This document shows positions 1-64,000 of a stretch of 64,000 nt of DNA, in pieces. The stretch is from Arenibacter antarcticus (GTDB lineage Bacteria > Bacteroidota > Bacteroidia > Flavobacteriales > Flavobacteriaceae). The stretch spans positions 1,054,001 to 1,118,000 of the forward strand of contig NZ_CP166679.1 of the NCBI RefSeq assembly GCF_041320605.1, read 5' to 3'. The notes under the pieces are model-generated. The model was not told the DNA's origin. It saw only the letters and a program-made list of their open reading frames with translations, and made no database searches. The translations under genes and the position numbers were made by a program. Positions within the stretch are counted from its first letter, which is position 1. Each line of letters starts with the position of its first letter.

Positions 1-1
1 C

Positions 2-1045
2 GGGAACCAGAATATCCTGGCAAACTTTGACGACGATGCCGACAGTTTTATCTGTGGAACAGTGCCAGCCATACAAGGCTCGGTAAAACCTTTAGGATCT
101 TTATCGGTATTCAACGGGGAATCTACTTTTGGAGACTGGATTTTAGAGATAAAAGATATTGCAACCTCTGATGGCGGTGCATTAAAAGCGTTTTCCATGG
201 ACATCTGTGTAGAGGGAGTTTTACGGATAGACAATGATAAGGACGGAGTTTTTGACGATGGGGACGACCTCTGCCTGGGCACTCCACCAGGTACTTTGGT
301 CAACCTAAATGGTTGCCCAGTATATATATTCCCGACAGATAATTTTGAGGTGGAAATCAACAGCGAATCTTGTCGCGGAAAGAATGATGGCTCTCTTCGT
401 ATCAATGCCGCAATGAATCTCACCTACCAAATTAGTGTTGTAGGAATGGGAGTAACTATCAGTACAGATTTTACAAATTTCCATTTTGAACAAAACTTAT
501 CCGCAGGCATTTATACGATTTGCATTGTGGGTACGGACGAGGACAAAACCTATGAGGAATATTGCTTTGAAGCCATCGTTAACGAACCCCCTCCACTAAC
601 CGTGACCTCCAAGCTGACACCAGATGGAAAACAGGCCATATTGACCCTAGAGGGCAGCAATGAATATCAGATTGAACTAAATGGTATTCTTACTACATCC
701 ACCTCTCCAAATGTAATGCTAGACCTGAAAAAAGGCGTAAATCACCTAAAAGTTTATACCAATATACCATGTCAGGGTGTTTTTGAGGATCAATTTTTAC
801 TACTGTATAAACCACAGGCATCTCCCAACCCTTTTAAGGAAGAGGTAAACATAAGTCTGGAGCAGATTACTGAATCCGTAGATGTGGAGACGTATACTTT
901 CACCGGACAATATATTGGAAGAAAAACATACCAGCCCAATAAAGACGGGTTTACGATAGATTTCTCAGGACTACCATCCGGAATCTATATATTAAAAGTT
1001 AAGGGAGCCACTGTAAACAGCACCATAAGAGTAATAAAAAAGTAA
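2..1045 (+). CDS. Secreted protein with P-domain and type IX sorting domain (5' end outside window)
   Basis: The frame is open from the first bases of the window, so this is the C-terminal part of a larger protein. The first ~70 residues look like the end of a proprotein-convertase P-domain (FGDWILEIKD, then GALKAFSMDICVEG). A DNDKDGVFDDGDDLC-type calcium-binding stretch follows. The last ~75 residues (SPNPFKEEVNISL ... GLPSGIYILKVKG ... IRVIKK) are a type A type IX secretion sorting domain, so the protein should be exported across the outer membrane and anchored or released. In flavobacteria this domain order is common in reprolysin-like zinc metallopeptidases, but the catalytic domain is not in the window, so peptidase activity is an inference. 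A lipoprotein gene follows 4 bases downstream. Confidence 0.8.
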   Translation, partial: GNQNILANFDDDADSFICGTVPAIQGSVKPLGSLSVFNGESTFGDWILEIKDIATSDGGALKAFSMDICVEGVLRIDNDKDGVFDDGDDLCLGTPPGTLVNLNGCPVYIFPTDNFEVEINSESCRGKNDGSLRINAAMNLTYQISVVGMGVTISTDFTNFHFEQNLSAGIYTICIVGTDEDKTYEEYCFEAIVNEPPPLTVTSKLTPDGKQAILTLEGSNEYQIELNGILTTSTSPNVMLDLKKGVNHLKVYTNIPCQGVFEDQFLLLYKPQASPNPFKEEVNISLEQITESVDVETYTFTGQYIGRKTYQPNKDGFTIDFSGLPSGIYILKVKGATVNSTIRVIKK

Positions 1046-1049
1046 ACCG

Positions 1050-1733
1050 ATGAGATCTTTAGCAATAACAATGTGTTTTCTAGCCTTAATAGCCTGCGGT
1101 GGAAAGGATTCTACTAAAGCACCCATTGCTGCACAATTGGCATTTCCACAAAAAAATTCTGAATGTACCACCGGCCAAGATGTGAACGGCTCCAACACCT
1201 CTATTGTCGAATTTAGCTGGATAGCATCGGACCATACGGAATCCTATGATTTAAGGGCCACCAATTTAAATACGAATACCACCCAAACGGTAAACTCCAG
1301 TAGTACTTCTGCCAAATTGCCAATAGAAAAGGGAAGCCCTTATTCTTGGCTTGTAGTATCCAAGAACAGCAACGTACGGGAAACTGCAAGAAGCGAGACC
1401 TGGCTATTTTACAATTCAGGATCAACCACTACCTACGCCCCCTTTCCAGCTGCAGTTGTTGCCCCAAAATCGGGCAGCACTATTTCAAAAGACCTTAATA
1501 ACCAAGTTTTATTGGATTGGGATGGCGCAGATGTGGATAATGATCTGGCCGGCTACAAGGTGTATTTTTCTACGACAAATCCACCCACTACCCTGATTAC
1601 CACGCTAACTTCCGGCAAATCGAACCTACAAGTAAGCGTAAGTTCCGATACGGTCTATTATTGGCGTATTGTTTCTTTTGATTTAGAAGGGAATAGCGCA
1701 ACCAACGCCGTTTCAGAATTTAAGGTGCGTTAA
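1050..1733 (+). CDS. Fibronectin-III-like lipoprotein
   Basis: 227 residues with a short SPII signal: a hydrophobic segment ending LALIAC, Cys16 being the lipidated residue. Two beta-sandwich-like segments follow, about residues 30-125 and 130-227; each contains the W/Y pattern of fibronectin III domains (VEFSWIASDHTESYDLRA; VLLDWDGADVDNDLAGYKVYFS; TVYYWRIVSFD). It starts 4 bases after the P-domain protein and is probably co-transcribed with it, suggesting a surface partner of that secreted protein. No enzymatic motif is visible, and function is unknown. It ends 13 bases from the convergent pth gene, with no clear hairpin between them. Confidence 0.7.
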   Translation: MRSLAITMCFLALIACGGKDSTKAPIAAQLAFPQKNSECTTGQDVNGSNTSIVEFSWIASDHTESYDLRATNLNTNTTQTVNSSSTSAKLPIEKGSPYSWLVVSKNSNVRETARSETWLFYNSGSTTTYAPFPAAVVAPKSGSTISKDLNNQVLLDWDGADVDNDLAGYKVYFSTTNPPTTLITTLTSGKSNLQVSVSSDTVYYWRIVSFDLEGNSATNAVSEFKVR

Positions 1734-1745
1734 AAATACCTGTTC

Positions 1746-2375
1746 TTAGGTACCGTTAAACTGATTCATGGTTCTATTAACCCCGGACAAGACAAAAGAT
1801 CGCACCAACTCTGTTGTCTTTAAATACCGAGTTTTCAATTGTTCCTTTTCTTCTTCACTCCATTCTCCCAGCACATAATCTATCTGTCTTCCTTGGCCAA
1901 AGTCGGCACCAACACCAAATCGCAATCTATTATATTCGGTGGTATTTAAATGAGTTTGGATATCCTTTAACCCATTATGCCCCCCATCACTACCTTTTGT
2001 CTTTAACCGAATAGTCCCAAACGCCAAATGAATATCGTCTGTAAGGATCAACACATTGTCTAATGGGATATTTTCTTTTTCCATCCAATACCTCACCGCC
2101 TTTCCACTGCGGTTCATATAGGTAGAAGGCTTTAGACAGAGAATACTCCTCCCCTTTACCTTAAAAACCCCAATATCTCCCAATTTCCCGGTTTCAAAGG
2201 TGAAATCTTCCTTTGCTGCCAGGGCATCTAAAATTTTAAAACCTATATTATGTCTGGTTTCCGCATATTCGTCGCCAATATTTCCCAGGCCTACTATTAA
2301 AAATTTTTTCATGATATCCGTTTCATCCAGTAGCATCCCGTTCACCTTAAAAAGCGACTTTAAATAGTGGAACAT
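1746..2375 (-). CDS. pth: Peptidyl-tRNA hydrolase
   Basis: Pth releases tRNA from peptidyl-tRNAs that drop off the ribosome, recycling tRNA in the cytoplasm. The family signature is clear: FLIVGLGNIGDEYAETRHNIGF carries the substrate Asn and catalytic His, LKPSTYMNRSGKAV follows, and GSDGGHNGLKDI carries the conserved HNG region. Core homology starts at MKKFLIVGLGN (codon start at 2312). The longer start at 2375 adds 21 residues, an extension common in flavobacterial annotations but not demanded by the fold. It lies downstream of rplY on the same strand, separated by a terminator hairpin, so it may also have its own promoter. Both neighbours, L25 and Prs, are translation or nucleotide housekeeping genes. 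Confidence 0.95.
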   Translation of the reverse strand: MFHYLKSLFKVNGMLLDETDIMKKFLIVGLGNIGDEYAETRHNIGFKILDALAAKEDFTFETGKLGDIGVFKVKGRSILCLKPSTYMNRSGKAVRYWMEKENIPLDNVLILTDDIHLAFGTIRLKTKGSDGGHNGLKDIQTHLNTTEYNRLRFGVGADFGQGRQIDYVLGEWSEEEKEQLKTRYLKTTELVRSFVLSGVNRTMNQFNGT

Positions 2376-2401
2376 GGACCTTAGTTTGGAGTTTATAAAA
2401 A

Positions 2402-2431
2402 TACAAAAGCATCTGCTTTCGCAGATGCTTT
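2402..2431 (-). terminator. Intrinsic terminator after rplY
   Basis: A perfect 11-bp stem (AAAGCATCTGC / GCAGATGCTTT) with a 4-base loop is followed on the minus strand by a short T-rich tail. It sits between the rplY stop and pth, so it should end or attenuate rplY transcription. Confidence 0.75.
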
Positions 2432-2451
2432 AATAAAAAATTTAATCAGTA

Positions 2452-3066
2452 CTATTCGTTACCAGCTTCAGCTGCTTCTTCCGCTGCTGCTTCTTCTTCC
2501 TCTTCATCAGTAAGAACTGCGTTACGTGCCGCCTTAACCTGTACTACAACAGTAGTTTCTGGATGAAGGATAGTAAAGTCGTCATTTAAAAGAGACTCTA
2601 CTGCAATATTCCCACCGATTTTCAATTTAGAGATATCGATATCAAAGAAATCAGGCAATTTGGCCGGTAAAGCCTTAATGCTAAGTTTCCTTTTTCTAAA
2701 CAACAATCTACCACCGTTACGAACACCAGGAGAGCTTCCCAATAATCTTACCGGAATATCCATTGTAAGTTCTTTGTCAGCGAACAACTGATAGAAATCC
2801 ACGTGAAGGATTTTATCGGTTACTGGGTGAAATTGGATATCCTGCATAACAGCATCAAACTTGTTCCCATCTTCCAAATCAACAACAACGGTATGTGCGT
2901 TTGGAGTGTACACTAAATCTCTGAACGACAGTTCATCTGCTGTAAAGTGTAATGGCTTATCCCCTCCGTAAATAACGCAAGGTACCTTTCCAGCATTACG
3001 CAAGGCCTTTGTTGCTTTTTTGCCCACGCTTTCTCTTTCTGATCCTTTAATTGTAATTGACTTCAT
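2452..3066 (-). CDS. rplY: 50S ribosomal protein L25 / general stress protein Ctc
   Basis: 204 residues, the long Ctc type rather than the ~95-residue enterobacterial L25. The N-terminal ~95 residues are the 5S-rRNA-binding L25 domain ([49 protein letters not shown]). The rest is the TL5/Ctc C-terminal beta domain, followed by a very acidic tail rich in E and A, usual in Bacteroidota. It binds 5S rRNA in the central protuberance of the large subunit. It lies just downstream of prs on the same strand (41-base gap), a conserved pairing in flavobacteria with pth following, which supports all three calls. Confidence 0.95.
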
Positions 3067-3107
3067 TGTATTTATTAAATATTAATTAATTTTCTATCTC
3101 TGGACAC

Positions 3108-4049
3108 CTACATTAAAAATTTTGAACTAATGGAAGTGTTATGATGCACTCTGTGCATTACATCGGCAAACAGTTCTGCACAACTGATAACCTTTATTTT
3201 TTTACTTTCTTTTTTCAGGGGAATGGAGTCTGTCACAATAAGTTCGGACAAATGAGAATTTTCTATTTTCTCATAGGCATCTCCCGATAGTAGTGCATGG
3301 GTTGTAATGGCCCTTACACTTGCAGCTCCTCTTTCCATCATAAGGTCTGCCGCTTTGGTTAAAGTTCCCGCAGTATCAACCATATCATCTGCTAACACCA
3401 CATTCTTACCTTTTACGTCACCAATGAGTTCCATATGTGAAATTATGTTAGAACCTGCCCTTTGCTTATAACAGATCACTACGTCACAATTTAAAGCTTT
3501 AGAATAAGCATAGGCCCTTTTAGACCCACCCATATCCGGGGAAGCAATAGTAAGATTGGGAAGGTTTAAACTTTCCAAATAGGGTAAAAATAAGGTTGAC
3601 GCAAATAAATGATCCACAGGCTTTTCAAAGAACCCTTGAATCTGGTCGGCATGTAGATCCATAGTAATGATACGTGTGGCTCCAGCAGCTTCCAGCATTT
3701 TTGCGACCAATTTTGCCGCTATAGGCACTCTTGGCTTATCTTTCCTATCCTGTCTTGCCCATCCAAAATAAGGCATTACAGCTGTAATATGCCTAGCTGA
3801 AGCGCGTTTAGCAGCATCCAGCATAAGCAACAGTTCCATTAGATTTTCCGAGGTAGGATTGGTGGACCCTATGATAAACACGCGCGTCCCCCTTACTGAT
3901 TCCTCGAAGGAAGGTTGAAACTCCCCATCGCTATATCTGGAAAAAATTACTTTCCCCAATCCTGTTCCAAAGGACTTAGCTATTTTTTCGGACAGTTCCG
4001 CGCTTTGCGTACAGGTAAAAATCTTAGGTTCTGGCACTTGGTATGACAT
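3108..4049 (-). CDS. prs: Ribose-phosphate pyrophosphokinase
   Basis: Makes PRPP from ribose 5-phosphate and ATP for purine, pyrimidine, His, Trp and NAD synthesis. Visible family motifs: FSRYSDGEFQPSFEESVRG near the N-terminus (ATP/flexible-loop region), YFGWARQDRKDKPR (catalytic loop and ATP site), ITMDLHADQIQGFF (metal-binding DLH), and VVLADDMVDTAGTL, the PRPP-binding loop. I start it at MSYQVPEPKIF (4049); an upstream in-frame start at 4103 would add 18 residues without homology and would push the start toward the tRNA promoter region. 313 residues is the normal length. It is divergent from tRNA-Leu, with the promoters of both in the 150-base gap. Confidence 0.95.
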   Translation of the reverse strand: MSYQVPEPKIFTCTQSAELSEKIAKSFGTGLGKVIFSRYSDGEFQPSFEESVRGTRVFIIGSTNPTSENLMELLLMLDAAKRASARHITAVMPYFGWARQDRKDKPRVPIAAKLVAKMLEAAGATRIITMDLHADQIQGFFEKPVDHLFASTLFLPYLESLNLPNLTIASPDMGGSKRAYAYSKALNCDVVICYKQRAGSNIISHMELIGDVKGKNVVLADDMVDTAGTLTKAADLMMERGAASVRAITTHALLSGDAYEKIENSHLSELIVTDSIPLKKESKKIKVISCAELFADVMHRVHHNTSISSKFLM

Positions 4050-4174
4050 TGTTAACGTCTTGTTTTTTAGATTATTGGGACTCCCAATCATAAGGAAGTG
4101 CAAATTTAGAAATTTATTTGAGTTGCTAAAGTATAAATGTTGTTATTTTTTGCTGAACTAAAGAAAATATTTTT

Positions 4175-4182
4175 TACTTTTG
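4175..4182 (+). promoter_or_regulatory. -7 box of the tRNA-Leu promoter
   Basis: TACTTTTG fits the Bacteroidota -7 consensus TAnnTTTG and lies 16 bases before the mature tRNA 5' end. A TTTG at 4149-4152 could be the -33 element, though the spacing (22 bases) is a little long. Confidence 0.6.
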
Positions 4183-4198
4183 CAGTCGCAATCAAAAT

Positions 4199-4280
4199 GC
4201 TCGAGTGGCGGAATTGGTAGACGCGCTGGATTCAAAATCCAGTATTTTCGGATGTGTGGGTTCGATTCCCACCTCGAGTA
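4199..4280 (+). tRNA. tRNA-Leu (anticodon CAA)
   Basis: 82 bases fold as a class II tRNA. Acceptor stem GCTCGAG pairs with CTCGAGT (first pair G.U), discriminator A at 4280, D-arm region GGCGGAATTGGTAGACGC. Anticodon stem CTGGA/TCCAG encloses loop TTCAAAA, giving anticodon CAA (reads UUG). The variable arm has a UUCG-like loop, and the T-arm is GTGGG-TTCGATT-CCCAC. CCA is not encoded. The 3' half is the integration site of the mobile element that follows, and the tRNA remains complete after insertion. Confidence 0.95.
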
Positions 4281-4281
4281 C
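4254..4281 (+). repeat. Left attachment core (attL) in the tRNA-Leu 3' end
   Basis: These 28 bases (T-arm through discriminator plus one base) are repeated exactly at 30573-30600. Beyond the exact core, the two sites share a 13-base anticodon-loop segment upstream and a similar terminator plus a tandem 11-mer downstream. Crossover should lie inside the core. Confidence 0.8.
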
Positions 4282-4283
4282 TT

Positions 4284-4319
4284 AAAGGCTTTGACAGAAA
4301 TGTTGAGGCCTTTTTTTTT
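4284..4319 (+). terminator. Element-side terminator after tRNA-Leu
   Basis: A 13-bp stem with three wobble pairs (AAAGGCTTTGACA / TGTTGAGGCCTTT) and a GAAA loop, followed by nine T. A near-identical but perfectly paired hairpin follows the right attachment site at 30602, so the element appears to supply a replacement terminator for the tRNA. Confidence 0.85.
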
Positions 4320-4322
4320 CCC

Positions 4323-4344
4323 AGGTACAACATAGGTACAACAA
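4323..4344 (+). repeat. Tandem 11-mer, copy 1 (possible integrase arm site)
   Basis: Two adjacent 11-base units, aggtacaacat and aggtacaacaa. The same 22 bases recur at 30425-30446 (beside the integrase gene) and, with one change, at 30642-30663. Position near both element ends suggests arm-type binding sites for the integrase; this is inference. Confidence 0.6.
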
Positions 4345-4613
4345 TTGAACTGGAATTATTTCAGGATGATTTAATAGGAATAATTTTTTTGAAAAAAGTG
4401 AATTATAACCAAGTTGTCCTAGTTTGAGCCCAAGCGACCATTTAATCACCTATCAGCTACAGTGAAATTATTGGAAATTTAGGCAATTCGGAAATAAGAT
4501 GGGTATGCCGCCTACATTTCGAAATCCAAAAATTTGACAACCATTTTGACCATTAAACTTTTTTTTAGCTGTGGACCGATTTAAAAATCCAGGGAACATG
4601 GCTTATTGATCTT

Positions 4614-5183
4614 TCATTTTGAAAGTTGCCTTTCCACCCTATAAAATGAACTTTTACTTATTTTAGCCTTGATACATGCGATACCAATCGCTACATCCAT
4701 ATGGTCGTAAAGATGCTTGGCATAATGGTATTTTTCGATAGTTTCCTGATTTGATCCAGTAGGCCTACCCAAAAGCTTATTACGTTTACGGGCATTGTTC
4801 AAGCCAACTTTTGTTCTCTCACTTATAAGATTACGCTCGAATTCGGCAACAGCAGCAAAAATTTGAAGTAAAAATTTACCGTTTGCTGAATTAGTATTGA
4901 ATTCGGGTTCGCTAAGACTTTTAAAATGCACTCCAGATTCATTGAACCTGTCGATAAGTTGTACCATGTTTTTTAGGGAACGGAATACCCTATCATTTTT
5001 ATAGGTCAAGATAGTATCCCCTTTTCTCATATACTTCAGCATTTCATTCAAGCCCTTTCTATCGTCCCGAGTTCCACTTGCTATATCCGAATAGATTATT
5101 TCGCATCCGTTATTTTTCAACAGATCTATTTGAGATTCCAATTTTTGTTCCGAGGTGGAAACCCTTGCATATCCTATTACCAT
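4614..5183 (-). CDS. Serine recombinase (resolvase/invertase family)
   Basis: 189 residues. The N-terminal catalytic domain has YARVSTSEQ with nucleophile Ser9, a DRKGLNEMLKYMRKGDTILTYKNDRVFRS segment carrying the conserved arginines, and AAVAEFERNLISERTKVGL, the E-helix dimer region. A short C-terminal helix-turn-helix domain follows a GRPTGS linker (about residues 135-189). Length is typical of small resolvases such as Tn3 TnpR or Pin/Hin invertases. It lies 270 bases inside the left end of the element, transcribed toward the tRNA. Likely roles are resolution of multimers or inversion; no inverted res/hix pair was recognised next to it. Integration itself is better assigned to the tyrosine integrase at the other end. 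Confidence 0.9.
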   Translation of the reverse strand: MVIGYARVSTSEQKLESQIDLLKNNGCEIIYSDIASGTRDDRKGLNEMLKYMRKGDTILTYKNDRVFRSLKNMVQLIDRFNESGVHFKSLSEPEFNTNSANGKFLLQIFAAVAEFERNLISERTKVGLNNARKRNKLLGRPTGSNQETIEKYHYAKHLYDHMDVAIGIACIKAKISKSSFYRVERQLSK

Positions 5184-5285
5184 ATTTAGTGCCGTAAAAG
5201 GTTAATTAACGAAACTAATAAAAAAGACCAGAAATGGGACAATACCGTCCAAGATTTTCCGCTCTGTGAAAAGTGTCACGTAAAT

Positions 5286-5305
5286 TGGCCCTTTTTATAG
5301 GACAG
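5286..5305 (+). repeat. 20-base element shared by two regulator promoters, copy 1
   Basis: 17 of 20 bases match 7261-7280. Both copies end 55 bases before a regulator start codon: the AraC gene at 5361 and arsR at 7336. It is probably part of a shared promoter or operator. Confidence 0.4.
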
Positions 5306-5360
5306 TTGTAATTCTAAAAATTGATTTAATTTTATTGATATATTTTTATCAGGTCATTAA

Positions 5361-6158
5361 ATGCAAATTACTCCGTCTCCATTTTTATCCAATCACATCA
5401 AGCACTATCTTGTTTTGGATATAGAATCTGATATACAGAAAAACTTTAGGCACTTCTCAAATGGTCATAACGGAATTGTTTTCGCAATTAAAAAAACAAA
5501 TTTCAAGGTTTCAAGTACTAATTCCACATTACCTAATAATTATGTTTTTGGGCAAATTTTAAATAATCAAGATTTTATAATGGAAGGTGCACTATCCATC
5601 ATTATTGTGTTATTCCAACCTTTTGGTCTCTACAGATTTACTGGGATACCCTCAAATGAACTTAAGGGAAAAATAGTGGATGCAAGTCTAATTTTCGACA
5701 ATGAAGTATTTGAATTGAACGAAAGGTTACGAAGTGAATGCACCATAAATACTATTGTAGAAAATTTGAATTCATTTTTTTTGAATAGGTTAAATAAGAA
5801 CGAGGACTCTTTAGCGCCATTCCTTCAAAATACCGTCCAACATGTGCTAATTAAAAAAGGTATGGTGTCAGTAAAGCAACTTAGCCTATACGCTTGCACA
5901 AGCGAAAGAAACTTACAAAGAACTTTTGCTGGTCAAATAGGGATTTCTCCAAAAAAATTCATTCAAATTATTAAACTCCATTCCTTCTTGGGGCTTATGG
6001 GCAGAAAATCAAGTCCCGACCTTTTAACAAGAATCAGTCTTCAGGCAGGATTCTACGATCAAGCCCATCTAATCAGGGAATTCAAAGAACTTACGGGTCT
6101 AACACCATCAGCTTACAGGAACGCTGTACCTCTTGCCGTAAATCTCATTTCACTTTAG
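5361..6158 (+). CDS. AraC-family transcriptional regulator
   Basis: 265 residues. The N-terminal ~150 residues are a sensor-like domain of the DUF6597 type (ITPSPFLSNHIKHYLVLDIE; LFQPFGLYRFTGIPSNELKGK). The C-terminal ~100 residues hold the paired helix-turn-helix of AraC regulators: VSVKQLSLYACTSERNLQRTF, then the signature GISPKKFIQIIKL ... AGFYDQAHLIREFKELTGLTPSAYR. It precedes a nitrilase-family gene on the same strand by 73 bases and probably controls it. The nitrilase has its own -7 box, consistent with separate activation. The ligand is not predictable. The 20-base promoter element at 5286-5305 is shared with the arsR promoter. Confidence 0.9.
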   Translation: MQITPSPFLSNHIKHYLVLDIESDIQKNFRHFSNGHNGIVFAIKKTNFKVSSTNSTLPNNYVFGQILNNQDFIMEGALSIIIVLFQPFGLYRFTGIPSNELKGKIVDASLIFDNEVFELNERLRSECTINTIVENLNSFFLNRLNKNEDSLAPFLQNTVQHVLIKKGMVSVKQLSLYACTSERNLQRTFAGQIGISPKKFIQIIKLHSFLGLMGRKSSPDLLTRISLQAGFYDQAHLIREFKELTGLTPSAYRNAVPLAVNLISL

Positions 6159-6204
6159 TACATATTTTGTCGGGTTTATACAATTTTCGTTTTTGCCTAC
6201 ACGA

Positions 6205-6212
6205 TATTTTTG
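6205..6212 (+). promoter_or_regulatory. -7 box upstream of nitrilase-family gene
   Basis: TATTTTTG matches TAnnTTTG, 20 bases before the ATG at 6232, indicating a promoter separate from the AraC gene. Confidence 0.5.
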
Positions 6213-6231
6213 TGTACAAATTATATTTTAG

Positions 6232-7182
6232 ATGGAGGAAATAAATATTGCTGTTGCACAGTTTCAGCCAAAAGATGGGGACAAAACATATAATCTTTCC
6301 GTAATCCGTAAACTTACCGAAAGGGCTAAGGCAAAAGGTGCGGACGTAATTAGTTTTCATGAGATGTCGATTACTGCTTATACCTTTACAAAGGATTTAG
6401 GCCTTGAAGATATGATGGGTTTAGCAGAGGAGGTGCCCAATGGAAAGAGCACTCAGGAATTAATCAGTATTTCTCAAGAATTCGATGTTCCGATTTTAGC
6501 CGGTCTTGTGGAAAAGGAGAACGGTAAACTTTTCAACACCTATATCTGCGTTACTAAGGACGGGATAGTAACAAAATATAGAAAACTTCATCCTTTCATA
6601 AGCAAATATATGTCAGCAGGACAAGAATATTGCGTTTTTGAACTTTTTGGTTGGAAATGCGGAATCCTTATTTGTTACGATAACAATGTAATCGAAAACG
6701 TTAGGGCCACCAGTCTTCTAGGTGCGGAACTTATTTTTGCACCTCATGTAACCGGATGCACTCCTTCGGCAATGCCGGGCAGGGGTTATGTAGAGGATAG
6801 ATTCTGGCAAAACCGACAAACGGACCCCGTTTCCTTGAGGTTGGAATTCGATGGCCCAAAAGGTAGGCGTTGGCTTATGCGCTGGCTTCCTGCCAGAGCC
6901 TATGACAATGGGGTCTACTATGCTTTTACCAACCCCATAGGCTATGATGGAGAACATCTTAAAAATGGTAATTCAATGATTATCGATCCTTATGGAGAAA
7001 TTTTGTCTGAAATAAGGTCTTTTGAGGATAACATAACCATTTCAAAAATCACTAAAGAAAAAATAAAGCTATCAGGCGGAAGAAGGTACAAAAATGCCAG
7101 AAAGCCCGAACTTTATAAGACGATAATCGGAGCAGAACATGAATCGAATACGACACCAGTCTGGATGTATAAGAAGGATTAA
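6232..7182 (+). CDS. Nitrilase-superfamily carbon-nitrogen hydrolase
   Basis: 316 residues. The Glu-Lys-Cys catalytic triad is visible: Glu44 in FHEMS, Lys118 in YRKLHPF, Cys148 in ILICYDN. The single alpha-beta-beta-alpha domain covers nearly the full length, ending SMIIDPYGEIL followed by a charged tail. It hydrolyses a C-N bond in an amide, nitrile or carbamoyl compound; the branch resembles aliphatic amidase/N-carbamoyl hydrolases more than the glutaminase domain of NAD synthetase, but the substrate cannot be told. No signal peptide, so cytoplasmic. It is cargo of the mobile element, paired with an AraC regulator just upstream, which suggests inducible use or detoxification of a small nitrogen compound. 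Confidence 0.85.
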   Translation: MEEINIAVAQFQPKDGDKTYNLSVIRKLTERAKAKGADVISFHEMSITAYTFTKDLGLEDMMGLAEEVPNGKSTQELISISQEFDVPILAGLVEKENGKLFNTYICVTKDGIVTKYRKLHPFISKYMSAGQEYCVFELFGWKCGILICYDNNVIENVRATSLLGAELIFAPHVTGCTPSAMPGRGYVEDRFWQNRQTDPVSLRLEFDGPKGRRWLMRWLPARAYDNGVYYAFTNPIGYDGEHLKNGNSMIIDPYGEILSEIRSFEDNITISKITKEKIKLSGGRRYKNARKPELYKTIIGAEHESNTTPVWMYKKD

Positions 7183-7203
7183 GTTTGTCGCCCAATGATC
7201 TTT

Positions 7204-7230
7204 GTTCCGTAAAAAGAACCATTTTTGGTA
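7204..7230 (+). repeat. 27-base motif, copy 1
   Basis: Begins gttccgtaaaaagaac, then catttttggta. It matches 24 of 27 bases at 23453-23479, in the same orientation. Each copy has GTTC/GAAC arms around a short A-rich loop. Possibly a leftover mobile-element end or an operator. Confidence 0.4.
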
Positions 7231-7260
7231 CTACACCAACTTTATCCATTCGCTCTTTTA

Positions 7261-7280
7261 TGGGCCTTTTTAAGGGACAG
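7261..7280 (+). repeat. 20-base element shared by two regulator promoters, copy 2
   Basis: Matches 5286-5305 at 17 of 20 positions and has the same 55-base spacing to its start codon (7336). Confidence 0.4.
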
Positions 7281-7298
7281 TAATTTTAACGTATTTTA

Positions 7299-7314
7299 GT
7301 ATTTGCTTAAATAC
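7299..7314 (+). promoter_or_regulatory. Candidate ArsR operator
   Basis: Perfect inverted repeat GTATTT-GCTT-AAATAC, 21 bases upstream of the arsR ATG. Inverted repeats of this kind at the promoter are usual targets of autoregulating ArsR/SmtB repressors. Confidence 0.5.
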
Positions 7315-7335
7315 AAAAAAAGATATCTTTATACT

Positions 7336-7704
7336 ATGGAAAATCAACCATGTATAAGACTAGAAGCGAATGCAAAACAGATAATGGACTGTAGGACATC
7401 TATTGGGGAATTGGATGGTTCCCTGGCATTGATTTCCGAGGTTTTAAATTTAGCGGGAAACAAAGTTCGCCTTCAGATTCTTTATTTGCTTCAAAAAGAA
7501 GGAAGACTATGTGTTTGTGATTTAAGCGATATTTTGGAAATGAACGTTTCCGCAATTTCCCAACACTTGAGAAAATTGAGGGATAGAGATATTGTATACA
7601 CTACTAAAGAGGCACAGACCGTTTTCTATTCGCTAAATAAGGACAAATCCTTCATAATGACACCTATATTTGAAATGGTAAAGGACAATAAAGTATTGGT
7701 ATAA
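7336..7704 (+). CDS. ArsR/SmtB-family metal-responsive repressor
   Basis: 122 residues from ATG at 7336; an upstream TTG at 7303 lies inside the candidate operator and is rejected. The winged helix-turn-helix is clear (NKVRLQILYLLQKEGRLCVCDLSDIL, MNVSAISQHLRKLRDRDIV). It carries the CVC motif (Cys59, Cys61) that binds thiophilic metals such as As(III), Cd(II) or Hg(II) in this family, plus Cys6 and Cys19. In Bacteroidota, mer-type loci are commonly controlled by ArsR-type repressors instead of the MerR family. It is 3 bases before the MerTP gene and so heads the metal operon. Metal binding should release the operator and induce the genes. Confidence 0.9.
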   Translation: MENQPCIRLEANAKQIMDCRTSIGELDGSLALISEVLNLAGNKVRLQILYLLQKEGRLCVCDLSDILEMNVSAISQHLRKLRDRDIVYTTKEAQTVFYSLNKDKSFIMTPIFEMVKDNKVLV

Positions 7705-7707
7705 AGA

Positions 7708-8301
7708 ATGAAGCACAATAAAAAATTGATAGGCACATCTCTACTTACGGCGACAACGGCATCATTATGCTGTATTTCTCCCGTATTGGCAATGTTGGCC
7801 GGAACAAGTGGTATAGCATCCACATTTTCGTGGATTAATCCTTTTAGACCGTACTTGATTGGTCTAACGGTTCTAGTTTTGGTCTTTGAGTGGTATCAAC
7901 GGTTGCGGCCAAGGACGCAAGAAGAGTTGGAATGCGCTTGTGATGAAGATGAAAAAACATCGTTTTGGCAATCCAAGAAATTCCTAGGGATAGTTACCGT
8001 ATTTGCGGCCATAATGCTGGCGTTTCCCTATTATTCCTCCGTGTTCTATCCACAGAACAAAACAAACGACACCCCTACCATGTCCAACAATATAAGAGAA
8101 ATCACGGTGGATGTAAAAGGAATGACCTGCCTAGGGTGCGAAGCCCATGTTGAAAGTGAGATAAACAAGTTGGACGGAATATTTAACGTCAAGGCCGATT
8201 TCGAAAAAGCGAATACCGTCATAAAATTCGACCATGCAAAAGTCGATGCAGGAAAGATTGAAGAGGCAATCTTAAAAACTGGATATAAAATAGTGAAGTA
8301 A
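7708..8301 (+). CDS. merTP: MerT-MerP fusion mercuric transport protein
   Basis: 197 residues. The N-terminal MerT part has a membrane segment with a vicinal Cys pair (SLCCISP, Cys21-Cys22), a second segment near 48-62, a cytoplasmic ECACDED motif (Cys76, Cys78), and a third segment about 93-110. The C-terminal part (about 130-197) is an HMA/MerP domain with GMTCLGC (Cys141, Cys144). The family takes Hg(II) from MerP and passes it across the inner membrane to cytoplasmic MerA. Oddly, no merA lies in this window, so the imported ion has no visible reductase. It overlaps the next gene by one base (8301), indicating tight co-translation. Confidence 0.88.
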   Translation: MKHNKKLIGTSLLTATTASLCCISPVLAMLAGTSGIASTFSWINPFRPYLIGLTVLVLVFEWYQRLRPRTQEELECACDEDEKTSFWQSKKFLGIVTVFAAIMLAFPYYSSVFYPQNKTNDTPTMSNNIREITVDVKGMTCLGCEAHVESEINKLDGIFNVKADFEKANTVIKFDHAKVDAGKIEEAILKTGYKIVK

Positions 8302-8507
8302 TGGAGATACAGTTCGAATCTACGATTTTCTGTCCTAGTTGCGGACACCAAAAAATAGAGGAAATGCCAACAACGGCATGTCAATTCTTTTATGAATGTG
8401 AGAGTTGCAAAACGGTGCTGAAACCAAAAGAAGGAGATTGTTGTGTTTATTGTTCTTACGGAACTGTATCTTGTCCGCCGATTCAAGAAAACAAAAGTTG
8501 TTGCTGA
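8301..8507 (+). CDS. GDCCVxC-domain small zinc-ribbon-like protein
   Basis: 68 residues with CPSCGH near the N-terminus, CESC in the middle, the diagnostic GDCCVYC motif, and a terminal CC. GDCCVxC proteins are small Cys-rich proteins often encoded beside merTP or other heavy-metal genes in Bacteroidota and Proteobacteria. A metal-binding buffer or delivery role is inferred; none has a firm biochemical role that I know. It overlaps merTP by one base and precedes the Fur-family gene by 35 bases, so it is part of the same operon. Confidence 0.85.
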   Translation: MEIQFESTIFCPSCGHQKIEEMPTTACQFFYECESCKTVLKPKEGDCCVYCSYGTVSCPPIQENKSCC

Positions 8508-8542
8508 AAAGACAACACTCTAAAAAATGATATATTAGGAAA

Positions 8543-8953
8543 ATGCAAACGGAAGAAGAAATCCTAAAAATAAAAAAGGTGAAAAATACCGCAGTTAGAA
8601 CTGTGGTTTTACGCCATCTTTTAAGCCATGAAAAAGCCCAATCGCTAAAGGATATCGAAAACGCATTGGCATATACTGACAGAAGTTCTATTTTTAGAAC
8701 ATTAAAGACTTTTGAGGAAAACAAAGTAATTCACAGTATTGAAGATGGCTCTGGAATGACCAAATATGCAGTTTGCGCTGAAGGTTGCAATTGCGACCCA
8801 ATAGATTTGCACTATCATTTTTATTGTACTAACTGTGACAAAACGTTTTGTCTTTTCGACATTCCTATTCCCAATATTCAACTTCCAAAAAATTTCAAGT
8901 TGCAACAAGCAAATATGGTCGTGAAAGGCTTGTGCGACAACTGCAACAGATAA
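8543..8953 (+). CDS. Fur-family transcriptional regulator
   Basis: 136 residues. The N-terminal winged helix (TAVRTVVLRHLLSHEKAQSLKDIENAL, SSIFRTLKTFEENKVIHSI) is followed by the Fur dimer/metal domain with the HYHFYCTNCDKTFC motif and a C-terminal CDNC, i.e. two CxxC pairs forming a structural zinc site. The length and Cys content resemble Zur or related sensors, but metal specificity cannot be read safely. It lies inside the metal cassette between the GDCCVxC gene and the TonB receptor. An inverted repeat (TGCAA-N5-TTGCA) immediately downstream, in front of the receptor, is its likely operator. Confidence 0.88.
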   Translation: MQTEEEILKIKKVKNTAVRTVVLRHLLSHEKAQSLKDIENALAYTDRSSIFRTLKTFEENKVIHSIEDGSGMTKYAVCAEGCNCDPIDLHYHFYCTNCDKTFCLFDIPIPNIQLPKNFKLQQANMVVKGLCDNCNR

Positions 8954-8957
8954 TCTT

Positions 8958-8992
8958 TGCAATCGAGTTGCACTAAAAGCTAAATACATTTG
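8958..8992 (+). promoter_or_regulatory. Promoter and candidate Fur/Zur operator of the TonB receptor
   Basis: TGCAA-TCGAG-TTGCA (8958-8972) is an inverted repeat; a further TTTGCAAT overlaps the -7 box TACATTTG (8985-8992). It sits 5 bases after the Fur-family stop and 28 bases before the receptor ATG, well placed for repression by that regulator. Confidence 0.5.
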
Positions 8993-9020
8993 CAATATTC
9001 TTAAAAACCAGAATTAGCAA

Positions 9021-11204
9021 ATGAAAAAAGCATATGTAACTATATTATGTTTAGCATTATCACTTATATCTTTCGCACAAACAAGCGATGTTTCAATTTT
9101 TGTTGCCGACACGGAAACCAATCAGCCACTACCAGGAGCGACAGTTTATTTTGAAGAACTTGAAAAGGGAGCAATAACCAATTTTGACGGAATAGCAACG
9201 TTTACAGAAATCCCGAACGGAAACCAAGCCGTAAAAATTTCATACGTTGGTTTCAGAACTATCGAAACCACTATTGAGGTTGGTACAAAAAAAGAGTTCT
9301 TTTTCAAGCTCGAATCAGGAAGGAATGAACTTGACGAAGTCGTTATACAATCTTCAAGAAGTACACGGACAGTAAGAAAAATTCCAACAAGAATTGAATT
9401 TATTGGAGTGGAAGAATTAGGCGAAAAAGCAGTAATGAATCCAACCAATATTTCAATGGTACTTCGAGAAAGTACCGGAATACAAATGCAACAAACCTCG
9501 TTAAGTAGTGGAAACACAAACATCAGAATTCAAGGGCTTGACGGTAGATATACTCAGCTTTTAAGAGACGGATTTCCTTTGTATGGTGGATTTTCAAGTG
9601 GTTTGAGTATTCTACAAATTCCGCCTTTAGACCTACAACAATTTGAGATAATAAAAGGAAGTTCTTCAACACTTTATGGTGGTGGGGCTATTGCAGGTTT
9701 AATAAATATGGTATCGAAAACACCTGATGAAGAACCATCCTTGGATTTTATGCTCACCCAAACACAAGCGCTAGGTAGTACAGCAAATGTCTTTTACAGC
9801 GTGCGGAATGAAAAATTTGGAGTCTCGTTGTACGGTTCTGGTCATTACCAAAAAGCGTATGACCCAGAAGATGATGGTTTCAGTAATCTACCAAAAACAA
9901 CATCGTTGTCTTTTAACCCAAAATTCTTTTATTACCCTTCAGATAAAACAACGTTTTGGATAGGTCTCAATGGAACTTATGACGACAGAATTGGTGGCGA
10001 TATCACAAAAATTGAAAGTGGCGAAAATGGGATTCATCAATATACCGAAGAAAATCTTTCTAAAAGATTGAGCAGTCAGACTGTTTACGAAAAACAGATG
10101 GATTCGGTCAGTTCATTGAACATCAAAAATAGCATCTCATTTTTCGATAGAAAGCTGTCTATTCCCGATTTTAGTTTTGATGGAAAACAAACTAATACTT
10201 TCACAGAAATCAACTATCAAAAGGCATCTAAAAAAGCAGATTGGATTATTGGAGCAAATTTATACACATCCAATTTTGATGAAAATGATAATGCAACATT
10301 ACAACGTGACCAAAGAGACGTTACGTATGGAACATTTGTAAACAACATTTACGACATTTCAGATAATTGGATTTTAGAAACAGGATTAAGAGCAGACTAC
10401 AATACGGATTTCGGTTTTTTTCCACTTCCAAGAGTCTCCTTGCTTTACAAGAACGATAGCGGATTTTCGAGCAGAATTGGTGGTGGCCTAGGTTACAAAA
10501 TACCAGATATTTTTACCGAAGAGGCTGAAAATATAAATTTTGAAAATGTTCTCGCAATAGATAAAGCTGCACTTAAAGCCGAACGTTCCTATGGTGTTAA
10601 TTTTGATGTGAACTATCAGGCACGATTATTCGATGCTGTAAGTTTTAGCATTAACCAACTCTTCTACGTTTCAGCTATCAACAACGGACTATTATTAAAT
10701 TCTACAGACGATGGATTTTTTACGTTTGAAAATGCAACCGATAAAATAATAAGTAAAGGAGCGGAAACCAATATCAAGTTTACATACAAGGATTTTAGAT
10801 GGTTTCTAAACTACGCACTCATCGACACAAAACTGAATTATTTAGCAGGAAATCCCCAAAAACCACTCACAGCAAAGCACAACGTGGGTAGTGTTTTGAT
10901 GTACGAATCCGATAAATGGCGAATAGGTTACGAAACTTTTTACATAGGAAAGCAGTTTTTGTCAACCGGCACAGAAACCACGGATTTTGTTACAATGGGT
11001 TTTGTGGCAATGCGCAATTTCAAATGGGGAACAACCTTTTTGAATTTTGAAAACTTTACTGACAGAAGACAAAGCAGGTTTTCACCTTTGGTCTTGCCGC
11101 CACACGACAGCCCAGAATTCCCGGAAATTTATGCGCCTACTGACGGTTTTATTTTTAGCGTAGGAGTAATCATAAAACCATTTGGTAACGAAGATGAAGA
11201 CTAA
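9021..11204 (+). CDS. TonB-dependent outer-membrane receptor
   Basis: 727 residues. A signal peptide ends in ISFAQ. Residues ~22-95 are a carboxypeptidase-regulatory-like beta-sandwich (SIFVADTETNQPLPGATVYF), the N-terminal extension usual in Bacteroidota receptors. The TonB plug follows (ELDEVVIQSSRSTRTVRKIPTRIE, IQGLDGRYTQLLRDGFP, IIKGSSSTLYGGGAIAGLINM), then a ~500-residue beta-barrel ending in FIFSVGVIIKPFG plus a short acidic tail. It takes up a metal complex or other ligand through the outer membrane using TonB energy. Lying between a Fur-family regulator and a CDF transporter and preceded by a matching operator, it probably carries a metal chelate. No SusD partner follows, which argues against glycan uptake. 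Confidence 0.9.
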   Translation: MKKAYVTILCLALSLISFAQTSDVSIFVADTETNQPLPGATVYFEELEKGAITNFDGIATFTEIPNGNQAVKISYVGFRTIETTIEVGTKKEFFFKLESGRNELDEVVIQSSRSTRTVRKIPTRIEFIGVEELGEKAVMNPTNISMVLRESTGIQMQQTSLSSGNTNIRIQGLDGRYTQLLRDGFPLYGGFSSGLSILQIPPLDLQQFEIIKGSSSTLYGGGAIAGLINMVSKTPDEEPSLDFMLTQTQALGSTANVFYSVRNEKFGVSLYGSGHYQKAYDPEDDGFSNLPKTTSLSFNPKFFYYPSDKTTFWIGLNGTYDDRIGGDITKIESGENGIHQYTEENLSKRLSSQTVYEKQMDSVSSLNIKNSISFFDRKLSIPDFSFDGKQTNTFTEINYQKASKKADWIIGANLYTSNFDENDNATLQRDQRDVTYGTFVNNIYDISDNWILETGLRADYNTDFGFFPLPRVSLLYKNDSGFSSRIGGGLGYKIPDIFTEEAENINFENVLAIDKAALKAERSYGVNFDVNYQARLFDAVSFSINQLFYVSAINNGLLLNSTDDGFFTFENATDKIISKGAETNIKFTYKDFRWFLNYALIDTKLNYLAGNPQKPLTAKHNVGSVLMYESDKWRIGYETFYIGKQFLSTGTETTDFVTMGFVAMRNFKWGTTFLNFENFTDRRQSRFSPLVLPPHDSPEFPEIYAPTDGFIFSVGVIIKPFGNEDED

Positions 11205-11205
11205 A

Positions 11206-12000
11206 ATGAACAAAACAATATTTGAAATTACCAAAATGGATTGTCCTTCCGAGGAAAACCTAATCCGAATGAAACTGGACGGAATTTCAGGAATTAAAAA
11301 TCTTGACTTCGATATTACTAATAGAAAATTAATCGTTTTTCACGACGGACAGACTGACCAAATTGAAAAGTCGATTATCGATTTAAAATTGGGCGGAAAG
11401 AAAATTATAACAGAACAGACCGACCAAAAGAACTTTAATGAAAATACAAACCAAAAAAAGTTACTTTGGATTGTACTGGCCATAAATTTCGCTTTTTTCT
11501 TAATCGAAATGACAACTGGCCTTATTTCAAAATCAATGGGCTTGGTTGCGGATAGCCTCGATATGTTGGCGGATTCATTTGTATATGGAATCAGTCTTTT
11601 CGCAGTTGGGGGCACTTTGACCAAAAAGAAACGGATTGCGAAAATCGCAGGATATTTTCAAATAATACTTGCAGCTTTGGGATTTCTAGAAATATTGAGA
11701 AGGTTTTTGGGAAATGAAAAACTACCCGATTTCTCTACTATGATTGTTATATCCGTTTTTGCGCTCATAGCGAATGCATTCTGCCTTTATCTACTTCAAA
11801 AATCAAAGAGCAAAGAAGATGCCCATATGCAAGCTAGCATGATTTTTACATCAAATGATGTTATTATAAATCTCGGGGTTATCATTGCGGGTCTACTTGT
11901 TCTTTGGCTAGATTCGGGGCTACCGGATCTGGTCATCGGTGCTATTGTCTTCGTATTGGTAGTACAGGGGGCAATACGGATACTGAAACTGGGTAAGTAG
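11206..12000 (+). CDS. Cation diffusion facilitator with N-terminal HMA-like domain
   Basis: From ATG 11206, one base after the receptor stop. Residues ~1-65 resemble an HMA domain but keep a single Cys (KMDCPSEE) in place of CxxC. The membrane part (about 85-265) has six hydrophobic segments. The CDF metal motif is GLVADSLDMLADS, with Asp at the position that is His in zinc-specific members, so specificity may differ from ZitB/YiiP. There is no long cytoplasmic C-terminal domain. The family exports divalent cations in exchange for protons. It completes the cassette: uptake through receptor and MerTP, then efflux or balance by this protein. An in-frame TTG at 11182 and ATG at 11194 would overlap the receptor and are less likely. 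Confidence 0.85.
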   Translation: MNKTIFEITKMDCPSEENLIRMKLDGISGIKNLDFDITNRKLIVFHDGQTDQIEKSIIDLKLGGKKIITEQTDQKNFNENTNQKKLLWIVLAINFAFFLIEMTTGLISKSMGLVADSLDMLADSFVYGISLFAVGGTLTKKKRIAKIAGYFQIILAALGFLEILRRFLGNEKLPDFSTMIVISVFALIANAFCLYLLQKSKSKEDAHMQASMIFTSNDVIINLGVIIAGLLVLWLDSGLPDLVIGAIVFVLVVQGAIRILKLGK

Positions 12001-12373
12001 TATATCGAAAAAAGAATGTAAATCGTCCCTTAAAACCAACCTTTTATGGAACAAAGACCTTTCTAAAGTCGTTTCATTTATCGGAGTTCTGCAACAGCCA
12101 CTAACGTTTGAAGGGGCTAATGATGTTTGGTTGCATCTTCAAATCCGGCTTGAATATTCCGGATAAAACTAAGGGGAAATCAAAGGTTTACTATATTTCT
12201 ACAGTTGGTAAAGACCCAAGTCATCCAAGAATATCTTTAAGAAGAATAGGTTTGCATCTTTCCATAACGTCTGCCTGTGCTTATTCGAAACAAATCCGGG
12301 GATTAATATCTGATTAATTTTAACGGAGTTTTCATTTGGCAATTATTCAATTCAAACGCTAAAATTATATCTT
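12001..12373. other. Intergenic region without a convincing gene
   Basis: 373 bases between the CDF gene and the TetR gene. A frame without a start runs from inside the CDF end to about 12163, ending GANDVWLHLQIRLEYSG; it may be a remnant but could be chance. A 69-codon plus-strand ORF at 12108-12317 looks non-coding. The 16 bases at 12086-12101 (gttctgcaacagccac) recur exactly at 32531-32546. Confidence 0.4.
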
Positions 12374-13048
12374 TTAATCCAATAATTTGGCTGCAAAATA
12401 ATTGAGCATTTTTTCTACTTCAGAGTATATATTTTTTTCCAATTCTATATCTGTGAGCTTAGGCAAATGTTTGGCAAAATAGATATGGTTGTTGGACATT
12501 TCAAATAAATTACTGGCCAAGGCATACGGATACTCAAATGTAGGTTTGATTTCTAAAATCACCGCGGCAACCATTGTTATGAGCTGTTTGTAATGTTTGA
12601 AAATGCCCTTGCCGTTTTCCTCGTCCACTTCTTTTGTTCTATAGGCTTTAGTTCCCTCTGCAATGATCACACTATGAAGTTTATTTTCGTCCACATATTC
12701 GGTGCTCGGGTCGTCTACAGACGCAGAAACAAAGGTATGGATGATTATTTCTAGTTTCTTTTTCGGGTTATCAATATTTATTGTGTTTATCTTAATAAGA
12801 TAGGCTACCCACTCCCAGTACCAGGAAACTAAATAGATGAGAAGCGAGTGCTTGTTTTCAAAGTAACGATAGATTGAAGCTTCAGTGGAACCAATTTCTT
12901 GGGCCAATTTTTTAAAATTAAAACCCTCAAAGCCCACGTCCTCTATTAGCAAAATACTGTGTTTAATAATATTTCGACCTAATGGAGAGTCTTGGGGATC
13001 TTTTAGATAGATGCCTTCATTTAAAGAAATTTTAATTTCTACCGACAT
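12374..13048 (-). CDS. TetR-family transcriptional regulator
   Basis: 224 residues. The N-terminal helix-turn-helix (about 25-75) reads HSILLIEDVGFEGFNFKKLAQEIGSTEASIYRYFENKHSLLIYLVSWYW, a typical TetR DNA-binding domain. The rest is a helical ligand and dimer domain of unknown specificity. It is divergent from the small-lipoprotein/MscS/antiporter cluster across a 171-base AT-rich spacer. That spacer holds an 11-base direct repeat over the likely promoter, so the regulator probably represses that cluster and possibly itself. No metal-binding Cys set is seen. Confidence 0.88.
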   Translation of the reverse strand: MSVEIKISLNEGIYLKDPQDSPLGRNIIKHSILLIEDVGFEGFNFKKLAQEIGSTEASIYRYFENKHSLLIYLVSWYWEWVAYLIKINTINIDNPKKKLEIIIHTFVSASVDDPSTEYVDENKLHSVIIAEGTKAYRTKEVDEENGKGIFKHYKQLITMVAAVILEIKPTFEYPYALASNLFEMSNNHIYFAKHLPKLTDIELEKNIYSEVEKMLNYFAAKLLD

Positions 13049-13132
13049 TATGGAATGTTATAAAAAACAAAGCTAAACAATTTAATATAAAAGCAAAGCT
13101 CAATTCAAGAGTATGAATATTTTAAATAGAAT

Positions 13133-13169
13133 AGTATTACTATCATATTAAAAAGTATTACTATATTTG
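13133..13169 (+). promoter_or_regulatory. Promoter with direct repeats between tetR and the ion cluster
   Basis: agtattactat occurs at 13133-13143 and 13154-13164, a 21-base period (two helical turns). The second copy runs into the -7 box TATATTTG (13162-13169). It is a candidate TetR operator for the downstream cluster. Confidence 0.5.
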
Positions 13170-13219
13170 ATGTATAATTATATAAGAAAGTAACTATTAA
13201 CACAAACAATTTAAAGACA

Positions 13220-13486
13220 ATGAACATTAGATTGAATATATCGTTAAGCTTGGTTTGCTTGGCAATTTTCACATCATGTGAAAATGTCACAAGCAAAGTA
13301 GAAACCCAGCTCAATCGGCTTAACAACAAGGCCAATCAATTGGATTCGGTGATAAATACTGAAATGGATAAGGTTATGAAGCTGGATTCAGTAATAAATC
13401 TGGAAGATCTGAAAATTAAAAAACTAGACTCACTTGTAAATGAAACTTCATCAAAGTTTGATTCCATATGGAATGTGCTAAATTGA
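13220..13486 (+). CDS. Small coiled-coil lipoprotein
   Basis: 88 residues. The SPII signal ends AIFTSC, so Cys20 is lipidated. The mature part is an almost uninterrupted heptad pattern with repeated LDSVIN / LDSLVN units (NQLDSVINTEMDKVMKLDSVIN), indicating a trimeric or dimeric coiled coil like the Lpp class of envelope proteins. It is the first gene after the divergent TetR promoter. Function is inferred only as an envelope spacer or tether; no named family is recognised. Confidence 0.7.
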   Translation: MNIRLNISLSLVCLAIFTSCENVTSKVETQLNRLNNKANQLDSVINTEMDKVMKLDSVINLEDLKIKKLDSLVNETSSKFDSIWNVLN

Positions 13487-13670
13487 TAACAAATTACGGG
13501 TTTGTTTCTCAAATATGTTTAGGTATTTCATCCAACTTTTAAACTTTTGTTTTTTAATATTGACCACAAAACACATAGGTGCATATGGTTCGTTAGAAGA
13601 AACCGGCCTATTTTCTTTAGCGCCGCTCGTAAGGATAAAACGCTTACAGCAAGTATAATAAACCAAAATT

Positions 13671-14168
13671 ATGGATAGTACGCAGTTAAAAATAATTGAA
13701 ACGGCAGCAGTGATTATTGGATTTGTTTTATTGCTAATAGTGACGGCCAAATTAGTAGATAAGACGGTTAATAACAGTTTGGTGAAAAAGGCAAGAGGCA
13801 AAATAATCAAAAAAGCGATTAATTTGATCAACCTCTCAGTTTGCTTTATAATTATCTTAATAATTTGGGGAGTTGACCAGTCAGAATTAGCTGTTTTTGT
13901 GGGATCTGTTGTTACTGTCCTGGGGATAGCAATGTTCGCCCAATGGTCAATATTGTCCAATATTACTTCCAGTATCATTATCTTCTTCAATCACCCTGTT
14001 AAATTGGATGATACGATCACCATATTAGATAAGGACTACGAAACCGAAGGAAGGGTGAGCGATATTGGAGTTTTTTTCGTTATTCTTAAAACAAAGGAAG
14101 GAGAACAGATCACCATACCTAGCAATATCTTTATTCAAAAAATGATAAAAAAGAAAGTAGATGACTAA
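13671..14168 (+). CDS. Small MscS-family mechanosensitive channel-like protein
   Basis: 165 residues, much shorter than E. coli MscS (286). Two to three hydrophobic segments (about 12-30, 52-68, 72-95) precede the MscS beta domain (SSIIIFFNHPVKLDDTITI; EGRVSDIGVFFVILKTKEGEQITIPSNIFI). The pore-helix-like part is AVFVGSVVTVLGIAMFAQWSILSN. The large C-terminal alpha/beta cage is missing. Likely a minimal channel for small solutes or ions in the inner membrane. It overlaps the next gene by 8 bases. With the antiporter downstream, it points to an ion or osmotic-stress module. Confidence 0.8.
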   Translation: MDSTQLKIIETAAVIIGFVLLLIVTAKLVDKTVNNSLVKKARGKIIKKAINLINLSVCFIIILIIWGVDQSELAVFVGSVVTVLGIAMFAQWSILSNITSSIIIFFNHPVKLDDTITILDKDYETEGRVSDIGVFFVILKTKEGEQITIPSNIFIQKMIKKKVDD

Positions 14169-14745
14169 ATATTTTATAGCCACTCTCATTATTTTGATTT
14201 TTGAAAGTAATTCCAATAATTTATTCGCCCAGGAAAAGTTTGAAATGGAAAGTCGTTTAAAACAAAATGAGGTTCCATCCCATGCTTTAAATTTTATCGA
14301 TTCTTTAAGTTTGAAGAATAAAGTAAAATGGTATTTGGAAGAAGGGATAGAAAGAAAAAGTATCGAAGCTAAATTTAAAAGAAGTGGAAAAAAACACAGC
14401 GTTGAATTTGATACACTCGGAAATATTGAAGATGTTGAAATTGAAATGAAATGGGATGTTTTGCAAAAACCAATTAAAGACTCTATAATTAACCATCTTC
14501 AAAAAGACTGCAAAAAACATAAAATTGTCAAAACCCAAATACAATATACCGGAAATCAACTGCCGCTGTTTATAAAATTATTATCTAGAGAACCTACAGA
14601 AGACTTGACAGTTAAATATGAAATAATTGCAAAGTGCCGTTCTGAAAAAAGTACAGATTTATTTGAATACCTCTTTACCAATAAAGGACAATTCATTTTG
14701 GCATCCCAAATAGTGTTTAAACCCAGCTATCATCTTGAATATTAA
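14161..14745 (+). CDS. Exported protein, possibly PepSY-like
   Basis: 194 residues with a signal peptide ending NNLFAQ. The mature protein has alternating segments such as VKWYLEEGIERKSIEAKFKR and HSVEFDTLGNIEDVEIEMKW, resembling the PepSY-like beta/alpha unit that binds or inhibits periplasmic partners; this match is by eye and weak. It overlaps the MscS-like gene by 8 bases and the DUF2490 gene by 11, so the three are translationally coupled. I cannot assign a specific function. Confidence 0.6.
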   Translation: MTKYFIATLIILIFESNSNNLFAQEKFEMESRLKQNEVPSHALNFIDSLSLKNKVKWYLEEGIERKSIEAKFKRSGKKHSVEFDTLGNIEDVEIEMKWDVLQKPIKDSIINHLQKDCKKHKIVKTQIQYTGNQLPLFIKLLSREPTEDLTVKYEIIAKCRSEKSTDLFEYLFTNKGQFILASQIVFKPSYHLEY

Positions 14746-15427
14746 AGATTCCCATCTTGCCTTATTTATTTTGTTCATGCTATTTATAAATAGTGCATCG
14801 GCCCAAAGTACGTATCAGATCGGATTGTTGCCATCAATAAATCTAAATTATAAATTAGAAAATGATTGGTCGCTCAATTCAAAGATAGAGTCTCGCCAAC
14901 TAATGCGGACAGGAGAGTTCAGTGGCCTTGCTGAAAGCGATTATACATATGTCCTAACTGACCTTTCAATGATTACCGCCATAAAGGTTGGTCTGAATTC
15001 CCGTGTAGCTAGCGGTTATCTTATCAGGGTTCGAGAAGAAAAGTTATTTCATAGATTCATTCAGCAATATACCGTGGTGCAGAGACTTGCTGTCTATAGG
15101 TTGGCACATCGTTTCGCAAGCGACCAAACGTTTTCACTGGATGAAAAGCCCGAATTTAGATTAAGATACCGAATAGCTTCAGAAGTACCTCTAAATGGTG
15201 AATCTATTGATCCAAAGGAATTTTATTTTAAGTTCAATAATGAATACCTCAATAGCTGGCAAGATTCGGACTATGACCTTGAAATACGCTTTGTTCCTCT
15301 ATTGGGTTATAACCTTAAAAATAATAACAAAATTGAGTTGGGATTGGACTATAGGGTAAACTCTTTTTTGAAAAATAATACACGTCAAAGTTTTTGGGTG
15401 AATTTGAATTGGTTTATCGAATTATAA
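14735..15427 (+). CDS. DUF2490 outer-membrane protein
   Basis: 230 residues. The likely start is a TTG at 14735 overlapping the previous stop, because the first ATG (14777) falls inside the signal peptide. The signal ends NSASAQ. The mature part has the DUF2490 pattern: GLLPSINLNYKLENDWSLNSKIESRQ, repeated amphipathic beta strands, and an aromatic C-terminus (QSFWVNLNWFIEL), as expected for a small outer-membrane beta-barrel. DUF2490 has no settled role. Tight linkage to the channel-like gene and antiporter suggests that it serves the same envelope module. Confidence 0.75.
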   Translation: MNIKDSHLALFILFMLFINSASAQSTYQIGLLPSINLNYKLENDWSLNSKIESRQLMRTGEFSGLAESDYTYVLTDLSMITAIKVGLNSRVASGYLIRVREEKLFHRFIQQYTVVQRLAVYRLAHRFASDQTFSLDEKPEFRLRYRIASEVPLNGESIDPKEFYFKFNNEYLNSWQDSDYDLEIRFVPLLGYNLKNNNKIELGLDYRVNSFLKNNTRQSFWVNLNWFIEL

Positions 15428-15447
15428 GAAACTGATAAAGATTATTT

Positions 15448-16404
15448 ATGATAATAATTTCTTCCTTATTGCTTTTAATTGGCTTTTCTGCCTTGATTTT
15501 CGGAGCAAATTGGCTGGTCGACGGAGCTTCCTCCCTCGCGAGACAAAACAAAATTTCAGATTTGGCAATAGGCTTGACAATTGTAGCCTTCGGAACATCC
15601 GCGCCGGAATTAATCGTGAATTCTGTAGCCTCATATAATGGGCATTCTGATATTGTTTTAGGGAATATTATTGGGAGCAACAACTTTAACCTGTTTATTA
15701 TTTTAGGAATAGCGGGATTGGTCTACCCAATTACAATACAATCCTCAACCGCTTGGAGGGAAATTCCTATTTCATTATTAATAACGCTTTTGTTTCTAGT
15801 ATTGGCAAACGATTTCTTTTCTACCGCGACTTCAATAATATCTAGACTAGATGGCATTATTCTATTTACCTGTTTTCTCTCTTTTTTATATTATGTATCA
15901 AGAAAAATGAAATTAGAAGAAAGTGAGGATAGATCTTATCAAAAAAAAACGAATTATAAGATCTGGGGGTTGATAATTTTAGGGCTTACATGCCTTTTAA
16001 TAGGAGGAAAACTTGTTGTGGATAATGGAGTAGTCATAGCGACAGAGTTAGGAGTGGGCCAAAAGATTATAGGCTTAACAATAATTGCTACAGGAACTTC
16101 ATTGCCAGAGTTGGTAACATCTGTAATAGCAGCTATTAAAAGGAAAAGCGATATAGCAATTGGAAACGTAATTGGTTCCAATATTTTCAATATCCTTTTC
16201 ATTCTACCCATCAGTGTATTTATTAATCCTATTCAATTCAATATCAACTTTAATACCGACATTTTCATATTAATTAGTGGTACAGTATTTCTAATAATCG
16301 CAATGCTTACTGGAAGAAAAAGAAAGATCGATCGATGGGAAGCGTTAATATTACTTAGTTTTTATTTACTTTATACTGGTTTTTTAGTATGGAAAGAGTT
16401 GTAA
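15448..16404 (+). CDS. Sodium/calcium exchanger-family antiporter
   Basis: 318 residues, about ten membrane segments in two homologous halves. Each half has the CaCA alpha-repeat: GTSAPELIVNSVAS with GNIIGSNNFN in the first, and GTSLPELVTSVIAA with GNVIGSNIFNI in the second. The catalytic Glu and Asn residues of both repeats are present. The family, which includes E. coli YrbG, exchanges Ca2+ or K+ for Na+ or H+ at the inner membrane. It is the last gene of the TetR-flanked cluster, following the DUF2490 gene by 20 bases. Confidence 0.9.
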   Translation: MIIISSLLLLIGFSALIFGANWLVDGASSLARQNKISDLAIGLTIVAFGTSAPELIVNSVASYNGHSDIVLGNIIGSNNFNLFIILGIAGLVYPITIQSSTAWREIPISLLITLLFLVLANDFFSTATSIISRLDGIILFTCFLSFLYYVSRKMKLEESEDRSYQKKTNYKIWGLIILGLTCLLIGGKLVVDNGVVIATELGVGQKIIGLTIIATGTSLPELVTSVIAAIKRKSDIAIGNVIGSNIFNILFILPISVFINPIQFNINFNTDIFILISGTVFLIIAMLTGRKRKIDRWEALILLSFYLLYTGFLVWKEL

Positions 16405-16540
16405 AAAACGTATAACTGGAAATACGAGTTTAAATTGTTCCGTTAAAACGGCCGTTTCTTGGCACTGATTTTTTTTAATAGCCACAACATTTTATAAAGC
16501 CCTTTAACTCAATAAAAATTCTATCGTAACATTCCAAAAA

Positions 16541-17452
16541 TCAATTCAAATTCCGAAACTCACTCGGCGAATGCCCTACCCTTTGTTTAAAAAGCCTGGT
16601 AAAATGTTGTGGATATTTAAAGCCCAGTTCATACGCTATCTCACTGACCGATTTGTTGGGGTCGAATACCCTTTCCTTGGCAACTTCGATCAATTTGTTC
16701 TGAATATACTCCTGAGCCGATTTTCCGGTTTCCTTTTTCACTAGATCCCCAAAATAATTAGGAGAAAGGTGCAAGTGATCCGCAAAATAACTTACCGAGG
16801 GTGTACCATGTTTTTGCGGTTTGTCGGATGCGAAGTATTGGGTCAGCAAATCCTTGAATTTCTCCAAGGAACCTATATTTTCATTTTCTCGTGTCAAGAA
16901 TTGGCGGTCGTAAAAACGGGTGCAATAATCCAAAAAGAGTTCAATGTTGGCTACGATCAACTTTTTACTATGCTTGTCCAAGTTTTGTTCCAACTCGAAC
17001 TGTATTTTTTCAAGTAGACTTAGAATTACCTTCCGTTCTTTGGCCGAAAGGTGTAGCGCTTCATTACTTGAATAGGAGAAAAAACTGTAGCTATGTATTT
17101 TCTTCCCCAGTTCGGTGCCCAACAACAAATCGGGATGAAAGAGCATCGCATATCCCTTGGGCACGTAATCAGGGTCAAAACCGCTCAATTCGATGGTTTG
17201 GCCGGGAGCCATAAAGACAAGGGTTCCCTCATCATAATCGTATGGCTTCCCTCCGTAATGCATTTTGCATCCCTTAGCATCCTTCAAGAAAACAGCATAA
17301 CAATTATAATGAAAAGCATCATAATCTTTGTTCTCATAGCCTTCCTTATTTACGTCCTCAAAATCAACAATACCCACCAAAGGGTGCAACACCTCTTGTT
17401 TTCTCAAATTGAGGTAATCCCCTACTGTATCGATTTGCAGTACATTTTTCAT
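16541..17452 (-). CDS. AraC-family transcriptional regulator
   Basis: 303 residues. An N-terminal cupin-like sensor domain (about 35-130; HYNCYAVFLKDAKGCKMHYGGKPYDYDEGTLVFMAPGQTIELSG) precedes a linker and a C-terminal AraC DNA-binding domain: VSYFADHLHLSPNYFGDLVKKETGKSAQEYI, then SEIAYELGFKYPQHFTRLFKQRVGHSPSEFR. It is divergent from the exported CMD/hydrolase/cupin/flavodoxin cassette across a 188-base spacer that carries a -7 box on the plus strand, so it is the likely activator of that cassette. The inducer is not predictable; a phenolic or quinone-like compound would fit the neighbours. Confidence 0.92.
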   Translation of the reverse strand: MKNVLQIDTVGDYLNLRKQEVLHPLVGIVDFEDVNKEGYENKDYDAFHYNCYAVFLKDAKGCKMHYGGKPYDYDEGTLVFMAPGQTIELSGFDPDYVPKGYAMLFHPDLLLGTELGKKIHSYSFFSYSSNEALHLSAKERKVILSLLEKIQFELEQNLDKHSKKLIVANIELFLDYCTRFYDRQFLTRENENIGSLEKFKDLLTQYFASDKPQKHGTPSVSYFADHLHLSPNYFGDLVKKETGKSAQEYIQNKLIEVAKERVFDPNKSVSEIAYELGFKYPQHFTRLFKQRVGHSPSEFRNLN

Positions 17453-17575
17453 TGACCTCTAATTTTTGTTAAAGATAAGCCATTGATTACCAGTAATTCA
17501 AACGGTTATTATAAAAACCGCAATAGTGGTAGGTATATCCGTAATTTGGGTAAGCCATTTTGGTTTTTGACCTAC

Positions 17576-17583
17576 TACTTTTG
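17576..17583 (+). promoter_or_regulatory. -7 box of the exported detox-type cassette
   Basis: TACTTTTG matches TAnnTTTG, 57 bases before the ATG at 17641 in the spacer shared with the divergent AraC gene. I see no convincing -33 element, as expected for an activator-dependent promoter. Confidence 0.5.
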
Positions 17584-17640
17584 TGTAGAACTTAAACGGA
17601 CAATAAAAATAGCTTAAAATAGAAATCAATAGTTAAAAAG

Positions 17641-18378
17641 ATGAAACAGCTGAAAACAATTGTTCTTACGATAATGACTACCGTGTTTCTTGGAGTTACC
17701 AACAACATGATGGCACAATCCGATACTGGTACGGCTATGAATTTGGATACAAAACAAAGTGCCATAGTTTCAATTGCTTCGCTGACCGCCAATGGCGATT
17801 TGGAGAAACTGGAAACGGCTTTGGTGGATGGTCTGGAAGCAGGCTTGACTATAAACGAAATCAAGGAGGTCATGGTACACTTGTATGCCTACTGCGGATT
17901 TCCGCGTAGCCTGCGTGGTTTACGGACTTTTATCAAAGTATTGGACGAGCGCAAGGCAAAAGGAATTGAAGATAATATGGGAGCAGAAGCTTCCCCTATT
18001 GAGGATTCGCAATCCAAATACAATCGGGGCAAAGCGAATCTGGAAGCATTGGTAAAAACGGAGTTGGATGGGCCTCCAGCCGACTATGCCCAGTTCGTCC
18101 CCATTATTGAAGTCTTTTTGAAAGAACATCTGTTTGCCGATATTTTCGATCGGGACATTTTGGACTACCAACAGCGGGAACTGGTCACGGTTTCCGTTCT
18201 GGCAACGATCGGCGATGTGGAACCCATGCTGCGTTCGCACATGAACATCTGTTTGATACAGGGCATCACGCCAGCACAATTAGAGGAATTGGTCGATGTG
18301 GTCGGAAAAAATGTAGATCAAGCGAAAATCGAATCGGCCAAGGAAGTTTTGAACGAATTATTGGAATCTAAAAAATAA
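17641..18378 (+). CDS. Exported double carboxymuconolactone-decarboxylase-family protein
   Basis: 245 residues. The signal peptide ends NNMMAQ, so it is predicted periplasmic, unusual for this family. Two CMD/AhpD-like domains follow: about 35-110 (KQSAIVSIASLTANGDLEKLETAL, then VHLYAYCGFPRSLRGLRTF) and 150-240 (DYQQRELVTVSVLATIGDVEPMLRSHMNICLIQGITPAQLEEL). The AhpD CxxC pair is not present; each half has one Cys (YCGF, NICL). Family members decarboxylate lactones or reduce peroxides. It is the first gene of the cassette; six small enzymes follow on the same strand. Confidence 0.85.
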   Translation: MKQLKTIVLTIMTTVFLGVTNNMMAQSDTGTAMNLDTKQSAIVSIASLTANGDLEKLETALVDGLEAGLTINEIKEVMVHLYAYCGFPRSLRGLRTFIKVLDERKAKGIEDNMGAEASPIEDSQSKYNRGKANLEALVKTELDGPPADYAQFVPIIEVFLKEHLFADIFDRDILDYQQRELVTVSVLATIGDVEPMLRSHMNICLIQGITPAQLEELVDVVGKNVDQAKIESAKEVLNELLESKK

Positions 18379-18385
18379 CAAGGAA

Positions 18386-18442
18386 ATGAAATATATAGGA
18401 TTATTTATTTTAATGAGTATGCTATCATTAAATTAGACAATC
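18386..18442 (+). pseudogene. Signal-peptide segment interrupted by an in-frame TAG
   Basis: From ATG 18386 the frame reads a lipophilic leader (MKYIGLFILMSMLSLN), then TAG at 18434-18436, then TIMAQS, which is exactly in frame with the hydrolase annotated from 18443. MAQ-S is a signal-peptidase-I-type end like that of the upstream CMD protein. One nonsense change, or a sequencing error, therefore appears to have cut the leader from its enzyme. Confidence 0.7.
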
Positions 18443-19444
18443 ATGGCACAAAGCGAGAAAAACCCTTTTGAATTGGTATACAAGGGAGCAATTACTGAAA
18501 ATGTGGATGGAAAAGTCAACATACATCCCGTTACGTACAAACTGAACGGAATCGATATTGCCGCCAATGTTTACACACCTGCCGATTATGATCCAACAAA
18601 GAAATATCCGGCCATAACGATTGCACACCCCAATGGGGGTATCAAAGAGCAGACAGCCGGTCTATACGCACAACGTTTGGCAGAGGCCGGTTATATTACC
18701 ATCACGGCAGATGCTGCCTATCAGGGAGCAAGTGGGGGCGAGCCGCGCCATACGGACAAACCTCAATATCGAACGGAAGACATTCACGGTATGGCCGATT
18801 TTATCTCACAATATCCAGGTGTTGACACAGAACACTTAGGTGCTTTGGGCATTTGTGGCGGCGGTGGCTATACGCTGAAAGCGGTCCAATCGGATAAGCG
18901 GTTTAAAGCGGTAGCAACCTTGAGTATGTTCAATACGGGAATCGTACGAAAAAACGGCTTTTTGAATTCGCAGGTTTCAACCATTCAAGAAAGGCTAAAG
19001 CAAGCCTCCGATGCAAGAGCACAGGAAGCTTCGGGCGGCGAGATCGTGTATTCCGGTGTTGACGGTATTACCGATGAAGAATTAGCAAAAGTTTCAACGC
19101 TTTTTTATCGGCAAGGCTATGAATATTATTTTAGGACCCACGCCCACCCCAATTCGACTTTTCTTTACTCCACAAGCAGTTTAATGGATTTAATGGCTTG
19201 GGATGCTACCGACGATATCGACCTCATAGACCAACCTTTATTAATGATCGCCGGTAGCAATGCCCAAACATTATATTTGACCTTGGATGCTTTTCCAAAG
19301 GCGACCAATGCGAAAAACAAGGAATTGTTCCTCATTGAAGGTGCCGCGCATATCGAAACTTATTGGAAACCGGAATACGTCAATCAAGCAGTAAACAAAT
19401 TAGTGGACTTTTACCAAAACAATCTTATAACTACGAACCTATGA
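18443..19444 (+). CDS. Alpha/beta hydrolase with Cys at the nucleophile position (YcjY/dienelactone-hydrolase-like)
   Basis: 333 residues from ATG 18443, inside the remains of a signal peptide (see 18386-18442). The fold is clear: oxyanion-side ITIAHPNGGIKEQTAG, and the nucleophile elbow GICGGGG with Cys138 in place of Ser, as in dienelactone-hydrolase-type and YcjY-type enzymes. The late acid (about DDIDLIDQPLLMIAG) and His in GAAHIETYW complete the triad. As written, the protein starts without a leader and would stay in the cytoplasm, unlike every other enzyme of the cassette. It overlaps the next gene by 4 bases (ATGA). Confidence 0.85.
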   Translation: MAQSEKNPFELVYKGAITENVDGKVNIHPVTYKLNGIDIAANVYTPADYDPTKKYPAITIAHPNGGIKEQTAGLYAQRLAEAGYITITADAAYQGASGGEPRHTDKPQYRTEDIHGMADFISQYPGVDTEHLGALGICGGGGYTLKAVQSDKRFKAVATLSMFNTGIVRKNGFLNSQVSTIQERLKQASDARAQEASGGEIVYSGVDGITDEELAKVSTLFYRQGYEYYFRTHAHPNSTFLYSTSSLMDLMAWDATDDIDLIDQPLLMIAGSNAQTLYLTLDAFPKATNAKNKELFLIEGAAHIETYWKPEYVNQAVNKLVDFYQNNLITTNL

Positions 19445-19944
19445 ACGGCAAAAATCTTTTAGCGATTATATTGATCGGAACGCTTATTTTTTCCTGTAAA
19501 CAAATAGAAGAAAAAAATAAGGCCACCGATTCAACTGAACAAGTAGATTCAACTATACGGCAAGAATTGATTTTCCCGAAAGGGGAAAAAGTCACGAACA
19601 ACAATTTCATTGGCGATGTTTGGGTGCATATGCAAGTGAGGGCCGATAGTGTGAACCAAAATTCCGTGGGAACGGTAACGTTTGATCCCGCGGCAAGGTC
19701 TAATTGGCATTCGCATCCCAACGGACAGATTATAATGGCTTTGGATGGCGAAGGCTACTATCAGGAAAAGGGAAGTGCGAAAAAAATCCTTTATAAAGGT
19801 GATGTGGTCAAATGCCCTGCAAATACTCCGCATTGGCACGGGGCAAGTGCCGATAAGGAGTTTATCCAAGTTGCCATAACAAGTAGGATAGACGGCCCTA
19901 CGCAATGGCTGGAAGCCGTTACCGAAGAGGAGTATGCAAAATAG
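19441..19944 (+). CDS. Cupin lipoprotein 1
   Basis: 167 residues from ATG 19441, which overlaps the hydrolase stop as ATGA; an upstream start at 19363 would lie in the hydrolase gene and lacks a signal. The SPII leader ends TLIFSC, then a Ser/Thr/Glu-rich linker. The cupin domain (about 65-155) has NWHSHPNGQIIMALDGEGYY (motif 1, HxH) and PANTPHWHGAS (motif 2), giving a three-His metal site. It resembles the cupin of 21181 (same EGYYQEKG and HWH motifs), and the two probably arose by duplication. Placement with CMD and hydrolases suggests a small-molecule isomerase, dioxygenase or similar enzyme on the periplasmic side. Confidence 0.85.
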   Translation: MNGKNLLAIILIGTLIFSCKQIEEKNKATDSTEQVDSTIRQELIFPKGEKVTNNNFIGDVWVHMQVRADSVNQNSVGTVTFDPAARSNWHSHPNGQIIMALDGEGYYQEKGSAKKILYKGDVVKCPANTPHWHGASADKEFIQVAITSRIDGPTQWLEAVTEEEYAK

Positions 19945-20052
19945 TGGCGGAAAACAATGCACCCATAAACTATCCGCTAATTCAAACTCCTGTATATGAA
20001 TACTATCAGAATTCTTACCTTATAACCTCGTAATCAAATACACCTAAAATTT

Positions 20053-21168
20053 ATGAAAAAAATTATATTCGTTCTAGCGCTGTCGTTACACGTACTTGGA
20101 TGCAAGGAAAAAAATACCGAGCAGACCAAGATTATCGATAGTACTTCCGATAGCAATATCATTGCAATTGAACAACAGGGTGCGTTTGCCGTCGGGGGAA
20201 CCGTAAAGGAGAGTCCCGGAACTTTCGACCCCATTGCCCACGGGGCATTCAATCCTACAGATCAAAGCACGGAAGGACAGACCCTGCACGGTGACCACGC
20301 ATCGGTATTCTATCAAATTCCGGTTAATGCCAGAGACCTACCTCTTGTGTTTTGGCACGGCTATGGCCAGTCGATGCGTACCTGGCAAAGTACCCCTGAC
20401 GGTCGGGAAGGGTTTCAGAGCATTTTCTTGAGAAAACGGTTTCCGGTCTATCTGTTGGACCAACCCAGACGGGGCCTGGCAGGTCAGAGTTTGGAACCTG
20501 GAACATTGCAGGCCAGAACGGAGGACCAGCTTTGGTTCGGTATTTTCAGGATGGGCGAAGGAACCGAATTCTATCCGGACATACAATTTTCTAAAAATCC
20601 CGAAGCCCTCGATCAGTTCTTTCGCCGGAGTACACCTGATACAGGACCTTTGGATATCGATCTTAACATCGATGCGGTTTCGGCCCTCTTTGATAGAATT
20701 GGCGATGGCATTTTGGTTACCCACTCCCATAGCGGAGGTCAAGGGTGGCTTACGGCCATGGAAAATGATAATATCAAAGCTATTGTATCCTATGAGCCCG
20801 GCAGTAATTTTGTTTTTCCCGAAGGTAGTGTGCCAGAGCCTATATCCTATGCAGGGGGTACCTTACGGGCGCGTGGTGTGGCGATGGAAGAGTTTAAGAA
20901 GCTTACCCAAATCCCCATCGTAATATATTATGGCGATTACATCCCGGAAACCGAGGTGGAAAATCCCGGCCAAGAGCAATGGCGCGCAGCCCTTTCTATG
21001 GCGCTCAAGTGGACAAAGGCCGTTAACGATGCCGGTGGTGACGTAAGCCTCGTGGTACTTCCAGAAAAAGGCATAAAGGGCAACACGCATTTCCCGATGT
21101 CGGATTTGAACAACAATGAAATAGCTGATTTAATGTATAACTGGCTCAAGGAAAAAGGATTAAACTAA
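20053..21168 (+). CDS. Alpha/beta hydrolase lipoprotein
   Basis: 371 residues. The SPII leader ends LHVLGC (Cys17). The alpha/beta hydrolase domain has VFWHGYGQSMRTWQ (oxyanion region), VYLLDQPRRGLAGQS, and VTHSHSGGQGW with Ser in an HSHSGG elbow. A late His lies in KGNTHFPM near residue 345. The first ~60 mature residues carry a GAFAVGGTVKESPGTFDP segment typical of this exported subfamily. It probably hydrolyses an ester or lactone at the cell envelope. It starts 108 bases after the first cupin and ends 12 before the second. Confidence 0.82.
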   Translation: MKKIIFVLALSLHVLGCKEKNTEQTKIIDSTSDSNIIAIEQQGAFAVGGTVKESPGTFDPIAHGAFNPTDQSTEGQTLHGDHASVFYQIPVNARDLPLVFWHGYGQSMRTWQSTPDGREGFQSIFLRKRFPVYLLDQPRRGLAGQSLEPGTLQARTEDQLWFGIFRMGEGTEFYPDIQFSKNPEALDQFFRRSTPDTGPLDIDLNIDAVSALFDRIGDGILVTHSHSGGQGWLTAMENDNIKAIVSYEPGSNFVFPEGSVPEPISYAGGTLRARGVAMEEFKKLTQIPIVIYYGDYIPETEVENPGQEQWRAALSMALKWTKAVNDAGGDVSLVVLPEKGIKGNTHFPMSDLNNNEIADLMYNWLKEKGLN

Positions 21169-21180
21169 AAACTATAAAAA

Positions 21181-21654
21181 ATGAAAAATTTAATTGTAAC
21201 ATTACTTTTGATTGTACCCGTATGTGTTTTTGCCCAACAAGATGTGTATGCCATCTCGTCTTATTTAGACGAGGGTATGAAGGCACCGAACACACATTAT
21301 ATTGGCGAGGCCTGGTTGAACGGGGTTTTGGAGGTCGAGGGAGACCTGAACTTTCATATGACCAAAGCGACCTTTAAAGCAAACTCCACGCTGGACTGGC
21401 ATAAGCATGCATCGACCCAAGTATTGGTCTATGTAGACGGGGAAGGCTACTACCAAGAAAAAGGGAAAGACCCGATCATCCTGAAAGCAGGCGATATCCT
21501 GAAATGTGAAAAGGACACAGAGCATTGGCACTCATCCACCAAGGAAAGCGATGTAACCTATTTGGCTATATATGGCGGAGAACAGCCGACGACTTGGACC
21601 GAGGTGGTTTCCCAGGAATATTATGATAGCGTAGCGGAAAAACTCAAGGAGTGA
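21181..21654 (+). CDS. Exported cupin 2
   Basis: 157 residues. The signal peptide ends VCVFAQ (SPI). The cupin domain spans about 50-140, with LDWHKHASTQVLVYVDGEGYYQEKG (motif 1, HxH) and CEKDTEHWHSS (motif 2). It is a paralog of the lipoprotein cupin at 19441, sharing the GEGYYQEKG segment and the HWH motif. Twelve bases separate it from the hydrolase before it. A metal-dependent role on the same substrate class as its neighbours is inferred. Confidence 0.85.
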   Translation: MKNLIVTLLLIVPVCVFAQQDVYAISSYLDEGMKAPNTHYIGEAWLNGVLEVEGDLNFHMTKATFKANSTLDWHKHASTQVLVYVDGEGYYQEKGKDPIILKAGDILKCEKDTEHWHSSTKESDVTYLAIYGGEQPTTWTEVVSQEYYDSVAEKLKE

Positions 21655-21825
21655 ATTTGTCTTAAGTTTATGTTTGGAACTGAAAATTTCAGCTTATGGG
21701 CCCTCATGAAGTTCCCAACCCGTTCATGGTCACGGAAGTTTATGTCAAGGAGATGATATTCGGAAATTGGCTGATCTGACCTTTAGCAAACTACTCACTA
21801 GGGAAGAATAAAACTTTTAACGGTT

Positions 21826-22437
21826 ATGATAAAAGTCGCAGTAGCATTATTTTTCCTTTCAACTTGTTCGTTTCTCGCAACAGGCGATTACCCTATTGAA
21901 CAGAATGCTGATAAAATCTTAATCGTGTATCTCTCCCGTACCAACAACACCAAGGCTATCGCCGAAATTATTCATGACGAAGTAGGCGGAGATGTGGTAA
22001 CCCTTGAATTGAAAACCCCCTATCCCGAAGATTACGATGCCATCGTAAAGCAAGTTGCCCAGGAAAACGAAAGTGGATTTTTACCACCTTTGAAAACCGA
22101 AGTGGACATTGATAAATACGATACCATTTTTCTGGGCTTCCCGACTTGGGGTATGCAACTGCCCCCACCAATGAAAAGCTTCTTGTCAGCTCATGATCTG
22201 AACGGCAAAACTGTCATTCCTTTTAATACGAATGGGGGATATGGTATTGGCAGCAGTTTCATAACGGTCAAAGAACATTGTCCTGAAAGTGATGTTCTCG
22301 ACGGATTTTCCATTAAAGGCGGTAGTGAAAGAGATGGGATTTATTTAGCGATAAAGGGGAAGCGCCACGATGAAGCTCAAGAAGAGGTCAGGTCCTGGTT
22401 GGAAAAACTGGACATAACCAGCGTATCGAAACAATAA
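21826..22437 (+). CDS. Flavodoxin-like lipoprotein
   Basis: 203 residues. The N-terminus (VALFFLSTC) ends in a lipobox-like LSTC, so it is predicted to be exported and lipidated, which is odd for a flavodoxin. The FMN site is present: YLSRTNNTKAIAEII (phosphate loop), FLGFPTWGMQLPPPM and PFNTNGGYGIGSSF. The domain fills residues ~28-195. Such flavodoxin-like proteins reduce quinones or move electrons. It is the last gene of the AraC-flanked cassette, 171 bases after the second cupin, possibly with a separate promoter. Confidence 0.82.
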   Translation: MIKVAVALFFLSTCSFLATGDYPIEQNADKILIVYLSRTNNTKAIAEIIHDEVGGDVVTLELKTPYPEDYDAIVKQVAQENESGFLPPLKTEVDIDKYDTIFLGFPTWGMQLPPPMKSFLSAHDLNGKTVIPFNTNGGYGIGSSFITVKEHCPESDVLDGFSIKGGSERDGIYLAIKGKRHDEAQEEVRSWLEKLDITSVSKQ

Positions 22438-22842
22438 ATCAAGCTTAGGGATTCGTCGCAGAGTTTTCTCGGTTCATCTGGAAAAAAAGTATTGGTAATC
22501 TTGAATCTTTCAATGAAGGAATCAATTTTTTAAGTTGAAAGAATTAGGGAGGTTGACCGATGAGCATATATTAATCAATAATTATGAAACAGCGGAAATT
22601 GAGGAAACTTCCATAATACTCAAACCATAAGGCCGTGCTATTTTCGTTATAATCAATGGTTTTTGAAAGTGCCATAAAACCAACGATTTATAGCACAAAA
22701 ATTTTATCTCTCTCTTCATAAAGCAAATTTGAAAGTTCAAATACAAGGATAGGCAAGGACACATACCCGGCGAAAAAAAAAGTTCGTCTTTGAATTAATT
22801 CATAATTGTACGGTTTTTGTAACTTTACTTTAAAATGATAAT
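22438..22842. other. Intergenic region, nothing convincing
   Basis: 405 AT-rich bases between the flavodoxin gene and the toxin-antitoxin pair. Short ORFs on both strands look non-coding. No tRNA, hairpin terminator or clear promoter box was recognised. Confidence 0.5.
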
Positions 22843-23085
22843 ATGGGCACAGCAGAATTGAACAATACTAAAAAGGAGCTTGTTGGATGGATCCAATCTT
22901 TAACCGATGATTCTATTTTAAGTCTGCTTAGTTCCGTTAAATTATCCAGTGAGGGTAAATCCATCGACTGGTGGGAAGAACTTACAGAAAGTGATAGGGT
23001 TAATATTCTAAGTGGTATCAGAGATTATCAACAAGGTGAAACTATGAAATCCAATGAATTCTGGAACGGTTTGACCAATGGATAG
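22843..23085 (+). CDS. Antitoxin (addiction-module component)
   Basis: 80 residues, small and acidic in its second half (SIDWWEELTESDRVNILSGIRDYQQGETMKSNEFWNGL). The pattern of an N-terminal helical part followed by a WWEEL..D...I..G..D...G tail is typical of antitoxins that wrap a RelE/ParE partner. The toxin gene follows with an 8-base overlap, the usual order. It lies within the mobile element and would favour its retention. Confidence 0.78.
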   Translation: MGTAELNNTKKELVGWIQSLTDDSILSLLSSVKLSSEGKSIDWWEELTESDRVNILSGIRDYQQGETMKSNEFWNGLTNG

Positions 23086-23374
23086 ACCTTACAGGGTAGA
23101 ATGGACAAAAAGGTCTCTGATAAACGCCATTGCCATTAAAAATTACCTGATTCAAAAGTTCACTGTCAAGGAGGTCGTTAAATTTGAAAGATTGCTTCGG
23201 CAATTTGAATTAACGGTATCTAATTTCCCTACATTATATCCTGAATCAAAAAGTCAAAAACTTTTAAGGCGAGCGGTCATTCACAAAAACACAACTGTTT
23301 ATTACATTTTCAACAAAGACAAAGTGACGGTTGTAGCTATGAAGGATAATAGGAAAGAGAAGGCCGATAGATAA
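23078..23374 (+). CDS. RelE/ParE-family toxin
   Basis: 98 residues: PYRVEWTKRSLINAIAIKNYLIQKF at the N-terminus and a C-terminal beta hairpin (LLRRAVIHKNTTVYYIFNKDKVTVVAMKDNRKEK) with the basic residues expected of RelE/ParE fold toxins. It overlaps the antitoxin by 8 bases, so the two are translationally coupled. Whether it cuts mRNA or poisons gyrase cannot be told from the sequence. Confidence 0.82.
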   Translation: MDRPYRVEWTKRSLINAIAIKNYLIQKFTVKEVVKFERLLRQFELTVSNFPTLYPESKSQKLLRRAVIHKNTTVYYIFNKDKVTVVAMKDNRKEKADR

Positions 23375-23452
23375 CCCCGGTTAAAGTTAAGACACTAGTG
23401 TCATGATTTTTAATAGCTTAATAGTTAGGGTAGTTCTTAATTCCTTTTCCTG

Positions 23453-23479
23453 GTTCTGTAAAAAGAACAATTTTTGGGA
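23453..23479 (+). repeat. 27-base motif, copy 2
   Basis: Matches 7204-7230 at 24 of 27 positions (gttctgtaaaaagaac, then aatttttggga), in the same orientation. It lies in the spacer just outside the IS coding region and may be related to an insertion end. Confidence 0.4.
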
Positions 23480-23641
23480 TCATAATATAATTTTAGAAGC
23501 TTGTTGAACTAAAAAGTAATTACCCGTTCCACAATCGAAGAGCCAAGTTTTAATTTCGAACATATTTGATTTTTAACCAGTGCTTATAGATGGCGTTCAA
23601 AATCCTGTCGGATCAAGTCCAAAATCTGGGTTTTTACCATT

Positions 23642-24577
23642 TTAAGAATATAATTTAATCAAGCGATATAAGAAGTATTCCGTATTCCTGACTCCCCTAA
23701 ATTGTGATCTAAAAGCCTTTACTTTGGCATTAAAGGATTCTGCTGAGGCATTTGTACTTCTGTTTAAAAAATAGTTGAGTACAGAGCGGTAATTTAAAGT
23801 AATACTATTGGCTACCGTTTGGAAGCTCTTAAATCCTGACTCCTCTACATCTTTGTACCAGTGGGCTAGTTTGGTGTAGGCTACTTTAATATCTATGGCT
23901 TGGTTAAAAATATTCCTCAAGCCTTGAACAAGCCCATAAGCTTTCTTTAATTCTGGGTATTCATTAAACAATATCTGTCCCCTCTCTTTCTGATTTGGAG
24001 TCCATTTATCTGGGGATTTATACAGTAGATATCTACTCCTAGCTAGGAGTTGTTTTGAGCTATCACCATTAGAAAAAATTACAGGTTTAAATTCTTTGTC
24101 GGCTACTCTAGATAGCTTTATCTGTTCATTTTCTTGATCCAAAGCTTCCCATCGGTATTTGATACGAAGATCTTGGAGCGCCTCTATTGCCAGCTTCTGT
24201 ACATGGAACCTGTCTGTTACTTGGATGGCTTTCGGGAAACATTTAGTGGAGATCGTTTTCATAGAGTTTGCCATGTCCAAGGTGATCTCTTTCACTTTGG
24301 CACGCTTCTTTGCTGGGATCTTCAAGAGTTGTTCGATAATAGGCTCCACTTTAGTTCCGTGGAATATCCCAACTAAAGCCCCTTTCTTTCCTTTGGCCTT
24401 CTTATTGGTAATGATGGTATAGAGCTCTCCCTTGGACAGCGCTGTCTCATCAATGGATAAATAAGAACCTAAGTTTTCAGGAAAAACAAGCCACTGTTTG
24501 GCATGACCCTTATGCTCCCATTGCTTAAAATCACTTAAGTGATCCTTATAATGTCTTTGAAGCCTTTTTCCGGACAT
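23642..24577 (-). CDS. ISAon1-family transposase, catalytic part
   Basis: 311 residues from ATG 24577. The frame is open further upstream to 24634 and there encodes TDNTALSSQQLGHQYG, so the real product probably begins by frameshift from the previous ORF (24621-25007). DDE residues are visible: Asp in LSIDETAL (about 44), Asp in ITLDMANSM (about 100), and Glu in STNASAESFNAKVKAF (about 281). The end ...YFLYRLIKLYS matches the usual C-terminus of this family. Moves the IS by cut-and-paste or copy-paste transposition. Appears intact. Confidence 0.88.
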   Translation of the reverse strand: MSGKRLQRHYKDHLSDFKQWEHKGHAKQWLVFPENLGSYLSIDETALSKGELYTIITNKKAKGKKGALVGIFHGTKVEPIIEQLLKIPAKKRAKVKEITLDMANSMKTISTKCFPKAIQVTDRFHVQKLAIEALQDLRIKYRWEALDQENEQIKLSRVADKEFKPVIFSNGDSSKQLLARSRYLLYKSPDKWTPNQKERGQILFNEYPELKKAYGLVQGLRNIFNQAIDIKVAYTKLAHWYKDVEESGFKSFQTVANSITLNYRSVLNYFLNRSTNASAESFNAKVKAFRSQFRGVRNTEYFLYRLIKLYS

Positions 24578-24620
24578 ACCATACTGGTGCCCAAGTTGTT
24601 GGCTGCTCAGTGCAGTATTA

Positions 24621-25007
24621 TCAGTCGATTTCTTTTAAAAAAGCAGCAAACTCTTTTGATATTCGAGTTCCCTGTGCAATAAATTCATCCCATTCACGAC
24701 TTACTTTAATCCACTTTTTATCAAGTAGAACGTCCCAACGCCTTCGTTTAAGATTTAATGACAGTAGATTGTCCCGAACGGGATAATCCTCGATTATTCG
24801 AGGCTCCATGAAGCCACTGGCTTTATACTTGCAATCCTTGTACTTGGATGGTATTTGTTTTTTCTCCTCCAAATATATCGTTAGACGGTTCTCATATAAA
24901 ACATGCTTTATAGGCTTCTTATCGAATCCAACAATATCAAAATACTCTAATATTCCTTCTGGTAATATTAAACTTAACAAGGATAACTCAGTGCCTTTAT
25001 TCATCAA
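24621..25007 (-). CDS. ISAon1-family transposase, N-terminal region
   Basis: 128 residues matching the typical first ORF of ISAon1 elements: SLILPEGILEYFDIVGF, then a zinc-free helix-turn-helix-like segment (YKASGFMEPRIIEDYPVRDNLLSLNLKRRRW). It ends at a TGA while the second frame becomes available after a TAA 14 bases upstream of that stop. Joining the two needs a +1 (or -2) shift in the overlap 24621-24634, next to a run of T and A. It overlaps the end of the damaged parE by 11 bases. Confidence 0.82.
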   Translation of the reverse strand: MMNKGTELSLLSLILPEGILEYFDIVGFDKKPIKHVLYENRLTIYLEEKKQIPSKYKDCKYKASGFMEPRIIEDYPVRDNLLSLNLKRRRWDVLLDKKWIKVSREWDEFIAQGTRISKEFAAFLKEID

Positions 25008-25341
25008 TGTAATTTAAAGCACAAAGAAAATTATTTTTCTCTTTAGACCCAACTTTTGGGATTGATCCATCCTGTCTCTGACCCAATATGCGGACTACAA
25101 AAATGCCCTTTTCCGTTGGTTCGTAAAAAATTGTATGGGCTTTGTAATTGTATCTTTTTAGGAGCGGTGCATATTCGGCGGCACTTCTGCCAAGATCTGG
25201 TTTATCCGCTAAAGATTGAAAGCATTGTAAGAACCCGGCAAGATAATCCCGAGTCTGGTTTTCCCCCCAAATCTCCAAAGTATAATCCGTTATATCATCA
25301 AGGTCATTGTCAGCCCTATAGGATAGCGCATATCTATGCAT
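24997..25341 (-). CDS. ParE-like toxin with C-terminus replaced by IS sequence
   Basis: 114 residues. The first ~95 are a normal ParE: YALSYRADNDLDDITDYTLEIWGENQTRDYLAGF, LGRSAAEYAPLLKRYNYKAHTIFYEP, IFVVRILGQRQD. A normal ParE ends soon after ILxQRxD with a short basic tail; here GSIPKVGSKEKNNFLCALNYIDE follows and runs into the transposase ORF, so the tail is IS-derived. The toxin may be altered or inactive. It overlaps its antitoxin gene upstream by 8 bases. Confidence 0.8.
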   Translation of the reverse strand: MHRYALSYRADNDLDDITDYTLEIWGENQTRDYLAGFLQCFQSLADKPDLGRSAAEYAPLLKRYNYKAHTIFYEPTEKGIFVVRILGQRQDGSIPKVGSKEKNNFLCALNYIDE

Positions 25342-25609
25342 TCTGTTTTCCTTGCGTTTTGTCCGTTCGACGATTAATTGCGGCTTTCATAATCTCGTCA
25401 ACGGTTCTGACCTTGGGGCTTACACCGCTATCATAGCCCGCCTGTATAGCTGCTTTTGTAATTAAAAATTCCCTATTGCGTTCCTCGTCCAAACGTATTA
25501 GATGCCGCATATATTCGCTATCGTTGGCGAAACCTCCAATTTCAATTTGCAGTTTGATCCATTGCTCTTGGGCTTCGGTAATGGTCAATGATTTTCGGAC
25601 TGTAGCCAT
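25334..25609 (-). CDS. ParD-like antitoxin
   Basis: 91 residues. The N-terminal ribbon-helix-helix (KSLTITEAQEQWIKLQIEIGGFANDSEYMRHLIRLDEER) is typical of ParD; the C-terminal half wraps the toxin. It precedes parE with an 8-base overlap, the normal order. ParD proteins repress their own promoter, which should lie just above 25609, where AT-rich sequence with cat/atatg-like repeats is seen. Confidence 0.85.
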   Translation of the reverse strand: MATVRKSLTITEAQEQWIKLQIEIGGFANDSEYMRHLIRLDEERNREFLITKAAIQAGYDSGVSPKVRTVDEIMKAAINRRTDKTQGKQNA

Positions 25610-25950
25610 AATTTTATTCTTTTAAACATATATTATACGCAATATAGCATATTATCAGCGTATTTTTAAAAGAATTAGGTGATAATAACGAAAATCACTC
25701 CATTTTCAACCGACATTAGGTGTTAAGGATAACTTTTACCAAGATGCGTCTCATGCTCCATTACAACTTCTAGGAGGTATTTATATAATTGATGGTATTG
25801 GTAAAACAAATAACTCCATTAAACGAAACTTTTAATCGACCAATTATCCAACTAAATACGATCAAGTATAAACGTCAATAGGTGCATTTAAACCCATGTT
25901 TATTTAGACTTTTTTTTGGAAGCTATTCTCATAGATTATTCCCAGCCCCT

Positions 25951-26074
25951 GCGGAAGTTGAAAAACCTCCGCCTCCATTCCTCCCAAGCGGACGACTATC
26001 CTCCGTCCACTTTCGGTCATCTTTCCAAGTACGGTTTTTCAACCCCCTCGGTACCGCTGAAAAGCACAAGCGGT
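25951..26074. other. Candidate oriT: GC-rich cluster of inverted repeats
   Basis: Three perfect inverted repeats in 124 bases: GCGGA...TCCGC (25951-25972), GGACG...CGTCC (25990-26008) and ACCGCT-N10-AGCGGT (26053-26074). Base composition differs sharply from the AT-rich surroundings. Mobilizable elements usually carry oriT directly upstream of the mob genes, which start at 26358. Confidence 0.45.
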
Positions 26075-26296
26075 GAAAAACCACTTGCCCTTTCTTCCCC
26101 CTACCCACAAAAAAATTGGTTATTTCTATTTTTCTTTAATTTATCGACCACCAAATATGACCAGATAAATCGCTTTACTGTATCCATATGGTCTGGTTTG
26201 GTTCTATATGATTTTGAACGTTAAATAATTGATTATTAGGTTGTTATAATCCATTTTGATTGCCTATATTTATCCGTGAAACGGATAGCAAGTTGT

Positions 26297-26315
26297 ATTC
26301 TAAGTAACTTAGAAT
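26297..26315. promoter_or_regulatory. Palindrome upstream of mobC
   Basis: ATTCTAAG-TAA-CTTAGAAT, a perfect 8-base inverted repeat with a 3-base centre, 42 bases before the mobC ATG. It is either an operator for autoregulation by MobC or part of the relaxosome-binding site. Confidence 0.55.
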
Positions 26316-26357
26316 TGTCTACTTCTGACGAAGGTTTTGCTTTAAAAAGCAACGAAA

Positions 26358-26744
26358 ATGGAACAAAATAAAAGAGGCCGGAAAAGATTGGGAAACAAGA
26401 AGCGCCATCACAATGTAATGCTGCGGTTCAACGATGTGGAATATGGGAGACTGAAGGCGATTGCCGGGTCCTACGACCTGGACATTTCGGAGCGTGGGAC
26501 AATAAGTCCGCTTCTGAGAAGATTGGTCCTGCACGTAGGGTCGGAGGAAAAAGATAGTCTTCCGTGCACCTCGGACCTTGCCTACCATATCAACAGGTTG
26601 GGCAACAACATCAACCAATTGGTCAAACTGGCACACTACAAGAACCTGAGAAGTCCGAACAGTAGTTTGGAGAACGAGATACAAAAGGCTAACGGACTAC
26701 TTAACGCACTTATAGAAATTACAATAGAGGAACGAACGGGATGA
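26358..26744 (+). CDS. mobC: MobC-like relaxosome accessory protein
   Basis: 128 residues. A basic N-terminus (RGRKRLGNKKRHHNVMLRFNDVEYGRLKAIA) forms a ribbon-helix-helix-type DNA-binding region. The C-terminal part carries the MobC signature LAYHINRLGNNINQLVKLAHYKN, found in Bacteroidales/flavobacterial mobilization proteins. It binds oriT beside the nick site and helps the relaxase. The stop overlaps the relaxase start by 4 bases (ATGA). Confidence 0.85.
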   Translation: MEQNKRGRKRLGNKKRHHNVMLRFNDVEYGRLKAIAGSYDLDISERGTISPLLRRLVLHVGSEEKDSLPCTSDLAYHINRLGNNINQLVKLAHYKNLRSPNSSLENEIQKANGLLNALIEITIEERTG

Positions 26745-29044
26745 TAGGAAGGATATTATATAGGGAAAGCTGTCAGGGAATGTTGAACTATGTGTTCGGG
26801 AAAGAGGGTATGCTCATACTCGGGTACGGGAACATGTACTCCCAGGACATATCACAGAAATTCTTCGGGAACGTACTCCATTTCCAAGGACAGCGCAACG
26901 CAACCAAGAACCGCTATGCCCATATTACCATGAACCTTCCCCACGGGGAACACCTTGATAATAGGACCTTCCATGAAGTCTCCAAGGAATACATGGAGCA
27001 AATGGGCTACGGGGAACAGCCCTATGTTGTGGTAAGGCACAACGACACCGAGCACGAGCATGTCCACATCATAACGACCAATGTAACCGGTTCGGGAAAA
27101 GTGCTCGGAATCTTCAATAGTTTCCGACGGAACATGGCCACCCAGCAATACCTTGAAAAAAAGTTCGGCCTATCGCCATCACCGCTGACAAAACAGCAAA
27201 GGGAACTCCCGCTGTACAGATTGCCCGGGCAACAGTTCGGGATGGACCCTGCACAAGGGACGAAGTTCTATTTGCAGGACGTACTGAACAGCATCCTGCA
27301 AAAACATAAGGTGCGGAGCTTTCAAGAACTGGCAAAACTGGTCAGGCCCTATCACATCGAAATAAAGCAAACTAAAAACCAATCGGGAAGGATAGGGGTC
27401 GCCTTTGGCCTAGACAATCAAAAAGGATACCGGACAAGGTTCATCAACGGCTCCATTGTACACCCAAGCTTAAGCGGTCCGAAACTGCAAAAGGTATTTG
27501 GTACGAATTCAAAATCCAAGCTCTTGCCGATGCACCGCAAACGCCTGCTGAAACAGATAGGGACCACCTATGGACTTTTTAAGGCCATAAGGCCGCACGA
27601 CCTCCCAGAAGTACTTAAGGAATATCAGGGCATCGATATAAAACTGGACATAAAAGGGGATGCCATCAAAGGATATACCATCCATGACAAATCGGGATAT
27701 GCGTTCAAGGAAAGCGAGCTGAGCCCAAAAATAAGGATGGAGAAACGTCCCAATATTTTCGGGAATAGCGACGGACCCACGGATATCGATACCGACAGCA
27801 AACAGTTCAAACTTGAAATCCGAAAACTGATAAAAGAAGCATTCATGACATCCTATCTGAAGTCCCCGGACCGCAACGGACTGTTCTCGGAGAACATGGT
27901 GGCCAAGAACCCAATGGATATCCTTCCGCATATAACAACATCCAAAGATTACATTTTTCTTGAACGCTACCTTCCAAGAAATCAAAAAATTTTGTTGATG
28001 GAAGCACTTAAAAAAGAGTTCCCCATAGTGAGGGACAGGCTATTCCAATTGGAGGAAAAAAAGGAAAAAGAAACCTTGGAAAGCAAGTTCCGGCTTATCG
28101 GCAGGATATTGGAAAACTGCATTTTCGATGTAGGGAAGGAAAAGGGGAGTGTCCATCGCCTGTTCCGGTCCCTTGGAGTAAAGTACAACGATAACCGATT
28201 GTCCTTTTCCGGTTCCAACAAACATACGGTCCCTGTTCTTTTGGGCGACCTGCCCTTCCCCAAGGCCATGGACACGTATGTATCCACCGGTTTTGTCCGT
28301 CAAAACCATATGGTATTGGAAATGTTGACGGCACGGAATTCCGATATTGGCCCTGAACTTACGGCATCCTCCTTTTTTCTGCCAATGGTCTTTCCAAAAC
28401 TTTACGGGACCATGGAAATAGGTTATAGGCAAGAATTCGAGAAGGCCGCATTGGGCCGTTATGTAAAACATGCCGAACGGATGCACGCGCCTTATGAAAA
28501 ATCCCCGAAGGACTATATGGCCCTTTTCAACGCCAAGGGATTCTATTTTGTAAAAGGGAAGGACGGATTCGAGGTCAGATCCATTTATACTGACCATAGA
28601 ACAAGTTGTACCTTGCCCAAAAGAACGAGCCTCTATTTGAATTCCATTCCCGATGTCACCGCAACAATATTGGAACAGCAGACCGTTATCAAGGCCCTGA
28701 TCAAAGATGGCAGGAACGATCTCAAGAACCTTTGGGCGGGCCATCTAATAGAAAGGGGGATGTACGATAGGGCCGCCTTTATGCTGACAGCGGAAAAGGT
28801 CTACCCGAACCTGCATAGCTGGCAAGCACAGCACCATATGGACAACGGACTTCGGAAAAGTATAAATAAGGCACTGGAAAGGAAATCTTCCATCGAACAA
28901 AACCGTTTGTTGCGAAAAGGCGTTTATGCCATAAGTTCGTTATTGGGCAATAGGGGCAAAAAAGGGCAAGAGGAGATTTACAATGGCTTCAAGGATGAAC
29001 TCACCGATTGGTCGAAGTACAAGGGTAAGGGGATTTCAATGTAG
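26741..29044 (+). CDS. Relaxase/mobilization nuclease (MobP-like)
   Basis: 767 residues. The relaxase domain covers about 1-180: Tyr17 in CQGMLNYVF is a candidate nicking tyrosine; NRYAHITMNLPHGE follows; and the metal-binding motif HNDTEHEHVHII has His100, Asp102, His105, His107 and His109. The remaining ~580 residues are a poorly conserved helical region that in other mobilizable elements contacts DNA or the coupling protein. It nicks oriT and pilots the single strand into a helper's secretion channel. No coupling protein gene accompanies it. Base composition is noticeably more GC-rich than the cargo genes. Confidence 0.9.
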   Translation: MIGRILYRESCQGMLNYVFGKEGMLILGYGNMYSQDISQKFFGNVLHFQGQRNATKNRYAHITMNLPHGEHLDNRTFHEVSKEYMEQMGYGEQPYVVVRHNDTEHEHVHIITTNVTGSGKVLGIFNSFRRNMATQQYLEKKFGLSPSPLTKQQRELPLYRLPGQQFGMDPAQGTKFYLQDVLNSILQKHKVRSFQELAKLVRPYHIEIKQTKNQSGRIGVAFGLDNQKGYRTRFINGSIVHPSLSGPKLQKVFGTNSKSKLLPMHRKRLLKQIGTTYGLFKAIRPHDLPEVLKEYQGIDIKLDIKGDAIKGYTIHDKSGYAFKESELSPKIRMEKRPNIFGNSDGPTDIDTDSKQFKLEIRKLIKEAFMTSYLKSPDRNGLFSENMVAKNPMDILPHITTSKDYIFLERYLPRNQKILLMEALKKEFPIVRDRLFQLEEKKEKETLESKFRLIGRILENCIFDVGKEKGSVHRLFRSLGVKYNDNRLSFSGSNKHTVPVLLGDLPFPKAMDTYVSTGFVRQNHMVLEMLTARNSDIGPELTASSFFLPMVFPKLYGTMEIGYRQEFEKAALGRYVKHAERMHAPYEKSPKDYMALFNAKGFYFVKGKDGFEVRSIYTDHRTSCTLPKRTSLYLNSIPDVTATILEQQTVIKALIKDGRNDLKNLWAGHLIERGMYDRAAFMLTAEKVYPNLHSWQAQHHMDNGLRKSINKALERKSSIEQNRLLRKGVYAISSLLGNRGKKGQEEIYNGFKDELTDWSKYKGKGISM

Positions 29045-29177
29045 CTTTTAAAGAAGTGATTGAGTTATAGAAATTGACACCGCAAAAAGTGCTTTTTTTC
29101 GTGGATAGGGAGAAAAAATAAAAATACGCAAAGTATTAACTTTCCTTTTTTGCTTAACTTTTTGAAACTTTGAAAAT

Positions 29178-30392
29178 TTAGAAATTAATAACCTTTTCTA
29201 AAGCATCATCAGTCTCTTTATGCATAAAATTGGCTTGATAATTTATTGTAGTTGTAACGGTGGAATGACGATATAGCTTTTGCAGCATCTGAATAGGAAT
29301 TCTGTCGCCTGAAATATTGCCAAAACTGTGACGGGCAATGTGCATGGTGAGCTTTTTGTTTATTTTCGCTTTATCTGCGATATGCACGAGATATTTATTA
29401 AATTTTTTGTTGGCGGATTTTACTTTGTTAAAAACATCTTTCGGATTTTTGAGGTCAGCATTGTTCATTTCAGGAAAAACAAAATCCTCACTGGATCTCC
29501 TGTCCTCATAATATCGTCTTAAAAGTGATGTAATTTTCTCTGGTAATTTAAAGGATAACAATTTTTCGTTCTTCCCCATACGATAGTGTAACCGGCCATC
29601 GTAAATATCGCTCCACTTAATCATAAGAACATCACCAACACGCATCCCTGCAAGATAAAAACTAAACAACCAAACATTTCGCGCATGAGATTGCTGTTCC
29701 GTTAAGTCCTCCAAAGCCTCGATTGATTGAATTTCTTCTATGGTAAGCCCAACTTTTTCGGATTCGGGGAATTTGATGCGTATTTTATCCGCTCCAAATG
29801 GATACAATTTTCTGTCAACAATTCCTAATCGTATAGCTTTATTGTACAGGGTTCTAATTACAATTAAGTTGTTAATGACCGAGCGTTGAGATACTTTTCG
29901 TGTAGTTTTCAAATAGAGTGAAAAACGACGCAATAAAGCCTCGTCAATTTCTCGAAAACTTAAATCATCATTATCGACAAATCTTATAAAATGACCGACT
30001 CGCGCTTTATCGGATGATAAACGCTGTAATTTATTTGTTTTTTCTAAATTATCTAAATAATTATCGGCAATTTCTTTAAAGCTAGTTTTGGTAAGCGGAG
30101 TTGCAATTTCCTCTTTTATCTGTTTTGACGAGATATCATTTTGATGAGTCTGTAAATCAATTAAGGTTTGATTCGCTTCAGCCAACTTCTTGATAAGAAG
30201 ATTGTTTAAGCGTATGGAATTGGGATGCGATTTTCGCACCTCGCGATTGCCTTCATCCCAATATTTAATAGCAATGTAATGCCCTATATAAAGATAGGTC
30301 GTTTTTCTGTTTTTAGTTATGCGAACCGCTAAAGGAAAAAGACCTTGTTTGTTCGCTTTCTTGCGAAGAGTTACCTTTATACTTGACCCCAT
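29178..30392 (-). CDS. int: Tyrosine recombinase (integrase)
   Basis: 404 residues. An Arm-DNA-binding domain (about 1-85; SIKVTLRKKANKQGLFPLAVRITKNRKTTYLYIGHY), a SAM-like core-binding domain (about 100-195) and a catalytic domain follow in order. Catalytic residues are present: Arg251 in LAGMRVGDV, HIARH (His351, Arg354), His376 in LYRHSTV and nucleophile Tyr385 in TTINYQ. This is the typical integrase of Bacteroidota integrative elements. It lies 180 bases inside the right attachment site and next to a tandem 11-mer that may be its arm site. It should catalyse insertion into the tRNA-Leu 3' end. Confidence 0.93.
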   Translation of the reverse strand: MGSSIKVTLRKKANKQGLFPLAVRITKNRKTTYLYIGHYIAIKYWDEGNREVRKSHPNSIRLNNLLIKKLAEANQTLIDLQTHQNDISSKQIKEEIATPLTKTSFKEIADNYLDNLEKTNKLQRLSSDKARVGHFIRFVDNDDLSFREIDEALLRRFSLYLKTTRKVSQRSVINNLIVIRTLYNKAIRLGIVDRKLYPFGADKIRIKFPESEKVGLTIEEIQSIEALEDLTEQQSHARNVWLFSFYLAGMRVGDVLMIKWSDIYDGRLHYRMGKNEKLLSFKLPEKITSLLRRYYEDRRSSEDFVFPEMNNADLKNPKDVFNKVKSANKKFNKYLVHIADKAKINKKLTMHIARHSFGNISGDRIPIQMLQKLYRHSTVTTTINYQANFMHKETDDALEKVINF

Positions 30393-30424
30393 ACTTTACT
30401 ATTTATACTAAAGATACGAATTCT

Positions 30425-30446
30425 AGGTACAACATAGGTACAACAA
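30425..30446 (+). repeat. Tandem 11-mer, copy 2
   Basis: Identical to the 22 bases at 4323-4344 (units aggtacaacat and aggtacaacaa). It lies 32 bases upstream of the integrase start, between int and attR, fitting an arm-type site or int operator. Confidence 0.6.
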
Positions 30447-30550
30447 ATGGTGGTTTTTTATGGTTTTATATGGTCTTTATTGTTTTTTGTAAAAATGTAA
30501 ATAGCTTAATATGAGCTATTTAACTACATATAACATCAAAATACTCTGAA

Positions 30551-30600
30551 TTCAAAATCCAGTGTCTTTGACGTGTGGGTTCGATTCCCACCTCGAGTAC
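30551..30600 (+). repeat. Right attachment site (attR) with partial tRNA-Leu
   Basis: 13 bases of the anticodon arm (ttcaaaatccagt) and, after a diverged variable arm, the exact 28-base core at 30573-30600. The variable arm differs from the left tRNA by sequence and one base in length, so this half came from another host's tRNA-Leu(CAA). No 5' half is present, so it is not a functional tRNA. Confidence 0.85.
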
Positions 30601-30601
30601 G

Positions 30602-30635
30602 AAAGGCTTTAACAGCAATGTTAAAGCCTTTTTTT
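30602..30635 (+). terminator. Terminator after attR
   Basis: A perfect 13-bp stem (AAAGGCTTTAACA / TGTTAAAGCCTTT) with a GCAA loop and a T run. It is homologous to the hairpin at 4284 and was probably the original terminator of the tRNA-Leu gene before insertion. Confidence 0.8.
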
Positions 30636-30641
30636 ATTCCC

Positions 30642-30663
30642 AGGCACAACATAGGTACAACAA
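30642..30663 (+). repeat. Tandem 11-mer, copy 3 (outside the element)
   Basis: Same as 4323-4344 except one base (aggcacaacat, then aggtacaacaa). Its presence beyond attR, at the same distance from the core as on the left, suggests that the flank is itself the left end of an older related element. Confidence 0.6.
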
Positions 30664-30757
30664 TTTAAAATTAAATATATTCCTCTTAGCCAATTAAAAA
30701 TCCACAATTCTATTTTGATTCACACACACCTTTTGAGATTGACCATATAGGGATCTA

Positions 30758-30934
30758 TCAATGCTTCCCTAACCATTTTGGCTTTTCGGCGATAATACAA
30801 TCAAAACTAACTTTGTGCACCGTATTAAGTTCTTTTAGTAGATTTTCTACATCCTTTTTAGTCAGAAATCCATTACCTAGTAACTTACCAAGTTTTGCAC
30901 TAAGTTTACCCAACCTGAAACCATCTTCTAACAT
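30758..30934 (-). CDS. Small hypothetical protein (58 residues)
   Basis: ATG at 30934, stop at 30758. The product begins MLEDGFRLGKLSAKLGKLLG and continues NGFLTKKDVENLLKELNTVHK, with an amphipathic helical pattern and coding-like composition. A stop lies four codons upstream, so the start is well bounded. No family recognised. It sits in the variable flank outside the element and might be a leftover of an earlier one. Confidence 0.4.
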   Translation of the reverse strand: MLEDGFRLGKLSAKLGKLLGNGFLTKKDVENLLKELNTVHKVSFDCIIAEKPKWLGKH

Positions 30935-31014
30935 ATCGTCTATTTAAACCTTTTGTAATCGCTTTTAAATTCCAAAAAAAACAGGGTGAAATTTTCCAGC
31001 GATACTTTTTATTT

Positions 31015-31209
31015 CTAAGTATTTAAAAATCTCTTTAAAAAAGAACCTGATTTTTTCTTTTGTTGTAAGTCAGATTCAGAGTCTTTTACGGTTTCAAAAC
31101 TTTTGATTAATTCAGCTCTTTCTTCCTCACTATTTGTATTATTATGTATTACCGTAAACTTCGTAAAAACGCATTCACTTCCGAAGAAGTCGAATTGATT
31201 ACCATGGCA
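31015..31209 (-). pseudogene. Start-less reading frame, possible gene remnant
   Basis: A 64-codon open frame without ATG, GTG or TTG near its start. Its C-terminal part (SEEERAELIKSFETVKDSE, then KKKSGSFLKRFLNT) looks like genuine protein. It overlaps the plus-strand ORF at 31144, so a recombination junction may lie around 31140-31200. Could be chance. Confidence 0.3.
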
Positions 31210-31326
31210 TTATATCAAGATGTAGCTATGATTGGACTTATAAATAAATCTGAAAAAGACTATAGCGAGGGTAGAACCCATACACATAAAGAGGCAATGA
31301 AATACTTACGTGAAAAGCATCTTTAA
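31144..31326 (+). CDS. Possible antitoxin-like small protein
   Basis: 60 residues with a charged C-terminal helix (NKSEKDYSEGRTHTHKEAMKYLREKHL) that resembles the tail of small antitoxins, where a D..G...H.E....... pattern wraps the toxin. It ends inside the 3' end of a RelE/ParE-type toxin gene on the opposite strand, a convergent layout that is not normal for such pairs. It may be a real orphan antitoxin, a rearranged partner, or a chance ORF. Confidence 0.4.
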   Translation: MYYRKLRKNAFTSEEVELITMALYQDVAMIGLINKSEKDYSEGRTHTHKEAMKYLREKHL

Positions 31327-31623
31327 TTCTTCTGGATCCTGGCTCGTTGGCCAAAATAAAATTAGCACAAGTTCTTTGTCAACAAGACAGATAAAGTAAG
31401 TATGCTCGGTAATCAGTATTTTTCTATACTTCGGATTAATCTCATATATATGACCCATGTAAGGGTTTCCTTCTAATGATATTATTGTTTTCTCCACGGT
31501 ATCAAGGAAGTTGGCCAATACTTCGTATGTCCACTTCACTTTTAAATACTCGATTATCTCATCTTCAATTTCCAGGGCCAGCCTCGTCCAAATTGCTTTC
31601 ATTTTCGCTTTAAAATAATGCAC
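31306..31623 (-). CDS. RelE/ParE-family toxin
   Basis: 105 residues; the likely start is the first or second Met (31623 or 31602). An N-terminal amphipathic helix pair (ALEIEDEIIEYLKVKWTYEVLANFLDTVEKTI) precedes the beta core, NPKYRKILITEHTYFICLVDKELVLILFWPTSQDPEELK, whose end matches the FxxRQxPxxL close of RelE/ParE toxins. No antitoxin gene is found directly upstream on the same strand; the only candidate partner is the convergent ORF at 31144-31326. Confidence 0.75.
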   Translation of the reverse strand: MHYFKAKMKAIWTRLALEIEDEIIEYLKVKWTYEVLANFLDTVEKTIISLEGNPYMGHIYEINPKYRKILITEHTYFICLVDKELVLILFWPTSQDPEELKMLFT

Positions 31624-31779
31624 TCAAATAATATTTTGATTTGAAAGTGGCACTGTTAAACCAAAATAGGTGATTGCAAGATCCAGCTCAAAGCATATAT
31701 TCATCAGTAGTTCCAAAGCAACCTTTTCAAGCCGATCACATCTTATTCTTTAAAAGAGATATCCCACTAAAAAATAATT

Positions 31780-32310
31780 ATGAAAATTAAATTCCATTTT
31801 ATTGCATTATTGGTCTTTGGGAGCGTATTATCCTCTTGTGAAAAGGATGATCTTGAATACCAAAATGAATTCGAAAATAGTCGCAAGGCTATGTTGGATT
31901 TTAAGGAATCATCCAATAATTCTTACAAGTATGTTGTTCCTGGCGGTTCTGTTCTGGTCAGTTTCGGCTGGGAATCGACCATAACGGTAACCCATGGGAA
32001 AGTAACACAAAGACACTTCAGATATACATCAACCGAGGGATTATCGGATAATGTTCCTCAGGAAGAATTGGAATGGGTCGAAAATGAGAATGAAATAAAT
32101 AGTCATGAGCATACCAGTGCGGCATATGCTTGGACATTGGATGAAATATATGATAAAGCTCAACAAGAGTGGTTGGTTAACCGGAAAAATGTAAAAATTT
32201 ACTTTGAAGCTGAAAACAATGGATTGATATCAAGTTGCGGTTATGTAGAAGATGGATGTATGGATGATTGCTTTAATGGGATCAATATTAAAAGTATCGA
32301 GGCCCTTTAA
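31780..32310 (+). CDS. Lipoprotein, DUF6174-like
   Basis: 176 residues. The SPII leader ends VLSSC. The mature protein has a VPGGSVLVSFGWESTITVTHGKV strand pair, a central TLDEIYDKAQQEWL helix, and a Cys-rich end (SSCGYVEDGCMDDCFNGINIKSIE). The order of strand-G-strand, T.DE.YD.A helix and terminal Asp/Cys strand resembles DUF6174-type proteins; the match is by eye. It stands alone in the variable region right of the element, and function is unknown. Confidence 0.6.
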   Translation: MKIKFHFIALLVFGSVLSSCEKDDLEYQNEFENSRKAMLDFKESSNNSYKYVVPGGSVLVSFGWESTITVTHGKVTQRHFRYTSTEGLSDNVPQEELEWVENENEINSHEHTSAAYAWTLDEIYDKAQQEWLVNRKNVKIYFEAENNGLISSCGYVEDGCMDDCFNGINIKSIEAL

Positions 32311-32928
32311 ACCATTAGACAATGAAAAAATATATACTTTTTTTACAATAATGTTCTGGTTTACGGTAAGTGTTAAGGACCCGCTGGTACCTTACCTACT
32401 TCAAAATGCGGATTAATCTCTACAAATCAATTGAATCTATCGGCTTCGCCAATAGATCTACTCCGCTCGTACATAATCCGAGTACTTCGGTTCGTATGGT
32501 AACACGGGCTAAAAATTGATGTATATTCAAGTTCTGCAACAGCCACCCAGGTTTAATTAGAATTCCAACAAATCGCCAATCGGTTCATTCATTGATCATT
32601 AAAGCACCTAATTTTGAGTGCTTTTTTTGTGTTTGTTCCAAATTATAATCACATCTAAGATATTCTTATTTTGCCTTAGAGTTACATTGAAAACCCATTT
32701 CTATAAAAAAGTCTTGATAGAAAATAAAAGTTATAGTTCAAAATATTCGGTAACTTGTGCCTTTAAATGCGTGGGGTGTTCTGAAAAAAATCAGGACTGA
32801 GAATATACCCAAGAACCTGATTTGGATAATGCCAACGTAGGGATGCATACTTAGGATACATATGTTTCCATTGTACCATCTAGTTGGCTCCAAAAGGATG
32901 GTTTTAATTTTTTAAAAAAATTATAACA
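32311..32928. other. Gene-poor spacer with a broken leader and a terminator
   Basis: 618 bases. At 32322 an ATG starts a leader-like peptide (MKKYILF) that stops early; adding one T in the following T run would extend it to 31 residues, so it looks like a frameshifted remnant. The 16 bases at 32531-32546 repeat 12086-12101. A hairpin terminator lies at 32601-32629. No other gene seen. Confidence 0.45.
32601..32629 (+). terminator. Intrinsic terminator
   Basis: AAAGCAC and GTGCTTT pair perfectly around a 10-base loop, followed by a T run. It isolates the methyltransferase cluster from upstream transcription. Confidence 0.6.
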
Positions 32929-33645
32929 ATGGAAATAGAAAAAATCAATCAACAACTTGTTCCCGAAAAAACACAGTCCTGGCAAGGAAGGTCAGAGTGG
33001 TTCTTCAATAGGAAATATACGGATACCTACGAAGAGTATTATGAGGGGCCCTACAAGCGTGCCGAAGTTTGGCAGAAGCATATTTTGGAGCAACTTATCT
33101 CCAAAGATACCCGTGTAAAGACGTTACTAGAATTTGGCTGCGGCACTACCCGGTTTACACGTTGGTGGAAGGATATAGGGATTGAAGCCATCGGCGGCGA
33201 TATTTCACCCTTTATGCTCTCCCAGGCCTTGCACCGCTTTGAAGGGGATTTGGTGATGGCAGACTCCCACCACCTGCCATTTAAAGATAGTACCTTTGAT
33301 GCCCTGGCCTTTATTACCACATTTGAATATTATAAAGACCCTGTAAAAGTCATCCGTGAAGCTGCCCGCGTGGGGAGACATGGAATTATAATGGGGATGA
33401 TGAACCGGAACACCCCTAAACTGATCAGGCGTAGAACACAACAACTTTTTGGGAAGAACGAATTTTATGTGACTGCTACCTTTTATACTCCCCAATCCTT
33501 AATAAAAACCATAGACAACGCTTTAGAGGGTAGAGATTATTCTATTGAGTGGACCACAACAGGACTTCCTAAATGGTTTCCCGTACAAAAATGGAATTTA
33601 CCCATTGGGGACTTTTTTGCGCTGTACGTAAAATTTAATGACTAG
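32929..33645 (+). CDS. Class I SAM-dependent methyltransferase
   Basis: 238 residues. The Rossmann methyltransferase fold is visible: motif I LLEFGCGTTRFTRW (about 66-78), acidic loop GGDISPFMLSQA, motif II VMADSHHLPFKDSTFDALAFITTFEYYKDP, and post-motif AARVGRHGIIMGMMNRN. The N-terminal 60 residues include an aromatic YEEYYEGPYKRAEVWQK segment. Its substrate is unknown. It heads a four-gene cluster, 2 bases before an AIR-synthase-family gene, and a Trm112-like protein is encoded at the cluster end; Trm112 proteins activate methyltransferases, so the two may form a complex. Confidence 0.9.
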   Translation: MEIEKINQQLVPEKTQSWQGRSEWFFNRKYTDTYEEYYEGPYKRAEVWQKHILEQLISKDTRVKTLLEFGCGTTRFTRWWKDIGIEAIGGDISPFMLSQALHRFEGDLVMADSHHLPFKDSTFDALAFITTFEYYKDPVKVIREAARVGRHGIIMGMMNRNTPKLIRRRTQQLFGKNEFYVTATFYTPQSLIKTIDNALEGRDYSIEWTTTGLPKWFPVQKWNLPIGDFFALYVKFND

Positions 33646-33647
33646 TT

Positions 33648-34700
33648 ATGGAAGTGCAAACAGGAAAAATTTCGCCTACTGATTTCAAGCAGTTTATTGA
33701 GCACAGGTGTGGGAAGCATAGACAGGAGGTGATCGCTGGACCTCAATTTGGGGTAGATGTATCTATAGTAGGATTACCCAATGGGATGGCCATGGCAATG
33801 GCCAGTGATCCTCTATCCCTTATCCCTTCCCTTGGATTAAAAGAATCTGCATGGTTATCTGTACAACTGGCAGCCAATGACATTGCTACAACAGGTTTTC
33901 CGCCTATGTACGGTCAATTTGTTTTGAACCTCCCCGCTACATTTTCCCAAAAAGATTTTGAGGCGTATTGGGATTATATCCATCTATTTTGTTCAGATCT
34001 AGGAATAGCTATCACAGGCGGACATACTGGATTTGTGGAAGGGAACAACTCTACCATTGCTGGTGGAGTTACTTTTACAACTATCGCAAAACAAGATCTA
34101 CTACTCACCACAAAATCAGCAACTGTTGGCGATGTTATCTTAGTAAGTAAAGGCTGCGCTATTTCTTCTGCCGCTATTTTGGCTATGAGCTTTCCTGAAA
34201 CGGCAAAGAACAAAGCTGGCGCTGAGCATTATAATATTGCGTGTGAGTCCTTTTATGATATCTCTGTAATGAAAGATGCGCTTACCGCCGTAGGAGATAG
34301 GGCGAACAATGGGATTACCGCCATGCACGATGTTACGGAAGGTGGGGTGCTAGGTGCTATTTATGAGATGGCCGTAGCCTCTGGCAACGGGGCTATAATC
34401 TATAATGACCAACTACCTATAAGGGAGACACAATCTAGAATTTGTGAGGTGTTCTCCATTGACCCCCGTTATTGTATAGGTGCTGGTGCCATGGTCATCA
34501 CTTGTAAAAAAGAAGCTAAAGCTAAAATCATAGCACAATTTGAAGCCAATGCTATCCCTTGCACTGAAGTTGGAGAAATTACAGAAAAGCTTAAGGGTGT
34601 AACACTAATGGAAAAAGAAACGCTATCCGATCTAATCTACAATGAAAAGGACCCTTATTGGGGTGCTTTTTTCAATGCATTGCATCAAAACTGGAAATAA
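33648..34700 (+). CDS. AIR-synthase-family (PurM/ThiL/HypE/SelD-like) protein
   Basis: 350 residues. The N-terminal AIR-synthase domain (about 15-150) has FGVDVSIVGLPNG, SDPLSLIPSLG, SVQLAANDIATTGFPPMYGQF and ITGGHTGFVEG; the C-terminal domain (about 160-340) has GDVILVSKGCAISSAAILAM, NGITAMHDVTEGGVLGAIYEMA and CIGAGAMVITCKKE. These place it with ATP-using PurM-superfamily enzymes. It lacks the HypE C-terminal PRIC-type Cys tail and the Cys/Sec-containing N-terminal loop of SelD, and it is not a clear ThiL. It starts 2 bases after the methyltransferase. It probably phosphorylates or ATP-activates a small substrate within this cluster. Confidence 0.85.
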   Translation: MEVQTGKISPTDFKQFIEHRCGKHRQEVIAGPQFGVDVSIVGLPNGMAMAMASDPLSLIPSLGLKESAWLSVQLAANDIATTGFPPMYGQFVLNLPATFSQKDFEAYWDYIHLFCSDLGIAITGGHTGFVEGNNSTIAGGVTFTTIAKQDLLLTTKSATVGDVILVSKGCAISSAAILAMSFPETAKNKAGAEHYNIACESFYDISVMKDALTAVGDRANNGITAMHDVTEGGVLGAIYEMAVASGNGAIIYNDQLPIRETQSRICEVFSIDPRYCIGAGAMVITCKKEAKAKIIAQFEANAIPCTEVGEITEKLKGVTLMEKETLSDLIYNEKDPYWGAFFNALHQNWK

Positions 34701-34702
34701 AT

Positions 34703-34927
34703 ATGAAATGAGCATGACCGAAATCTGGTCGCAAATACGTATGAAGATATGCGAACCTGACTGCCGTCAGGCAAGTTCACATACCCGTGCTGAGCGCAGC
34801 CGAAGTATGACCGTTAAAAAACAATAAATATCTACATATGAAATGAGCATGACCGAAAACTGGTCGCAAACACGAATGAAGATATGTGAATTACATATGA
34901 CCGTTAAAAAACAATAAATATCTACAT
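34703..34927 (+). repeat. Two tandem copies of a leader-like unit before the ThiE-like gene
   Basis: Unit 1 (34703-34837, 135 bases) and unit 2 (34838-34927, 90 bases) are the same sequence except for a 45-base in-frame insert in unit 1. Each starts with ATGAAATGAGCATGACC and ends in ataaatatctacat, directly followed by the next ATGAA, which for unit 2 is the start of the ThiE-like gene. Each carries a mini-ORF: 39 residues (34708-34827) and 24 residues (34843-34917), sharing MSMTE-WSQ-RMKICE and MTVKKQ. The insert holds CTGACTGCCGTCAGGCA and a TGCTGAGCGCAGCCGAAG segment like dispersed flavobacterial intergenic repeats. Confidence 0.75.
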
Positions 34928-35557
34928 ATGAATAAAAAATCTATTAAGGCGGGTATTTATCTAGTGGTTGATCCATCCATGGAAGAGTTTATTTTATTAG
35001 AAAAACTACAAATAAGTTTGGCATTGGGAATTGTTGCCGTTCAGATTTGGGACAACTTTAATAACATATCAAACATAGAAGGAGTTGTTCAGAAAATTTG
35101 CGCTCTATGCTCAAATCATCAGACCCCGGTTTTAATCAACAACCGATGGGAACATCTAAAAACAATGGATTTAGACGGCGTTCATTTTGATGAAGTTCCG
35201 AATAATTTAGAGGAGATTAAAAGGGAGATCGATAAAGAGATAATAATTGGTCTTACCTGTGGGAATAATTTAGATCATGTTAAATGGGCGGCTGATAACC
35301 CTATAGATTATATCTCCTTTTGTTCCATGTTCTCATCTTCTAGTGTGAGTGATTGTGAAATAGTTACCCAGAAAACCATAAAAAATGCAGCGTTAATTTT
35401 TAATAAACCCATCTTTTTAGCAGGGGGAATTGTTCCAGCAAATATGAACCAATTTGATGAACTAAACTATCATGGGGTTGCCGTTATATCTGGAATTATG
35501 AATGCAGCGCATCCCGATGAGGCCATAAATGAATACCGTAACATATTAAATAAATAA
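34928..35557 (+). CDS. ThiE-like TIM-barrel protein with altered active site
   Basis: 209 residues on the thiamine-phosphate-synthase fold: GIYLVVDPSM, IVAVQIWDNFNN, VLINNRWEHLKTMDLDGVHFDEVP, DYISFCSMFSSSSVSD, PIFLAGGIVPANMNQF, GVAVISGIM. Several residues that define true ThiE are changed. The QLRxK pyrophosphate-binding motif is VQIWDNF, the IND metal site is INN, and the GPxFxTxTK loop is FCSMFSSSSVSD. It is therefore unlikely to make thiamine phosphate, and no thiamine genes or TPP riboswitch are nearby. It lies one base before the Trm112-like gene and after the tandem leader repeat, in one cluster with a methyltransferase and an AIR-synthase-family protein. Confidence 0.75.
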   Translation: MNKKSIKAGIYLVVDPSMEEFILLEKLQISLALGIVAVQIWDNFNNISNIEGVVQKICALCSNHQTPVLINNRWEHLKTMDLDGVHFDEVPNNLEEIKREIDKEIIIGLTCGNNLDHVKWAADNPIDYISFCSMFSSSSVSDCEIVTQKTIKNAALIFNKPIFLAGGIVPANMNQFDELNYHGVAVISGIMNAAHPDEAINEYRNILNK

Positions 35558-35558
35558 A

Positions 35559-35849
35559 ATGAGAATAGAAACGATAGAAAAATTGTGTTGCCCTTTTGAT
35601 AAGGCAGATTTAACGTTGCGAATTATTACCAAAGACGAACAGGATAATATTTTAGAGGGCATTCTTTCTTGTGCGGATTGTAATCGTGTTTATCCAATAG
35701 TCACCGGAATCCCTATAATGAGCCCAGATGAATACAGGAATTTTGAACGCGAACAACCCATGCTGGAAAAATGGGAAAAACTCTTAGAAGGACAAGAAAT
35801 GGAATTTAAAATTGTTGATGGGAAAATTATTGCTATTGAAAAGGTATAG
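35559..35849 (+). CDS. Trm112-like zinc-binding protein
   Basis: 96 residues. KLCCPFDKADLTL near the N-terminus and GILSCADCNRVYPIVTGIPIM in the middle form the Trm112-like zinc knuckle, with CxxC in the second half and Cys/Asp in the first. The YPI.TGIPIM end of the domain is diagnostic. A C-terminal extension of ~35 residues (LEKWEKLLEGQEMEFKIVDGK) follows. Trm112 proteins bind and stabilise SAM methyltransferases, so the methyltransferase at 32929 is the natural partner candidate. It starts one base after the ThiE-like stop. Confidence 0.82.
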   Translation: MRIETIEKLCCPFDKADLTLRIITKDEQDNILEGILSCADCNRVYPIVTGIPIMSPDEYRNFEREQPMLEKWEKLLEGQEMEFKIVDGKIIAIEKV

Positions 35850-36281
35850 GAATTAAATATTGATAGCTACCAAGAAGTCCATAATTATTTTGACCTGAAG
35901 GACTAGATTAAAAATTATTAGTGCCCTATAAACATAATTATAAAGCGGGATTTCCATGAAGGATTTTCTGCTTTATTTCTATCTTATTTGTTTACCAAAA
36001 AGCTCAGATACATACCGCGCTTCAGTGATGGTATTTTTCATCCTAATAGGCGTTTTTTTTGTGGATAGCAAAAAACTGGATCAGGTACAATTTCTGGGAA
36101 TTTCAACACTTAAAAAACCGCAACAACCATATTACTAAAGTGTTGCAGTTTTCCCTTCCCTATAACGCCAACCATTTGCCCTTTTTCAGATCATGACCAA
36201 TGAATCACTTTGCTTTTGTTTACAAATAATAATTATTCCACTTAGCTTATGATACAGTTAAGCGAACAAACAGAAATTTAC
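35850..36281. other. Intergenic region with a terminator
   Basis: 432 bases between the convergent Trm112-like and propeller lipoprotein genes. A small plus-strand ORF (35956-36138) runs into the terminator hairpin and is probably not coding. Only the hairpin at 36112-36152 is clear. Confidence 0.5.
36112..36152 (-). terminator. Terminator of the propeller lipoprotein genes
   Basis: AAAACCGCAACA (36114-36125) pairs with TGTTGCAGTTTT (36141-36152) with one mismatch. On the minus strand the stem is followed by six T, so it ends transcription coming from 36282-38941. Confidence 0.65.
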
Positions 36282-37556
36282 TTACTTCCCTAATGAACGA
36301 GCAACAAATATGGAAGTACCGACTGCATATTTAGTACCTGGACTCACCGATACAAGATCTCCATTCTTCCAGTATGCCACTTTATCTTGGCTGCCACTAT
36401 TATTAACCCCAGACACATACACATCATTATTATCCACGAATATGGAATATGGTATTCCTTTTACATTATCGGCAAAAGGCACAGGAACATTATTTTTCCA
36501 GTAGCCGCTATAGCCTCTTGCAGCTACATAAACACTCCCGTCATCTACGAATATAGAGTTTGCGATAACTGAACTACTTCCATCGGTAAGGGATACAGCA
36601 GTGCCATTTTTCCAGTATTTAGCTACACTTATACCAGCTATCATCGTCCCATTATACTCATATCCAGCTACATAAATAGTACCATTATCAACGAATATAG
36701 AAGTTGCAAATGCATCATTAATGCCATCTGTCAAGGTAACCGGCAGACCGTTTTTCCAATATTTAGCTACATTCCTAGAGCCGTTATCTTCATATCCAGC
36801 CACATAGACATCTCCTCCATTATCCACGAATACGGAAAGTGCCCCTGTATCAAAATCACCCTCTCTAGTCAGAGGGAACGATGTACCATTCTTCCAATAT
36901 TGAGCTGTACGTTTCATTTGGTCATTGTATTCCCATCCAGCTACATAAACATCCCCGTTATTCACGAATATGGAATATGCCTCTCCTCTTACAATATTAA
37001 AATCAATTGTGTTTTTTGCAGTGCCGTTTTTCCAATACTGAACTTTACCTCCAACATGTCCAGCCACATACACATCACCATCCGCAACGAATATTGAATT
37101 TGCTCTTGCATTCACACTCCCATTGCTGAGGGATATAACCTCATCATTTTCCCAGTATTTAGCTGTAGATATCGAGCTTTCTTGTTCATATCCAGCGATA
37201 TATACAACTGTTTTAAATGCTTTTATAGTAGTTTTTTCACTATCTACATATCCCTCCTTTTTAGCTACAGCTTGGTATTCGCCAGCCTCTTTAAAAGTGT
37301 GTTTACTATTTTCGATTTTAACGCCATTAATATAAATACTGGCTTCTATCGCTTTGCCTTTAGCAGTGGCAGTAAAGGCCACTTCATCATCCTTTTCCAC
37401 TTCCGTGGATGAGGCGGTAAGTACCAACTGTGTTTTTTCTACAATGGGCACATCTAGTTCCTCACTTGGTTCACTTTTGGAACAGGACATTAAAAATGTA
37501 AGGCCTAACATAAATGCACCGGCCAACTTGCTTGATAGTTTTAAATGTTTTTTCAT
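36282..37556 (-). CDS. Seven-repeat YWKNG lipoprotein, copy A (predicted beta-propeller)
   Basis: 424 residues. The SPII leader ends LTFLMSC. A PKD/Ig-like domain (about 40-110; LTASSTEVEKDDEVAFTATAKGKAIEASIYING) is followed by seven tandem repeats of ~42 residues. Each contains YWKNG or a variant, a LTDG-like turn, and SIFVDNGDVYVAGYE. The first strand (TVVYIAGYEQ) and last (GTSIFVARS) could close the ring, as in seven-bladed propellers. It is a surface or periplasmic lipoprotein of unknown role. It lies 92 bases after a paralog (37649-38941), and both genes share the same 17 bases up to the start codon, so they are a recent tandem duplication. Confidence 0.75.
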   Translation of the reverse strand: MKKHLKLSSKLAGAFMLGLTFLMSCSKSEPSEELDVPIVEKTQLVLTASSTEVEKDDEVAFTATAKGKAIEASIYINGVKIENSKHTFKEAGEYQAVAKKEGYVDSEKTTIKAFKTVVYIAGYEQESSISTAKYWENDEVISLSNGSVNARANSIFVADGDVYVAGHVGGKVQYWKNGTAKNTIDFNIVRGEAYSIFVNNGDVYVAGWEYNDQMKRTAQYWKNGTSFPLTREGDFDTGALSVFVDNGGDVYVAGYEDNGSRNVAKYWKNGLPVTLTDGINDAFATSIFVDNGTIYVAGYEYNGTMIAGISVAKYWKNGTAVSLTDGSSSVIANSIFVDDGSVYVAARGYSGYWKNNVPVPFADNVKGIPYSIFVDNNDVYVSGVNNSGSQDKVAYWKNGDLVSVSPGTKYAVGTSIFVARSLGK

Positions 37557-37648
37557 GATACTTTATTTTTGTGAGGATCAACTTGGGGAATTGAAGTAGA
37601 AACTAGTTTATAAAGAAGCAGGGCATAGCCACTAATAAAAAAATTGAT

Positions 37649-38941
37649 CTACTCAATCTCAACTTCTTGTACGACTATGTCATAGGCTGCGCCTTCATGA
37701 TTGCCATCGGTCAAATCCACGGCCACACCGTTTTTCCAATATTTAGCCACAGGCACATCATTTGCATTCGCCTCATAACCAGCAACATACACATCCGCCC
37801 CCAAAACAAAGAGCGCCATAACAACTGCATTTGTACTACCATCGGTAAGGGTAACCGCTTGTCCATTCTTCCAATATTTAGCTGCAGCTTTTCCATTAAC
37901 TATTTCATATCCACCTACATATATATCCGTTCCGGAAATGAAGACAGATGTTAATTCGGTAGCCCCCAAGCTTTTGGAAGAAATTGTATGTTGATTTTTT
38001 TTCCAATAAGTACCTACTTGGTCGTCTTGTGCATTGATTTCAGATCCTGCTATATAGACATCCTCGCCAGAAACAAACATATTAAGTACACTAGACATTC
38101 CTCCTCCAGGATTCAATAGGATGGCATTCCCATTTTTCCAATACATGGCCCTTTGAAGACCCTGGTTACCTTGTTCAACTCCGGCTATGTGCACATCCTC
38201 CCCAGAAACGAATATGGAACTTGCCTGACTAGACAATGGGCTGTTGGCGTCGGTAAGTGCAATAGCCTGTCCATTTTTCCAATAGGTAGCCAATCGCCTA
38301 CCTTTACTATCTAATTGAAATCCAGATAGATAAACATTATCATCAGAAACAGCGATAGACTTCCCTAAAGATATGCCCGCATTAGTGATGCGTTTGATCT
38401 CCAATCCATTTTTCCAATAGATCAACTGGGAAAAAGATCCATTAACCCCAGATATATGTACATCGTTATTGGCAAGCACTAAAGAAGTGCCTATTGCATT
38501 GTTACCAAGAATTGTAGGTGTACCGTTTTTCCAATACTTGGCTACGTATGTACCATTGCTATTAATTTCTTCTCCAACTATATGTACCACGATTGCCATT
38601 TTACGCTTCAATACAAGGATACCATGTTGGTCGCTGTCCTGATAGCCTTCTTTTTTAGCCACCACTTTATAGTTGCCAGGCTCGGCAAAGGTGTGTTCGC
38701 TATGGTCAATGGAAATCCCGTTAACATAGTAGGTGGCACCTGAAATGGCTTTCCCGTTAGCAGTGGCGGAAAACTGCACTGTTTCCCCTTCTTTAATTTC
38801 CGTACTGGAAAGGGTCACCACCAAAGCCTCTTGTTCAATAACTGACACCGAGCCATCATCTTTGGAACAGGATAGTAAAATCGTAAAACCCAACAGCAAT
38901 ACGCTGGCTAACATGCTTGTTACTTTTAAGTGTTTTCTCAT
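37649..38941 (-). CDS. Seven-repeat YWKNG lipoprotein, copy B (predicted beta-propeller)
   Basis: 430 residues. The SPII leader ends FTILLSC. Architecture matches copy A: an N-terminal Ig/PKD-like domain (LVVTLSSTEIKEGETVQFSATANGKAISGATYYVNG), then seven YWKNG/YWKKN repeats with SSIFVSGEDVHIAGVE-type strands, ending ...AAYDIVVQEVEIE. Within-copy repeats are diverged, and the two proteins differ throughout, so duplication preceded considerable drift. It lies upstream of copy A on the same strand and is probably co-transcribed with it. The repeats are not a named family that I recognise; a binding scaffold is the plain inference. Confidence 0.75.
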   Translation of the reverse strand: MRKHLKVTSMLASVLLLGFTILLSCSKDDGSVSVIEQEALVVTLSSTEIKEGETVQFSATANGKAISGATYYVNGISIDHSEHTFAEPGNYKVVAKKEGYQDSDQHGILVLKRKMAIVVHIVGEEINSNGTYVAKYWKNGTPTILGNNAIGTSLVLANNDVHISGVNGSFSQLIYWKNGLEIKRITNAGISLGKSIAVSDDNVYLSGFQLDSKGRRLATYWKNGQAIALTDANSPLSSQASSIFVSGEDVHIAGVEQGNQGLQRAMYWKNGNAILLNPGGGMSSVLNMFVSGEDVYIAGSEINAQDDQVGTYWKKNQHTISSKSLGATELTSVFISGTDIYVGGYEIVNGKAAAKYWKNGQAVTLTDGSTNAVVMALFVLGADVYVAGYEANANDVPVAKYWKNGVAVDLTDGNHEGAAYDIVVQEVEIE

Positions 38942-39116
38942 GATACTTTATTTTTAGGGTATTTTATTGTTTAATGAATGAGTTTCTTATGATTAAAGGG
39001 AGCCATCAAAACCCTATCAGGATATCTCACATCTGTTATTATGCAGGCTATTTATGCAATAAAATCAACAGGTTTCCACAGAACTTTATTAGAAATTTTT
39101 TGTTTGATTACAAGCT

Positions 39117-39151
39117 AAAACAGCAAGGCACTTAAAAGCACCTTGCCGTTC
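39117..39151 (-). terminator. Terminator after the 39.2 kb lipoprotein gene
   Basis: A 15-bp stem with three wobble pairs around a TTA loop (GGCAAGGTGCTT / AAGTGCCTTGCT core on the minus strand), followed by TTTT. It lies 32 bases after the stop at 39183. Confidence 0.7.
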
Positions 39152-39182
39152 TTAACAACTCAATTCAAATTAATTATGATAA

Positions 39183-39839
39183 TCATACTCCAAAGCCAAG
39201 TAATGGCCTAAGATTAAATTTCCCTTCGGTTATTGTAAGCTTCTTAGGAGGGGTATCGGTTCCATCGTAAGAATAGAGTTCAGCCTCAAAAGTTCCTGAT
39301 AATCTGGTGTAACCCTTACCCAATTGTTGTCCTAAAAAATTCTGATCTCCAATTTCAAAATCTTTTACCGTAAAATTTCCTATTTGTTGCTCTGAATCCT
39401 CTGGATGCATGGAAACATACACTCCCTTACCTTCTGATTCGCTCCCAACTTCATTGTATATAATTATACCATAACCAAATTGGTTATTCGATATACTTCC
39501 TACGGGATAGGATTTTTTGGGTCTATTGAATTCAGCTCCCGATAACAATAAACTAAGACTTATGGATTCCGATAATTCCTCCGAACCGCTGTCATCAATA
39601 ATTTTTACTCCGGTCATATTTACCCAATAGGTCTTCTCATCTTCGCCATCTTCGGTATCCCCTACGGTCATTACGGTAGCAACATGTGCCTTCCACAACT
39701 TCCCGTTGATCTTCATGGTCATCGTACTTTCACCTCCCAACTGATCTGCGGGGCCGTCATTGTCTTTAGAACAAGCAACATTTAAGGTCAAAAAGATTCC
39801 AAGAAGAAAAACACCAGTAAGCTTATTTAAATTTCTCAT
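39183..39839 (-). CDS. Lipoprotein, DUF6252-like
   Basis: 218 residues. The SPII leader ends LNVAC. The mature protein starts with an acidic linker, then MTMKINGKLWKAHVATVMT, the usual opening of DUF6252-type lipoproteins (INGK.W.A), and several beta strands (SISLSLLLSGAEFNRPKKSYPVG; YTRLSGTFEAELYSYDG; ITEGKFNLRP). The family is common in Bacteroidota and has no known function. It lies 17 bases downstream of a small outer-membrane protein gene and is probably co-transcribed with it. Confidence 0.7.
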   Translation of the reverse strand: MRNLNKLTGVFLLGIFLTLNVACSKDNDGPADQLGGESTMTMKINGKLWKAHVATVMTVGDTEDGEDEKTYWVNMTGVKIIDDSGSEELSESISLSLLLSGAEFNRPKKSYPVGSISNNQFGYGIIIYNEVGSESEGKGVYVSMHPEDSEQQIGNFTVKDFEIGDQNFLGQQLGKGYTRLSGTFEAELYSYDGTDTPPKKLTITEGKFNLRPLLGFGV

Positions 39840-39856
39840 AGTATTGAAATTAGGAA

Positions 39857-40378
39857 TTAAATTGAAAAATTATAAGCTACTCGTACGCCTAAGAAATTGG
39901 CATTATTCACAATCTGATATCTCAATCCAAAATCCCAATCTCCCATAGTATAGCCACCTCCTAAAGACAAGCTCACTTCCGTAGACGAATAACTCCCTCC
40001 AAAACTGCCAAACCCCGTATTGGACATATCTACTTTGGAATTTAAAGCAACTACCCCTACTTGAGGTTCAACGTAAAAACCATCAAAATCATGATGGTAT
40101 CCAAACATAATAGGAATCATCCCCATATGTCCACTTATATTTGAGTCTCCATCAATTCCAAATCGGAGATATCCTAGAGTACCCGTGATATTAGCATTCT
40201 CATTAAGCCCATAATAAATTTTACCTGTAGCTCCAAATCCCATATTGTAGGCGTCGCCAAAGTCTCCCATAGGGAGTCCAACTTCTGCTCCTACTCCTAT
40301 TTTATGAAAGCCGTCCTGTGCAAACGCCACAAAGGCAAAAAAGAGAGAAAAGGTGGTAAATAAAATTTGTTTTTTCAT
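39857..40378 (-). CDS. Small outer-membrane beta-barrel protein
   Basis: 173 residues from ATG 40378; the frame extends upstream to 40438, but MKKQILFT is the start of a normal signal peptide ending AFVAFAQ. The mature part is a series of amphipathic strands with Gly turns (IGVGAEVGLPMGDFGDAYNMGFGATGKIYYG; VSLSLGGGYTMGDWDFGLRYQIV) and ends in an aromatic barrel-type strand (GVRVAYNFSI). It resembles the OmpW/OmpX-like or outer-membrane beta-barrel family. Function is unknown. Confidence 0.78.
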   Translation of the reverse strand: MKKQILFTTFSLFFAFVAFAQDGFHKIGVGAEVGLPMGDFGDAYNMGFGATGKIYYGLNENANITGTLGYLRFGIDGDSNISGHMGMIPIMFGYHHDFDGFYVEPQVGVVALNSKVDMSNTGFGSFGGSYSSTEVSLSLGGGYTMGDWDFGLRYQIVNNANFLGVRVAYNFSI

Positions 40379-40891
40379 AATTCTAATGATTTGATTAATT
40401 GTTATTATTTTTAAAATTGGATTATTTATTCCTGTCAAATCAAGCGTAATTAAATGCTATCCACAAGAGTGAATTAGAATTTGCAGCAGTTCAGCTAGTA
40501 AACCCACCACTTTAATTAGAAATCGGATTTTAGTGGAATTCTCAATGAAACCTGTGAAATTCTCACCCAAAACAGCTGTTTAATAAGTCGGCCTAACAAA
40601 GCATCGTTATTTGGTCTATTATTACTGATATATAACACTTGTATGATTCTGATTAAGCAATCGTTGCTATGGTGTTTAAAGCACTAATAAATTCCAAAAG
40701 TAGGCGGAGCTATTACCTTTTATACGGAGAAAATTGGCAGGTTTTATATACTCAAGACACATAAATACCTATATAACCCATATTCCTGTAATACCCTAGA
40801 CCTAGTAATTCATCTCCATTTGCTATGTTAGCAACTTATTGGGACAATTGTGATAAAAAATTCTAACCAAATAATATTCAGCATCCAATAA
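40379..40891. other. Divergent intergenic region
   Basis: 513 AT-rich bases between the barrel gene and the histidine kinase gene. A minus-strand TACTTTTG box at 40695-40702 is a possible promoter, but it is 317 bases from the barrel start. No RNA gene or ORF seen. Confidence 0.45.
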
Positions 40892-42958
40892 ATGAATCTG
40901 AACCAAAGACACACTATGGGTAATAAAAAATGCATTTTATTTTGTATTCCCCAGGCTACATCACAACGCGCCCTATATTTATCCTACTTCCTATTTTTAG
41001 TTTGGACGGGGTGTATGGCCCAAAACAAACTGGAAGACCTAAGACAAAACCTCTCATTGGCTACCAATGATTCCTTACAGATCAGCTTAAAAATGAAAAT
41101 TTCCAGAGAATTGCATAGGCAAGCTGAGCATGCAGAAGAGGATATTGAAATTGCAAAAGAGGCCGTTGATCAAGCTATAAATACCCCAAATTCCATATTA
41201 TATGCAAGGGCACTTAATAACTTAGGCTTGCTATATCGATATCATCAACAATACCCGCTATCCATACCGCTCCATGTAAAAGCTTTTGAAATTATAAAGG
41301 ACCAGAATGGATTCACCTTGGACAAGATGATATTTGCCAACAATGCCGGAGTGGCTGGCAGATATAATGCAGACTACGAATTGGCAGTAAGCTATTATAT
41401 GAAAGCCTTACGAATTGCAGAAGCAGAAAATAGCCTATTAAATATAGAGATTGCTAGTAATGGTCTTGGAAATACTTTTATGGCTATCCCCCACAGGACG
41501 GAAGAAGGCTTCAACTATTTACAACGTGCCCTAGAGGTTGCTAAACAAGCAGACAATCGCTTGGGACTGGCCATGAACTACCTAACCATAAGCGGTTATC
41601 ACGACAATCTACATCAGCATGAAAAGGCGCGCTCCTATCTAAATAAGCTCTTAAAACTCAATCAAGAGTTAAATGACACCTATGGCAAGGCCATGACCCT
41701 AAAGGCGTTTGGAGAGAGCTATTTAACAGAAAACAAAAACCTTGCCCTATCGGAAGATTACTTTTTAGAGGCCCATCAAATGTTTAAGGATTTAGGGGAC
41801 AAACACAGACAGGCGTTGACACTTTATAATTTAGGATTAGTGTCCTTTAAGCAAAAGAACTACCCCCTTAGCTTAGAACGATTGAACGATGCCCTAAGCA
41901 GGTCCGAACAGTTGAATGACAAGGTGTTGATTGTGAATATTTCTGAAATTATTTCTACCATACATGAAGAAACAGCCAACTATTCCGAAGCCCTAGTGTA
42001 TTATAAAAAAGCTAGAGATTATAAGGACAGTATAAACCTTGCCTCCCAAGAAGTACAAATTGCCACCATTAGCAACCAATTTAATCTAGAGAAAAAAGAA
42101 GCAGAAATAGGATTATTAAAAAAAGAGCAGTCTTTTCAATCAGAGCAGATAATGAATCATAAAGCTGCCATTAAAAATAGGGGAATAATAATATTCCTAT
42201 TGGCCGCTGTTTTCTTAACACTTGCAATCATAATATTGCTTCAGTACAAGAACCATAAGAATAAAAAAGCAATACAAACTATAATTCATCAACAAGAAAA
42301 GGAAAAGGTAGAAGCAGATTATAAGAGGAATTTACTGGAAGCCGAAATCCTGGCAAATCAAATGAAATTAAATCCACATTTCCTGTTCAATTGCCTTAAC
42401 TCTATCAAATACCTAATCCAACAAAATGACACCAAAAAGGCGATTAAATACTTGGTTAAATTCTCTAGGTTTACCCGTATGGTTCTAGAGAGCGCTAACA
42501 AACCCATGCACAGTATAATGGAGGAATTGGAGCTTACCACTTATTATCTGGAACTCGAAAAAAATCGATTTAATAGTGATTTTACCTACACTTTTTGTAA
42601 TACAATTGACAATGAAGCAAATAAAGTATATCTTCCAACTATGTTATTGCAGCCATTTGTGGAAAATGCAATTTGGCACGGTCTTTTACCCAGCAATAAA
42701 GAGATTAAATGTGTTGCAATAATGGTTAAAAGAAATAACGGTATGGTAGAAATTCATATTGAAGACAATGGACAGGGGCGTCAAGAAAAAAAACCATCCC
42801 AATATGGCGCACATAAAAGCAGGGGAACTGAAATAGTTGATAAGCGGATCCATTTATTCAACAAGAGTTATAACAAATCCTTAGACTATAGAATAATCGA
42901 CAAAAAAGATAGCAATGGGGAGGCTTTGGGAACTTGTGTTGTTCTTAATATTAAGTAA
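40892..42958 (+). CDS. TPR-containing LytS-type sensor histidine kinase
   Basis: 688 residues. An N-terminal hydrophobic leader (LSYFLFLVWTGCMAQ) is followed by a periplasmic stretch of TPR-like helical repeats (about 55-375), a coiled-coil linker, one membrane helix (IIIFLLAAVFLTLAIIILL, about 430-450), and a His_kinase domain with QMKLNPHFLFNCLNSIKYL (phospho-His near 496). The ATP lid region has LQPFVENAIWHGL and VEIHIEDNGQGRQEK. This class lacks the standard HisKA dimer domain and pairs with LytTR regulators; one follows 17 bases downstream. The TPR sensor probably detects envelope proteins or peptides. Confidence 0.92.
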   Translation: MNLNQRHTMGNKKCILFCIPQATSQRALYLSYFLFLVWTGCMAQNKLEDLRQNLSLATNDSLQISLKMKISRELHRQAEHAEEDIEIAKEAVDQAINTPNSILYARALNNLGLLYRYHQQYPLSIPLHVKAFEIIKDQNGFTLDKMIFANNAGVAGRYNADYELAVSYYMKALRIAEAENSLLNIEIASNGLGNTFMAIPHRTEEGFNYLQRALEVAKQADNRLGLAMNYLTISGYHDNLHQHEKARSYLNKLLKLNQELNDTYGKAMTLKAFGESYLTENKNLALSEDYFLEAHQMFKDLGDKHRQALTLYNLGLVSFKQKNYPLSLERLNDALSRSEQLNDKVLIVNISEIISTIHEETANYSEALVYYKKARDYKDSINLASQEVQIATISNQFNLEKKEAEIGLLKKEQSFQSEQIMNHKAAIKNRGIIIFLLAAVFLTLAIIILLQYKNHKNKKAIQTIIHQQEKEKVEADYKRNLLEAEILANQMKLNPHFLFNCLNSIKYLIQQNDTKKAIKYLVKFSRFTRMVLESANKPMHSIMEELELTTYYLELEKNRFNSDFTYTFCNTIDNEANKVYLPTMLLQPFVENAIWHGLLPSNKEIKCVAIMVKRNNGMVEIHIEDNGQGRQEKKPSQYGAHKSRGTEIVDKRIHLFNKSYNKSLDYRIIDKKDSNGEALGTCVVLNIK

Positions 42959-42975
42959 TAATAAAGATAAGGGTA

Positions 42976-43731
42976 ATGAACATTGCTATATTGGATGACG
43001 AACTACACTGTGTAGAAAGCTTATTATTTCATATTCGTCAATTATTTCCAGATTTTAAGGTAGCTTACAAAGGCACCAATCCTGTTGAGGCATTAAAATC
43101 ATTAAAGGAACTGGACATAGACCTTCTTTTTTTAGATGTTGAGATGCCGGGGATGAATGGGTTCGAATTTTTGGAACAATTTGACAAACTTCCATTCGAC
43201 GTGATTTTCACCACCGCATATAGCCAATATGCCATTCAGGCATTTAAAGCCCAGGCTAATAACTACCTTTTAAAACCGATTGACGAGGATGAACTTGAGG
43301 AAGCGATTAATCAGTGGCTAGAAAAATCTCCTAACTCGGAGGAATCCTCTGCTGAGATTTGCAACTTATTAAACCATCTGAAGAAAGAAAATCTCTTAAA
43401 AAATAAAATAGCCGTTCCAGTGAGTGATGGTCTGGAGTTTGTTGAAATAAAGAACATCCTATATTGTCAGAGCCAAAATAATTATACTTCTATTTTTTTA
43501 AAGAATGGAGAGAAGTTATTTATATGCAGGACCCTAAAGGATGTAGAAAATTCCCTAAAGCGATTTCTATTTCTCAGAGTGCACCAATCTTACTTGATTA
43601 ATCCCAGTTATATGCAAAAATACATTCGGAACGATGGGGGGTATATCCTAATGTCCAATGACCAAAGCATACCGATAAGCAGTTCTAAAAAAGCAATGAT
43701 CGCCGAGATCTTTGATGGTATTAATAGTTGA
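42976..43731 (+). CDS. LytTR-family response regulator
   Basis: 251 residues. The receiver domain (1-120) has the acidic pair DDE near residue 8, the phospho-acceptor Asp in DLLFLDVEMPGM (about 56), Thr in FTTAYSQYA and Lys in LLKPID. The C-terminal LytTR DNA-binding domain (about 145-250) has IAVPVSDGLEFVEIKNILYCQSQNNYTSIFLKNG, CRTLKDVENSL, and FLRVHQSYLINPSYM. It is the cognate partner of the histidine kinase just upstream. Targets are not evident, but the porin and nitrite-reductase genes downstream are candidates. Confidence 0.93.
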   Translation: MNIAILDDELHCVESLLFHIRQLFPDFKVAYKGTNPVEALKSLKELDIDLLFLDVEMPGMNGFEFLEQFDKLPFDVIFTTAYSQYAIQAFKAQANNYLLKPIDEDELEEAINQWLEKSPNSEESSAEICNLLNHLKKENLLKNKIAVPVSDGLEFVEIKNILYCQSQNNYTSIFLKNGEKLFICRTLKDVENSLKRFLFLRVHQSYLINPSYMQKYIRNDGGYILMSNDQSIPISSSKKAMIAEIFDGINS

Positions 43732-43875
43732 TAATGAACCTCATTAAACATTATTTCGATTCACAATTCACCTACTACATTTAGAATATTAGTATAGAAA
43801 CAGTGTGCCTGACAATCGTCATAGTTTTATATCCTGGAAAGTTGAATTTTTGCTCCTAGCAATAACTGATCAATT

Positions 43876-45138
43876 ATGAAACCAGACAACTTTATCAAAG
43901 TCGTTTTTTGTTTTTTTATATTTTCTTTTGGGCACGCGCAATTCTCCCTTGACACAGAATTACGTCCGCGGGCCGAATATCGTCATGGGTATAAAACACT
44001 TATCCCAGACCATGTGGATGCCGCCCTATTTGTATCGCAGCGCACCAGATTGAATGCAGATTACAAACTGGATGGCCTATCCTTCTATTTAAGCCTTCAG
44101 GATGTACGGGTCTGGGGCGATGTCCCACAACTTAACCTGTCCGATAAGAACGGACTGGGAATTCACCAGGTATGGGGGGAAATACAACTTCTTGAAGACC
44201 TATCCCTTAAGGTAGGAAGACAGGAAATTAGTTATGATGATCATCGGATATTTGGGAATGTTGGCTGGGCACAACAAGCCCGTAGTCACGATGCCCTACT
44301 CCTTAAGTATCAAAAATCAGATTTTAAGATACATTTGGGCCTTGCCTATAATCAAGATGCAGAGCGCCTCAATGGGACTACTTTAACCACCCCTAGCACA
44401 TACAAGAGCCTACACTATATCTGGGGAAATAAAACTTGGGAACAGTTTTCTGCCAGCCTTCTAATACTGAACAACGGGGAACAATTTATAGACCTAATCA
44501 ACAGCAATAATAACAAAACCAGATACAGTCAGACTTTGGGAACTCACCTGAAATATCAGGAAGGCCATTTAAACCTAAGCTCCAATATTTTCTACCAAAT
44601 AGGCAAAGATGTTCTTGATAATGATCTAAATGCATTTCTTTTGGCCTTGGAAGGAAATTATAACGTGACCCAAAAATGGCGGGTTGGCCTTGGTGCAGAA
44701 TTACAGAGTGGAAATAACAACGGACTTCCTGCCGACGGCAAGAACAAGGCCTTTACCCCCTTCTATGGCACCAACCATAAATTTAATGGTCATATGGATT
44801 ATTTCTACGTGGGCAGCCATAACAACAATGTTGGATTGTTGGATGTGTACGTTCAGACAAAACTAACCATTAGCGAAAAATCCGATCTAAGCCTTGCCTT
44901 TCATAATTTCTCAGCAGAAGGCAAAATTTCCGGTACGGACAAAAAGGAACTGGGCAGTGAATTAGATTTGGCCTATGCCTATAAACTTCAAAAATATGTT
45001 TCCTTGACCACCGGATATTCACATTTATTCCCAACTAAAGGTATGGAAACCTTAAAAGGAAATTCCGATGGAAACACCAATAATTGGGGTTGGGTAATGC
45101 TGACAATCAACCCTACTTTGTTTACCACCAAAGAATAA
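43876..45138 (+). CDS. Alginate-export-family outer-membrane porin
   Basis: 420 residues. The signal peptide ends FSFGHAQ. The rest is a beta-barrel: FSLDTELRPRAEYRHGY opening, RLNADYKLDGLSFYLSLQDVRVWGDVPQL, LSLKVGRQEISYDDHRIFG, KFNGHMDYFYVG, closing NWGWVMLTINPTLF. These are the AlgE-like alginate_exp pattern, used in Bacteroidota for diverse solutes. It stands between the two-component system and the nitrite-reductase operon and may serve as the outer-membrane pore for nitrite or an organic substrate; that link is inference. Confidence 0.82.
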   Translation: MKPDNFIKVVFCFFIFSFGHAQFSLDTELRPRAEYRHGYKTLIPDHVDAALFVSQRTRLNADYKLDGLSFYLSLQDVRVWGDVPQLNLSDKNGLGIHQVWGEIQLLEDLSLKVGRQEISYDDHRIFGNVGWAQQARSHDALLLKYQKSDFKIHLGLAYNQDAERLNGTTLTTPSTYKSLHYIWGNKTWEQFSASLLILNNGEQFIDLINSNNNKTRYSQTLGTHLKYQEGHLNLSSNIFYQIGKDVLDNDLNAFLLALEGNYNVTQKWRVGLGAELQSGNNNGLPADGKNKAFTPFYGTNHKFNGHMDYFYVGSHNNNVGLLDVYVQTKLTISEKSDLSLAFHNFSAEGKISGTDKKELGSELDLAYAYKLQKYVSLTTGYSHLFPTKGMETLKGNSDGNTNNWGWVMLTINPTLFTTKE

Positions 45139-45477
45139 GCAAAAACCTTATCTTAGATATTTCAAAGCCCAAAAAAGAATTCTATCCAAAGGACAAGCTA
45201 ATAATAATCTTCTGAAATAGGCAGATTAGGGCAATCTATGATTTCAAGCACATAACAAACTTCCAAACCATTGTTTAATCATTTAGAACCCACACTGCAA
45301 ACCTCCTACTTTTTGATATCAGTACTAATATAACTATATTTCAAAGTGAATTAGGAATCCAACCATTAAGGTAATTTGCTTTTTGTATTTTCAAAACTGC
45401 GCTTACCTCTCTTAACATAAAAGTTAACACTCTCCATATTTAATGTTAATTGCTATTATTGATTAGGAAAGTATAAA

Positions 45478-45495
45478 ATATGATAAACGTCATAT
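45478..45495 (+). promoter_or_regulatory. FNR/CRP-type operator upstream of nirK
   Basis: ATATGA-TAAACG-TCATAT, a perfect palindrome carrying the TGA-N6-TCA core of CRP/FNR-family sites. Its centre is about 42 bases upstream of the transcription start predicted from the -7 box, the usual class II activation position. Confidence 0.65.
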
Positions 45496-45515
45496 CTTGA
45501 ACAGTCCTGCTAGTT

Positions 45516-45523
45516 TAATTTTG
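45516..45523 (+). promoter_or_regulatory. -7 box of the nirK operon
   Basis: TAATTTTG matches TAnnTTTG. No good -33 element is seen, consistent with activator-dependent expression from the palindrome just upstream. Confidence 0.6.
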
Positions 45524-45584
45524 CCCCTATTAAAGGAGTATAAAAAGAATAAAATCTTACAATAACCAAATAAAACACTTAATT

Positions 45585-47042
45585 ATGATGTCTAAGACTA
45601 CCAAAACCACAGTCCTGCGATCAGCACTATTAGCTGGTATGGCCTCTCTTCTTTTTTCCTGTGCCGAAAAGAAGAAAAAAGAGTACGCCAGTACTGCTGA
45701 AATTCCTGCTACTCGAGAAATGATCGCAGAATTAACCTCGCCACCATATGTTCCCACACCAGTAGGAAAGAGAAAGGCCAAAAAGCTGATCGTAGATATG
45801 GAAATCCTAGAACAAGAAGGTGAAATGACCAATGGGGTCCGCTATATTTATTGGACCTTCGGAGGAACGGTTCCAGGAAGTTTTATTAGGACAAGGGTTG
45901 GTGACGAGGTGGAATTTCATCTAAAAAATCACCCAGACAACAAATTGCCACACAATATAGATTTGCATGCGGTTACCGGCCCAGGTGGTGGTGCAGAATC
46001 TTCATTTGTAGCTCCTGGTCGTGAAAAGGTATTCTCCTTTAAAACTCTAAATCCAGGTCTTTATGTATACCACTGTGCTACAGCGCCCGTGGGAATGCAC
46101 ATTGCCAACGGAATGTATGGCCTAATCTTAGTGGAGCCCGAAGGTGGCCTACCACCGGTAGATAAGGAATACTACATTATGCAGGGCGATTTCTATACCA
46201 AAGGTGCCAATGGCGAGCGAGGTCTGCAACCATTCGATATGCAGAAAGCTGTTGATGAACGCGCTGACTATGTAGTTTTTAATGGTAAAATGGGAGCCCT
46301 AACCGGGGACAATGCCCTAACTGCCAACGTTGGGGAAACCATTCGTTTATTTGTAGGCAACGGTGGCCCAAACCTAGTCTCCTCTTTTCATGTGATAGGG
46401 GAAATTTTTGACAAGGTTTATGTTGAAGGTGGCGATATGGTTAACAAAAATGTACAAACCACGCTAATCCCTGCTGGAGGAGCCGCCATAGTAGAATTTA
46501 AGGTCGATGTCCCAGGTACTTTTATTCTGGTGGACCATTCCATTTTCAGGGCCTTTAACAAAGGTGCCTTGGGAATGCTAAAAGTAGAAGGTGAAGAAAA
46601 TAAATCCATTTACTCAGGGGAACTGGAAGAAGGGATTTATTTGCCCGAAGGTCCTGGTATCCAAACAATGCCGAGTACTGATGAGGTTAAAGAATCTGAT
46701 ATACCCGCCAAATCCATGGCAGAGAAAATGGAGTTCGGAAAAGCGACTTATATGCAGACCTGTTTTGCCTGTCACCAAGGAGAAGGACAAGGTATTGCAG
46801 AAGCATTTCCCCCACTGGCAAAATCAGATTATTTAAATGCCGATGTTGAGCGCGCCATAGATATTGTATTGTACGGCCTAACAGGAGAGATAACTGTAAA
46901 CGGGAAAAAATACAACAGTGTTATGACCTCTCAGTCCCTATCCGATGAGGAAGTTGCCAATGTGATGACCTACATTTATAACAGTTGGGGCAATTCTAAA
47001 AAGGATGTCACCCCCGCCATGGTAAAAAGCAGAAGAAATTAA
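45585..47042 (+). CDS. nirK: Copper nitrite reductase with fused C-terminal cytochrome c
   Basis: 485 residues. Reduces nitrite to nitric oxide. The SPII leader ends LLFSC (Cys26), so it is membrane-anchored in the periplasm. Type 1 copper ligands: His123, Cys164, His172, Met177. Type 2 copper ligands: His128, His163, His318. Catalytic Asp126 and His269 are also present ([42 protein letters not shown]). Residues ~380-470 add a class I cytochrome c with CFACH (Cys393, Cys396, His397) and a probable distal Met near 447, making a self-contained electron entry. First gene of a nirK-nirV-sco operon behind an FNR-type site. Confidence 0.95.
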
Positions 47043-47066
47043 TCTAGTTAATCTAACAGAAGAATA

Positions 47067-47864
47067 ATGGGTCCCTCTTTAAAAATAGCCTTCATCTTTT
47101 TATGCAGTTTCATTGTTGGCACTGCTTCCGCCCAACGGAATGAAATGGCCGTTGTAAAAGGAGGGACTTACATTCCGTTATACGGCGTGGATTCTACGGC
47201 CGTCACGGTAAAATCTTTCAAGATGGATGTATATCCAGTGACCAATAGCGACTATTTGCGTTTTGTGGAAGAACATCCACAATGGCAACGCAGTAAGATA
47301 ATACGATTGTTTTCGGATGGTAATTACCTAGTGAATTGGGAGGGGGACACCTCTTTTGGAGATGTATTACAGCCCAATGCACCTATCACCAATATCTCTT
47401 GGTTCGCTGCTAAAAATTATTGTGAATGCCTAGGCAAACGTTTGCCCACTGTTGACGAGTGGGAATACGCCGCTATGGCAGATCAAACTATGGCAGACGC
47501 CCGAACAAAAGAAAGCTACAACCAGCAGATTCTAGATTGGTACGAGGCGCCCAAAACTTTTAAAAACAAGATAGGATCTACCTTTAAAAATTACTGGGGA
47601 ATTTACGATCTTCATGGATTGGTCTGGGAATGGACCATCGATTTCAATTCCGTATTAATTTCTGGGGAATCCCGTAAGGATGTAGATAAGGACAGCAATC
47701 TATTTTGCGGCAGTGCCGCTGTAGGAGCATCGGACCTTATGAACTATGCCGCCTTTATGCGGTACGCCCTTAGAGGAAGTCTAAAAGCCAGTTATTCTAT
47801 GAGAAACCTTGGGTTCAGGTGTGTAGAACCCCTTAATAAAATGAATGAAAATTCTAGTCGATAA
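47067..47864 (+). CDS. NirV-like formylglycine-generating-enzyme-family protein
   Basis: 265 residues. The signal peptide ends VGTASAQ. The FGE-sulfatase domain fills the rest: MAVVKGGTYIPLYG, VKSFKMDVYPVTNSDYLRFVEEHPQW, NAPITNISWFAAKNYCECLGKRLPTVDEWEYAA, YDLHGLVWEWTIDF, SYSMRNLGFRCV. The copper-site Cys pair of genuine FGE is not seen, so it probably does not make formylglycine. Genes of this kind (nirV) commonly accompany nirK; the role may be maturation or stability of the reductase. It lies 24 bases after nirK. Confidence 0.88.
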   Translation: MGPSLKIAFIFLCSFIVGTASAQRNEMAVVKGGTYIPLYGVDSTAVTVKSFKMDVYPVTNSDYLRFVEEHPQWQRSKIIRLFSDGNYLVNWEGDTSFGDVLQPNAPITNISWFAAKNYCECLGKRLPTVDEWEYAAMADQTMADARTKESYNQQILDWYEAPKTFKNKIGSTFKNYWGIYDLHGLVWEWTIDFNSVLISGESRKDVDKDSNLFCGSAAVGASDLMNYAAFMRYALRGSLKASYSMRNLGFRCVEPLNKMNENSSR

Positions 47865-47865
47865 A

Positions 47866-48570
47866 ATGAAAAACACCTTAAAGATTGTCCTATTATTTCT
47901 TCTTGTCGGCAGCTTCACCTCTTGCAATTTTGGCAAGAACGATAAAACTGCCTCTGTAATTTATGAATGCCCCATGCATTGCGAAGGAGAGAAAACCTAT
48001 GACCAACCGGGAAGTTGCCCAGTTTGTAAAATGGATTTGGTTCCGGTATCCATCAAGGAAAAAAAAGATGGTGCAATTTCTGATCTTTCCATTTATAATC
48101 TACCCTCTATATGGACCACACAAAACAACGAAGAAATTGAGCTAAAGGAATTACAAGGCGATGTTGTGGTTATGGTAATGATATATACTTCTTGCCAAAC
48201 GGCGTGCCCAAGATTGGCCGCAGATATGCGCAACATTGAAAAACAGATCCCTGCAGACAAAAAAGATAAGGTCACCCTAGTCCTAGTAAGTATAGATCCG
48301 GAAACAGACACCCCAGAGCGATTGGCAGCATTTGCCAAGGAAAATAAGATGGATTCTAAGAAATGGGTATTACTAAGAGGCTCTGAAGAAAATACCCTCG
48401 AATTTGCTGCCGTATTAGCCGTAAACTACAAGAGAATATCTCCATTGGATTTTTCCCACAGCAACATCATTAGTGTTTTTGACCAAGGGGGCGAACTGGC
48501 GCACCAACAAGAAGGTCTTGGGGTAAATAACAAGGAAACCATTTCAAAAATCCTTGAATTGGTCAATTAA
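47866..48570 (+). CDS. SCO1/SenC copper chaperone with heavy-metal-binding domain
   Basis: 234 residues from ATG 47866, one base after the previous stop; an upstream in-frame start (47845) would overlap it and weaken the signal peptide. The SPII leader ends SFTSC. Residues ~35-65 are a heavy-metal-binding domain (YECPMHCEGEKTYDQPGSCPVCKMDLVPV). The thioredoxin-like SCO domain follows with the copper motif CQTAC (TSCQTACPRLA) and His in LDFSHSNIISVFD. It delivers copper to periplasmic oxidases or, here, most likely to the type 1/type 2 copper sites of NirK. Confidence 0.88.
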   Translation: MKNTLKIVLLFLLVGSFTSCNFGKNDKTASVIYECPMHCEGEKTYDQPGSCPVCKMDLVPVSIKEKKDGAISDLSIYNLPSIWTTQNNEEIELKELQGDVVVMVMIYTSCQTACPRLAADMRNIEKQIPADKKDKVTLVLVSIDPETDTPERLAAFAKENKMDSKKWVLLRGSEENTLEFAAVLAVNYKRISPLDFSHSNIISVFDQGGELAHQQEGLGVNNKETISKILELVN

Positions 48571-48720
48571 AATAGGCCTAATTTCTATTCCTATAAATAC
48601 CGCCTATTTCAGCCACCAAAAGCCCATCAAAGCCTACTATTTTTAAGGATAGGACTACATCTCATTCCGCTGAATCCAATTATTTGAAGCTTATTTTTGG
48701 TTAAAAGGGTGTACAGAGGT

Positions 48721-48728
48721 TATATTTG
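48721..48728 (+). promoter_or_regulatory. -7 box of mfd
   Basis: TATATTTG matches TAnnTTTG, ending 14 bases before the TTG start of mfd, so the predicted 5' leader is only several bases long. Confidence 0.5.
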
Positions 48729-48742
48729 TAAAAAAAATACAG

Positions 48743-51700
48743 TTGACAAAATCTTTCTTGCCACAACTGTTTGCACAGTCTCCGCAACTGCGAAAACTGC
48801 AGACGATTATTGCCGATTCCCAAAATAACACTACACCAGGAGAACCTTCGATAACCAACCTAAAAGGTCTAACTGGATCCTCTTTATCCTTTGTAGTTGC
48901 CGAGGCCTTTGAAAAAGCCAATATTCCATTTTTATTTGTGCTTTCGGACAAGGAAGAAGCCGCCTACTACTTAAACGATTTGGAGCAGCTAATAGGTGAA
49001 AAGGATGCCCTATTTTATCCGGGCAGCTATAGGAGGCCCTACCAAATAGAAGAAACGGACAATGCAAATGTACTGTTACGTGCCGAAGTCCTTAACCGTA
49101 TCAACTCTAGAAAAAAACCAGCCGTTATTGTCACTTACCCGGATGCGCTTTTTGAAAAAGTGGTCACCAGAAGGGAATTGGAAAAAAATACTTTAAAAAT
49201 AAAACTGGACGACACGCTTTCGCTCGATTTTCTGAACGAAGTATTGTTCGAATACAAATTTAAGAGGGTCGATTTTGTTACCGAGCCGGGAGAATTTTCC
49301 GTGCGGGGTGGAATTATGGACGTATTCTCCTTTTCGCATGATGAACCTTACCGGATCGAATTTTTCGGAGACGAAGTAGACAGTATCAGAACCTTTGATG
49401 TAGAGACACAATTGTCTAATCAAAAGGTAAAGAAGATTACCATTATCCCCAATGTAGAAAATAAATTCCTGGATGAAAACAGGGAAAGCATACTGAAATA
49501 CATTGCACCAAATACTCTTATAGTAAGCAAAAACCTCAACCACCTTTTCGATAGGCTCGATTCGTTTTTTGAAAAAGCAGAGGAAGCGTTCGGCAAACTA
49601 TCCAATGAAATAAAGCGGGCTAAACCCTTAGAGCTTTTTGCAAATTCGGAATTAATACAACAACAGTTGGGGAGTTTTAAGGTATTGGAAATAGATGGGA
49701 ATAAAGATTCCAATTCCGGGGACACCATTCTATTTAATACACAACCTCAACCTTCGTTCAATAAAAAGTTTGATCTTTTAATTGATAATCTAAACCAAAA
49801 TCATACTAATGGATATGTAAATTACATTTTCTGTGCTACAGACCAACAGGCCCAACGCTTCCATGATATTTTTGAGGAAGTGGACAAGGAAGTGCATTAC
49901 AAAACCATTGTTTATCCCCTTTACCAAGGATTTTTGGATAGCGATCTAAAAATTGCCTGCTACACCGACCATCAAATTTTTGAACGATACCTGAAGTTCC
50001 ATCTGAAGAACGGATATGCTAAAAAGCAGGCCATAACCCTAAAAGACCTGAACAAACTGGAAATTGGGGACTATGTAACCCATATAGACCACGGTATAGG
50101 TAAATTTGGCGGACTTCAAAAAATAGATGTAGAAGGCAAAAAACAGGAGGCCATAAAATTGATGTACGGGGATCGTGATATCCTTTATGTAAGCATACAT
50201 TCCCTTCATAAAATCTCCAAATTCAATGGGAAGGACGGGGCTCCCCCAAAAATATACAAGCTAGGTTCGGGCGCATGGAAAAAAATTAAGGACAAGGCCA
50301 AATCGCGTGTAAAGAAAATTGCGTTCGACCTCATCCAACTCTACGCAAAACGCCGAACGGAAAAAGGTTTTCAGTACGGCCCTGACAGTTATCTACAGCT
50401 CGAATTGGAAGCCTCCTTCATCTATGAAGATACCCCCGACCAAACTAAATCTACCGAGGACATTAAAAAGGACATGGAAAATGAACGTCCTATGGACCGA
50501 CTTGTTTGCGGAGATGTGGGCTTTGGAAAGACTGAGGTGGCTATACGTGCCGCCTTTAAAGCGGTAGACAACGGTAAGCAAGTTGCTGTCCTAGTACCAA
50601 CCACCATTCTGGCCTTCCAACATCACCGTACTTTTACAGAGAGACTGAAAGATATGCCTGTCACCGTAGACTATGTCAACCGTTTTAGGACCGCAAAAGA
50701 AAAAAAGGAGACCCTTGCAAATTTGGAAGCTGGTAAGGTCGACATTATCATTGGCACCCATCAATTAGTAAACAAAAATGTAAAGTTTAAGGATTTAGGA
50801 CTCTTGATAGTAGATGAGGAACAAAAGTTTGGGGTATCGGTTAAGGACAAACTAAAATCTATCAAAGAAAATGTAGATGTGCTTACTCTTACCGCCACTC
50901 CCATTCCAAGAACCCTTCAATTTAGCCTGATGGCGGCCAGAGACCTTTCTGTCATTAATACCGCACCACCAAATAGGTATCCAATTGAGAGCGAGGTAAT
51001 CCGTTTTAGCGAAGAGACCATTAGGGATGCCATTTCTTATGAAATTCAACGCGGGGGACAGATATTTTTTATCCACAATAGGATTGAAAACATCAAGGAA
51101 GTAGCAGGCATGATACAGCGTTTGGTCCCAGACGCTAAAATAGGTATTGGTCATGGACAAATGGAAGGAAAAAAATTGGAGACCCTAATGTTGGCCTTTA
51201 TGAATGGGGAATTTGACGTATTAGTATCCACCACCATTGTAGAAAGTGGGTTGGATGTCACCAATGCAAATACCATTTTCATTAACAATGCCAATAATTT
51301 TGGATTGAGCGATCTACACCAAATGCGGGGCCGGGTAGGCCGAAGTAACAAAAAGGCATTCTGTTATTTTATTACCCCTCCCTATGAAGTCATGACCAAC
51401 GATGCCAGAAAGCGAATTCAGGCCTTAGAGCAATTTACAGCGTTGGGAAGTGGCTTTAATATTGCCATGAAAGATTTGGAAATTCGCGGAGCCGGGGATC
51501 TCCTCGGGGGTGAACAAAGCGGATTTATCAACGATATTGGATTTGATACCTACCAAAAAATATTGGCAGAGGCTATTGATGAGCTTAAAGAAAATGAGTT
51601 TAAGGATCTCTATGAAGAGGTAAAAGGAAAGCCCAAGGTTTACGTTAAGGATACTCAAATAGATTCAGATTTTGAACTGCTTTTCCCGGACAATTATATC

Positions 51701-52138
51701 AACAATGTTACCGAACGCCTCAATCAGTATACCCAACTTAACCAAGTAAAGGATGAGGCTGCCTTGCAAAAATTTGAATCGGACCTAAAAGACCGCTTTG
51801 GGGAATTGCCACCCCAAGCAGTGGATTTATTGAACTCAGTCCGAATTAAATGGATTGCCAACAGTATAGGTTTGGAGAAAATCGTCATGAAAAAAGGTAA
51901 AATGATAGGTTATTTTATCGCAGATCAGCAATCAAATTTCTACCAGAGCACACAGTTCACTACGGTTTTAAGATTTATCCAAAGCAATCCTAAGCTCGCA
52001 AAACTAAAGGAAAAAGAAACTCGCAACGGACTCCGTCTTTTATTGGTGTTTGAACAAATAAAAACTTTGGATAAGGCCTTTAAAGCCATACAAGTCCTAA
52101 GTCCCGAACGATTAAATGCGGAAATTAAATCCACCTAA
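48743..52138 (+). CDS. mfd: Transcription-repair coupling factor
   Basis: 1131 residues, normal length. Displaces stalled RNA polymerase and recruits UvrA for repair. Order of domains: UvrB-like N-terminus (about 1-290; DFVTEPGEFSVRGGIMDVFSF), RNA-polymerase-interaction domain (about 440-520; IGDYVTHIDHGIGKFGGLQKI), helicase domains with Walker A GDVGFGKTEVA, DEEQ box (LLIVDEEQKFGV), TATPIPRTL, STTIVESGLDVTNANT and QMRGRVGRS, then the C-terminal regulatory TRCF domain. The start is TTG at 48743: homology with flavobacterial Mfd (TKSFLPQLF) begins there and no ATG is available upstream. Confidence 0.96.
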   Translation: MTKSFLPQLFAQSPQLRKLQTIIADSQNNTTPGEPSITNLKGLTGSSLSFVVAEAFEKANIPFLFVLSDKEEAAYYLNDLEQLIGEKDALFYPGSYRRPYQIEETDNANVLLRAEVLNRINSRKKPAVIVTYPDALFEKVVTRRELEKNTLKIKLDDTLSLDFLNEVLFEYKFKRVDFVTEPGEFSVRGGIMDVFSFSHDEPYRIEFFGDEVDSIRTFDVETQLSNQKVKKITIIPNVENKFLDENRESILKYIAPNTLIVSKNLNHLFDRLDSFFEKAEEAFGKLSNEIKRAKPLELFANSELIQQQLGSFKVLEIDGNKDSNSGDTILFNTQPQPSFNKKFDLLIDNLNQNHTNGYVNYIFCATDQQAQRFHDIFEEVDKEVHYKTIVYPLYQGFLDSDLKIACYTDHQIFERYLKFHLKNGYAKKQAITLKDLNKLEIGDYVTHIDHGIGKFGGLQKIDVEGKKQEAIKLMYGDRDILYVSIHSLHKISKFNGKDGAPPKIYKLGSGAWKKIKDKAKSRVKKIAFDLIQLYAKRRTEKGFQYGPDSYLQLELEASFIYEDTPDQTKSTEDIKKDMENERPMDRLVCGDVGFGKTEVAIRAAFKAVDNGKQVAVLVPTTILAFQHHRTFTERLKDMPVTVDYVNRFRTAKEKKETLANLEAGKVDIIIGTHQLVNKNVKFKDLGLLIVDEEQKFGVSVKDKLKSIKENVDVLTLTATPIPRTLQFSLMAARDLSVINTAPPNRYPIESEVIRFSEETIRDAISYEIQRGGQIFFIHNRIENIKEVAGMIQRLVPDAKIGIGHGQMEGKKLETLMLAFMNGEFDVLVSTTIVESGLDVTNANTIFINNANNFGLSDLHQMRGRVGRSNKKAFCYFITPPYEVMTNDARKRIQALEQFTALGSGFNIAMKDLEIRGAGDLLGGEQSGFINDIGFDTYQKILAEAIDELKENEFKDLYEEVKGKPKVYVKDTQIDSDFELLFPDNYINNVTERLNQYTQLNQVKDEAALQKFESDLKDRFGELPPQAVDLLNSVRIKWIANSIGLEKIVMKKGKMIGYFIADQQSNFYQSTQFTTVLRFIQSNPKLAKLKEKETRNGLRLLLVFEQIKTLDKAFKAIQVLSPERLNAEIKST

Positions 52139-52153
52139 AATCCCCGATCAGTT

Positions 52154-53485
52154 ATGTATATTAAAAAAATTCTATTCTTATTGGGAATGGTACTTGCCCT
52201 AAACCTTCAGGCCCAACATCATATTTCAGGGAACCTGTCGCCAGCAGATGATTTTAAATGGTTGATTGTTTACAAATTAAATCCGACTGCCCAAACTTAT
52301 ATTACCGATACCGAAGTGAAAAATGGAATGTTCACCTTAAACATTCCAGAAAACTCCCTTCCAGGGGTATATCGTATTGTATATGCCATCCCTCAGGAAG
52401 AATTTTATTTCGATGTTATTTACAGTGGCAAGGAGAGCATTAGTCTGATTTTTAATCGGGAGAAGGGATTGGAATTCCATTCTTCTAAGGAGAATATAAT
52501 TTACTATAGTTATTTTGAAAAAGTAAAGGAATTGGAGCAGAAAATACACCAACTGTATGCAAACAACAATTCTTACCCCAAGCTTCTTGAGGAACAATAC
52601 AGAGCACTAAGGGAAATTCAAAAATCCTTTGAACTCCAGTCCAAAGGACTATTAAGCGAACATTTTATCAAAGCAAACGAATCGTATATTCCCATTAATT
52701 ATCAGAATCAGGAAATTTTCCTTGCCCATAAAAAGAAGCACTATTTTGATCTGATCGATTTGGAAGATTCTATTTTACAGGAATCAGGATTTATATCCGA
52801 TAAAGTACTAAACTATGTCTTTAACACCTTCTCAGCCCAGCCTCTACCAGTAGAAGAAATGGAATCGGAATTAAAATTGAACATAAAACATGTTGCTGAA
52901 GTAATTGCCAATTTGAACGCCAGATACAAAGCACGAATTATGGACGATATTTGGAGTACGGCCGCCAAGAACAACCTTAACAACACAGCCGATTTCATCT
53001 ATTCCGGTTATTTGCACGACTTGGCAATAGCGACTAACAATACCGAACTGACCCAGAAAATAGAAACCCATACCCGCTTGAGAATTGGCGCCATTGCTCC
53101 AGAAATTGAGTGGGAAAATGAAGGGACGACACAAAAACTGAGCGATCTGTCTGGTGCAGAAAACTATATTCTGATATTTTGGAGCAGCCAATGCTCTCAT
53201 TGCCTAAACGAACTTCCTAAGCTTCATCAAGGAATACAAACACTATCTAACACTAAAGTATTGGCTATAGGACTGGAAGAAGATAGGAGCACCTGGAAAA
53301 TGGAAACTAAAAAATTACCCGATTTTATCCATGGTATTTCCTTGGGAAAATGGGATAGTAAATATGTGAAAACATATGATATACAGCAAACACCTACCTA
53401 TCTCATTTTAGACAAAGAAAAACGAATTGTTGCCAAACCAGATACTTATAAAGAGGTGATCGCTTTTTTGAAAGGAGATCAATAA
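52154..53485 (+). CDS. TlpA-like thioredoxin-fold exported protein
   Basis: 443 residues. The signal peptide ends ALNLQAQ. An N-terminal beta-sandwich (about 25-120; SPADDFKWLIVYKLNPTAQTYITDTEV, DUF4369-like) and a helical middle region precede a C-terminal TlpA/AhpC-TSA thioredoxin domain (about 310-440) with IFWSSQCSHCLNELPKL (CSHC active site) and a cis-Pro in QQTPTYLILD. Such proteins act in periplasmic disulfide or redox chemistry. It starts 15 bases after mfd and may be co-transcribed with it. Confidence 0.85.
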   Translation: MYIKKILFLLGMVLALNLQAQHHISGNLSPADDFKWLIVYKLNPTAQTYITDTEVKNGMFTLNIPENSLPGVYRIVYAIPQEEFYFDVIYSGKESISLIFNREKGLEFHSSKENIIYYSYFEKVKELEQKIHQLYANNNSYPKLLEEQYRALREIQKSFELQSKGLLSEHFIKANESYIPINYQNQEIFLAHKKKHYFDLIDLEDSILQESGFISDKVLNYVFNTFSAQPLPVEEMESELKLNIKHVAEVIANLNARYKARIMDDIWSTAAKNNLNNTADFIYSGYLHDLAIATNNTELTQKIETHTRLRIGAIAPEIEWENEGTTQKLSDLSGAENYILIFWSSQCSHCLNELPKLHQGIQTLSNTKVLAIGLEEDRSTWKMETKKLPDFIHGISLGKWDSKYVKTYDIQQTPTYLILDKEKRIVAKPDTYKEVIAFLKGDQ

Positions 53486-53580
53486 CTAGTTATTACTATT
53501 CCATTCCTAAAGAAAAGTTCCATGGCAACAAATTAACACATTGGTACATGAACTCATCGTTCCATTGCTACATTGGCAAC

Positions 53581-54240
53581 TTATAAGGTTTTCAGATCCT
53601 TAATGGTCCTAAAGGCAATATCTACCTGCTCATCGTTCACTATAATGGTAAACTCGTTGGTGGTTGAGATCACCTCAAACAATACAATACCCTCCCAAGC
53701 CAAACGTTGGAAAATAAAATAATAGATACCAGGTACCGAAACATTTTCGGCAGGAAGCTTTACGGTAATAGAGGATAGGTGTTCGGCTTTCTGTGTACAC
53801 TTTTCGTGTTTAAACAATTCCTCCACGGCTTTATCCAAAGTGTTGCTAACAACAATATTCATTTCGTTTACCCCTCTAGAAGAAGTATAAAAAACATCTT
53901 TGTTCTTATTGATTTCTTTTAATAAAATAGTCTGATTTTCCAAAATACTATCGGAAACCAAAAAAGTGAAATCGGTTAAGGAAGACCGCACCGTTATTTC
54001 TCCTATATTTTTGAGAACTTTAATAATTTTATGGGTCGCTCTAAACTCCAGATCATCTGAAAGTCGCTTTAAGGCCATTACTATTGCCCCGTTCCTGATA
54101 TCCTTTCCCAGTTCGTTTTCAATCTCGGGTTTAACAATCCTAGACAAGGAAGTGAGATTTATAATGCCCTGAGCAAGTGCGCTTTGCAAAAAAGGCTTCT
54201 TCTTAATGTAGTCCTCTACTACCGATGAAATAGTCTTCAT
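53581..54240 (-). CDS. ACT-domain-like protein (aspartate-kinase regulatory type)
   Basis: 219 residues. The N-terminal ~80 residues are helical (VVEDYIKKKPFLQSALAQGIINLTSLSRIVKPEIE). The C-terminal part has two ACT-like units: VRSSLTDFTFLVSDSIL..., and SITVKLPAENVSVPGIYYFIFQRLAWEGIVLFEVISTTNEFTIIVNDEQVDIAFRTI, which matches the regulatory half of aspartate kinases. No kinase domain is present. It probably binds a small ligand and regulates something; databases tend to name it aspartate kinase, which is misleading. Confidence 0.7.
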   Translation of the reverse strand: MKTISSVVEDYIKKKPFLQSALAQGIINLTSLSRIVKPEIENELGKDIRNGAIVMALKRLSDDLEFRATHKIIKVLKNIGEITVRSSLTDFTFLVSDSILENQTILLKEINKNKDVFYTSSRGVNEMNIVVSNTLDKAVEELFKHEKCTQKAEHLSSITVKLPAENVSVPGIYYFIFQRLAWEGIVLFEVISTTNEFTIIVNDEQVDIAFRTIKDLKTL

Positions 54241-54291
54241 TTTACTATAATTTTAGTAAAAATAACAATTTGTTACAAATAAAACAAATAA

Positions 54292-54651
54292 TTAAAAATG
54301 ATAAAACGCATTTTCCCAGTGATCTATCTTAAATTTTGAACCGTCCTTAAGGACCGTAATAATATCAAATCTAACTTCTACGTCCAGATCTTTACTGATT
54401 ACATAATGATCTGCCGCTTTTACCAATAATTTAATTTTCTTCTCCCTTACTGTATCGGCAAAATCCTGCCAATATTCAGAACTTCTAGATTTGACTTCCA
54501 CAACAGCCAATATATCGCCCTTTTGGGCTATAATATCAATTTCAGCCTTTAAGTAGCGATAGTTTTTATGAACAATTTGATACCCGTTTTTCCGCAGGTA
54601 AGCTTCCGCCAATTTTTCACCCTTTTCTCCGAATTCGTTGTGTATTGCCAT
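54292..54651 (-). CDS. YraN family (UPF0102) putative endonuclease
   Basis: 119 residues: EFGEKGEKLAEAYLRKNGYQIVHKNYRYLKAEIDIIAQKGDILAVVEVKSR, with the E-x-D-x(n)-EVK restriction-endonuclease-like core, then the YraN C-terminal half. The family is nearly universal in bacteria, resembles Holliday-junction resolvases in fold, and has no certain function. Normal length. It follows the ACT-domain gene's promoter region on the same strand. Confidence 0.92.
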   Translation of the reverse strand: MAIHNEFGEKGEKLAEAYLRKNGYQIVHKNYRYLKAEIDIIAQKGDILAVVEVKSRSSEYWQDFADTVREKKIKLLVKAADHYVISKDLDVEVRFDIITVLKDGSKFKIDHWENAFYHF

Positions 54652-54841
54652 CTTATTATAAATATACTACAAAAAAAACACGCACCTTGTCGAAAACTTT
54701 TTCTTGTTGACGTCCAAAATTGGATAATCCACGTATTATCTTAAGTACTATAAGCTGTTTACTATCAGCCACATACTTAACAATCGAAAAATCCGTTATT
54801 CATTTACCCAACCCATTAACCTATCCAACGCGGAACAATCC

Positions 54842-56350
54842 ATGGAATATTTTATAAACTGCAATACGTCATCTCTAGCGCCGTACACCCCTGCTTTGGA
54901 TGCCGCAAAAGCGGCCCATTTATATAGGCGATTGGGTTTTAGTGCCGCTGTCCAAACCATAGAACAGGCAACAGGTCAATCAGCAAACGCTTTAGTAAAT
55001 ATGTTGATCGCCGAGGCCCAGAACATGCCTCCCTTGCCCGAACCTACATGGGCCAATTGGGATAATAGCAATTATCCCACAGATGATGAACAGCGCAATC
55101 AAATAAAAAACACCCAAGAGGAGGAATGGCGAATCGCCTATACCCAAACTCTGCTAAATAACAACCTTCGGGATCGACTCAGTTTTTTCTGGAGCAATCA
55201 TTTGGTCACTCAATTGGAAGTCTATAGTTGTAATCAGTTTCTATACGAGTACATCAACTGCCTGCAGCGCAACGCCATTGGGAATTTTAAGACCATGGTG
55301 AGTGAGGTTGGACTTACCAGTGCCATGCTCTATTATTTGGACGGAGCGTATAGCAATGGCGACAACCCCAATGAGAATTATGCCCGGGAGCTCTATGAGC
55401 TATTTACCTTAGGGGAAGGAAATGGATATACCGAAGAAGACATTATAGAAACCGCCAAGGCCCTAACCGGATATGTGAACAGAGGCGAGATTGGCTGTAC
55501 CAAGGTTACCTTCGACCCTACTAAATTTAATACGGAAACTAAGACTATTTTTGGAAGAACGGGAAACTGGGGCTATGACGATGTCATGGATATACTTTTT
55601 GAGGAAAAGGCTACTGAAATTGGGTATTTTATCTGTAAAAAATTATATGAATTCTTTATACATCCAGATTCCACCGATGATGCCAATAACGCCAAATCCA
55701 TTATAGACGGCCTATCCGCAACCTTTATTGCCAATAATTTTGAAATAGCCCCCGTCCTAAGTCAACTTTTTAAAAGTCAGCATTTCTTTGATGACGAAGC
55801 CATAGGGGTTATCATTAAAAGTCCGTTCGATATCTTCCTGAACCTAATCAACGAAACCAGCTTCGCCTATGACGATTCCATGATCAGAACCGTGGCAGAA
55901 ACCTCTAGGTTATTAAGTCAAGAAGTCTTTAATCCGTTCGATGTAAATGGCTGGCAACGAAATAGGACATGGATCAACACCAACTTTATGATCGGCAGAT
56001 GGCTGACCTCCGAAATGGTGTTGGAGCAATTTTGGGGAGATAAGCCAGAACAATTTCGGGCATTTGCGGTGGCTACTGTTGGCCCAAGTAACAGCAATAC
56101 AAGCAATCCAAGAATCGTAGTTCAGGCCATAGTAACTAAAGTTTTACCCAAAGGACTGCTTACGGAACAAGATTTCAATAATGCCTTGGATGTATTTATG
56201 GTAGAAGACATCCCTGATAATTATTATGGATCGGACTTTACCCCGGAAGGATTAGGGTATTGGATGTTGGGAACCAGTCCCGAAGCACCATTACAGGTTT
56301 ATCTCTTGTTATTGCACCTAATTAGACAACCCGAATTTCAATTAAAATAA
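54842..56350 (+). CDS. DUF1800 protein
   Basis: 502 residues. No clear signal peptide. DUF1800 pattern: AAHLYRRLGFSAAVQTIEQATG near residue 25, LRDRLSFFWSNHLVT, NENYARELYELFTLGEGNGYTEEDI, AKALTGY, KSPFDIFLNLI and a WLTSEM end. The family is always next to DUF1501; together they are thought to form an exported complex, perhaps acting on cell-surface polymers. The partner follows 10 bases downstream. Confidence 0.9.
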   Translation: MEYFINCNTSSLAPYTPALDAAKAAHLYRRLGFSAAVQTIEQATGQSANALVNMLIAEAQNMPPLPEPTWANWDNSNYPTDDEQRNQIKNTQEEEWRIAYTQTLLNNNLRDRLSFFWSNHLVTQLEVYSCNQFLYEYINCLQRNAIGNFKTMVSEVGLTSAMLYYLDGAYSNGDNPNENYARELYELFTLGEGNGYTEEDIIETAKALTGYVNRGEIGCTKVTFDPTKFNTETKTIFGRTGNWGYDDVMDILFEEKATEIGYFICKKLYEFFIHPDSTDDANNAKSIIDGLSATFIANNFEIAPVLSQLFKSQHFFDDEAIGVIIKSPFDIFLNLINETSFAYDDSMIRTVAETSRLLSQEVFNPFDVNGWQRNRTWINTNFMIGRWLTSEMVLEQFWGDKPEQFRAFAVATVGPSNSNTSNPRIVVQAIVTKVLPKGLLTEQDFNNALDVFMVEDIPDNYYGSDFTPEGLGYWMLGTSPEAPLQVYLLLLHLIRQPEFQLK

Positions 56351-56360
56351 CCCTCCCAAT

Positions 56361-58070
56361 ATGTGCGATACCCATAATATTCACCCCGAAAATGATCAAA
56401 AGGAAAATGGTCATGACTTTGAACATAAATATTGGAGTAGACGTTCTTTTCTGCAGGCCCTAGGGATTGCCGGATCGGGCTCCCTTATGTTGGGCAGTAA
56501 TATGCTAACCGCCTCCGCACCATCGCCACTAACCGCTGCCATTGCAGCAGCAGAAACAGATAATATTCTAATACTGATACGTCTTACAGGTGGCAACGAC
56601 GGACTCAGCACCATTATTCCAATTTCCCAATACGATACCTATGCCAATGCCAGACCCAACATATATCTCCCAGAAAGTAAGATATTAAGGCTAACCGATG
56701 AGTTTGGGGTACCTACTTATATGAAATCTTTAGAGCCTATGTGGAGCGAAGGCCAGTTTAAGGCTGTACATGGCGTAGGCTACGAAAATCAAAATCTATC
56801 CCATTTTACAGGATCAGATATTTTTGCCAATACAGACCTCAACTCCTCCGGGTTTAACAGATTGAATACCGGCTGGATGGGAAGGCATTTTGAAAATATA
56901 TTCCCAGATTATTTGGTAAATCCGCCAGATGCCCCAGCCGCTATTCAAATTGGAAATTTTGGAAGTTTGGTATTTCAAGGGGAAGAAACCAATTATGCCT
57001 TTGTAACCTCCAATGTGGAACAGTTAGAACGAATTGCGGAAACAGGGGTGCAATACAGTTTGGATGAAAGCCTATTCAATAACTGTATGTATGGTGACCA
57101 GCTAAAGTTTTTAAGGGGAACAGCCAATACCACCTACGAATATTCTGGTAAGATACATGAAGCTTATGAACGTGGGCAAAATCAGGTAGAATATCAAAAA
57201 AATGGGTTCGCCAGACAACTTGCCCTTTTAGCCAGACTGATCAAAGGAAATTTGGGCACCAAGGTATATATGATAAGTATGGGCGGATTTGATACTCATG
57301 GGAACCAGCCTATGGTTCACGAGCGATTAATGTCTAATCTTTCTATTGCCGTCAATAACTTTTATGAGGATCTTTCCTTTACCCAACAAGATGAAAAGGT
57401 TTTGGGAATGACTTTCTCCGAATTCGGAAGACGAATCTATGAAAACGGTTCCAACGGGACAGATCACGGAAAAGCGGCGCCAACCCTCTTCTTTGGTTCT
57501 GGATTAAACGGTAGTGCCTTTGTGGGCGACCACCCTGCTCTAGATGACCCGGACGGCCGTGGCAACCTAGAATTTACCATGGATTTTAGAGATCTATATG
57601 CTACCGTAATGGCAGAGTGGCTCTGTGTTCCTATCCCCTTGGTAGAACAGCATCTTTTAGACCATCCATACACCCCGGTAAATCTTGGGTTTAACTGTAG
57701 TGGTACAGATTTCCCGGATATCCCATATGACGACGGACAACCAACCCCTCCAACCACTTCTACTCCTCCTCCTACAGACGGACAAGTTCCTGATCCAGAA
57801 TTGGTAAACGCCATCATACACAAACCCTTCTACCCTACAGACCAAACCCCTCATATCTATCTAGAAATGCCCTTTAGCGCCCATGTAGATATACAATTGT
57901 TCAATATTATGGGGCAACATCTAGGAACGGTATACAATGAAATGATGATGGAAGGCTCCACCGAAATAAATATTAGAGAAAGACTCCCTACCTCCCTAGC
58001 TTCGGGAAAATATATTTACCGGATTCAGGTTCAGGATAAAAAGCTGAGCAAATCCATTATGGTGGCATAA
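56361..58070 (+). CDS. DUF1501 protein with Tat signal and type IX sorting domain
   Basis: 569 residues. A twin-arginine signal (SRRSFLQALGIAGSG) near residue 27, then the DUF1501 (alkaline-phosphatase-fold-like) domain: NILILIRLTGGNDGLSTIIP, SHFTGSDIFANTD, GGFDTHGNQ, TFSEFGRRIYENGSNGTDHGKAAP. A Pro/Thr linker (PTPPTTSTPPPTDG) leads to a C-terminal type IX sorting domain (PFSAHVDIQLFNIMGQHLGTVY ... LASGKYIYRIQVQ). So it is folded before Tat export and then crosses the outer membrane. It pairs with the DUF1800 protein immediately upstream. Confidence 0.92.
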   Translation: MCDTHNIHPENDQKENGHDFEHKYWSRRSFLQALGIAGSGSLMLGSNMLTASAPSPLTAAIAAAETDNILILIRLTGGNDGLSTIIPISQYDTYANARPNIYLPESKILRLTDEFGVPTYMKSLEPMWSEGQFKAVHGVGYENQNLSHFTGSDIFANTDLNSSGFNRLNTGWMGRHFENIFPDYLVNPPDAPAAIQIGNFGSLVFQGEETNYAFVTSNVEQLERIAETGVQYSLDESLFNNCMYGDQLKFLRGTANTTYEYSGKIHEAYERGQNQVEYQKNGFARQLALLARLIKGNLGTKVYMISMGGFDTHGNQPMVHERLMSNLSIAVNNFYEDLSFTQQDEKVLGMTFSEFGRRIYENGSNGTDHGKAAPTLFFGSGLNGSAFVGDHPALDDPDGRGNLEFTMDFRDLYATVMAEWLCVPIPLVEQHLLDHPYTPVNLGFNCSGTDFPDIPYDDGQPTPPTTSTPPPTDGQVPDPELVNAIIHKPFYPTDQTPHIYLEMPFSAHVDIQLFNIMGQHLGTVYNEMMMEGSTEINIRERLPTSLASGKYIYRIQVQDKKLSKSIMVA

Positions 58071-58169
58071 GTTAAAAAATGGGCGAAGGCCTTGGTTGAC
58101 CACGAATTCCAATACGGACAACTAGGGTATATTTTTTTGTGGAATGCCTTAGCTCCCCACAAAAATCTT

Positions 58170-58177
58170 TACTTTTG
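58170..58177 (+). promoter_or_regulatory. -7 box of metG
   Basis: TACTTTTG matches TAnnTTTG, 18 bases before the metG ATG at 58196. It lies inside the longer possible reading frame, supporting the shorter start. Confidence 0.55.
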
Positions 58178-58195
58178 CACCCTAATTCAAAAGTA

Positions 58196-60274
58196 ATGTC
58201 TCAAAACCAACAAAAGCCAGCAAGATATACCATTACCGCTGCACTCCCCTATACCAATGGTCCCATACATATTGGACATTTGGCTGGGGTTTACGTCCCT
58301 GCCGATATCTATGCCAGATATTTAAGAGCAACAGGAAACGATGTGGCTTTTGTATGTGGTAGTGACGAACACGGGGTAGCTATCTCCATGAAAGCTAAAA
58401 AAGAAGGTGTTACACCACAAAATATCATCGATAAGTACCACCATATAATAAAACAATCTTTTTTGGATTTTGGAATTACGTTTGACAACTATTCTAGGAC
58501 TTCGGCCCAAATACATCATCAAACCGCCTCCGATTTCTTTATAAATCTATATGAAAAAGGTGATTTTATTGAGGAATCTACCGAGCAATTATACGATGAG
58601 GAAGCGCAACAATTTTTGGCAGACCGCTTTGTAATAGGTACCTGCCCAAAATGTGGCCATGAAGAGGCTTATGGCGATCAATGTGAAAGCTGTGGATCTT
58701 CCTTAAATGCCACCGATCTAATCAACCCTAAATCTACTATTTCTGGTGCCGTGCCATCGCTTAAAGAAACCAAACATTGGTTTTTACCCCTAGATCGGTA
58801 TGAGGAATTTTTAAGGGAATGGATTTTAAAAGGACATAAAAACGATTGGAAACCCAATGTTTATGGCCAATGTAAGTCGTGGATCGATGAAGGCCTAAAA
58901 CCAAGAGCTGTGACAAGGGATTTGGATTGGGGAATTCCCGTTCCAGTAGCAGGGGGAGAAGGCAAAGTGCTATACGTATGGTTTGATGCACCTATAGGAT
59001 ATATCTCTTCCACCAAAGAATGGGCAGCAAGGGAAGGAAAGGACTGGGAACTGTACTGGAAAGCAAAGGACACTAAGATGGTGCACTTTATAGGTAAGGA
59101 TAATATCGTATTTCATTGCATCATATTTCCGAGTATGCTGAAGGCGCATGGCGACTTTATACTACCGGAAAATGTGCCTGCCAACGAATTCTTGAATTTG
59201 GAGGGCAACAAACTGTCCACCTCCAAGAACTGGGCCGTTTGGCTACATGAATATTTGGAGGATTTCCCCAATATGCAAGATGTGCTTAGGTACACCTTAA
59301 CGGCAAATGCCCCAGAGACCAAGGACAACGATTTTACTTGGAAAGATTTTCAGGCTAGAAACAATAATGAATTGGTTGCTATTTTTGGAAATTTCATCAA
59401 CAGGGTAGTGGTACTTACCAATAAATACTACAACGGCATTGTCCCCAATCCGGGTGAATATAGTCCGGTAGACGAGGAAACCTTGGCAGAACTAAAAAAA
59501 TATCCTGAGATATTGACGAGTTCCATAGAAAGATATCGATTCCGAGAGGCTGGTCAAGAGGTCATGAACTTAGCCCGATTGGGTAATAAATACCTAGCGG
59601 ATGAAGAGCCATGGAAAGTGATTAAGCAAGATGAGGAACGGGTAAAGACTATTATGTTCGTTGCCTTACAAATTGCTACCGCGCTTGCGGTATTAAGCGA
59701 GCCATTTTTACCCTTTACCTCAAAAAAACTGAACAATATCTTAGGATCCGAAAATCTAGAATCGGAATTAAACTGGGGTGCGATTGCTAAAAATTCCAGT
59801 TTATTACCCGCCGGACATCAGATAAATCCAGCAGAACTTTTATTTAGCAAAATAGAGGACGAAGCCATCCAAGAACAATTAAACAAATTAGAGGCTACTA
59901 AAAAAGCGAACGAAACCATGAACAAGGAAGTTACTCCACAAAAAGACACGATTACCTTTGAAGATTTTTCCAAATTAGACATGAGGGTAGGCACCATTAT
60001 AGAAGCCGAAAAAATGCCGAAGGCCAAAAAACTTTTGGTCTTAAAGGTAGATACCGGATTGGATGTTAGAACGATAGTTTCGGGAATAGCTGAAAGTTTT
60101 ACACCAGAAGAAATAGTAGGTAAAAAAGTCACGGTATTAGTAAACTTAGCTCCAAGGGCCTTACGCGGTGTAGAGAGTGAAGGGATGATATTAATGACAG
60201 AAAACGGGGACGGAAAATTAGTTTTTGTGAATCCGGACGAGGATGGAGTAAATAATGGAGAAACTATTAACTAG
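58196..60274 (+). CDS. metG: Methionyl-tRNA synthetase
   Basis: 692 residues from ATG 58196; an upstream in-frame start at 58139 would contain the promoter box and has no homology. HIGH motif in [14 protein letters not shown], zinc-binding [18 protein letters not shown] insertion, the KMSKS-equivalent loop in [15 protein letters not shown], anticodon-binding helical domain, and a C-terminal tRNA-binding (EMAP-like) domain from about 590 ([34 protein letters not shown]). Charges tRNA-Met and initiator tRNA. Confidence 0.97.
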
Positions 60275-60346
60275 GGTTCTAGCTTAAGGAGGGGAAACCC
60301 CAACTTCACATAGAATACTAGGATTGAGAAAGAATACGGTCCGGTA

Positions 60347-60372
60347 GCGCCTGCCTGACGATAGACAGGCGC
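60347..60372. repeat. Palindromic intergenic repeat
   Basis: GCGCCTG and CAGGCGC pair around a 12-base loop (cctgacgataga). The sequence resembles dispersed palindromic repeats common between flavobacterial genes. It lies between metG and tex. Confidence 0.5.
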
Positions 60373-60476
60373 AGTCCAGAGCTAACAAACCTAGATTGCA
60401 CGAAGCCAACGACAAACAGCCTTGATTAGAAAAACAGTAGTAGAAATACCATCTTCCAAATAAATCGCTATACCTC

Positions 60477-62600
60477 ATGAACCTGATTTCCTACATCACC
60501 AAACACACGCAACTACCTAGTAAAAGCGTAGAAAACACGGTAGGCTTATTAAATGAGGATTGTACGGTGCCCTTTATTTCCCGCTACCGAAAGGAGCGAA
60601 CGGGAAATTTAGACGAGGTGCAGGTGGGCGATATCGTACAGTACAAGGCGCAATATGAGGCCTTAGAAAAACGGAAAACAACAATTCTAAAGTCCATTGA
60701 AGAACAAGGGGCACTTACCCCTGAATTGGCCAATAAAATTGTTGCCACAGAGGACGCAACTACCTTGGAGGACCTATATCTTCCCTATAAGAAAAAACGA
60801 AAGACCAAAGCGGAAACCGCCATTAAAAATGGATTGGAGCCGTTGGCAAAAACCATTTTGGCACAGAAATCCAACGCATTGGAAAGGGAGGTATCAAAAT
60901 TCCTTTCCAATACCGTTCCCAACGAAGACGATGCCCTGGAGGGCGCTCGACATATCATTTCGGAATGGATCAACGAACGTACAGACGTCAGAAATCAGTT
61001 GAGGAACCAATTGGAAAAATTTGCGCAGATTACCACCAAAGTGATCACCGCCAAGAAAGATGATGAAAAAGCTCAAAAATATAGGGACTATTTTGACTGG
61101 AGTGAATCTTTAAATCGCTGCCCTTCTCATAGGTTATTAGCCATTTTACGTGCGGAGAACGAGGGTTTTGTCCGTGTGAAAATAGAGATAGATGACGACA
61201 AGGCCATTTCCAATATTGCATATAGGATCATTAAATCGAACAACGCATGCACCCAACATCTACAATTGGCCATCGAGGACGCCTATAAAAGATTACTGTT
61301 ACCCTCTCTTTCCAATGAAACTTTAAAATCTTCCAAGGTAAAGGCCGATGAAGCCGCCATCCTAGTGTTTTCAAAAAATCTAAAACAACTGTTACTAGGT
61401 TCTCCTTTGGGAGAAAAAAGAATCCTAGCCATAGATCCCGGCTTTAGAACTGGCTGCAAGGTGGTTTGTCTTAGCGCACAGGGGGAATTGAAACACAACG
61501 AGACTATTTACCCACATGCCCCGCAAAACGATAGCAGCGGCGCCATAAAGAAAATAAGCTCTTTGGCAGACGCTTATAAAATAGAGGCCATCGCCATCGG
61601 TAATGGCACCGCTTCGCGGGAAACAGAACAGTTGATAAAACGCATTCATTTTAAAAATAATATGGAGGTTTTTGTGGTAAGCGAGGCAGGAGCCTCCATA
61701 TATTCCGCTTCTAAAATCGCAAGGGACGAATTCCCCAACTACGACGTTACTGTCCGTGGGGCCATATCTATTGGGAGGCGCCTGGCGGATCCCTTGGCAG
61801 AATTGGTGAAAATAGACGCCAAATCTATTGGAGTAGGGCAATACCAACACGATGTGGACCAGACCCTTTTAAAAAATTCCTTGGATACCGCTGTGGAAAG
61901 CTGTGTAAACACTGTTGGAGTAAACATAAACACAGCAAGTGTTCCCTTATTGAGTTATGTATCGGGAATTGGACCAAAGCTGGCCGAAAACATTGTCACC
62001 TATCGCAATGAAAACGGCCCATTTGAGAGTCGCGCAGAAATAAAAAAAGTACCCCGATTAGGAGCGAAAGCCTTTGAACAAGGGGCCGCATTTTTACGCA
62101 TAAAAAAGGCTAAAAATCCCTTGGACGATTCGGCAGTACATCCAGAAAGTTATTCCATTGTTAAGCAAATGGTGAAAGATCAAAATATTGTCCTTTCGGA
62201 AATCATTGGCAACAAGGAAGTAATTAAGAAAATTGACATACAAAAATATCGCACGGATACGGTAGGATTATTCACCTTAGAGGATATTGTAAAAGAATTG
62301 GAAAAACCAGGCTTGGACGTTCGGGAAAAGGCAAAAGTCTTTACGTTCGATCAGAATATACGCAGCATATCCGATCTTAAGGAAGGACAGCTATTACCAG
62401 GCATTGTCAACAATATCACCAATTTCGGCTGTTTTGTAGATGTTGGCATCAAGGAAAGCGGTTTAATCCATATCTCCAATCTATCGAATAGTTTTGTAAA
62501 GGATGTGAATGAACATGTTAGTCTTCACCAACAAATTATCGTTAAGGTCCTTGAAGTGGATATTACCAGAAAACGTATACAGTTAGCGTTGCACAAATAA
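60477..62600 (+). CDS. tex: Tex-family RNA-binding transcription accessory protein
   Basis: 707 residues, slightly shorter than E. coli Tex (773). Tex N-terminal helical region (VPFISRYRKERTGNLDEVQV; LEDLYLPYKKKRKTKAETA), a YqgF/RuvC-like domain (ILAIDPGFRTGCKVVCL; AIGNGTASRETEQ), helix-hairpin-helix region (VPLLSYVSGIGPKLAENIVTYR), and a C-terminal S1 domain (GQLLPGIVNNITNFGCFVDVGIKESGLIHISNLS). It acts on RNA and transcription elongation and helps in stress or RNA turnover. The start ATG at 60477 matches the family N-terminus. Confidence 0.95.
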   Translation: MNLISYITKHTQLPSKSVENTVGLLNEDCTVPFISRYRKERTGNLDEVQVGDIVQYKAQYEALEKRKTTILKSIEEQGALTPELANKIVATEDATTLEDLYLPYKKKRKTKAETAIKNGLEPLAKTILAQKSNALEREVSKFLSNTVPNEDDALEGARHIISEWINERTDVRNQLRNQLEKFAQITTKVITAKKDDEKAQKYRDYFDWSESLNRCPSHRLLAILRAENEGFVRVKIEIDDDKAISNIAYRIIKSNNACTQHLQLAIEDAYKRLLLPSLSNETLKSSKVKADEAAILVFSKNLKQLLLGSPLGEKRILAIDPGFRTGCKVVCLSAQGELKHNETIYPHAPQNDSSGAIKKISSLADAYKIEAIAIGNGTASRETEQLIKRIHFKNNMEVFVVSEAGASIYSASKIARDEFPNYDVTVRGAISIGRRLADPLAELVKIDAKSIGVGQYQHDVDQTLLKNSLDTAVESCVNTVGVNINTASVPLLSYVSGIGPKLAENIVTYRNENGPFESRAEIKKVPRLGAKAFEQGAAFLRIKKAKNPLDDSAVHPESYSIVKQMVKDQNIVLSEIIGNKEVIKKIDIQKYRTDTVGLFTLEDIVKELEKPGLDVREKAKVFTFDQNIRSISDLKEGQLLPGIVNNITNFGCFVDVGIKESGLIHISNLSNSFVKDVNEHVSLHQQIIVKVLEVDITRKRIQLALHK

Positions 62601-62760
62601 GCCTATAGTTCCCTAGAGCGAGCACTGCTGCGGTACATTCTGAACAAAGGCAGACTGTATTTATTGGTCCTGATATAGAGCGAATTACAGCAAACAGAAC
62701 TACCAATACCCCGCAAAATTAATTTAACAATTAATCTTATTTAGATTCATTTAAAATAAA

Positions 62761-62768
62761 TACTTTTG
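62761..62768 (+). promoter_or_regulatory. -7 box of the small Cys/Lys-rich gene
   Basis: TACTTTTG matches TAnnTTTG. It overlaps the first in-frame TTG, so translation must start downstream, most likely at GTG 62790. Confidence 0.55.
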
Positions 62769-62789
62769 TCTAGTCAATACCAATTCATT

Positions 62790-62984
62790 GTGGGCAACAA
62801 GAAAAAAGTCGATAAAAAAAAGGATAAGAAGCTAAAAAAGGCGGAGAAAAAGGAGCAGAAAATGCTACTTAAAGCCATGGCTCCTGCAGGTTGCAAGACC
62901 AAATGCTGTGAAAAGTATTTAAAAGCCGAATCCAAACGCTGCAAGCGTTGTCCCTGCTTTGATTTGATAATGAAAGTGGCATAA
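62790..62984 (+). CDS. Small Lys/Cys-rich protein
   Basis: 64 residues from GTG 62790. The N-terminal half is almost pure Lys/Asp/Glu (NKKKVDKKKDKKLKKAEKK); the C-terminal half holds a Cys cluster (GCKTKCCEKYLKAESKRCKRCPCFD), seven Cys in ~25 residues, suggesting a zinc or iron-sulfur site on a nucleic-acid-binding tail. Similar small genes occur in other flavobacteria as hypothetical proteins. An ATG start is absent. It is transcribed from its own promoter box. Confidence 0.6.
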   Translation: MGNKKKVDKKKDKKLKKAEKKEQKMLLKAMAPAGCKTKCCEKYLKAESKRCKRCPCFDLIMKVA

Positions 62985-63153
62985 ATTCACCGTACCATAC
63001 TTTTTATGTTACGATATCATCCCTAGCGAACATATTCTGCATGAATTTCTAATTCAATACCCCAATACCACTGAAAGATAGTGACCTCGCCCCTACGGAG
63101 CTAAATTCAATCGGTTTGTATTGTTTATTAGGCAGCATCCGCCAATCGGCAAT

Positions 63154-63186
63154 AAAAAAGGCCTGCCATAGGAAACAACAGACCTT
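63154..63186 (-). terminator. Terminator after ssb
   Basis: An 8-bp stem with one wobble pair (AAGGTCTG / CAGGCCTT on the minus strand) is followed by T6, 24 bases after the ssb stop. Confidence 0.65.
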
Positions 63187-63209
63187 CTTACAATAGCCAG
63201 AAACCCAAT

Positions 63210-63542
63210 TCATTTCCCCAACATCAGCAACTCATTACAACGTATCTCAGTAATATAGCGCTTCTCCCCTTCCTTGGACTCATAGGATCTTGTGGTTAAT
63301 TTACCTTCTATGGCCACTTCCTTGCCCTTGGTTAAATAGTTCTCCACGATCTCCGCAGTCTTGCCCCAGGCCACCACATTATGCCATTGCGTATCGGTTA
63401 CCTTTTCCCCCTTGGCATTCTTGTAGGTTTCATTGGTAGCTACGGAAAATTTGGCCAGTTTGGCACCTCCATCAAGATTAATGATTTCTGGGTCGTTTCC
63501 CAGGTTTCCAATCAACTGTACTTTGTTTCTAAGTGCATTCAT
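63210..63542 (-). CDS. ssb: Single-stranded DNA-binding protein
   Basis: 110 residues from ATG 63542 (MNALRNKVQLIGNLGNDPEI); a longer frame to 63608 adds 22 residues without homology. The OB fold is complete: KLAKFSVATNETYKNAKGE, TQWHNVVAWGKTAEIVENYLTKGKEVAIEGKL, YITEIRCNELLML. It lacks the long acidic C-terminal tail (DDDIPF) of E. coli SSB, so it is probably the short Bacteroidota paralog rather than the replicative SSB. Binds ssDNA in repair or recombination. Confidence 0.92.
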   Translation of the reverse strand: MNALRNKVQLIGNLGNDPEIINLDGGAKLAKFSVATNETYKNAKGEKVTDTQWHNVVAWGKTAEIVENYLTKGKEVAIEGKLTTRSYESKEGEKRYITEIRCNELLMLGK

Positions 63543-63916
63543 AATAAATAGTTTTAATGTTAAACAGAAATTATTTTTTTGATACCACAAACCTATTCCA
63601 CACTCCAAACTTTATTCGGTTGAAAACTATTTAATTTCGCTTGTAATCATTTGTAGTCGTTTAAAAACATAAAATACTCCCCCGAATAAAGGGAATTATA
63701 GAGCTCAGCACTGCATCACAATTTCAAAAGCTAAAGGGCTCTATATCGAAAAATATAGTGCCCCCAAATCCCAAAGTTTAATTGAAAGAAGGACGAATTT
63801 ATTAGTACCTTGCCCTTTGGAAAAAGTTGATTCCAGCAAGAAATACACATTATACAATACTGATTAGCACTGTAGTAACAATCAGTATAAGAAGTTTAAT
63901 TCTAAACACAAATAAG
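63543..63916. other. Intergenic region with an inverted repeat
   Basis: 374 bases. The inverted repeat ATACTGATT-N14-AATCAGTAT (63857-63888) lies 28 bases before the next gene and may be a regulator site or leader hairpin. Nothing else recognised. Confidence 0.5.
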
Positions 63917-64000
63917 ATGAACAATCCATTTATAATGGACCAAACCTACAAAGGCATAGACTATACCATAAATAAATTACCAAAAGGAGAATATGAAAAC
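63917..64000 (+). CDS. Probable pentapeptide-repeat protein (3' end outside window)
   Basis: The first 28 codons (MNNPFIMDQTYKGIDYTINK, then LPKGEYEN) resemble the opening of flavobacterial pentapeptide-repeat proteins, where a D.TY..IDY segment precedes the first YENC.F repeat. The gene is cut by the window end. The start could also be the second Met at 63935. Too little is visible for more. Confidence 0.55.
   Translation, partial: MNNPFIMDQTYKGIDYTINKLPKGEYEN

Follow-up and report, generated by a model that had tools for sequence, protein, structure and literature searches.

A four-gene cassette behind a TPP riboswitch in Bacteroidota, probably an undescribed way to obtain vitamin B1

In this study, we find that four adjacent genes of Arenibacter antarcticus belong to a conserved cassette that lies behind a TPP riboswitch. 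Since this switch senses vitamin B1 and the hosts lack the standard genes for its synthesis, the cassette is probably an undescribed way to obtain the vitamin. Our best reading is an undescribed module for thiamine salvage, or possibly synthesis, whose substrate and chemistry we infer. Marker-gene calls would score the genomes that carry it as plain vitamin B1 auxotrophs, and should the cassette supply the vitamin by recovery or synthesis, the auxotrophy predictions used in models of community B1 exchange do not hold for its carriers. The cassette also provides a setting in which a bacterial Trm112-like protein and AIRS enzymes of the cassette type can be tested.

The four genes and their riboswitch

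The window, which is the whole 64,000-nucleotide stretch of DNA analysed, carries on its plus strand a gene for a class I SAM methyltransferase (32929-33645, 238 aa), one for an ATP-using enzyme of the PurM/AIRS superfamily (33648-34700, 350 aa), a ThiE-like gene (34928-35557, 209 aa) and a Trm112-like zinc-knuckle gene (35559-35849, 96 aa), separated by 2, 227 and 1 bases. These open reading frames had been named in a preliminary description of this DNA, and their positions, strand and gaps are all reproduced here. The families it assigned are each matched by Pfam above cut-off, namely Methyltransf_11 (64.2 bits), AIRS_C and AIRS (73.5 and 33.9 bits), TMP-TENI (100.6 bits) and Trm112p (33.1 bits versus a cut-off of 22). 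The repeat-filled 227-base gap is also present, but it had not been recognised as a local insertion of dispersed repeat sequence (34701-34927, plus strand) between the AIRS and ThiE-like genes. Stretches L170 and L175 of the same genome contain sequence that resembles it (74-80% over about 142 bases), the insertion is seen only in the cassette copy of the window genome, and at L018 and L019, for example, 2 bases separate the stop of the AIRS gene (9053) from the ATG of the ThiE-like gene (9056).

The interval first described had the gene coordinates right but left out the riboswitch upstream, and the link to vitamin B1 was therefore missed. The TPP aptamer (THI element, RF00059) lies at 32762-32860 on the plus strand, upstream of the methyltransferase gene at the 5' end of the operon. 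It includes CTGAGA and matches the full model (1-105) with 68.2 bits versus a gathering score of 54.3 (E 2.8e-11). The gathering score is exceeded at 23 of the 24 cassette loci scanned, the exception being L060 with 47.8 bits, and a TPP riboswitch stands ahead of all 30 copies that have upstream DNA (29 above Rfam gathering, one at 47.8 bits). With this riboswitch upstream, the conclusion that the four genes form a thiamine-controlled operon is well supported. GCCAAC inside the aptamer (32831-32836) is paired with GUUGGC (32883-32888) in the fold predicted without ligand (minimum free energy -40.1 kcal/mol, z -2.38 versus shuffles), which makes a possible antiterminator (32831-32888, plus strand). 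A possible intrinsic terminator (32875-32912, plus strand) consists of a hairpin at 32875-32902 (-9.7 kcal/mol) and the U-rich run after it. Comparable terminator-like hairpins occur in 9 of the 23 loci examined and weak or ambiguous ones in 4, and none was found in 10. The switch would presumably turn the operon on when thiamine is low and off in the presence of TPP.

Conservation and spread of the cassette

We have identified 32 copies of the cassette in 30 genomes. All four genes stand in one order on one strand in 29 of these copies, and the remaining three are interrupted by contig ends (the contigs of G089 and G661 stop after the AIRS gene and that of G679 starts inside it), with the parts present consistent with the same order. 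The Trm112 gene is found in the cassette of G679 as well as in those at L050 and L078. Because the 29 complete copies share order and strand and the three cut copies agree with them, the grouping of the four genes is not chance. The preliminary description had proposed that the four genes belong together and that co-occurrence and order be checked across Bacteroidota genomes, and 29 of 32 copies proved complete and collinear. The searches made returned no close homologs with a known unrelated function. Pairwise distances of the four proteins correlate (r 0.85-0.93 over 27 loci, with L064, L076 and the three incomplete copies left out), and all methyltransferase and AIRS matches found at E 1e-20 or better lie within a cassette. 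Occurrence is patchy, with 13 of 395 genomes of the phylum and 8 of 18 Arenibacter genomes carrying the cassette, and families are intermixed in the cassette tree, which together suggest horizontal transfer. Arenibacter certesii DSM 19833 and A. latericius DSM 15913 are among the carriers. A family sample of 249 genomes gave 13 AIRS matches; six were kept and seven, at 23-26% identity and with no cassette gene adjoining, were discarded.

Across the 28 cassette regions compared there is no fifth conserved neighbour gene and no conserved exporter or self-protection gene. Genes for a LytTR regulator, a cNMP-binding regulator, NDH2-like and DJ-1 proteins and sulphite reductase recur near some Arenibacter copies only; they were rejected as cassette members and are judged to be shared genome background. 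Outside the phylum the search covered plasmids, viral contigs and solved structures. The methyltransferase retrieved 12 plasmid records, most of them partial and none reaching 60% identity, and the cassette is absent from the two inspected (Halomicrobium, Enterococcus faecium); the AIRS protein retrieved 88, of which 6 were inspected. No relative was found in the viral contigs scanned with the methyltransferase alignment, and a scan of genome contigs with a single sequence matched two Arenibacter records only.

Features of the four proteins

The ThiE-like protein reaches 92.6 of the 145.1 bits set as cut-off by the NCBIfam ThiE model TIGR00693, versus 220.7 bits for a canonical ThiE used as control (L183). 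Alignment of 30 cassette proteins with three ThiE proteins of the same phylum reveals that QxRxK has become QxWxx and that a later lysine is deleted; we take the arginine and lysine of this motif and the later lysine to be pyrophosphate-binding residues of ThiE. The GG and VIS stretches, presumably the phosphate site of ThiE, are kept, with GG and the serine of VIS invariant (G167 and S188 in window numbering). The changed active site noticed earlier thus amounts to the loss of the pyrophosphate-binding arginine and lysine and the gain of two invariant cysteines.

The AIRS protein does not reach the cut-offs of HypE (TIGR02124, 71.9 of 251.6 bits) or ThiL (TIGR01379, 63.6 of 184.15 bits), versus 294.6 and 299.1 bits for the ThiL controls at L171 and L183, in line with the earlier judgement that it is not clearly HypE, ThiL or SelD, none of whose model cut-offs it reaches. 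The C-terminal cysteine of HypE carries the carbamoyl group; this residue is absent from the cassette proteins shown, which end in GWK, GLK, GWS or similar. Invariant stretches are ANDxATT, TGGHT, MHDxTEGG and DPYW. The nearest archaeal relatives in the plasmid collection are 'AIR synthase family' proteins of Haloarcula plasmids (three records, 31.5-32.4% identity, 88-90% coverage), which share the GKI, GGHT and DP.W stretches with the cassette protein. In all three records, whose loci are closely related, the gene adjoins annotated thiamine-binding and thiamine ABC transport genes. Unlike the cassette, the Haloarcula stretches inspected hold no annotated ThiE-like, methyltransferase or Trm112 gene, and no thiamine gene lies beside the AIRS relatives in the Halobacterium, Haloferax and Acaryochloris records.

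Of the four proteins, the methyltransferase is the most strongly conserved (66-96% identity to the window protein in a 28-row alignment), and none of the 24 NCBIfam models listed for it reaches its cut-off. The Trm112-like protein, the sole PF03966 match in the window genome, obtains 61.6 of the 77 bits set by the equivalog NF038101 Trm112_arch, and this cut-off is likewise not reached. It fits the signature of one archaeal Trm112 subgroup, [C/D]PX[C/D]-X19-36-CX2C, as given in a 2017 review (PMC5372719), with CPxD (C11-P-x-D14), 23 residues and CxxC (C38, C41); the CPxD and CxxC residues are invariant in the 26 proteins aligned. The best solved matches of the Trm112 profile are chains of the archaeal Trm112-methyltransferase complexes 6f5z and 6zxw. 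Solved structures matching the methyltransferase profile include BUD23 and, weakly, 6f5z_A, from the same complex that holds a Trm112-family chain matched by the Trm112 profile. As judged from these profile matches, it is plausible that the methyltransferase and the Trm112-like protein form a pair. Unlike the archaeal proteins of 6f5z and 6zxw, the cassette protein is bacterial and thiamine-regulated and has a C-terminal extension of about 35 residues. The same review describes the known Trm112 partners as acting on tRNA, rRNA and release factors and terms the function of bacterial Trm112-like proteins unknown (PMC5372719).

Thiamine background, function and known systems

ThiC and full-length ThiG were found in none of the 30 cassette genomes and a canonical ThiE, scored at no less than 160 bits, in one of them; among 24 tested, ThiM is present in one and a strong ThiD-type kinase in two. 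Of 37 hand-chosen relatives without the cassette, 35 have no ThiC and 30 no full-length ThiG. Because many close cassette-free relatives also lack thiC, thiG and thiE, the missing genes are mainly lineage background. The absence of ThiG differs between cassette and cassette-free genomes with a Fisher p of 0.014, a value that ignores the relatedness of the genomes, and in none of the 67 genomes tested does the cassette occur together with ThiC or full-length ThiG. All 30 cassette genomes contain one or more additional RF00059 matches with E 0.001 or better, many of which do not reach the gathering score. The gene that follows encodes a TonB-dependent receptor in 8 of 8 cases tested and a PnuC-type transporter in one locus; a match of 44.7 bits in the window genome (L174) has no gene directly 3'. 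In G674 the cassette and a ThiM-ThiE-ThiL-ThiD salvage operon (L183) exist side by side in one genome, and the cassette therefore does not simply replace that route. The window genome also has a second ThiE-family paralog (L170:8987-9631), below the ThiE cut-off. This paralog, the G674 salvage operon, the frequent absence of thi genes from cassette-free relatives and the AIRS relatives with no thiamine gene beside them count against a salvage reading. A thiamine pyrophosphokinase candidate judged by eye (L184:5606-6250) has no Pfam or NCBIfam family and was rejected.

We lean, with modest confidence, towards the reading that the cassette allows hosts without the standard route to regain usable thiamine phosphate from a thiamine-related compound that they import. 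Low TPP would switch the operon on, and the imported compound would be converted into usable thiamine phosphate. The methyltransferase, acting as a pair with the Trm112-like protein, may modify a pyrimidine- or thiazole-containing vitamer. The AIRS protein would, like its relatives ThiL, PurM and HypE, spend ATP either on a phosphorylation or on a dehydrative ring closure. The ThiE-like barrel may hold a phosphorylated thiamine-like compound, its cysteines serving where ThiE would expel pyrophosphate. A point against this reading is that thiamine salvage as it is known offers, to our knowledge, no evident role for a methyl transfer. The preliminary description had been aware of no described pathway with these four genes, and the literature searched agrees with it, for no description of the set was found.

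A tentative alternative, which we regard as unlikely, is that the cassette is a complete route that builds thiamine phosphate without ThiC, ThiG or canonical ThiE and with the help of housekeeping enzymes. The methyltransferase would give one of the two ring methyls, the AIRS protein would close a ring and the ThiE-like barrel would couple the parts. Such a route, dispensing with ThiD and ThiM as well, would combine methylation, PurM-type ring closure and cysteine-based coupling in a mobile cassette with the first thiamine-linked bacterial Trm112-like protein. It would agree with the separation of the cassette from ThiC and full-length ThiG in all 67 genomes and with riboswitch control like that of standard biosynthesis operons (PMC5613172). 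Almost none of the cassette genomes tested has canonical ThiE, ThiD or ThiM, so a product of the cassette that depended on these enzymes would be of no use. However, a set of four genes looks small for making two heterocycles, all 30 genomes retain further TPP-riboswitch matches, with import genes where checked, and the isolate E3M18, of the genus Arenibacter, in which 8 of 18 genomes carry the cassette, is reported as a B1 auxotroph (PMC12448291).

It is improbable that the operon makes an antivitamin, a methylated analogue of thiamine with which the cells would damage competitors under thiamine scarcity. Such an operon has a precedent in the bacimethrin operon of Paenibacillus, where thiE and a gene for a SAM methyltransferase belong together with a TPP riboswitch (PMC5627462), and it would give work to a methyltransferase without an obvious role in salvage. 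Only the methyltransferase and ThiE-family genes are shared with that operon, however, the 28 regions offer no further conserved neighbour, exporter or self-protection gene, and the ThiE-like protein lacks the residues for a pyrophosphate leaving group. Still less probable is a role in RNA or protein modification, or in a non-vitamin metabolite, merely timed by the TPP level. The known Trm112 partners would fit it (PMC5372719), but two of the four proteins come from families with thiamine enzymes and the riboswitch precedes every copy with upstream DNA. Of the small molecule or RNA base first suggested as the target, the small molecule stands, and the RNA base is disfavoured because a TPP riboswitch controls the operon. 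Least probable of all is that the cassette performs only the last two standard steps, with the ThiE-like protein as a working thiamine phosphate synthase, the AIRS protein as a working ThiL, pyrimidine and thiazole imported and the other two proteins as helpers. The fold families agree with this, and ThiE and ThiL share one operon in G674 (L183), but both cut-offs are missed widely (92.6 of 145.1 and 63.6 of 184.15 bits), QxRxK is QxWxx with the later lysine deleted, and strong ThiD-type kinases and ThiM are present in only 2 and 1 of 24 cassette genomes.

How the proposed salvage module relates to known thiamine systems can be seen from three comparisons. In Bacteroidetes, TPP-riboswitch thiamine operons include thiSEGCHF-tenI, OMthi and pnuT-tnr3 of B. 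thetaiotaomicron (PMC5613172). The cassette is like these in its RF00059 control, in its ThiE-family gene and in the import genes found elsewhere in its genomes. It is unlike them, as they are set out there, in having no thiC, thiG, thiS, thiH or thiF and in adding methyltransferase, AIRS and Trm112-like genes. With the ThiM-ThiE-ThiL-ThiD operon of G674 it has in common the TPP riboswitch and enzymes of ThiE and AIRS folds, but its proteins do not reach the cut-offs of ThiE and ThiL and it contains no pyrimidine or thiazole kinases. It resembles the Paenibacillus bacimethrin operon in combining a TPP riboswitch with ThiE-family and SAM methyltransferase genes; in place of the thymidylate synthase, deoxyribosyltransferase, thiaminase I, thiM, thiD and Nudix genes of that operon (PMC5627462), the cassette has its AIRS and Trm112-like genes.

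Gene content and distribution of the cassette

The methyltransferase (MT) gene (32929-33645), the AIRS-family gene (33648-34700), the ThiE-like gene (34928-35557) and the Trm112-like gene (35559-35849) all lie on the + strand, with intergenic gaps of 2, 227 and 1 bases. The ORF coordinates and Pfam thus bear out both the tight one-strand spacing and the family calls of the preliminary description. The 227-base gap, already recognized as repeat-filled, is a local insertion whose repeat sequence recurs at other sites in the same genome. The NCBIfam models for ThiE, ThiL, HypE, SelD and Trm112 match the cassette proteins below their cut-offs only, in agreement with the earlier view that the AIRS protein is not clearly HypE, SelD or ThiL. 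The single Trm112p match (Pfam) in this genome (one contig, 4.69 Mb) is the cassette's own Trm112-like gene.

With AIRS as the query, the cassette turned up in 6 of the 249 genomes sampled from the family, in 13 of 395 from the phylum and in 15 of 92 from a distant family, f24; with MT as the query, it turned up in 8 of 18 from the genus. These samples overlap, and the total is 32 copies in 30 genomes. Seven further AIRS matches among the 249 family genomes were weak, lacked the cassette genes and were rejected. Co-occurrence and order, proposed earlier as a check on the cluster, are conserved, as 29 of the 32 copies are complete, with the four genes in a single order and on the same strand. 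Two copies (G089 and G661) reach the end of their sequence after AIRS, and another (G679) begins within AIRS and continues with the ThiE-like and Trm112-like genes. Overlapping ATGA junctions are common (for example -4, -4, -4 in loci L023 and L053), and a comparison of 28 regions showed no fifth gene family that goes with the cassette in every case. Two genomes, G212 (C44) and G632, carry two copies each, every copy with its own TPP riboswitch, and those of G212 are 33 kb apart. The four protein families show correlated distances across 27 loci (r 0.85-0.93). In the tree of the concatenated proteins the genus holds two different cassette lineages, and copies from different families are joined, which points to horizontal movement of the cassette as a unit.

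Genes for a MobA-type relaxase (26741-29044, +) and a tyrosine integrase (29178-30392, -), together spanning 26741-30392, precede the cassette by about 2.5-6 kb and suggest a nearby integrative mobilizable element. A ParE-type toxin gene (31306-31623; 24.3 bits against a Pfam cut-off of 23) lies between the integrase and the riboswitch. At 36282-38941 two homologous genes lie side by side. Each encodes a protein of roughly 425 residues that begins like a lipoprotein and contains repeated YWKNG motifs; the first was assigned to no family by Pfam.

Thiamine control and thiamine genes of the carriers

Rfam places a TPP riboswitch (RF00059, 68.2 bits) at 32762-32860. The same element is found above the gathering cut-off directly upstream of MT in 23 of the 24 cassette loci scanned, the remaining one (G314) scoring 47.8 bits; with G314 counted in, it precedes all 30 copies having upstream DNA. 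All 23 aptamers examined contain the CTGAGA core. Several loci have antisense ORFs ahead of MT that share an HPYVGIIQIR-like string, the reverse of a THI box. In the ligand-free fold predicted for the window, GCCAAC of the aptamer pairs with GUUGGC of a terminator-like hairpin, as expected of a transcriptional OFF switch. A comparable hairpin was seen in 9 of the 23 loci and a weak or ambiguous one in 4; none was found in the other 10, where the switch may target translation. That the cassette is under thiamine control is well supported. Every cassette genome has further RF00059 matches, many below gathering but at least one at E 0.001 or better; all 8 that were tested lead into a TonB-dependent receptor, and one leads into a PnuC-family transporter.

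Thiamine genes were compared between the 30 cassette genomes and 37 chosen relatives without the cassette (10 of the same genus, 27 of f24). ThiC was found in 0 of 30 and 2 of 37, and full-length ThiG in 0 and 7, other listed ThiG matches being short or weak. Canonical ThiE (at least 160 bits) was found in one cassette genome (G674) and in the same 7 relatives that have full-length ThiG. Tests for ThiD and ThiM covered 32 of the 67 genomes, and among the 24 carriers included, strong ThiD-type kinases occur in 2 and ThiM in 1. Because the standard genes are missing from most of the cassette-free relatives as well, their absence is largely lineage background. No genome in this set of 30 and 37 combines the cassette with ThiC or ThiG, and nearly all carriers lack a canonical ThiE to which the cassette could feed a half-molecule.

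A second ThiE-family protein (PF02581, 117-131 bits) is present in some Arenibacter genomes: the cassette genomes G000 (the window's own), G212, G632 and G634, and also G633 and G636, both without the cassette. In the G000 protein, which scores under the ThiE cut-off, the motif Arg is replaced by Gly; the gene for this paralog with degenerate motifs (L170:8987-9631, 3.84 Mb) follows an old-yellow-enzyme-like gene. ThiG with two ThiE-family genes and without ThiC occurs in G511 (L171) and in four others of its genus, g308. The TPP-switch operon of G511 also contains ThiL, ThiD, a TenA-like gene and apparent YkoEDC-type transporter genes, an arrangement that suggests imported pyrimidine.

Probable role of the cassette

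Alignment with three ThiE proteins from the same phylum shows that the ThiE-like family retains the first-motif Gln, a second-motif Asn and both the GG and the VIS stretch, but QxWxx stands in place of QxRxK and a deletion removes the later Lys, confirming the changed active site noted before. With the pyrophosphate site lost and the phosphate-site motifs retained, ordinary HMP-PP coupling is disfavoured, and the evidence points to another thiamine-like phosphate as the compound acted on. The cysteines of this family (those of SFC and SCE in all 30 proteins, a third in 29 of them) alone prove nothing, because a cysteine in this groove has also been described in a genuine thiamin phosphate synthase (PMC3144219).

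The AIRS family keeps the superfamily's acidic and GG motifs, with GGHT where ThiL has GGDT. Superfamily chemistry is phosphorylation, or ATP-driven dehydration with ring closure, and by analogy would suit thiamine-ring repair or assembly. Together with thiamine control and the altered ThiE site, this leads us to favour salvage of an imported thiamine vitamer, which we hold to be on balance probable. The vitamer would be taken up and then recovered by the cassette proteins, the ThiE-like protein acting on a thiamine-like phosphate and the AIRS protein serving either in phosphorylation or in ring closure by ATP-driven dehydration.

Next in our order of preference, full thiamine synthesis by the cassette seems unlikely; a point against it is an Arenibacter isolate, which may or may not carry the cassette, that is reported to be a B1 auxotroph (PMC12448291). 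Production of an antivitamin, patterned by analogy on the bacimethrin operon (PMC5627462), is a good deal less likely. Slightly less credit goes to an RNA, protein or other target. We rank plain ThiE plus ThiL function last, as very improbable. In the open-access library searched, which takes in few subscription papers, no description of this four-gene set was found, consistent with the initial statement that no described pathway is known to have it.

The nearest haloarchaeal AIRS relatives adjoin annotated thiamine-binding and thiamine ABC transport genes on 3 of 3 Haloarcula plasmids; the AIRS relatives from Halobacterium, Haloferax and Acaryochloris have no thiamine genes beside them in the stretches examined. 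In all three plasmid loci (L070, L195 and L196) the AIR synthase family gene is divergent from the thiamine-binding and thiamine ABC substrate-binding genes, and its product is possibly an archaeal thiamine enzyme. Among the solved relatives of MT are BUD23 and 6f5z_A, and the entries of both also hold Trm112 chains. The motif of the Trm112-like protein, CPxD-X23-CxxC, fits the signature of one archaeal subgroup, as given in PMC5372719.
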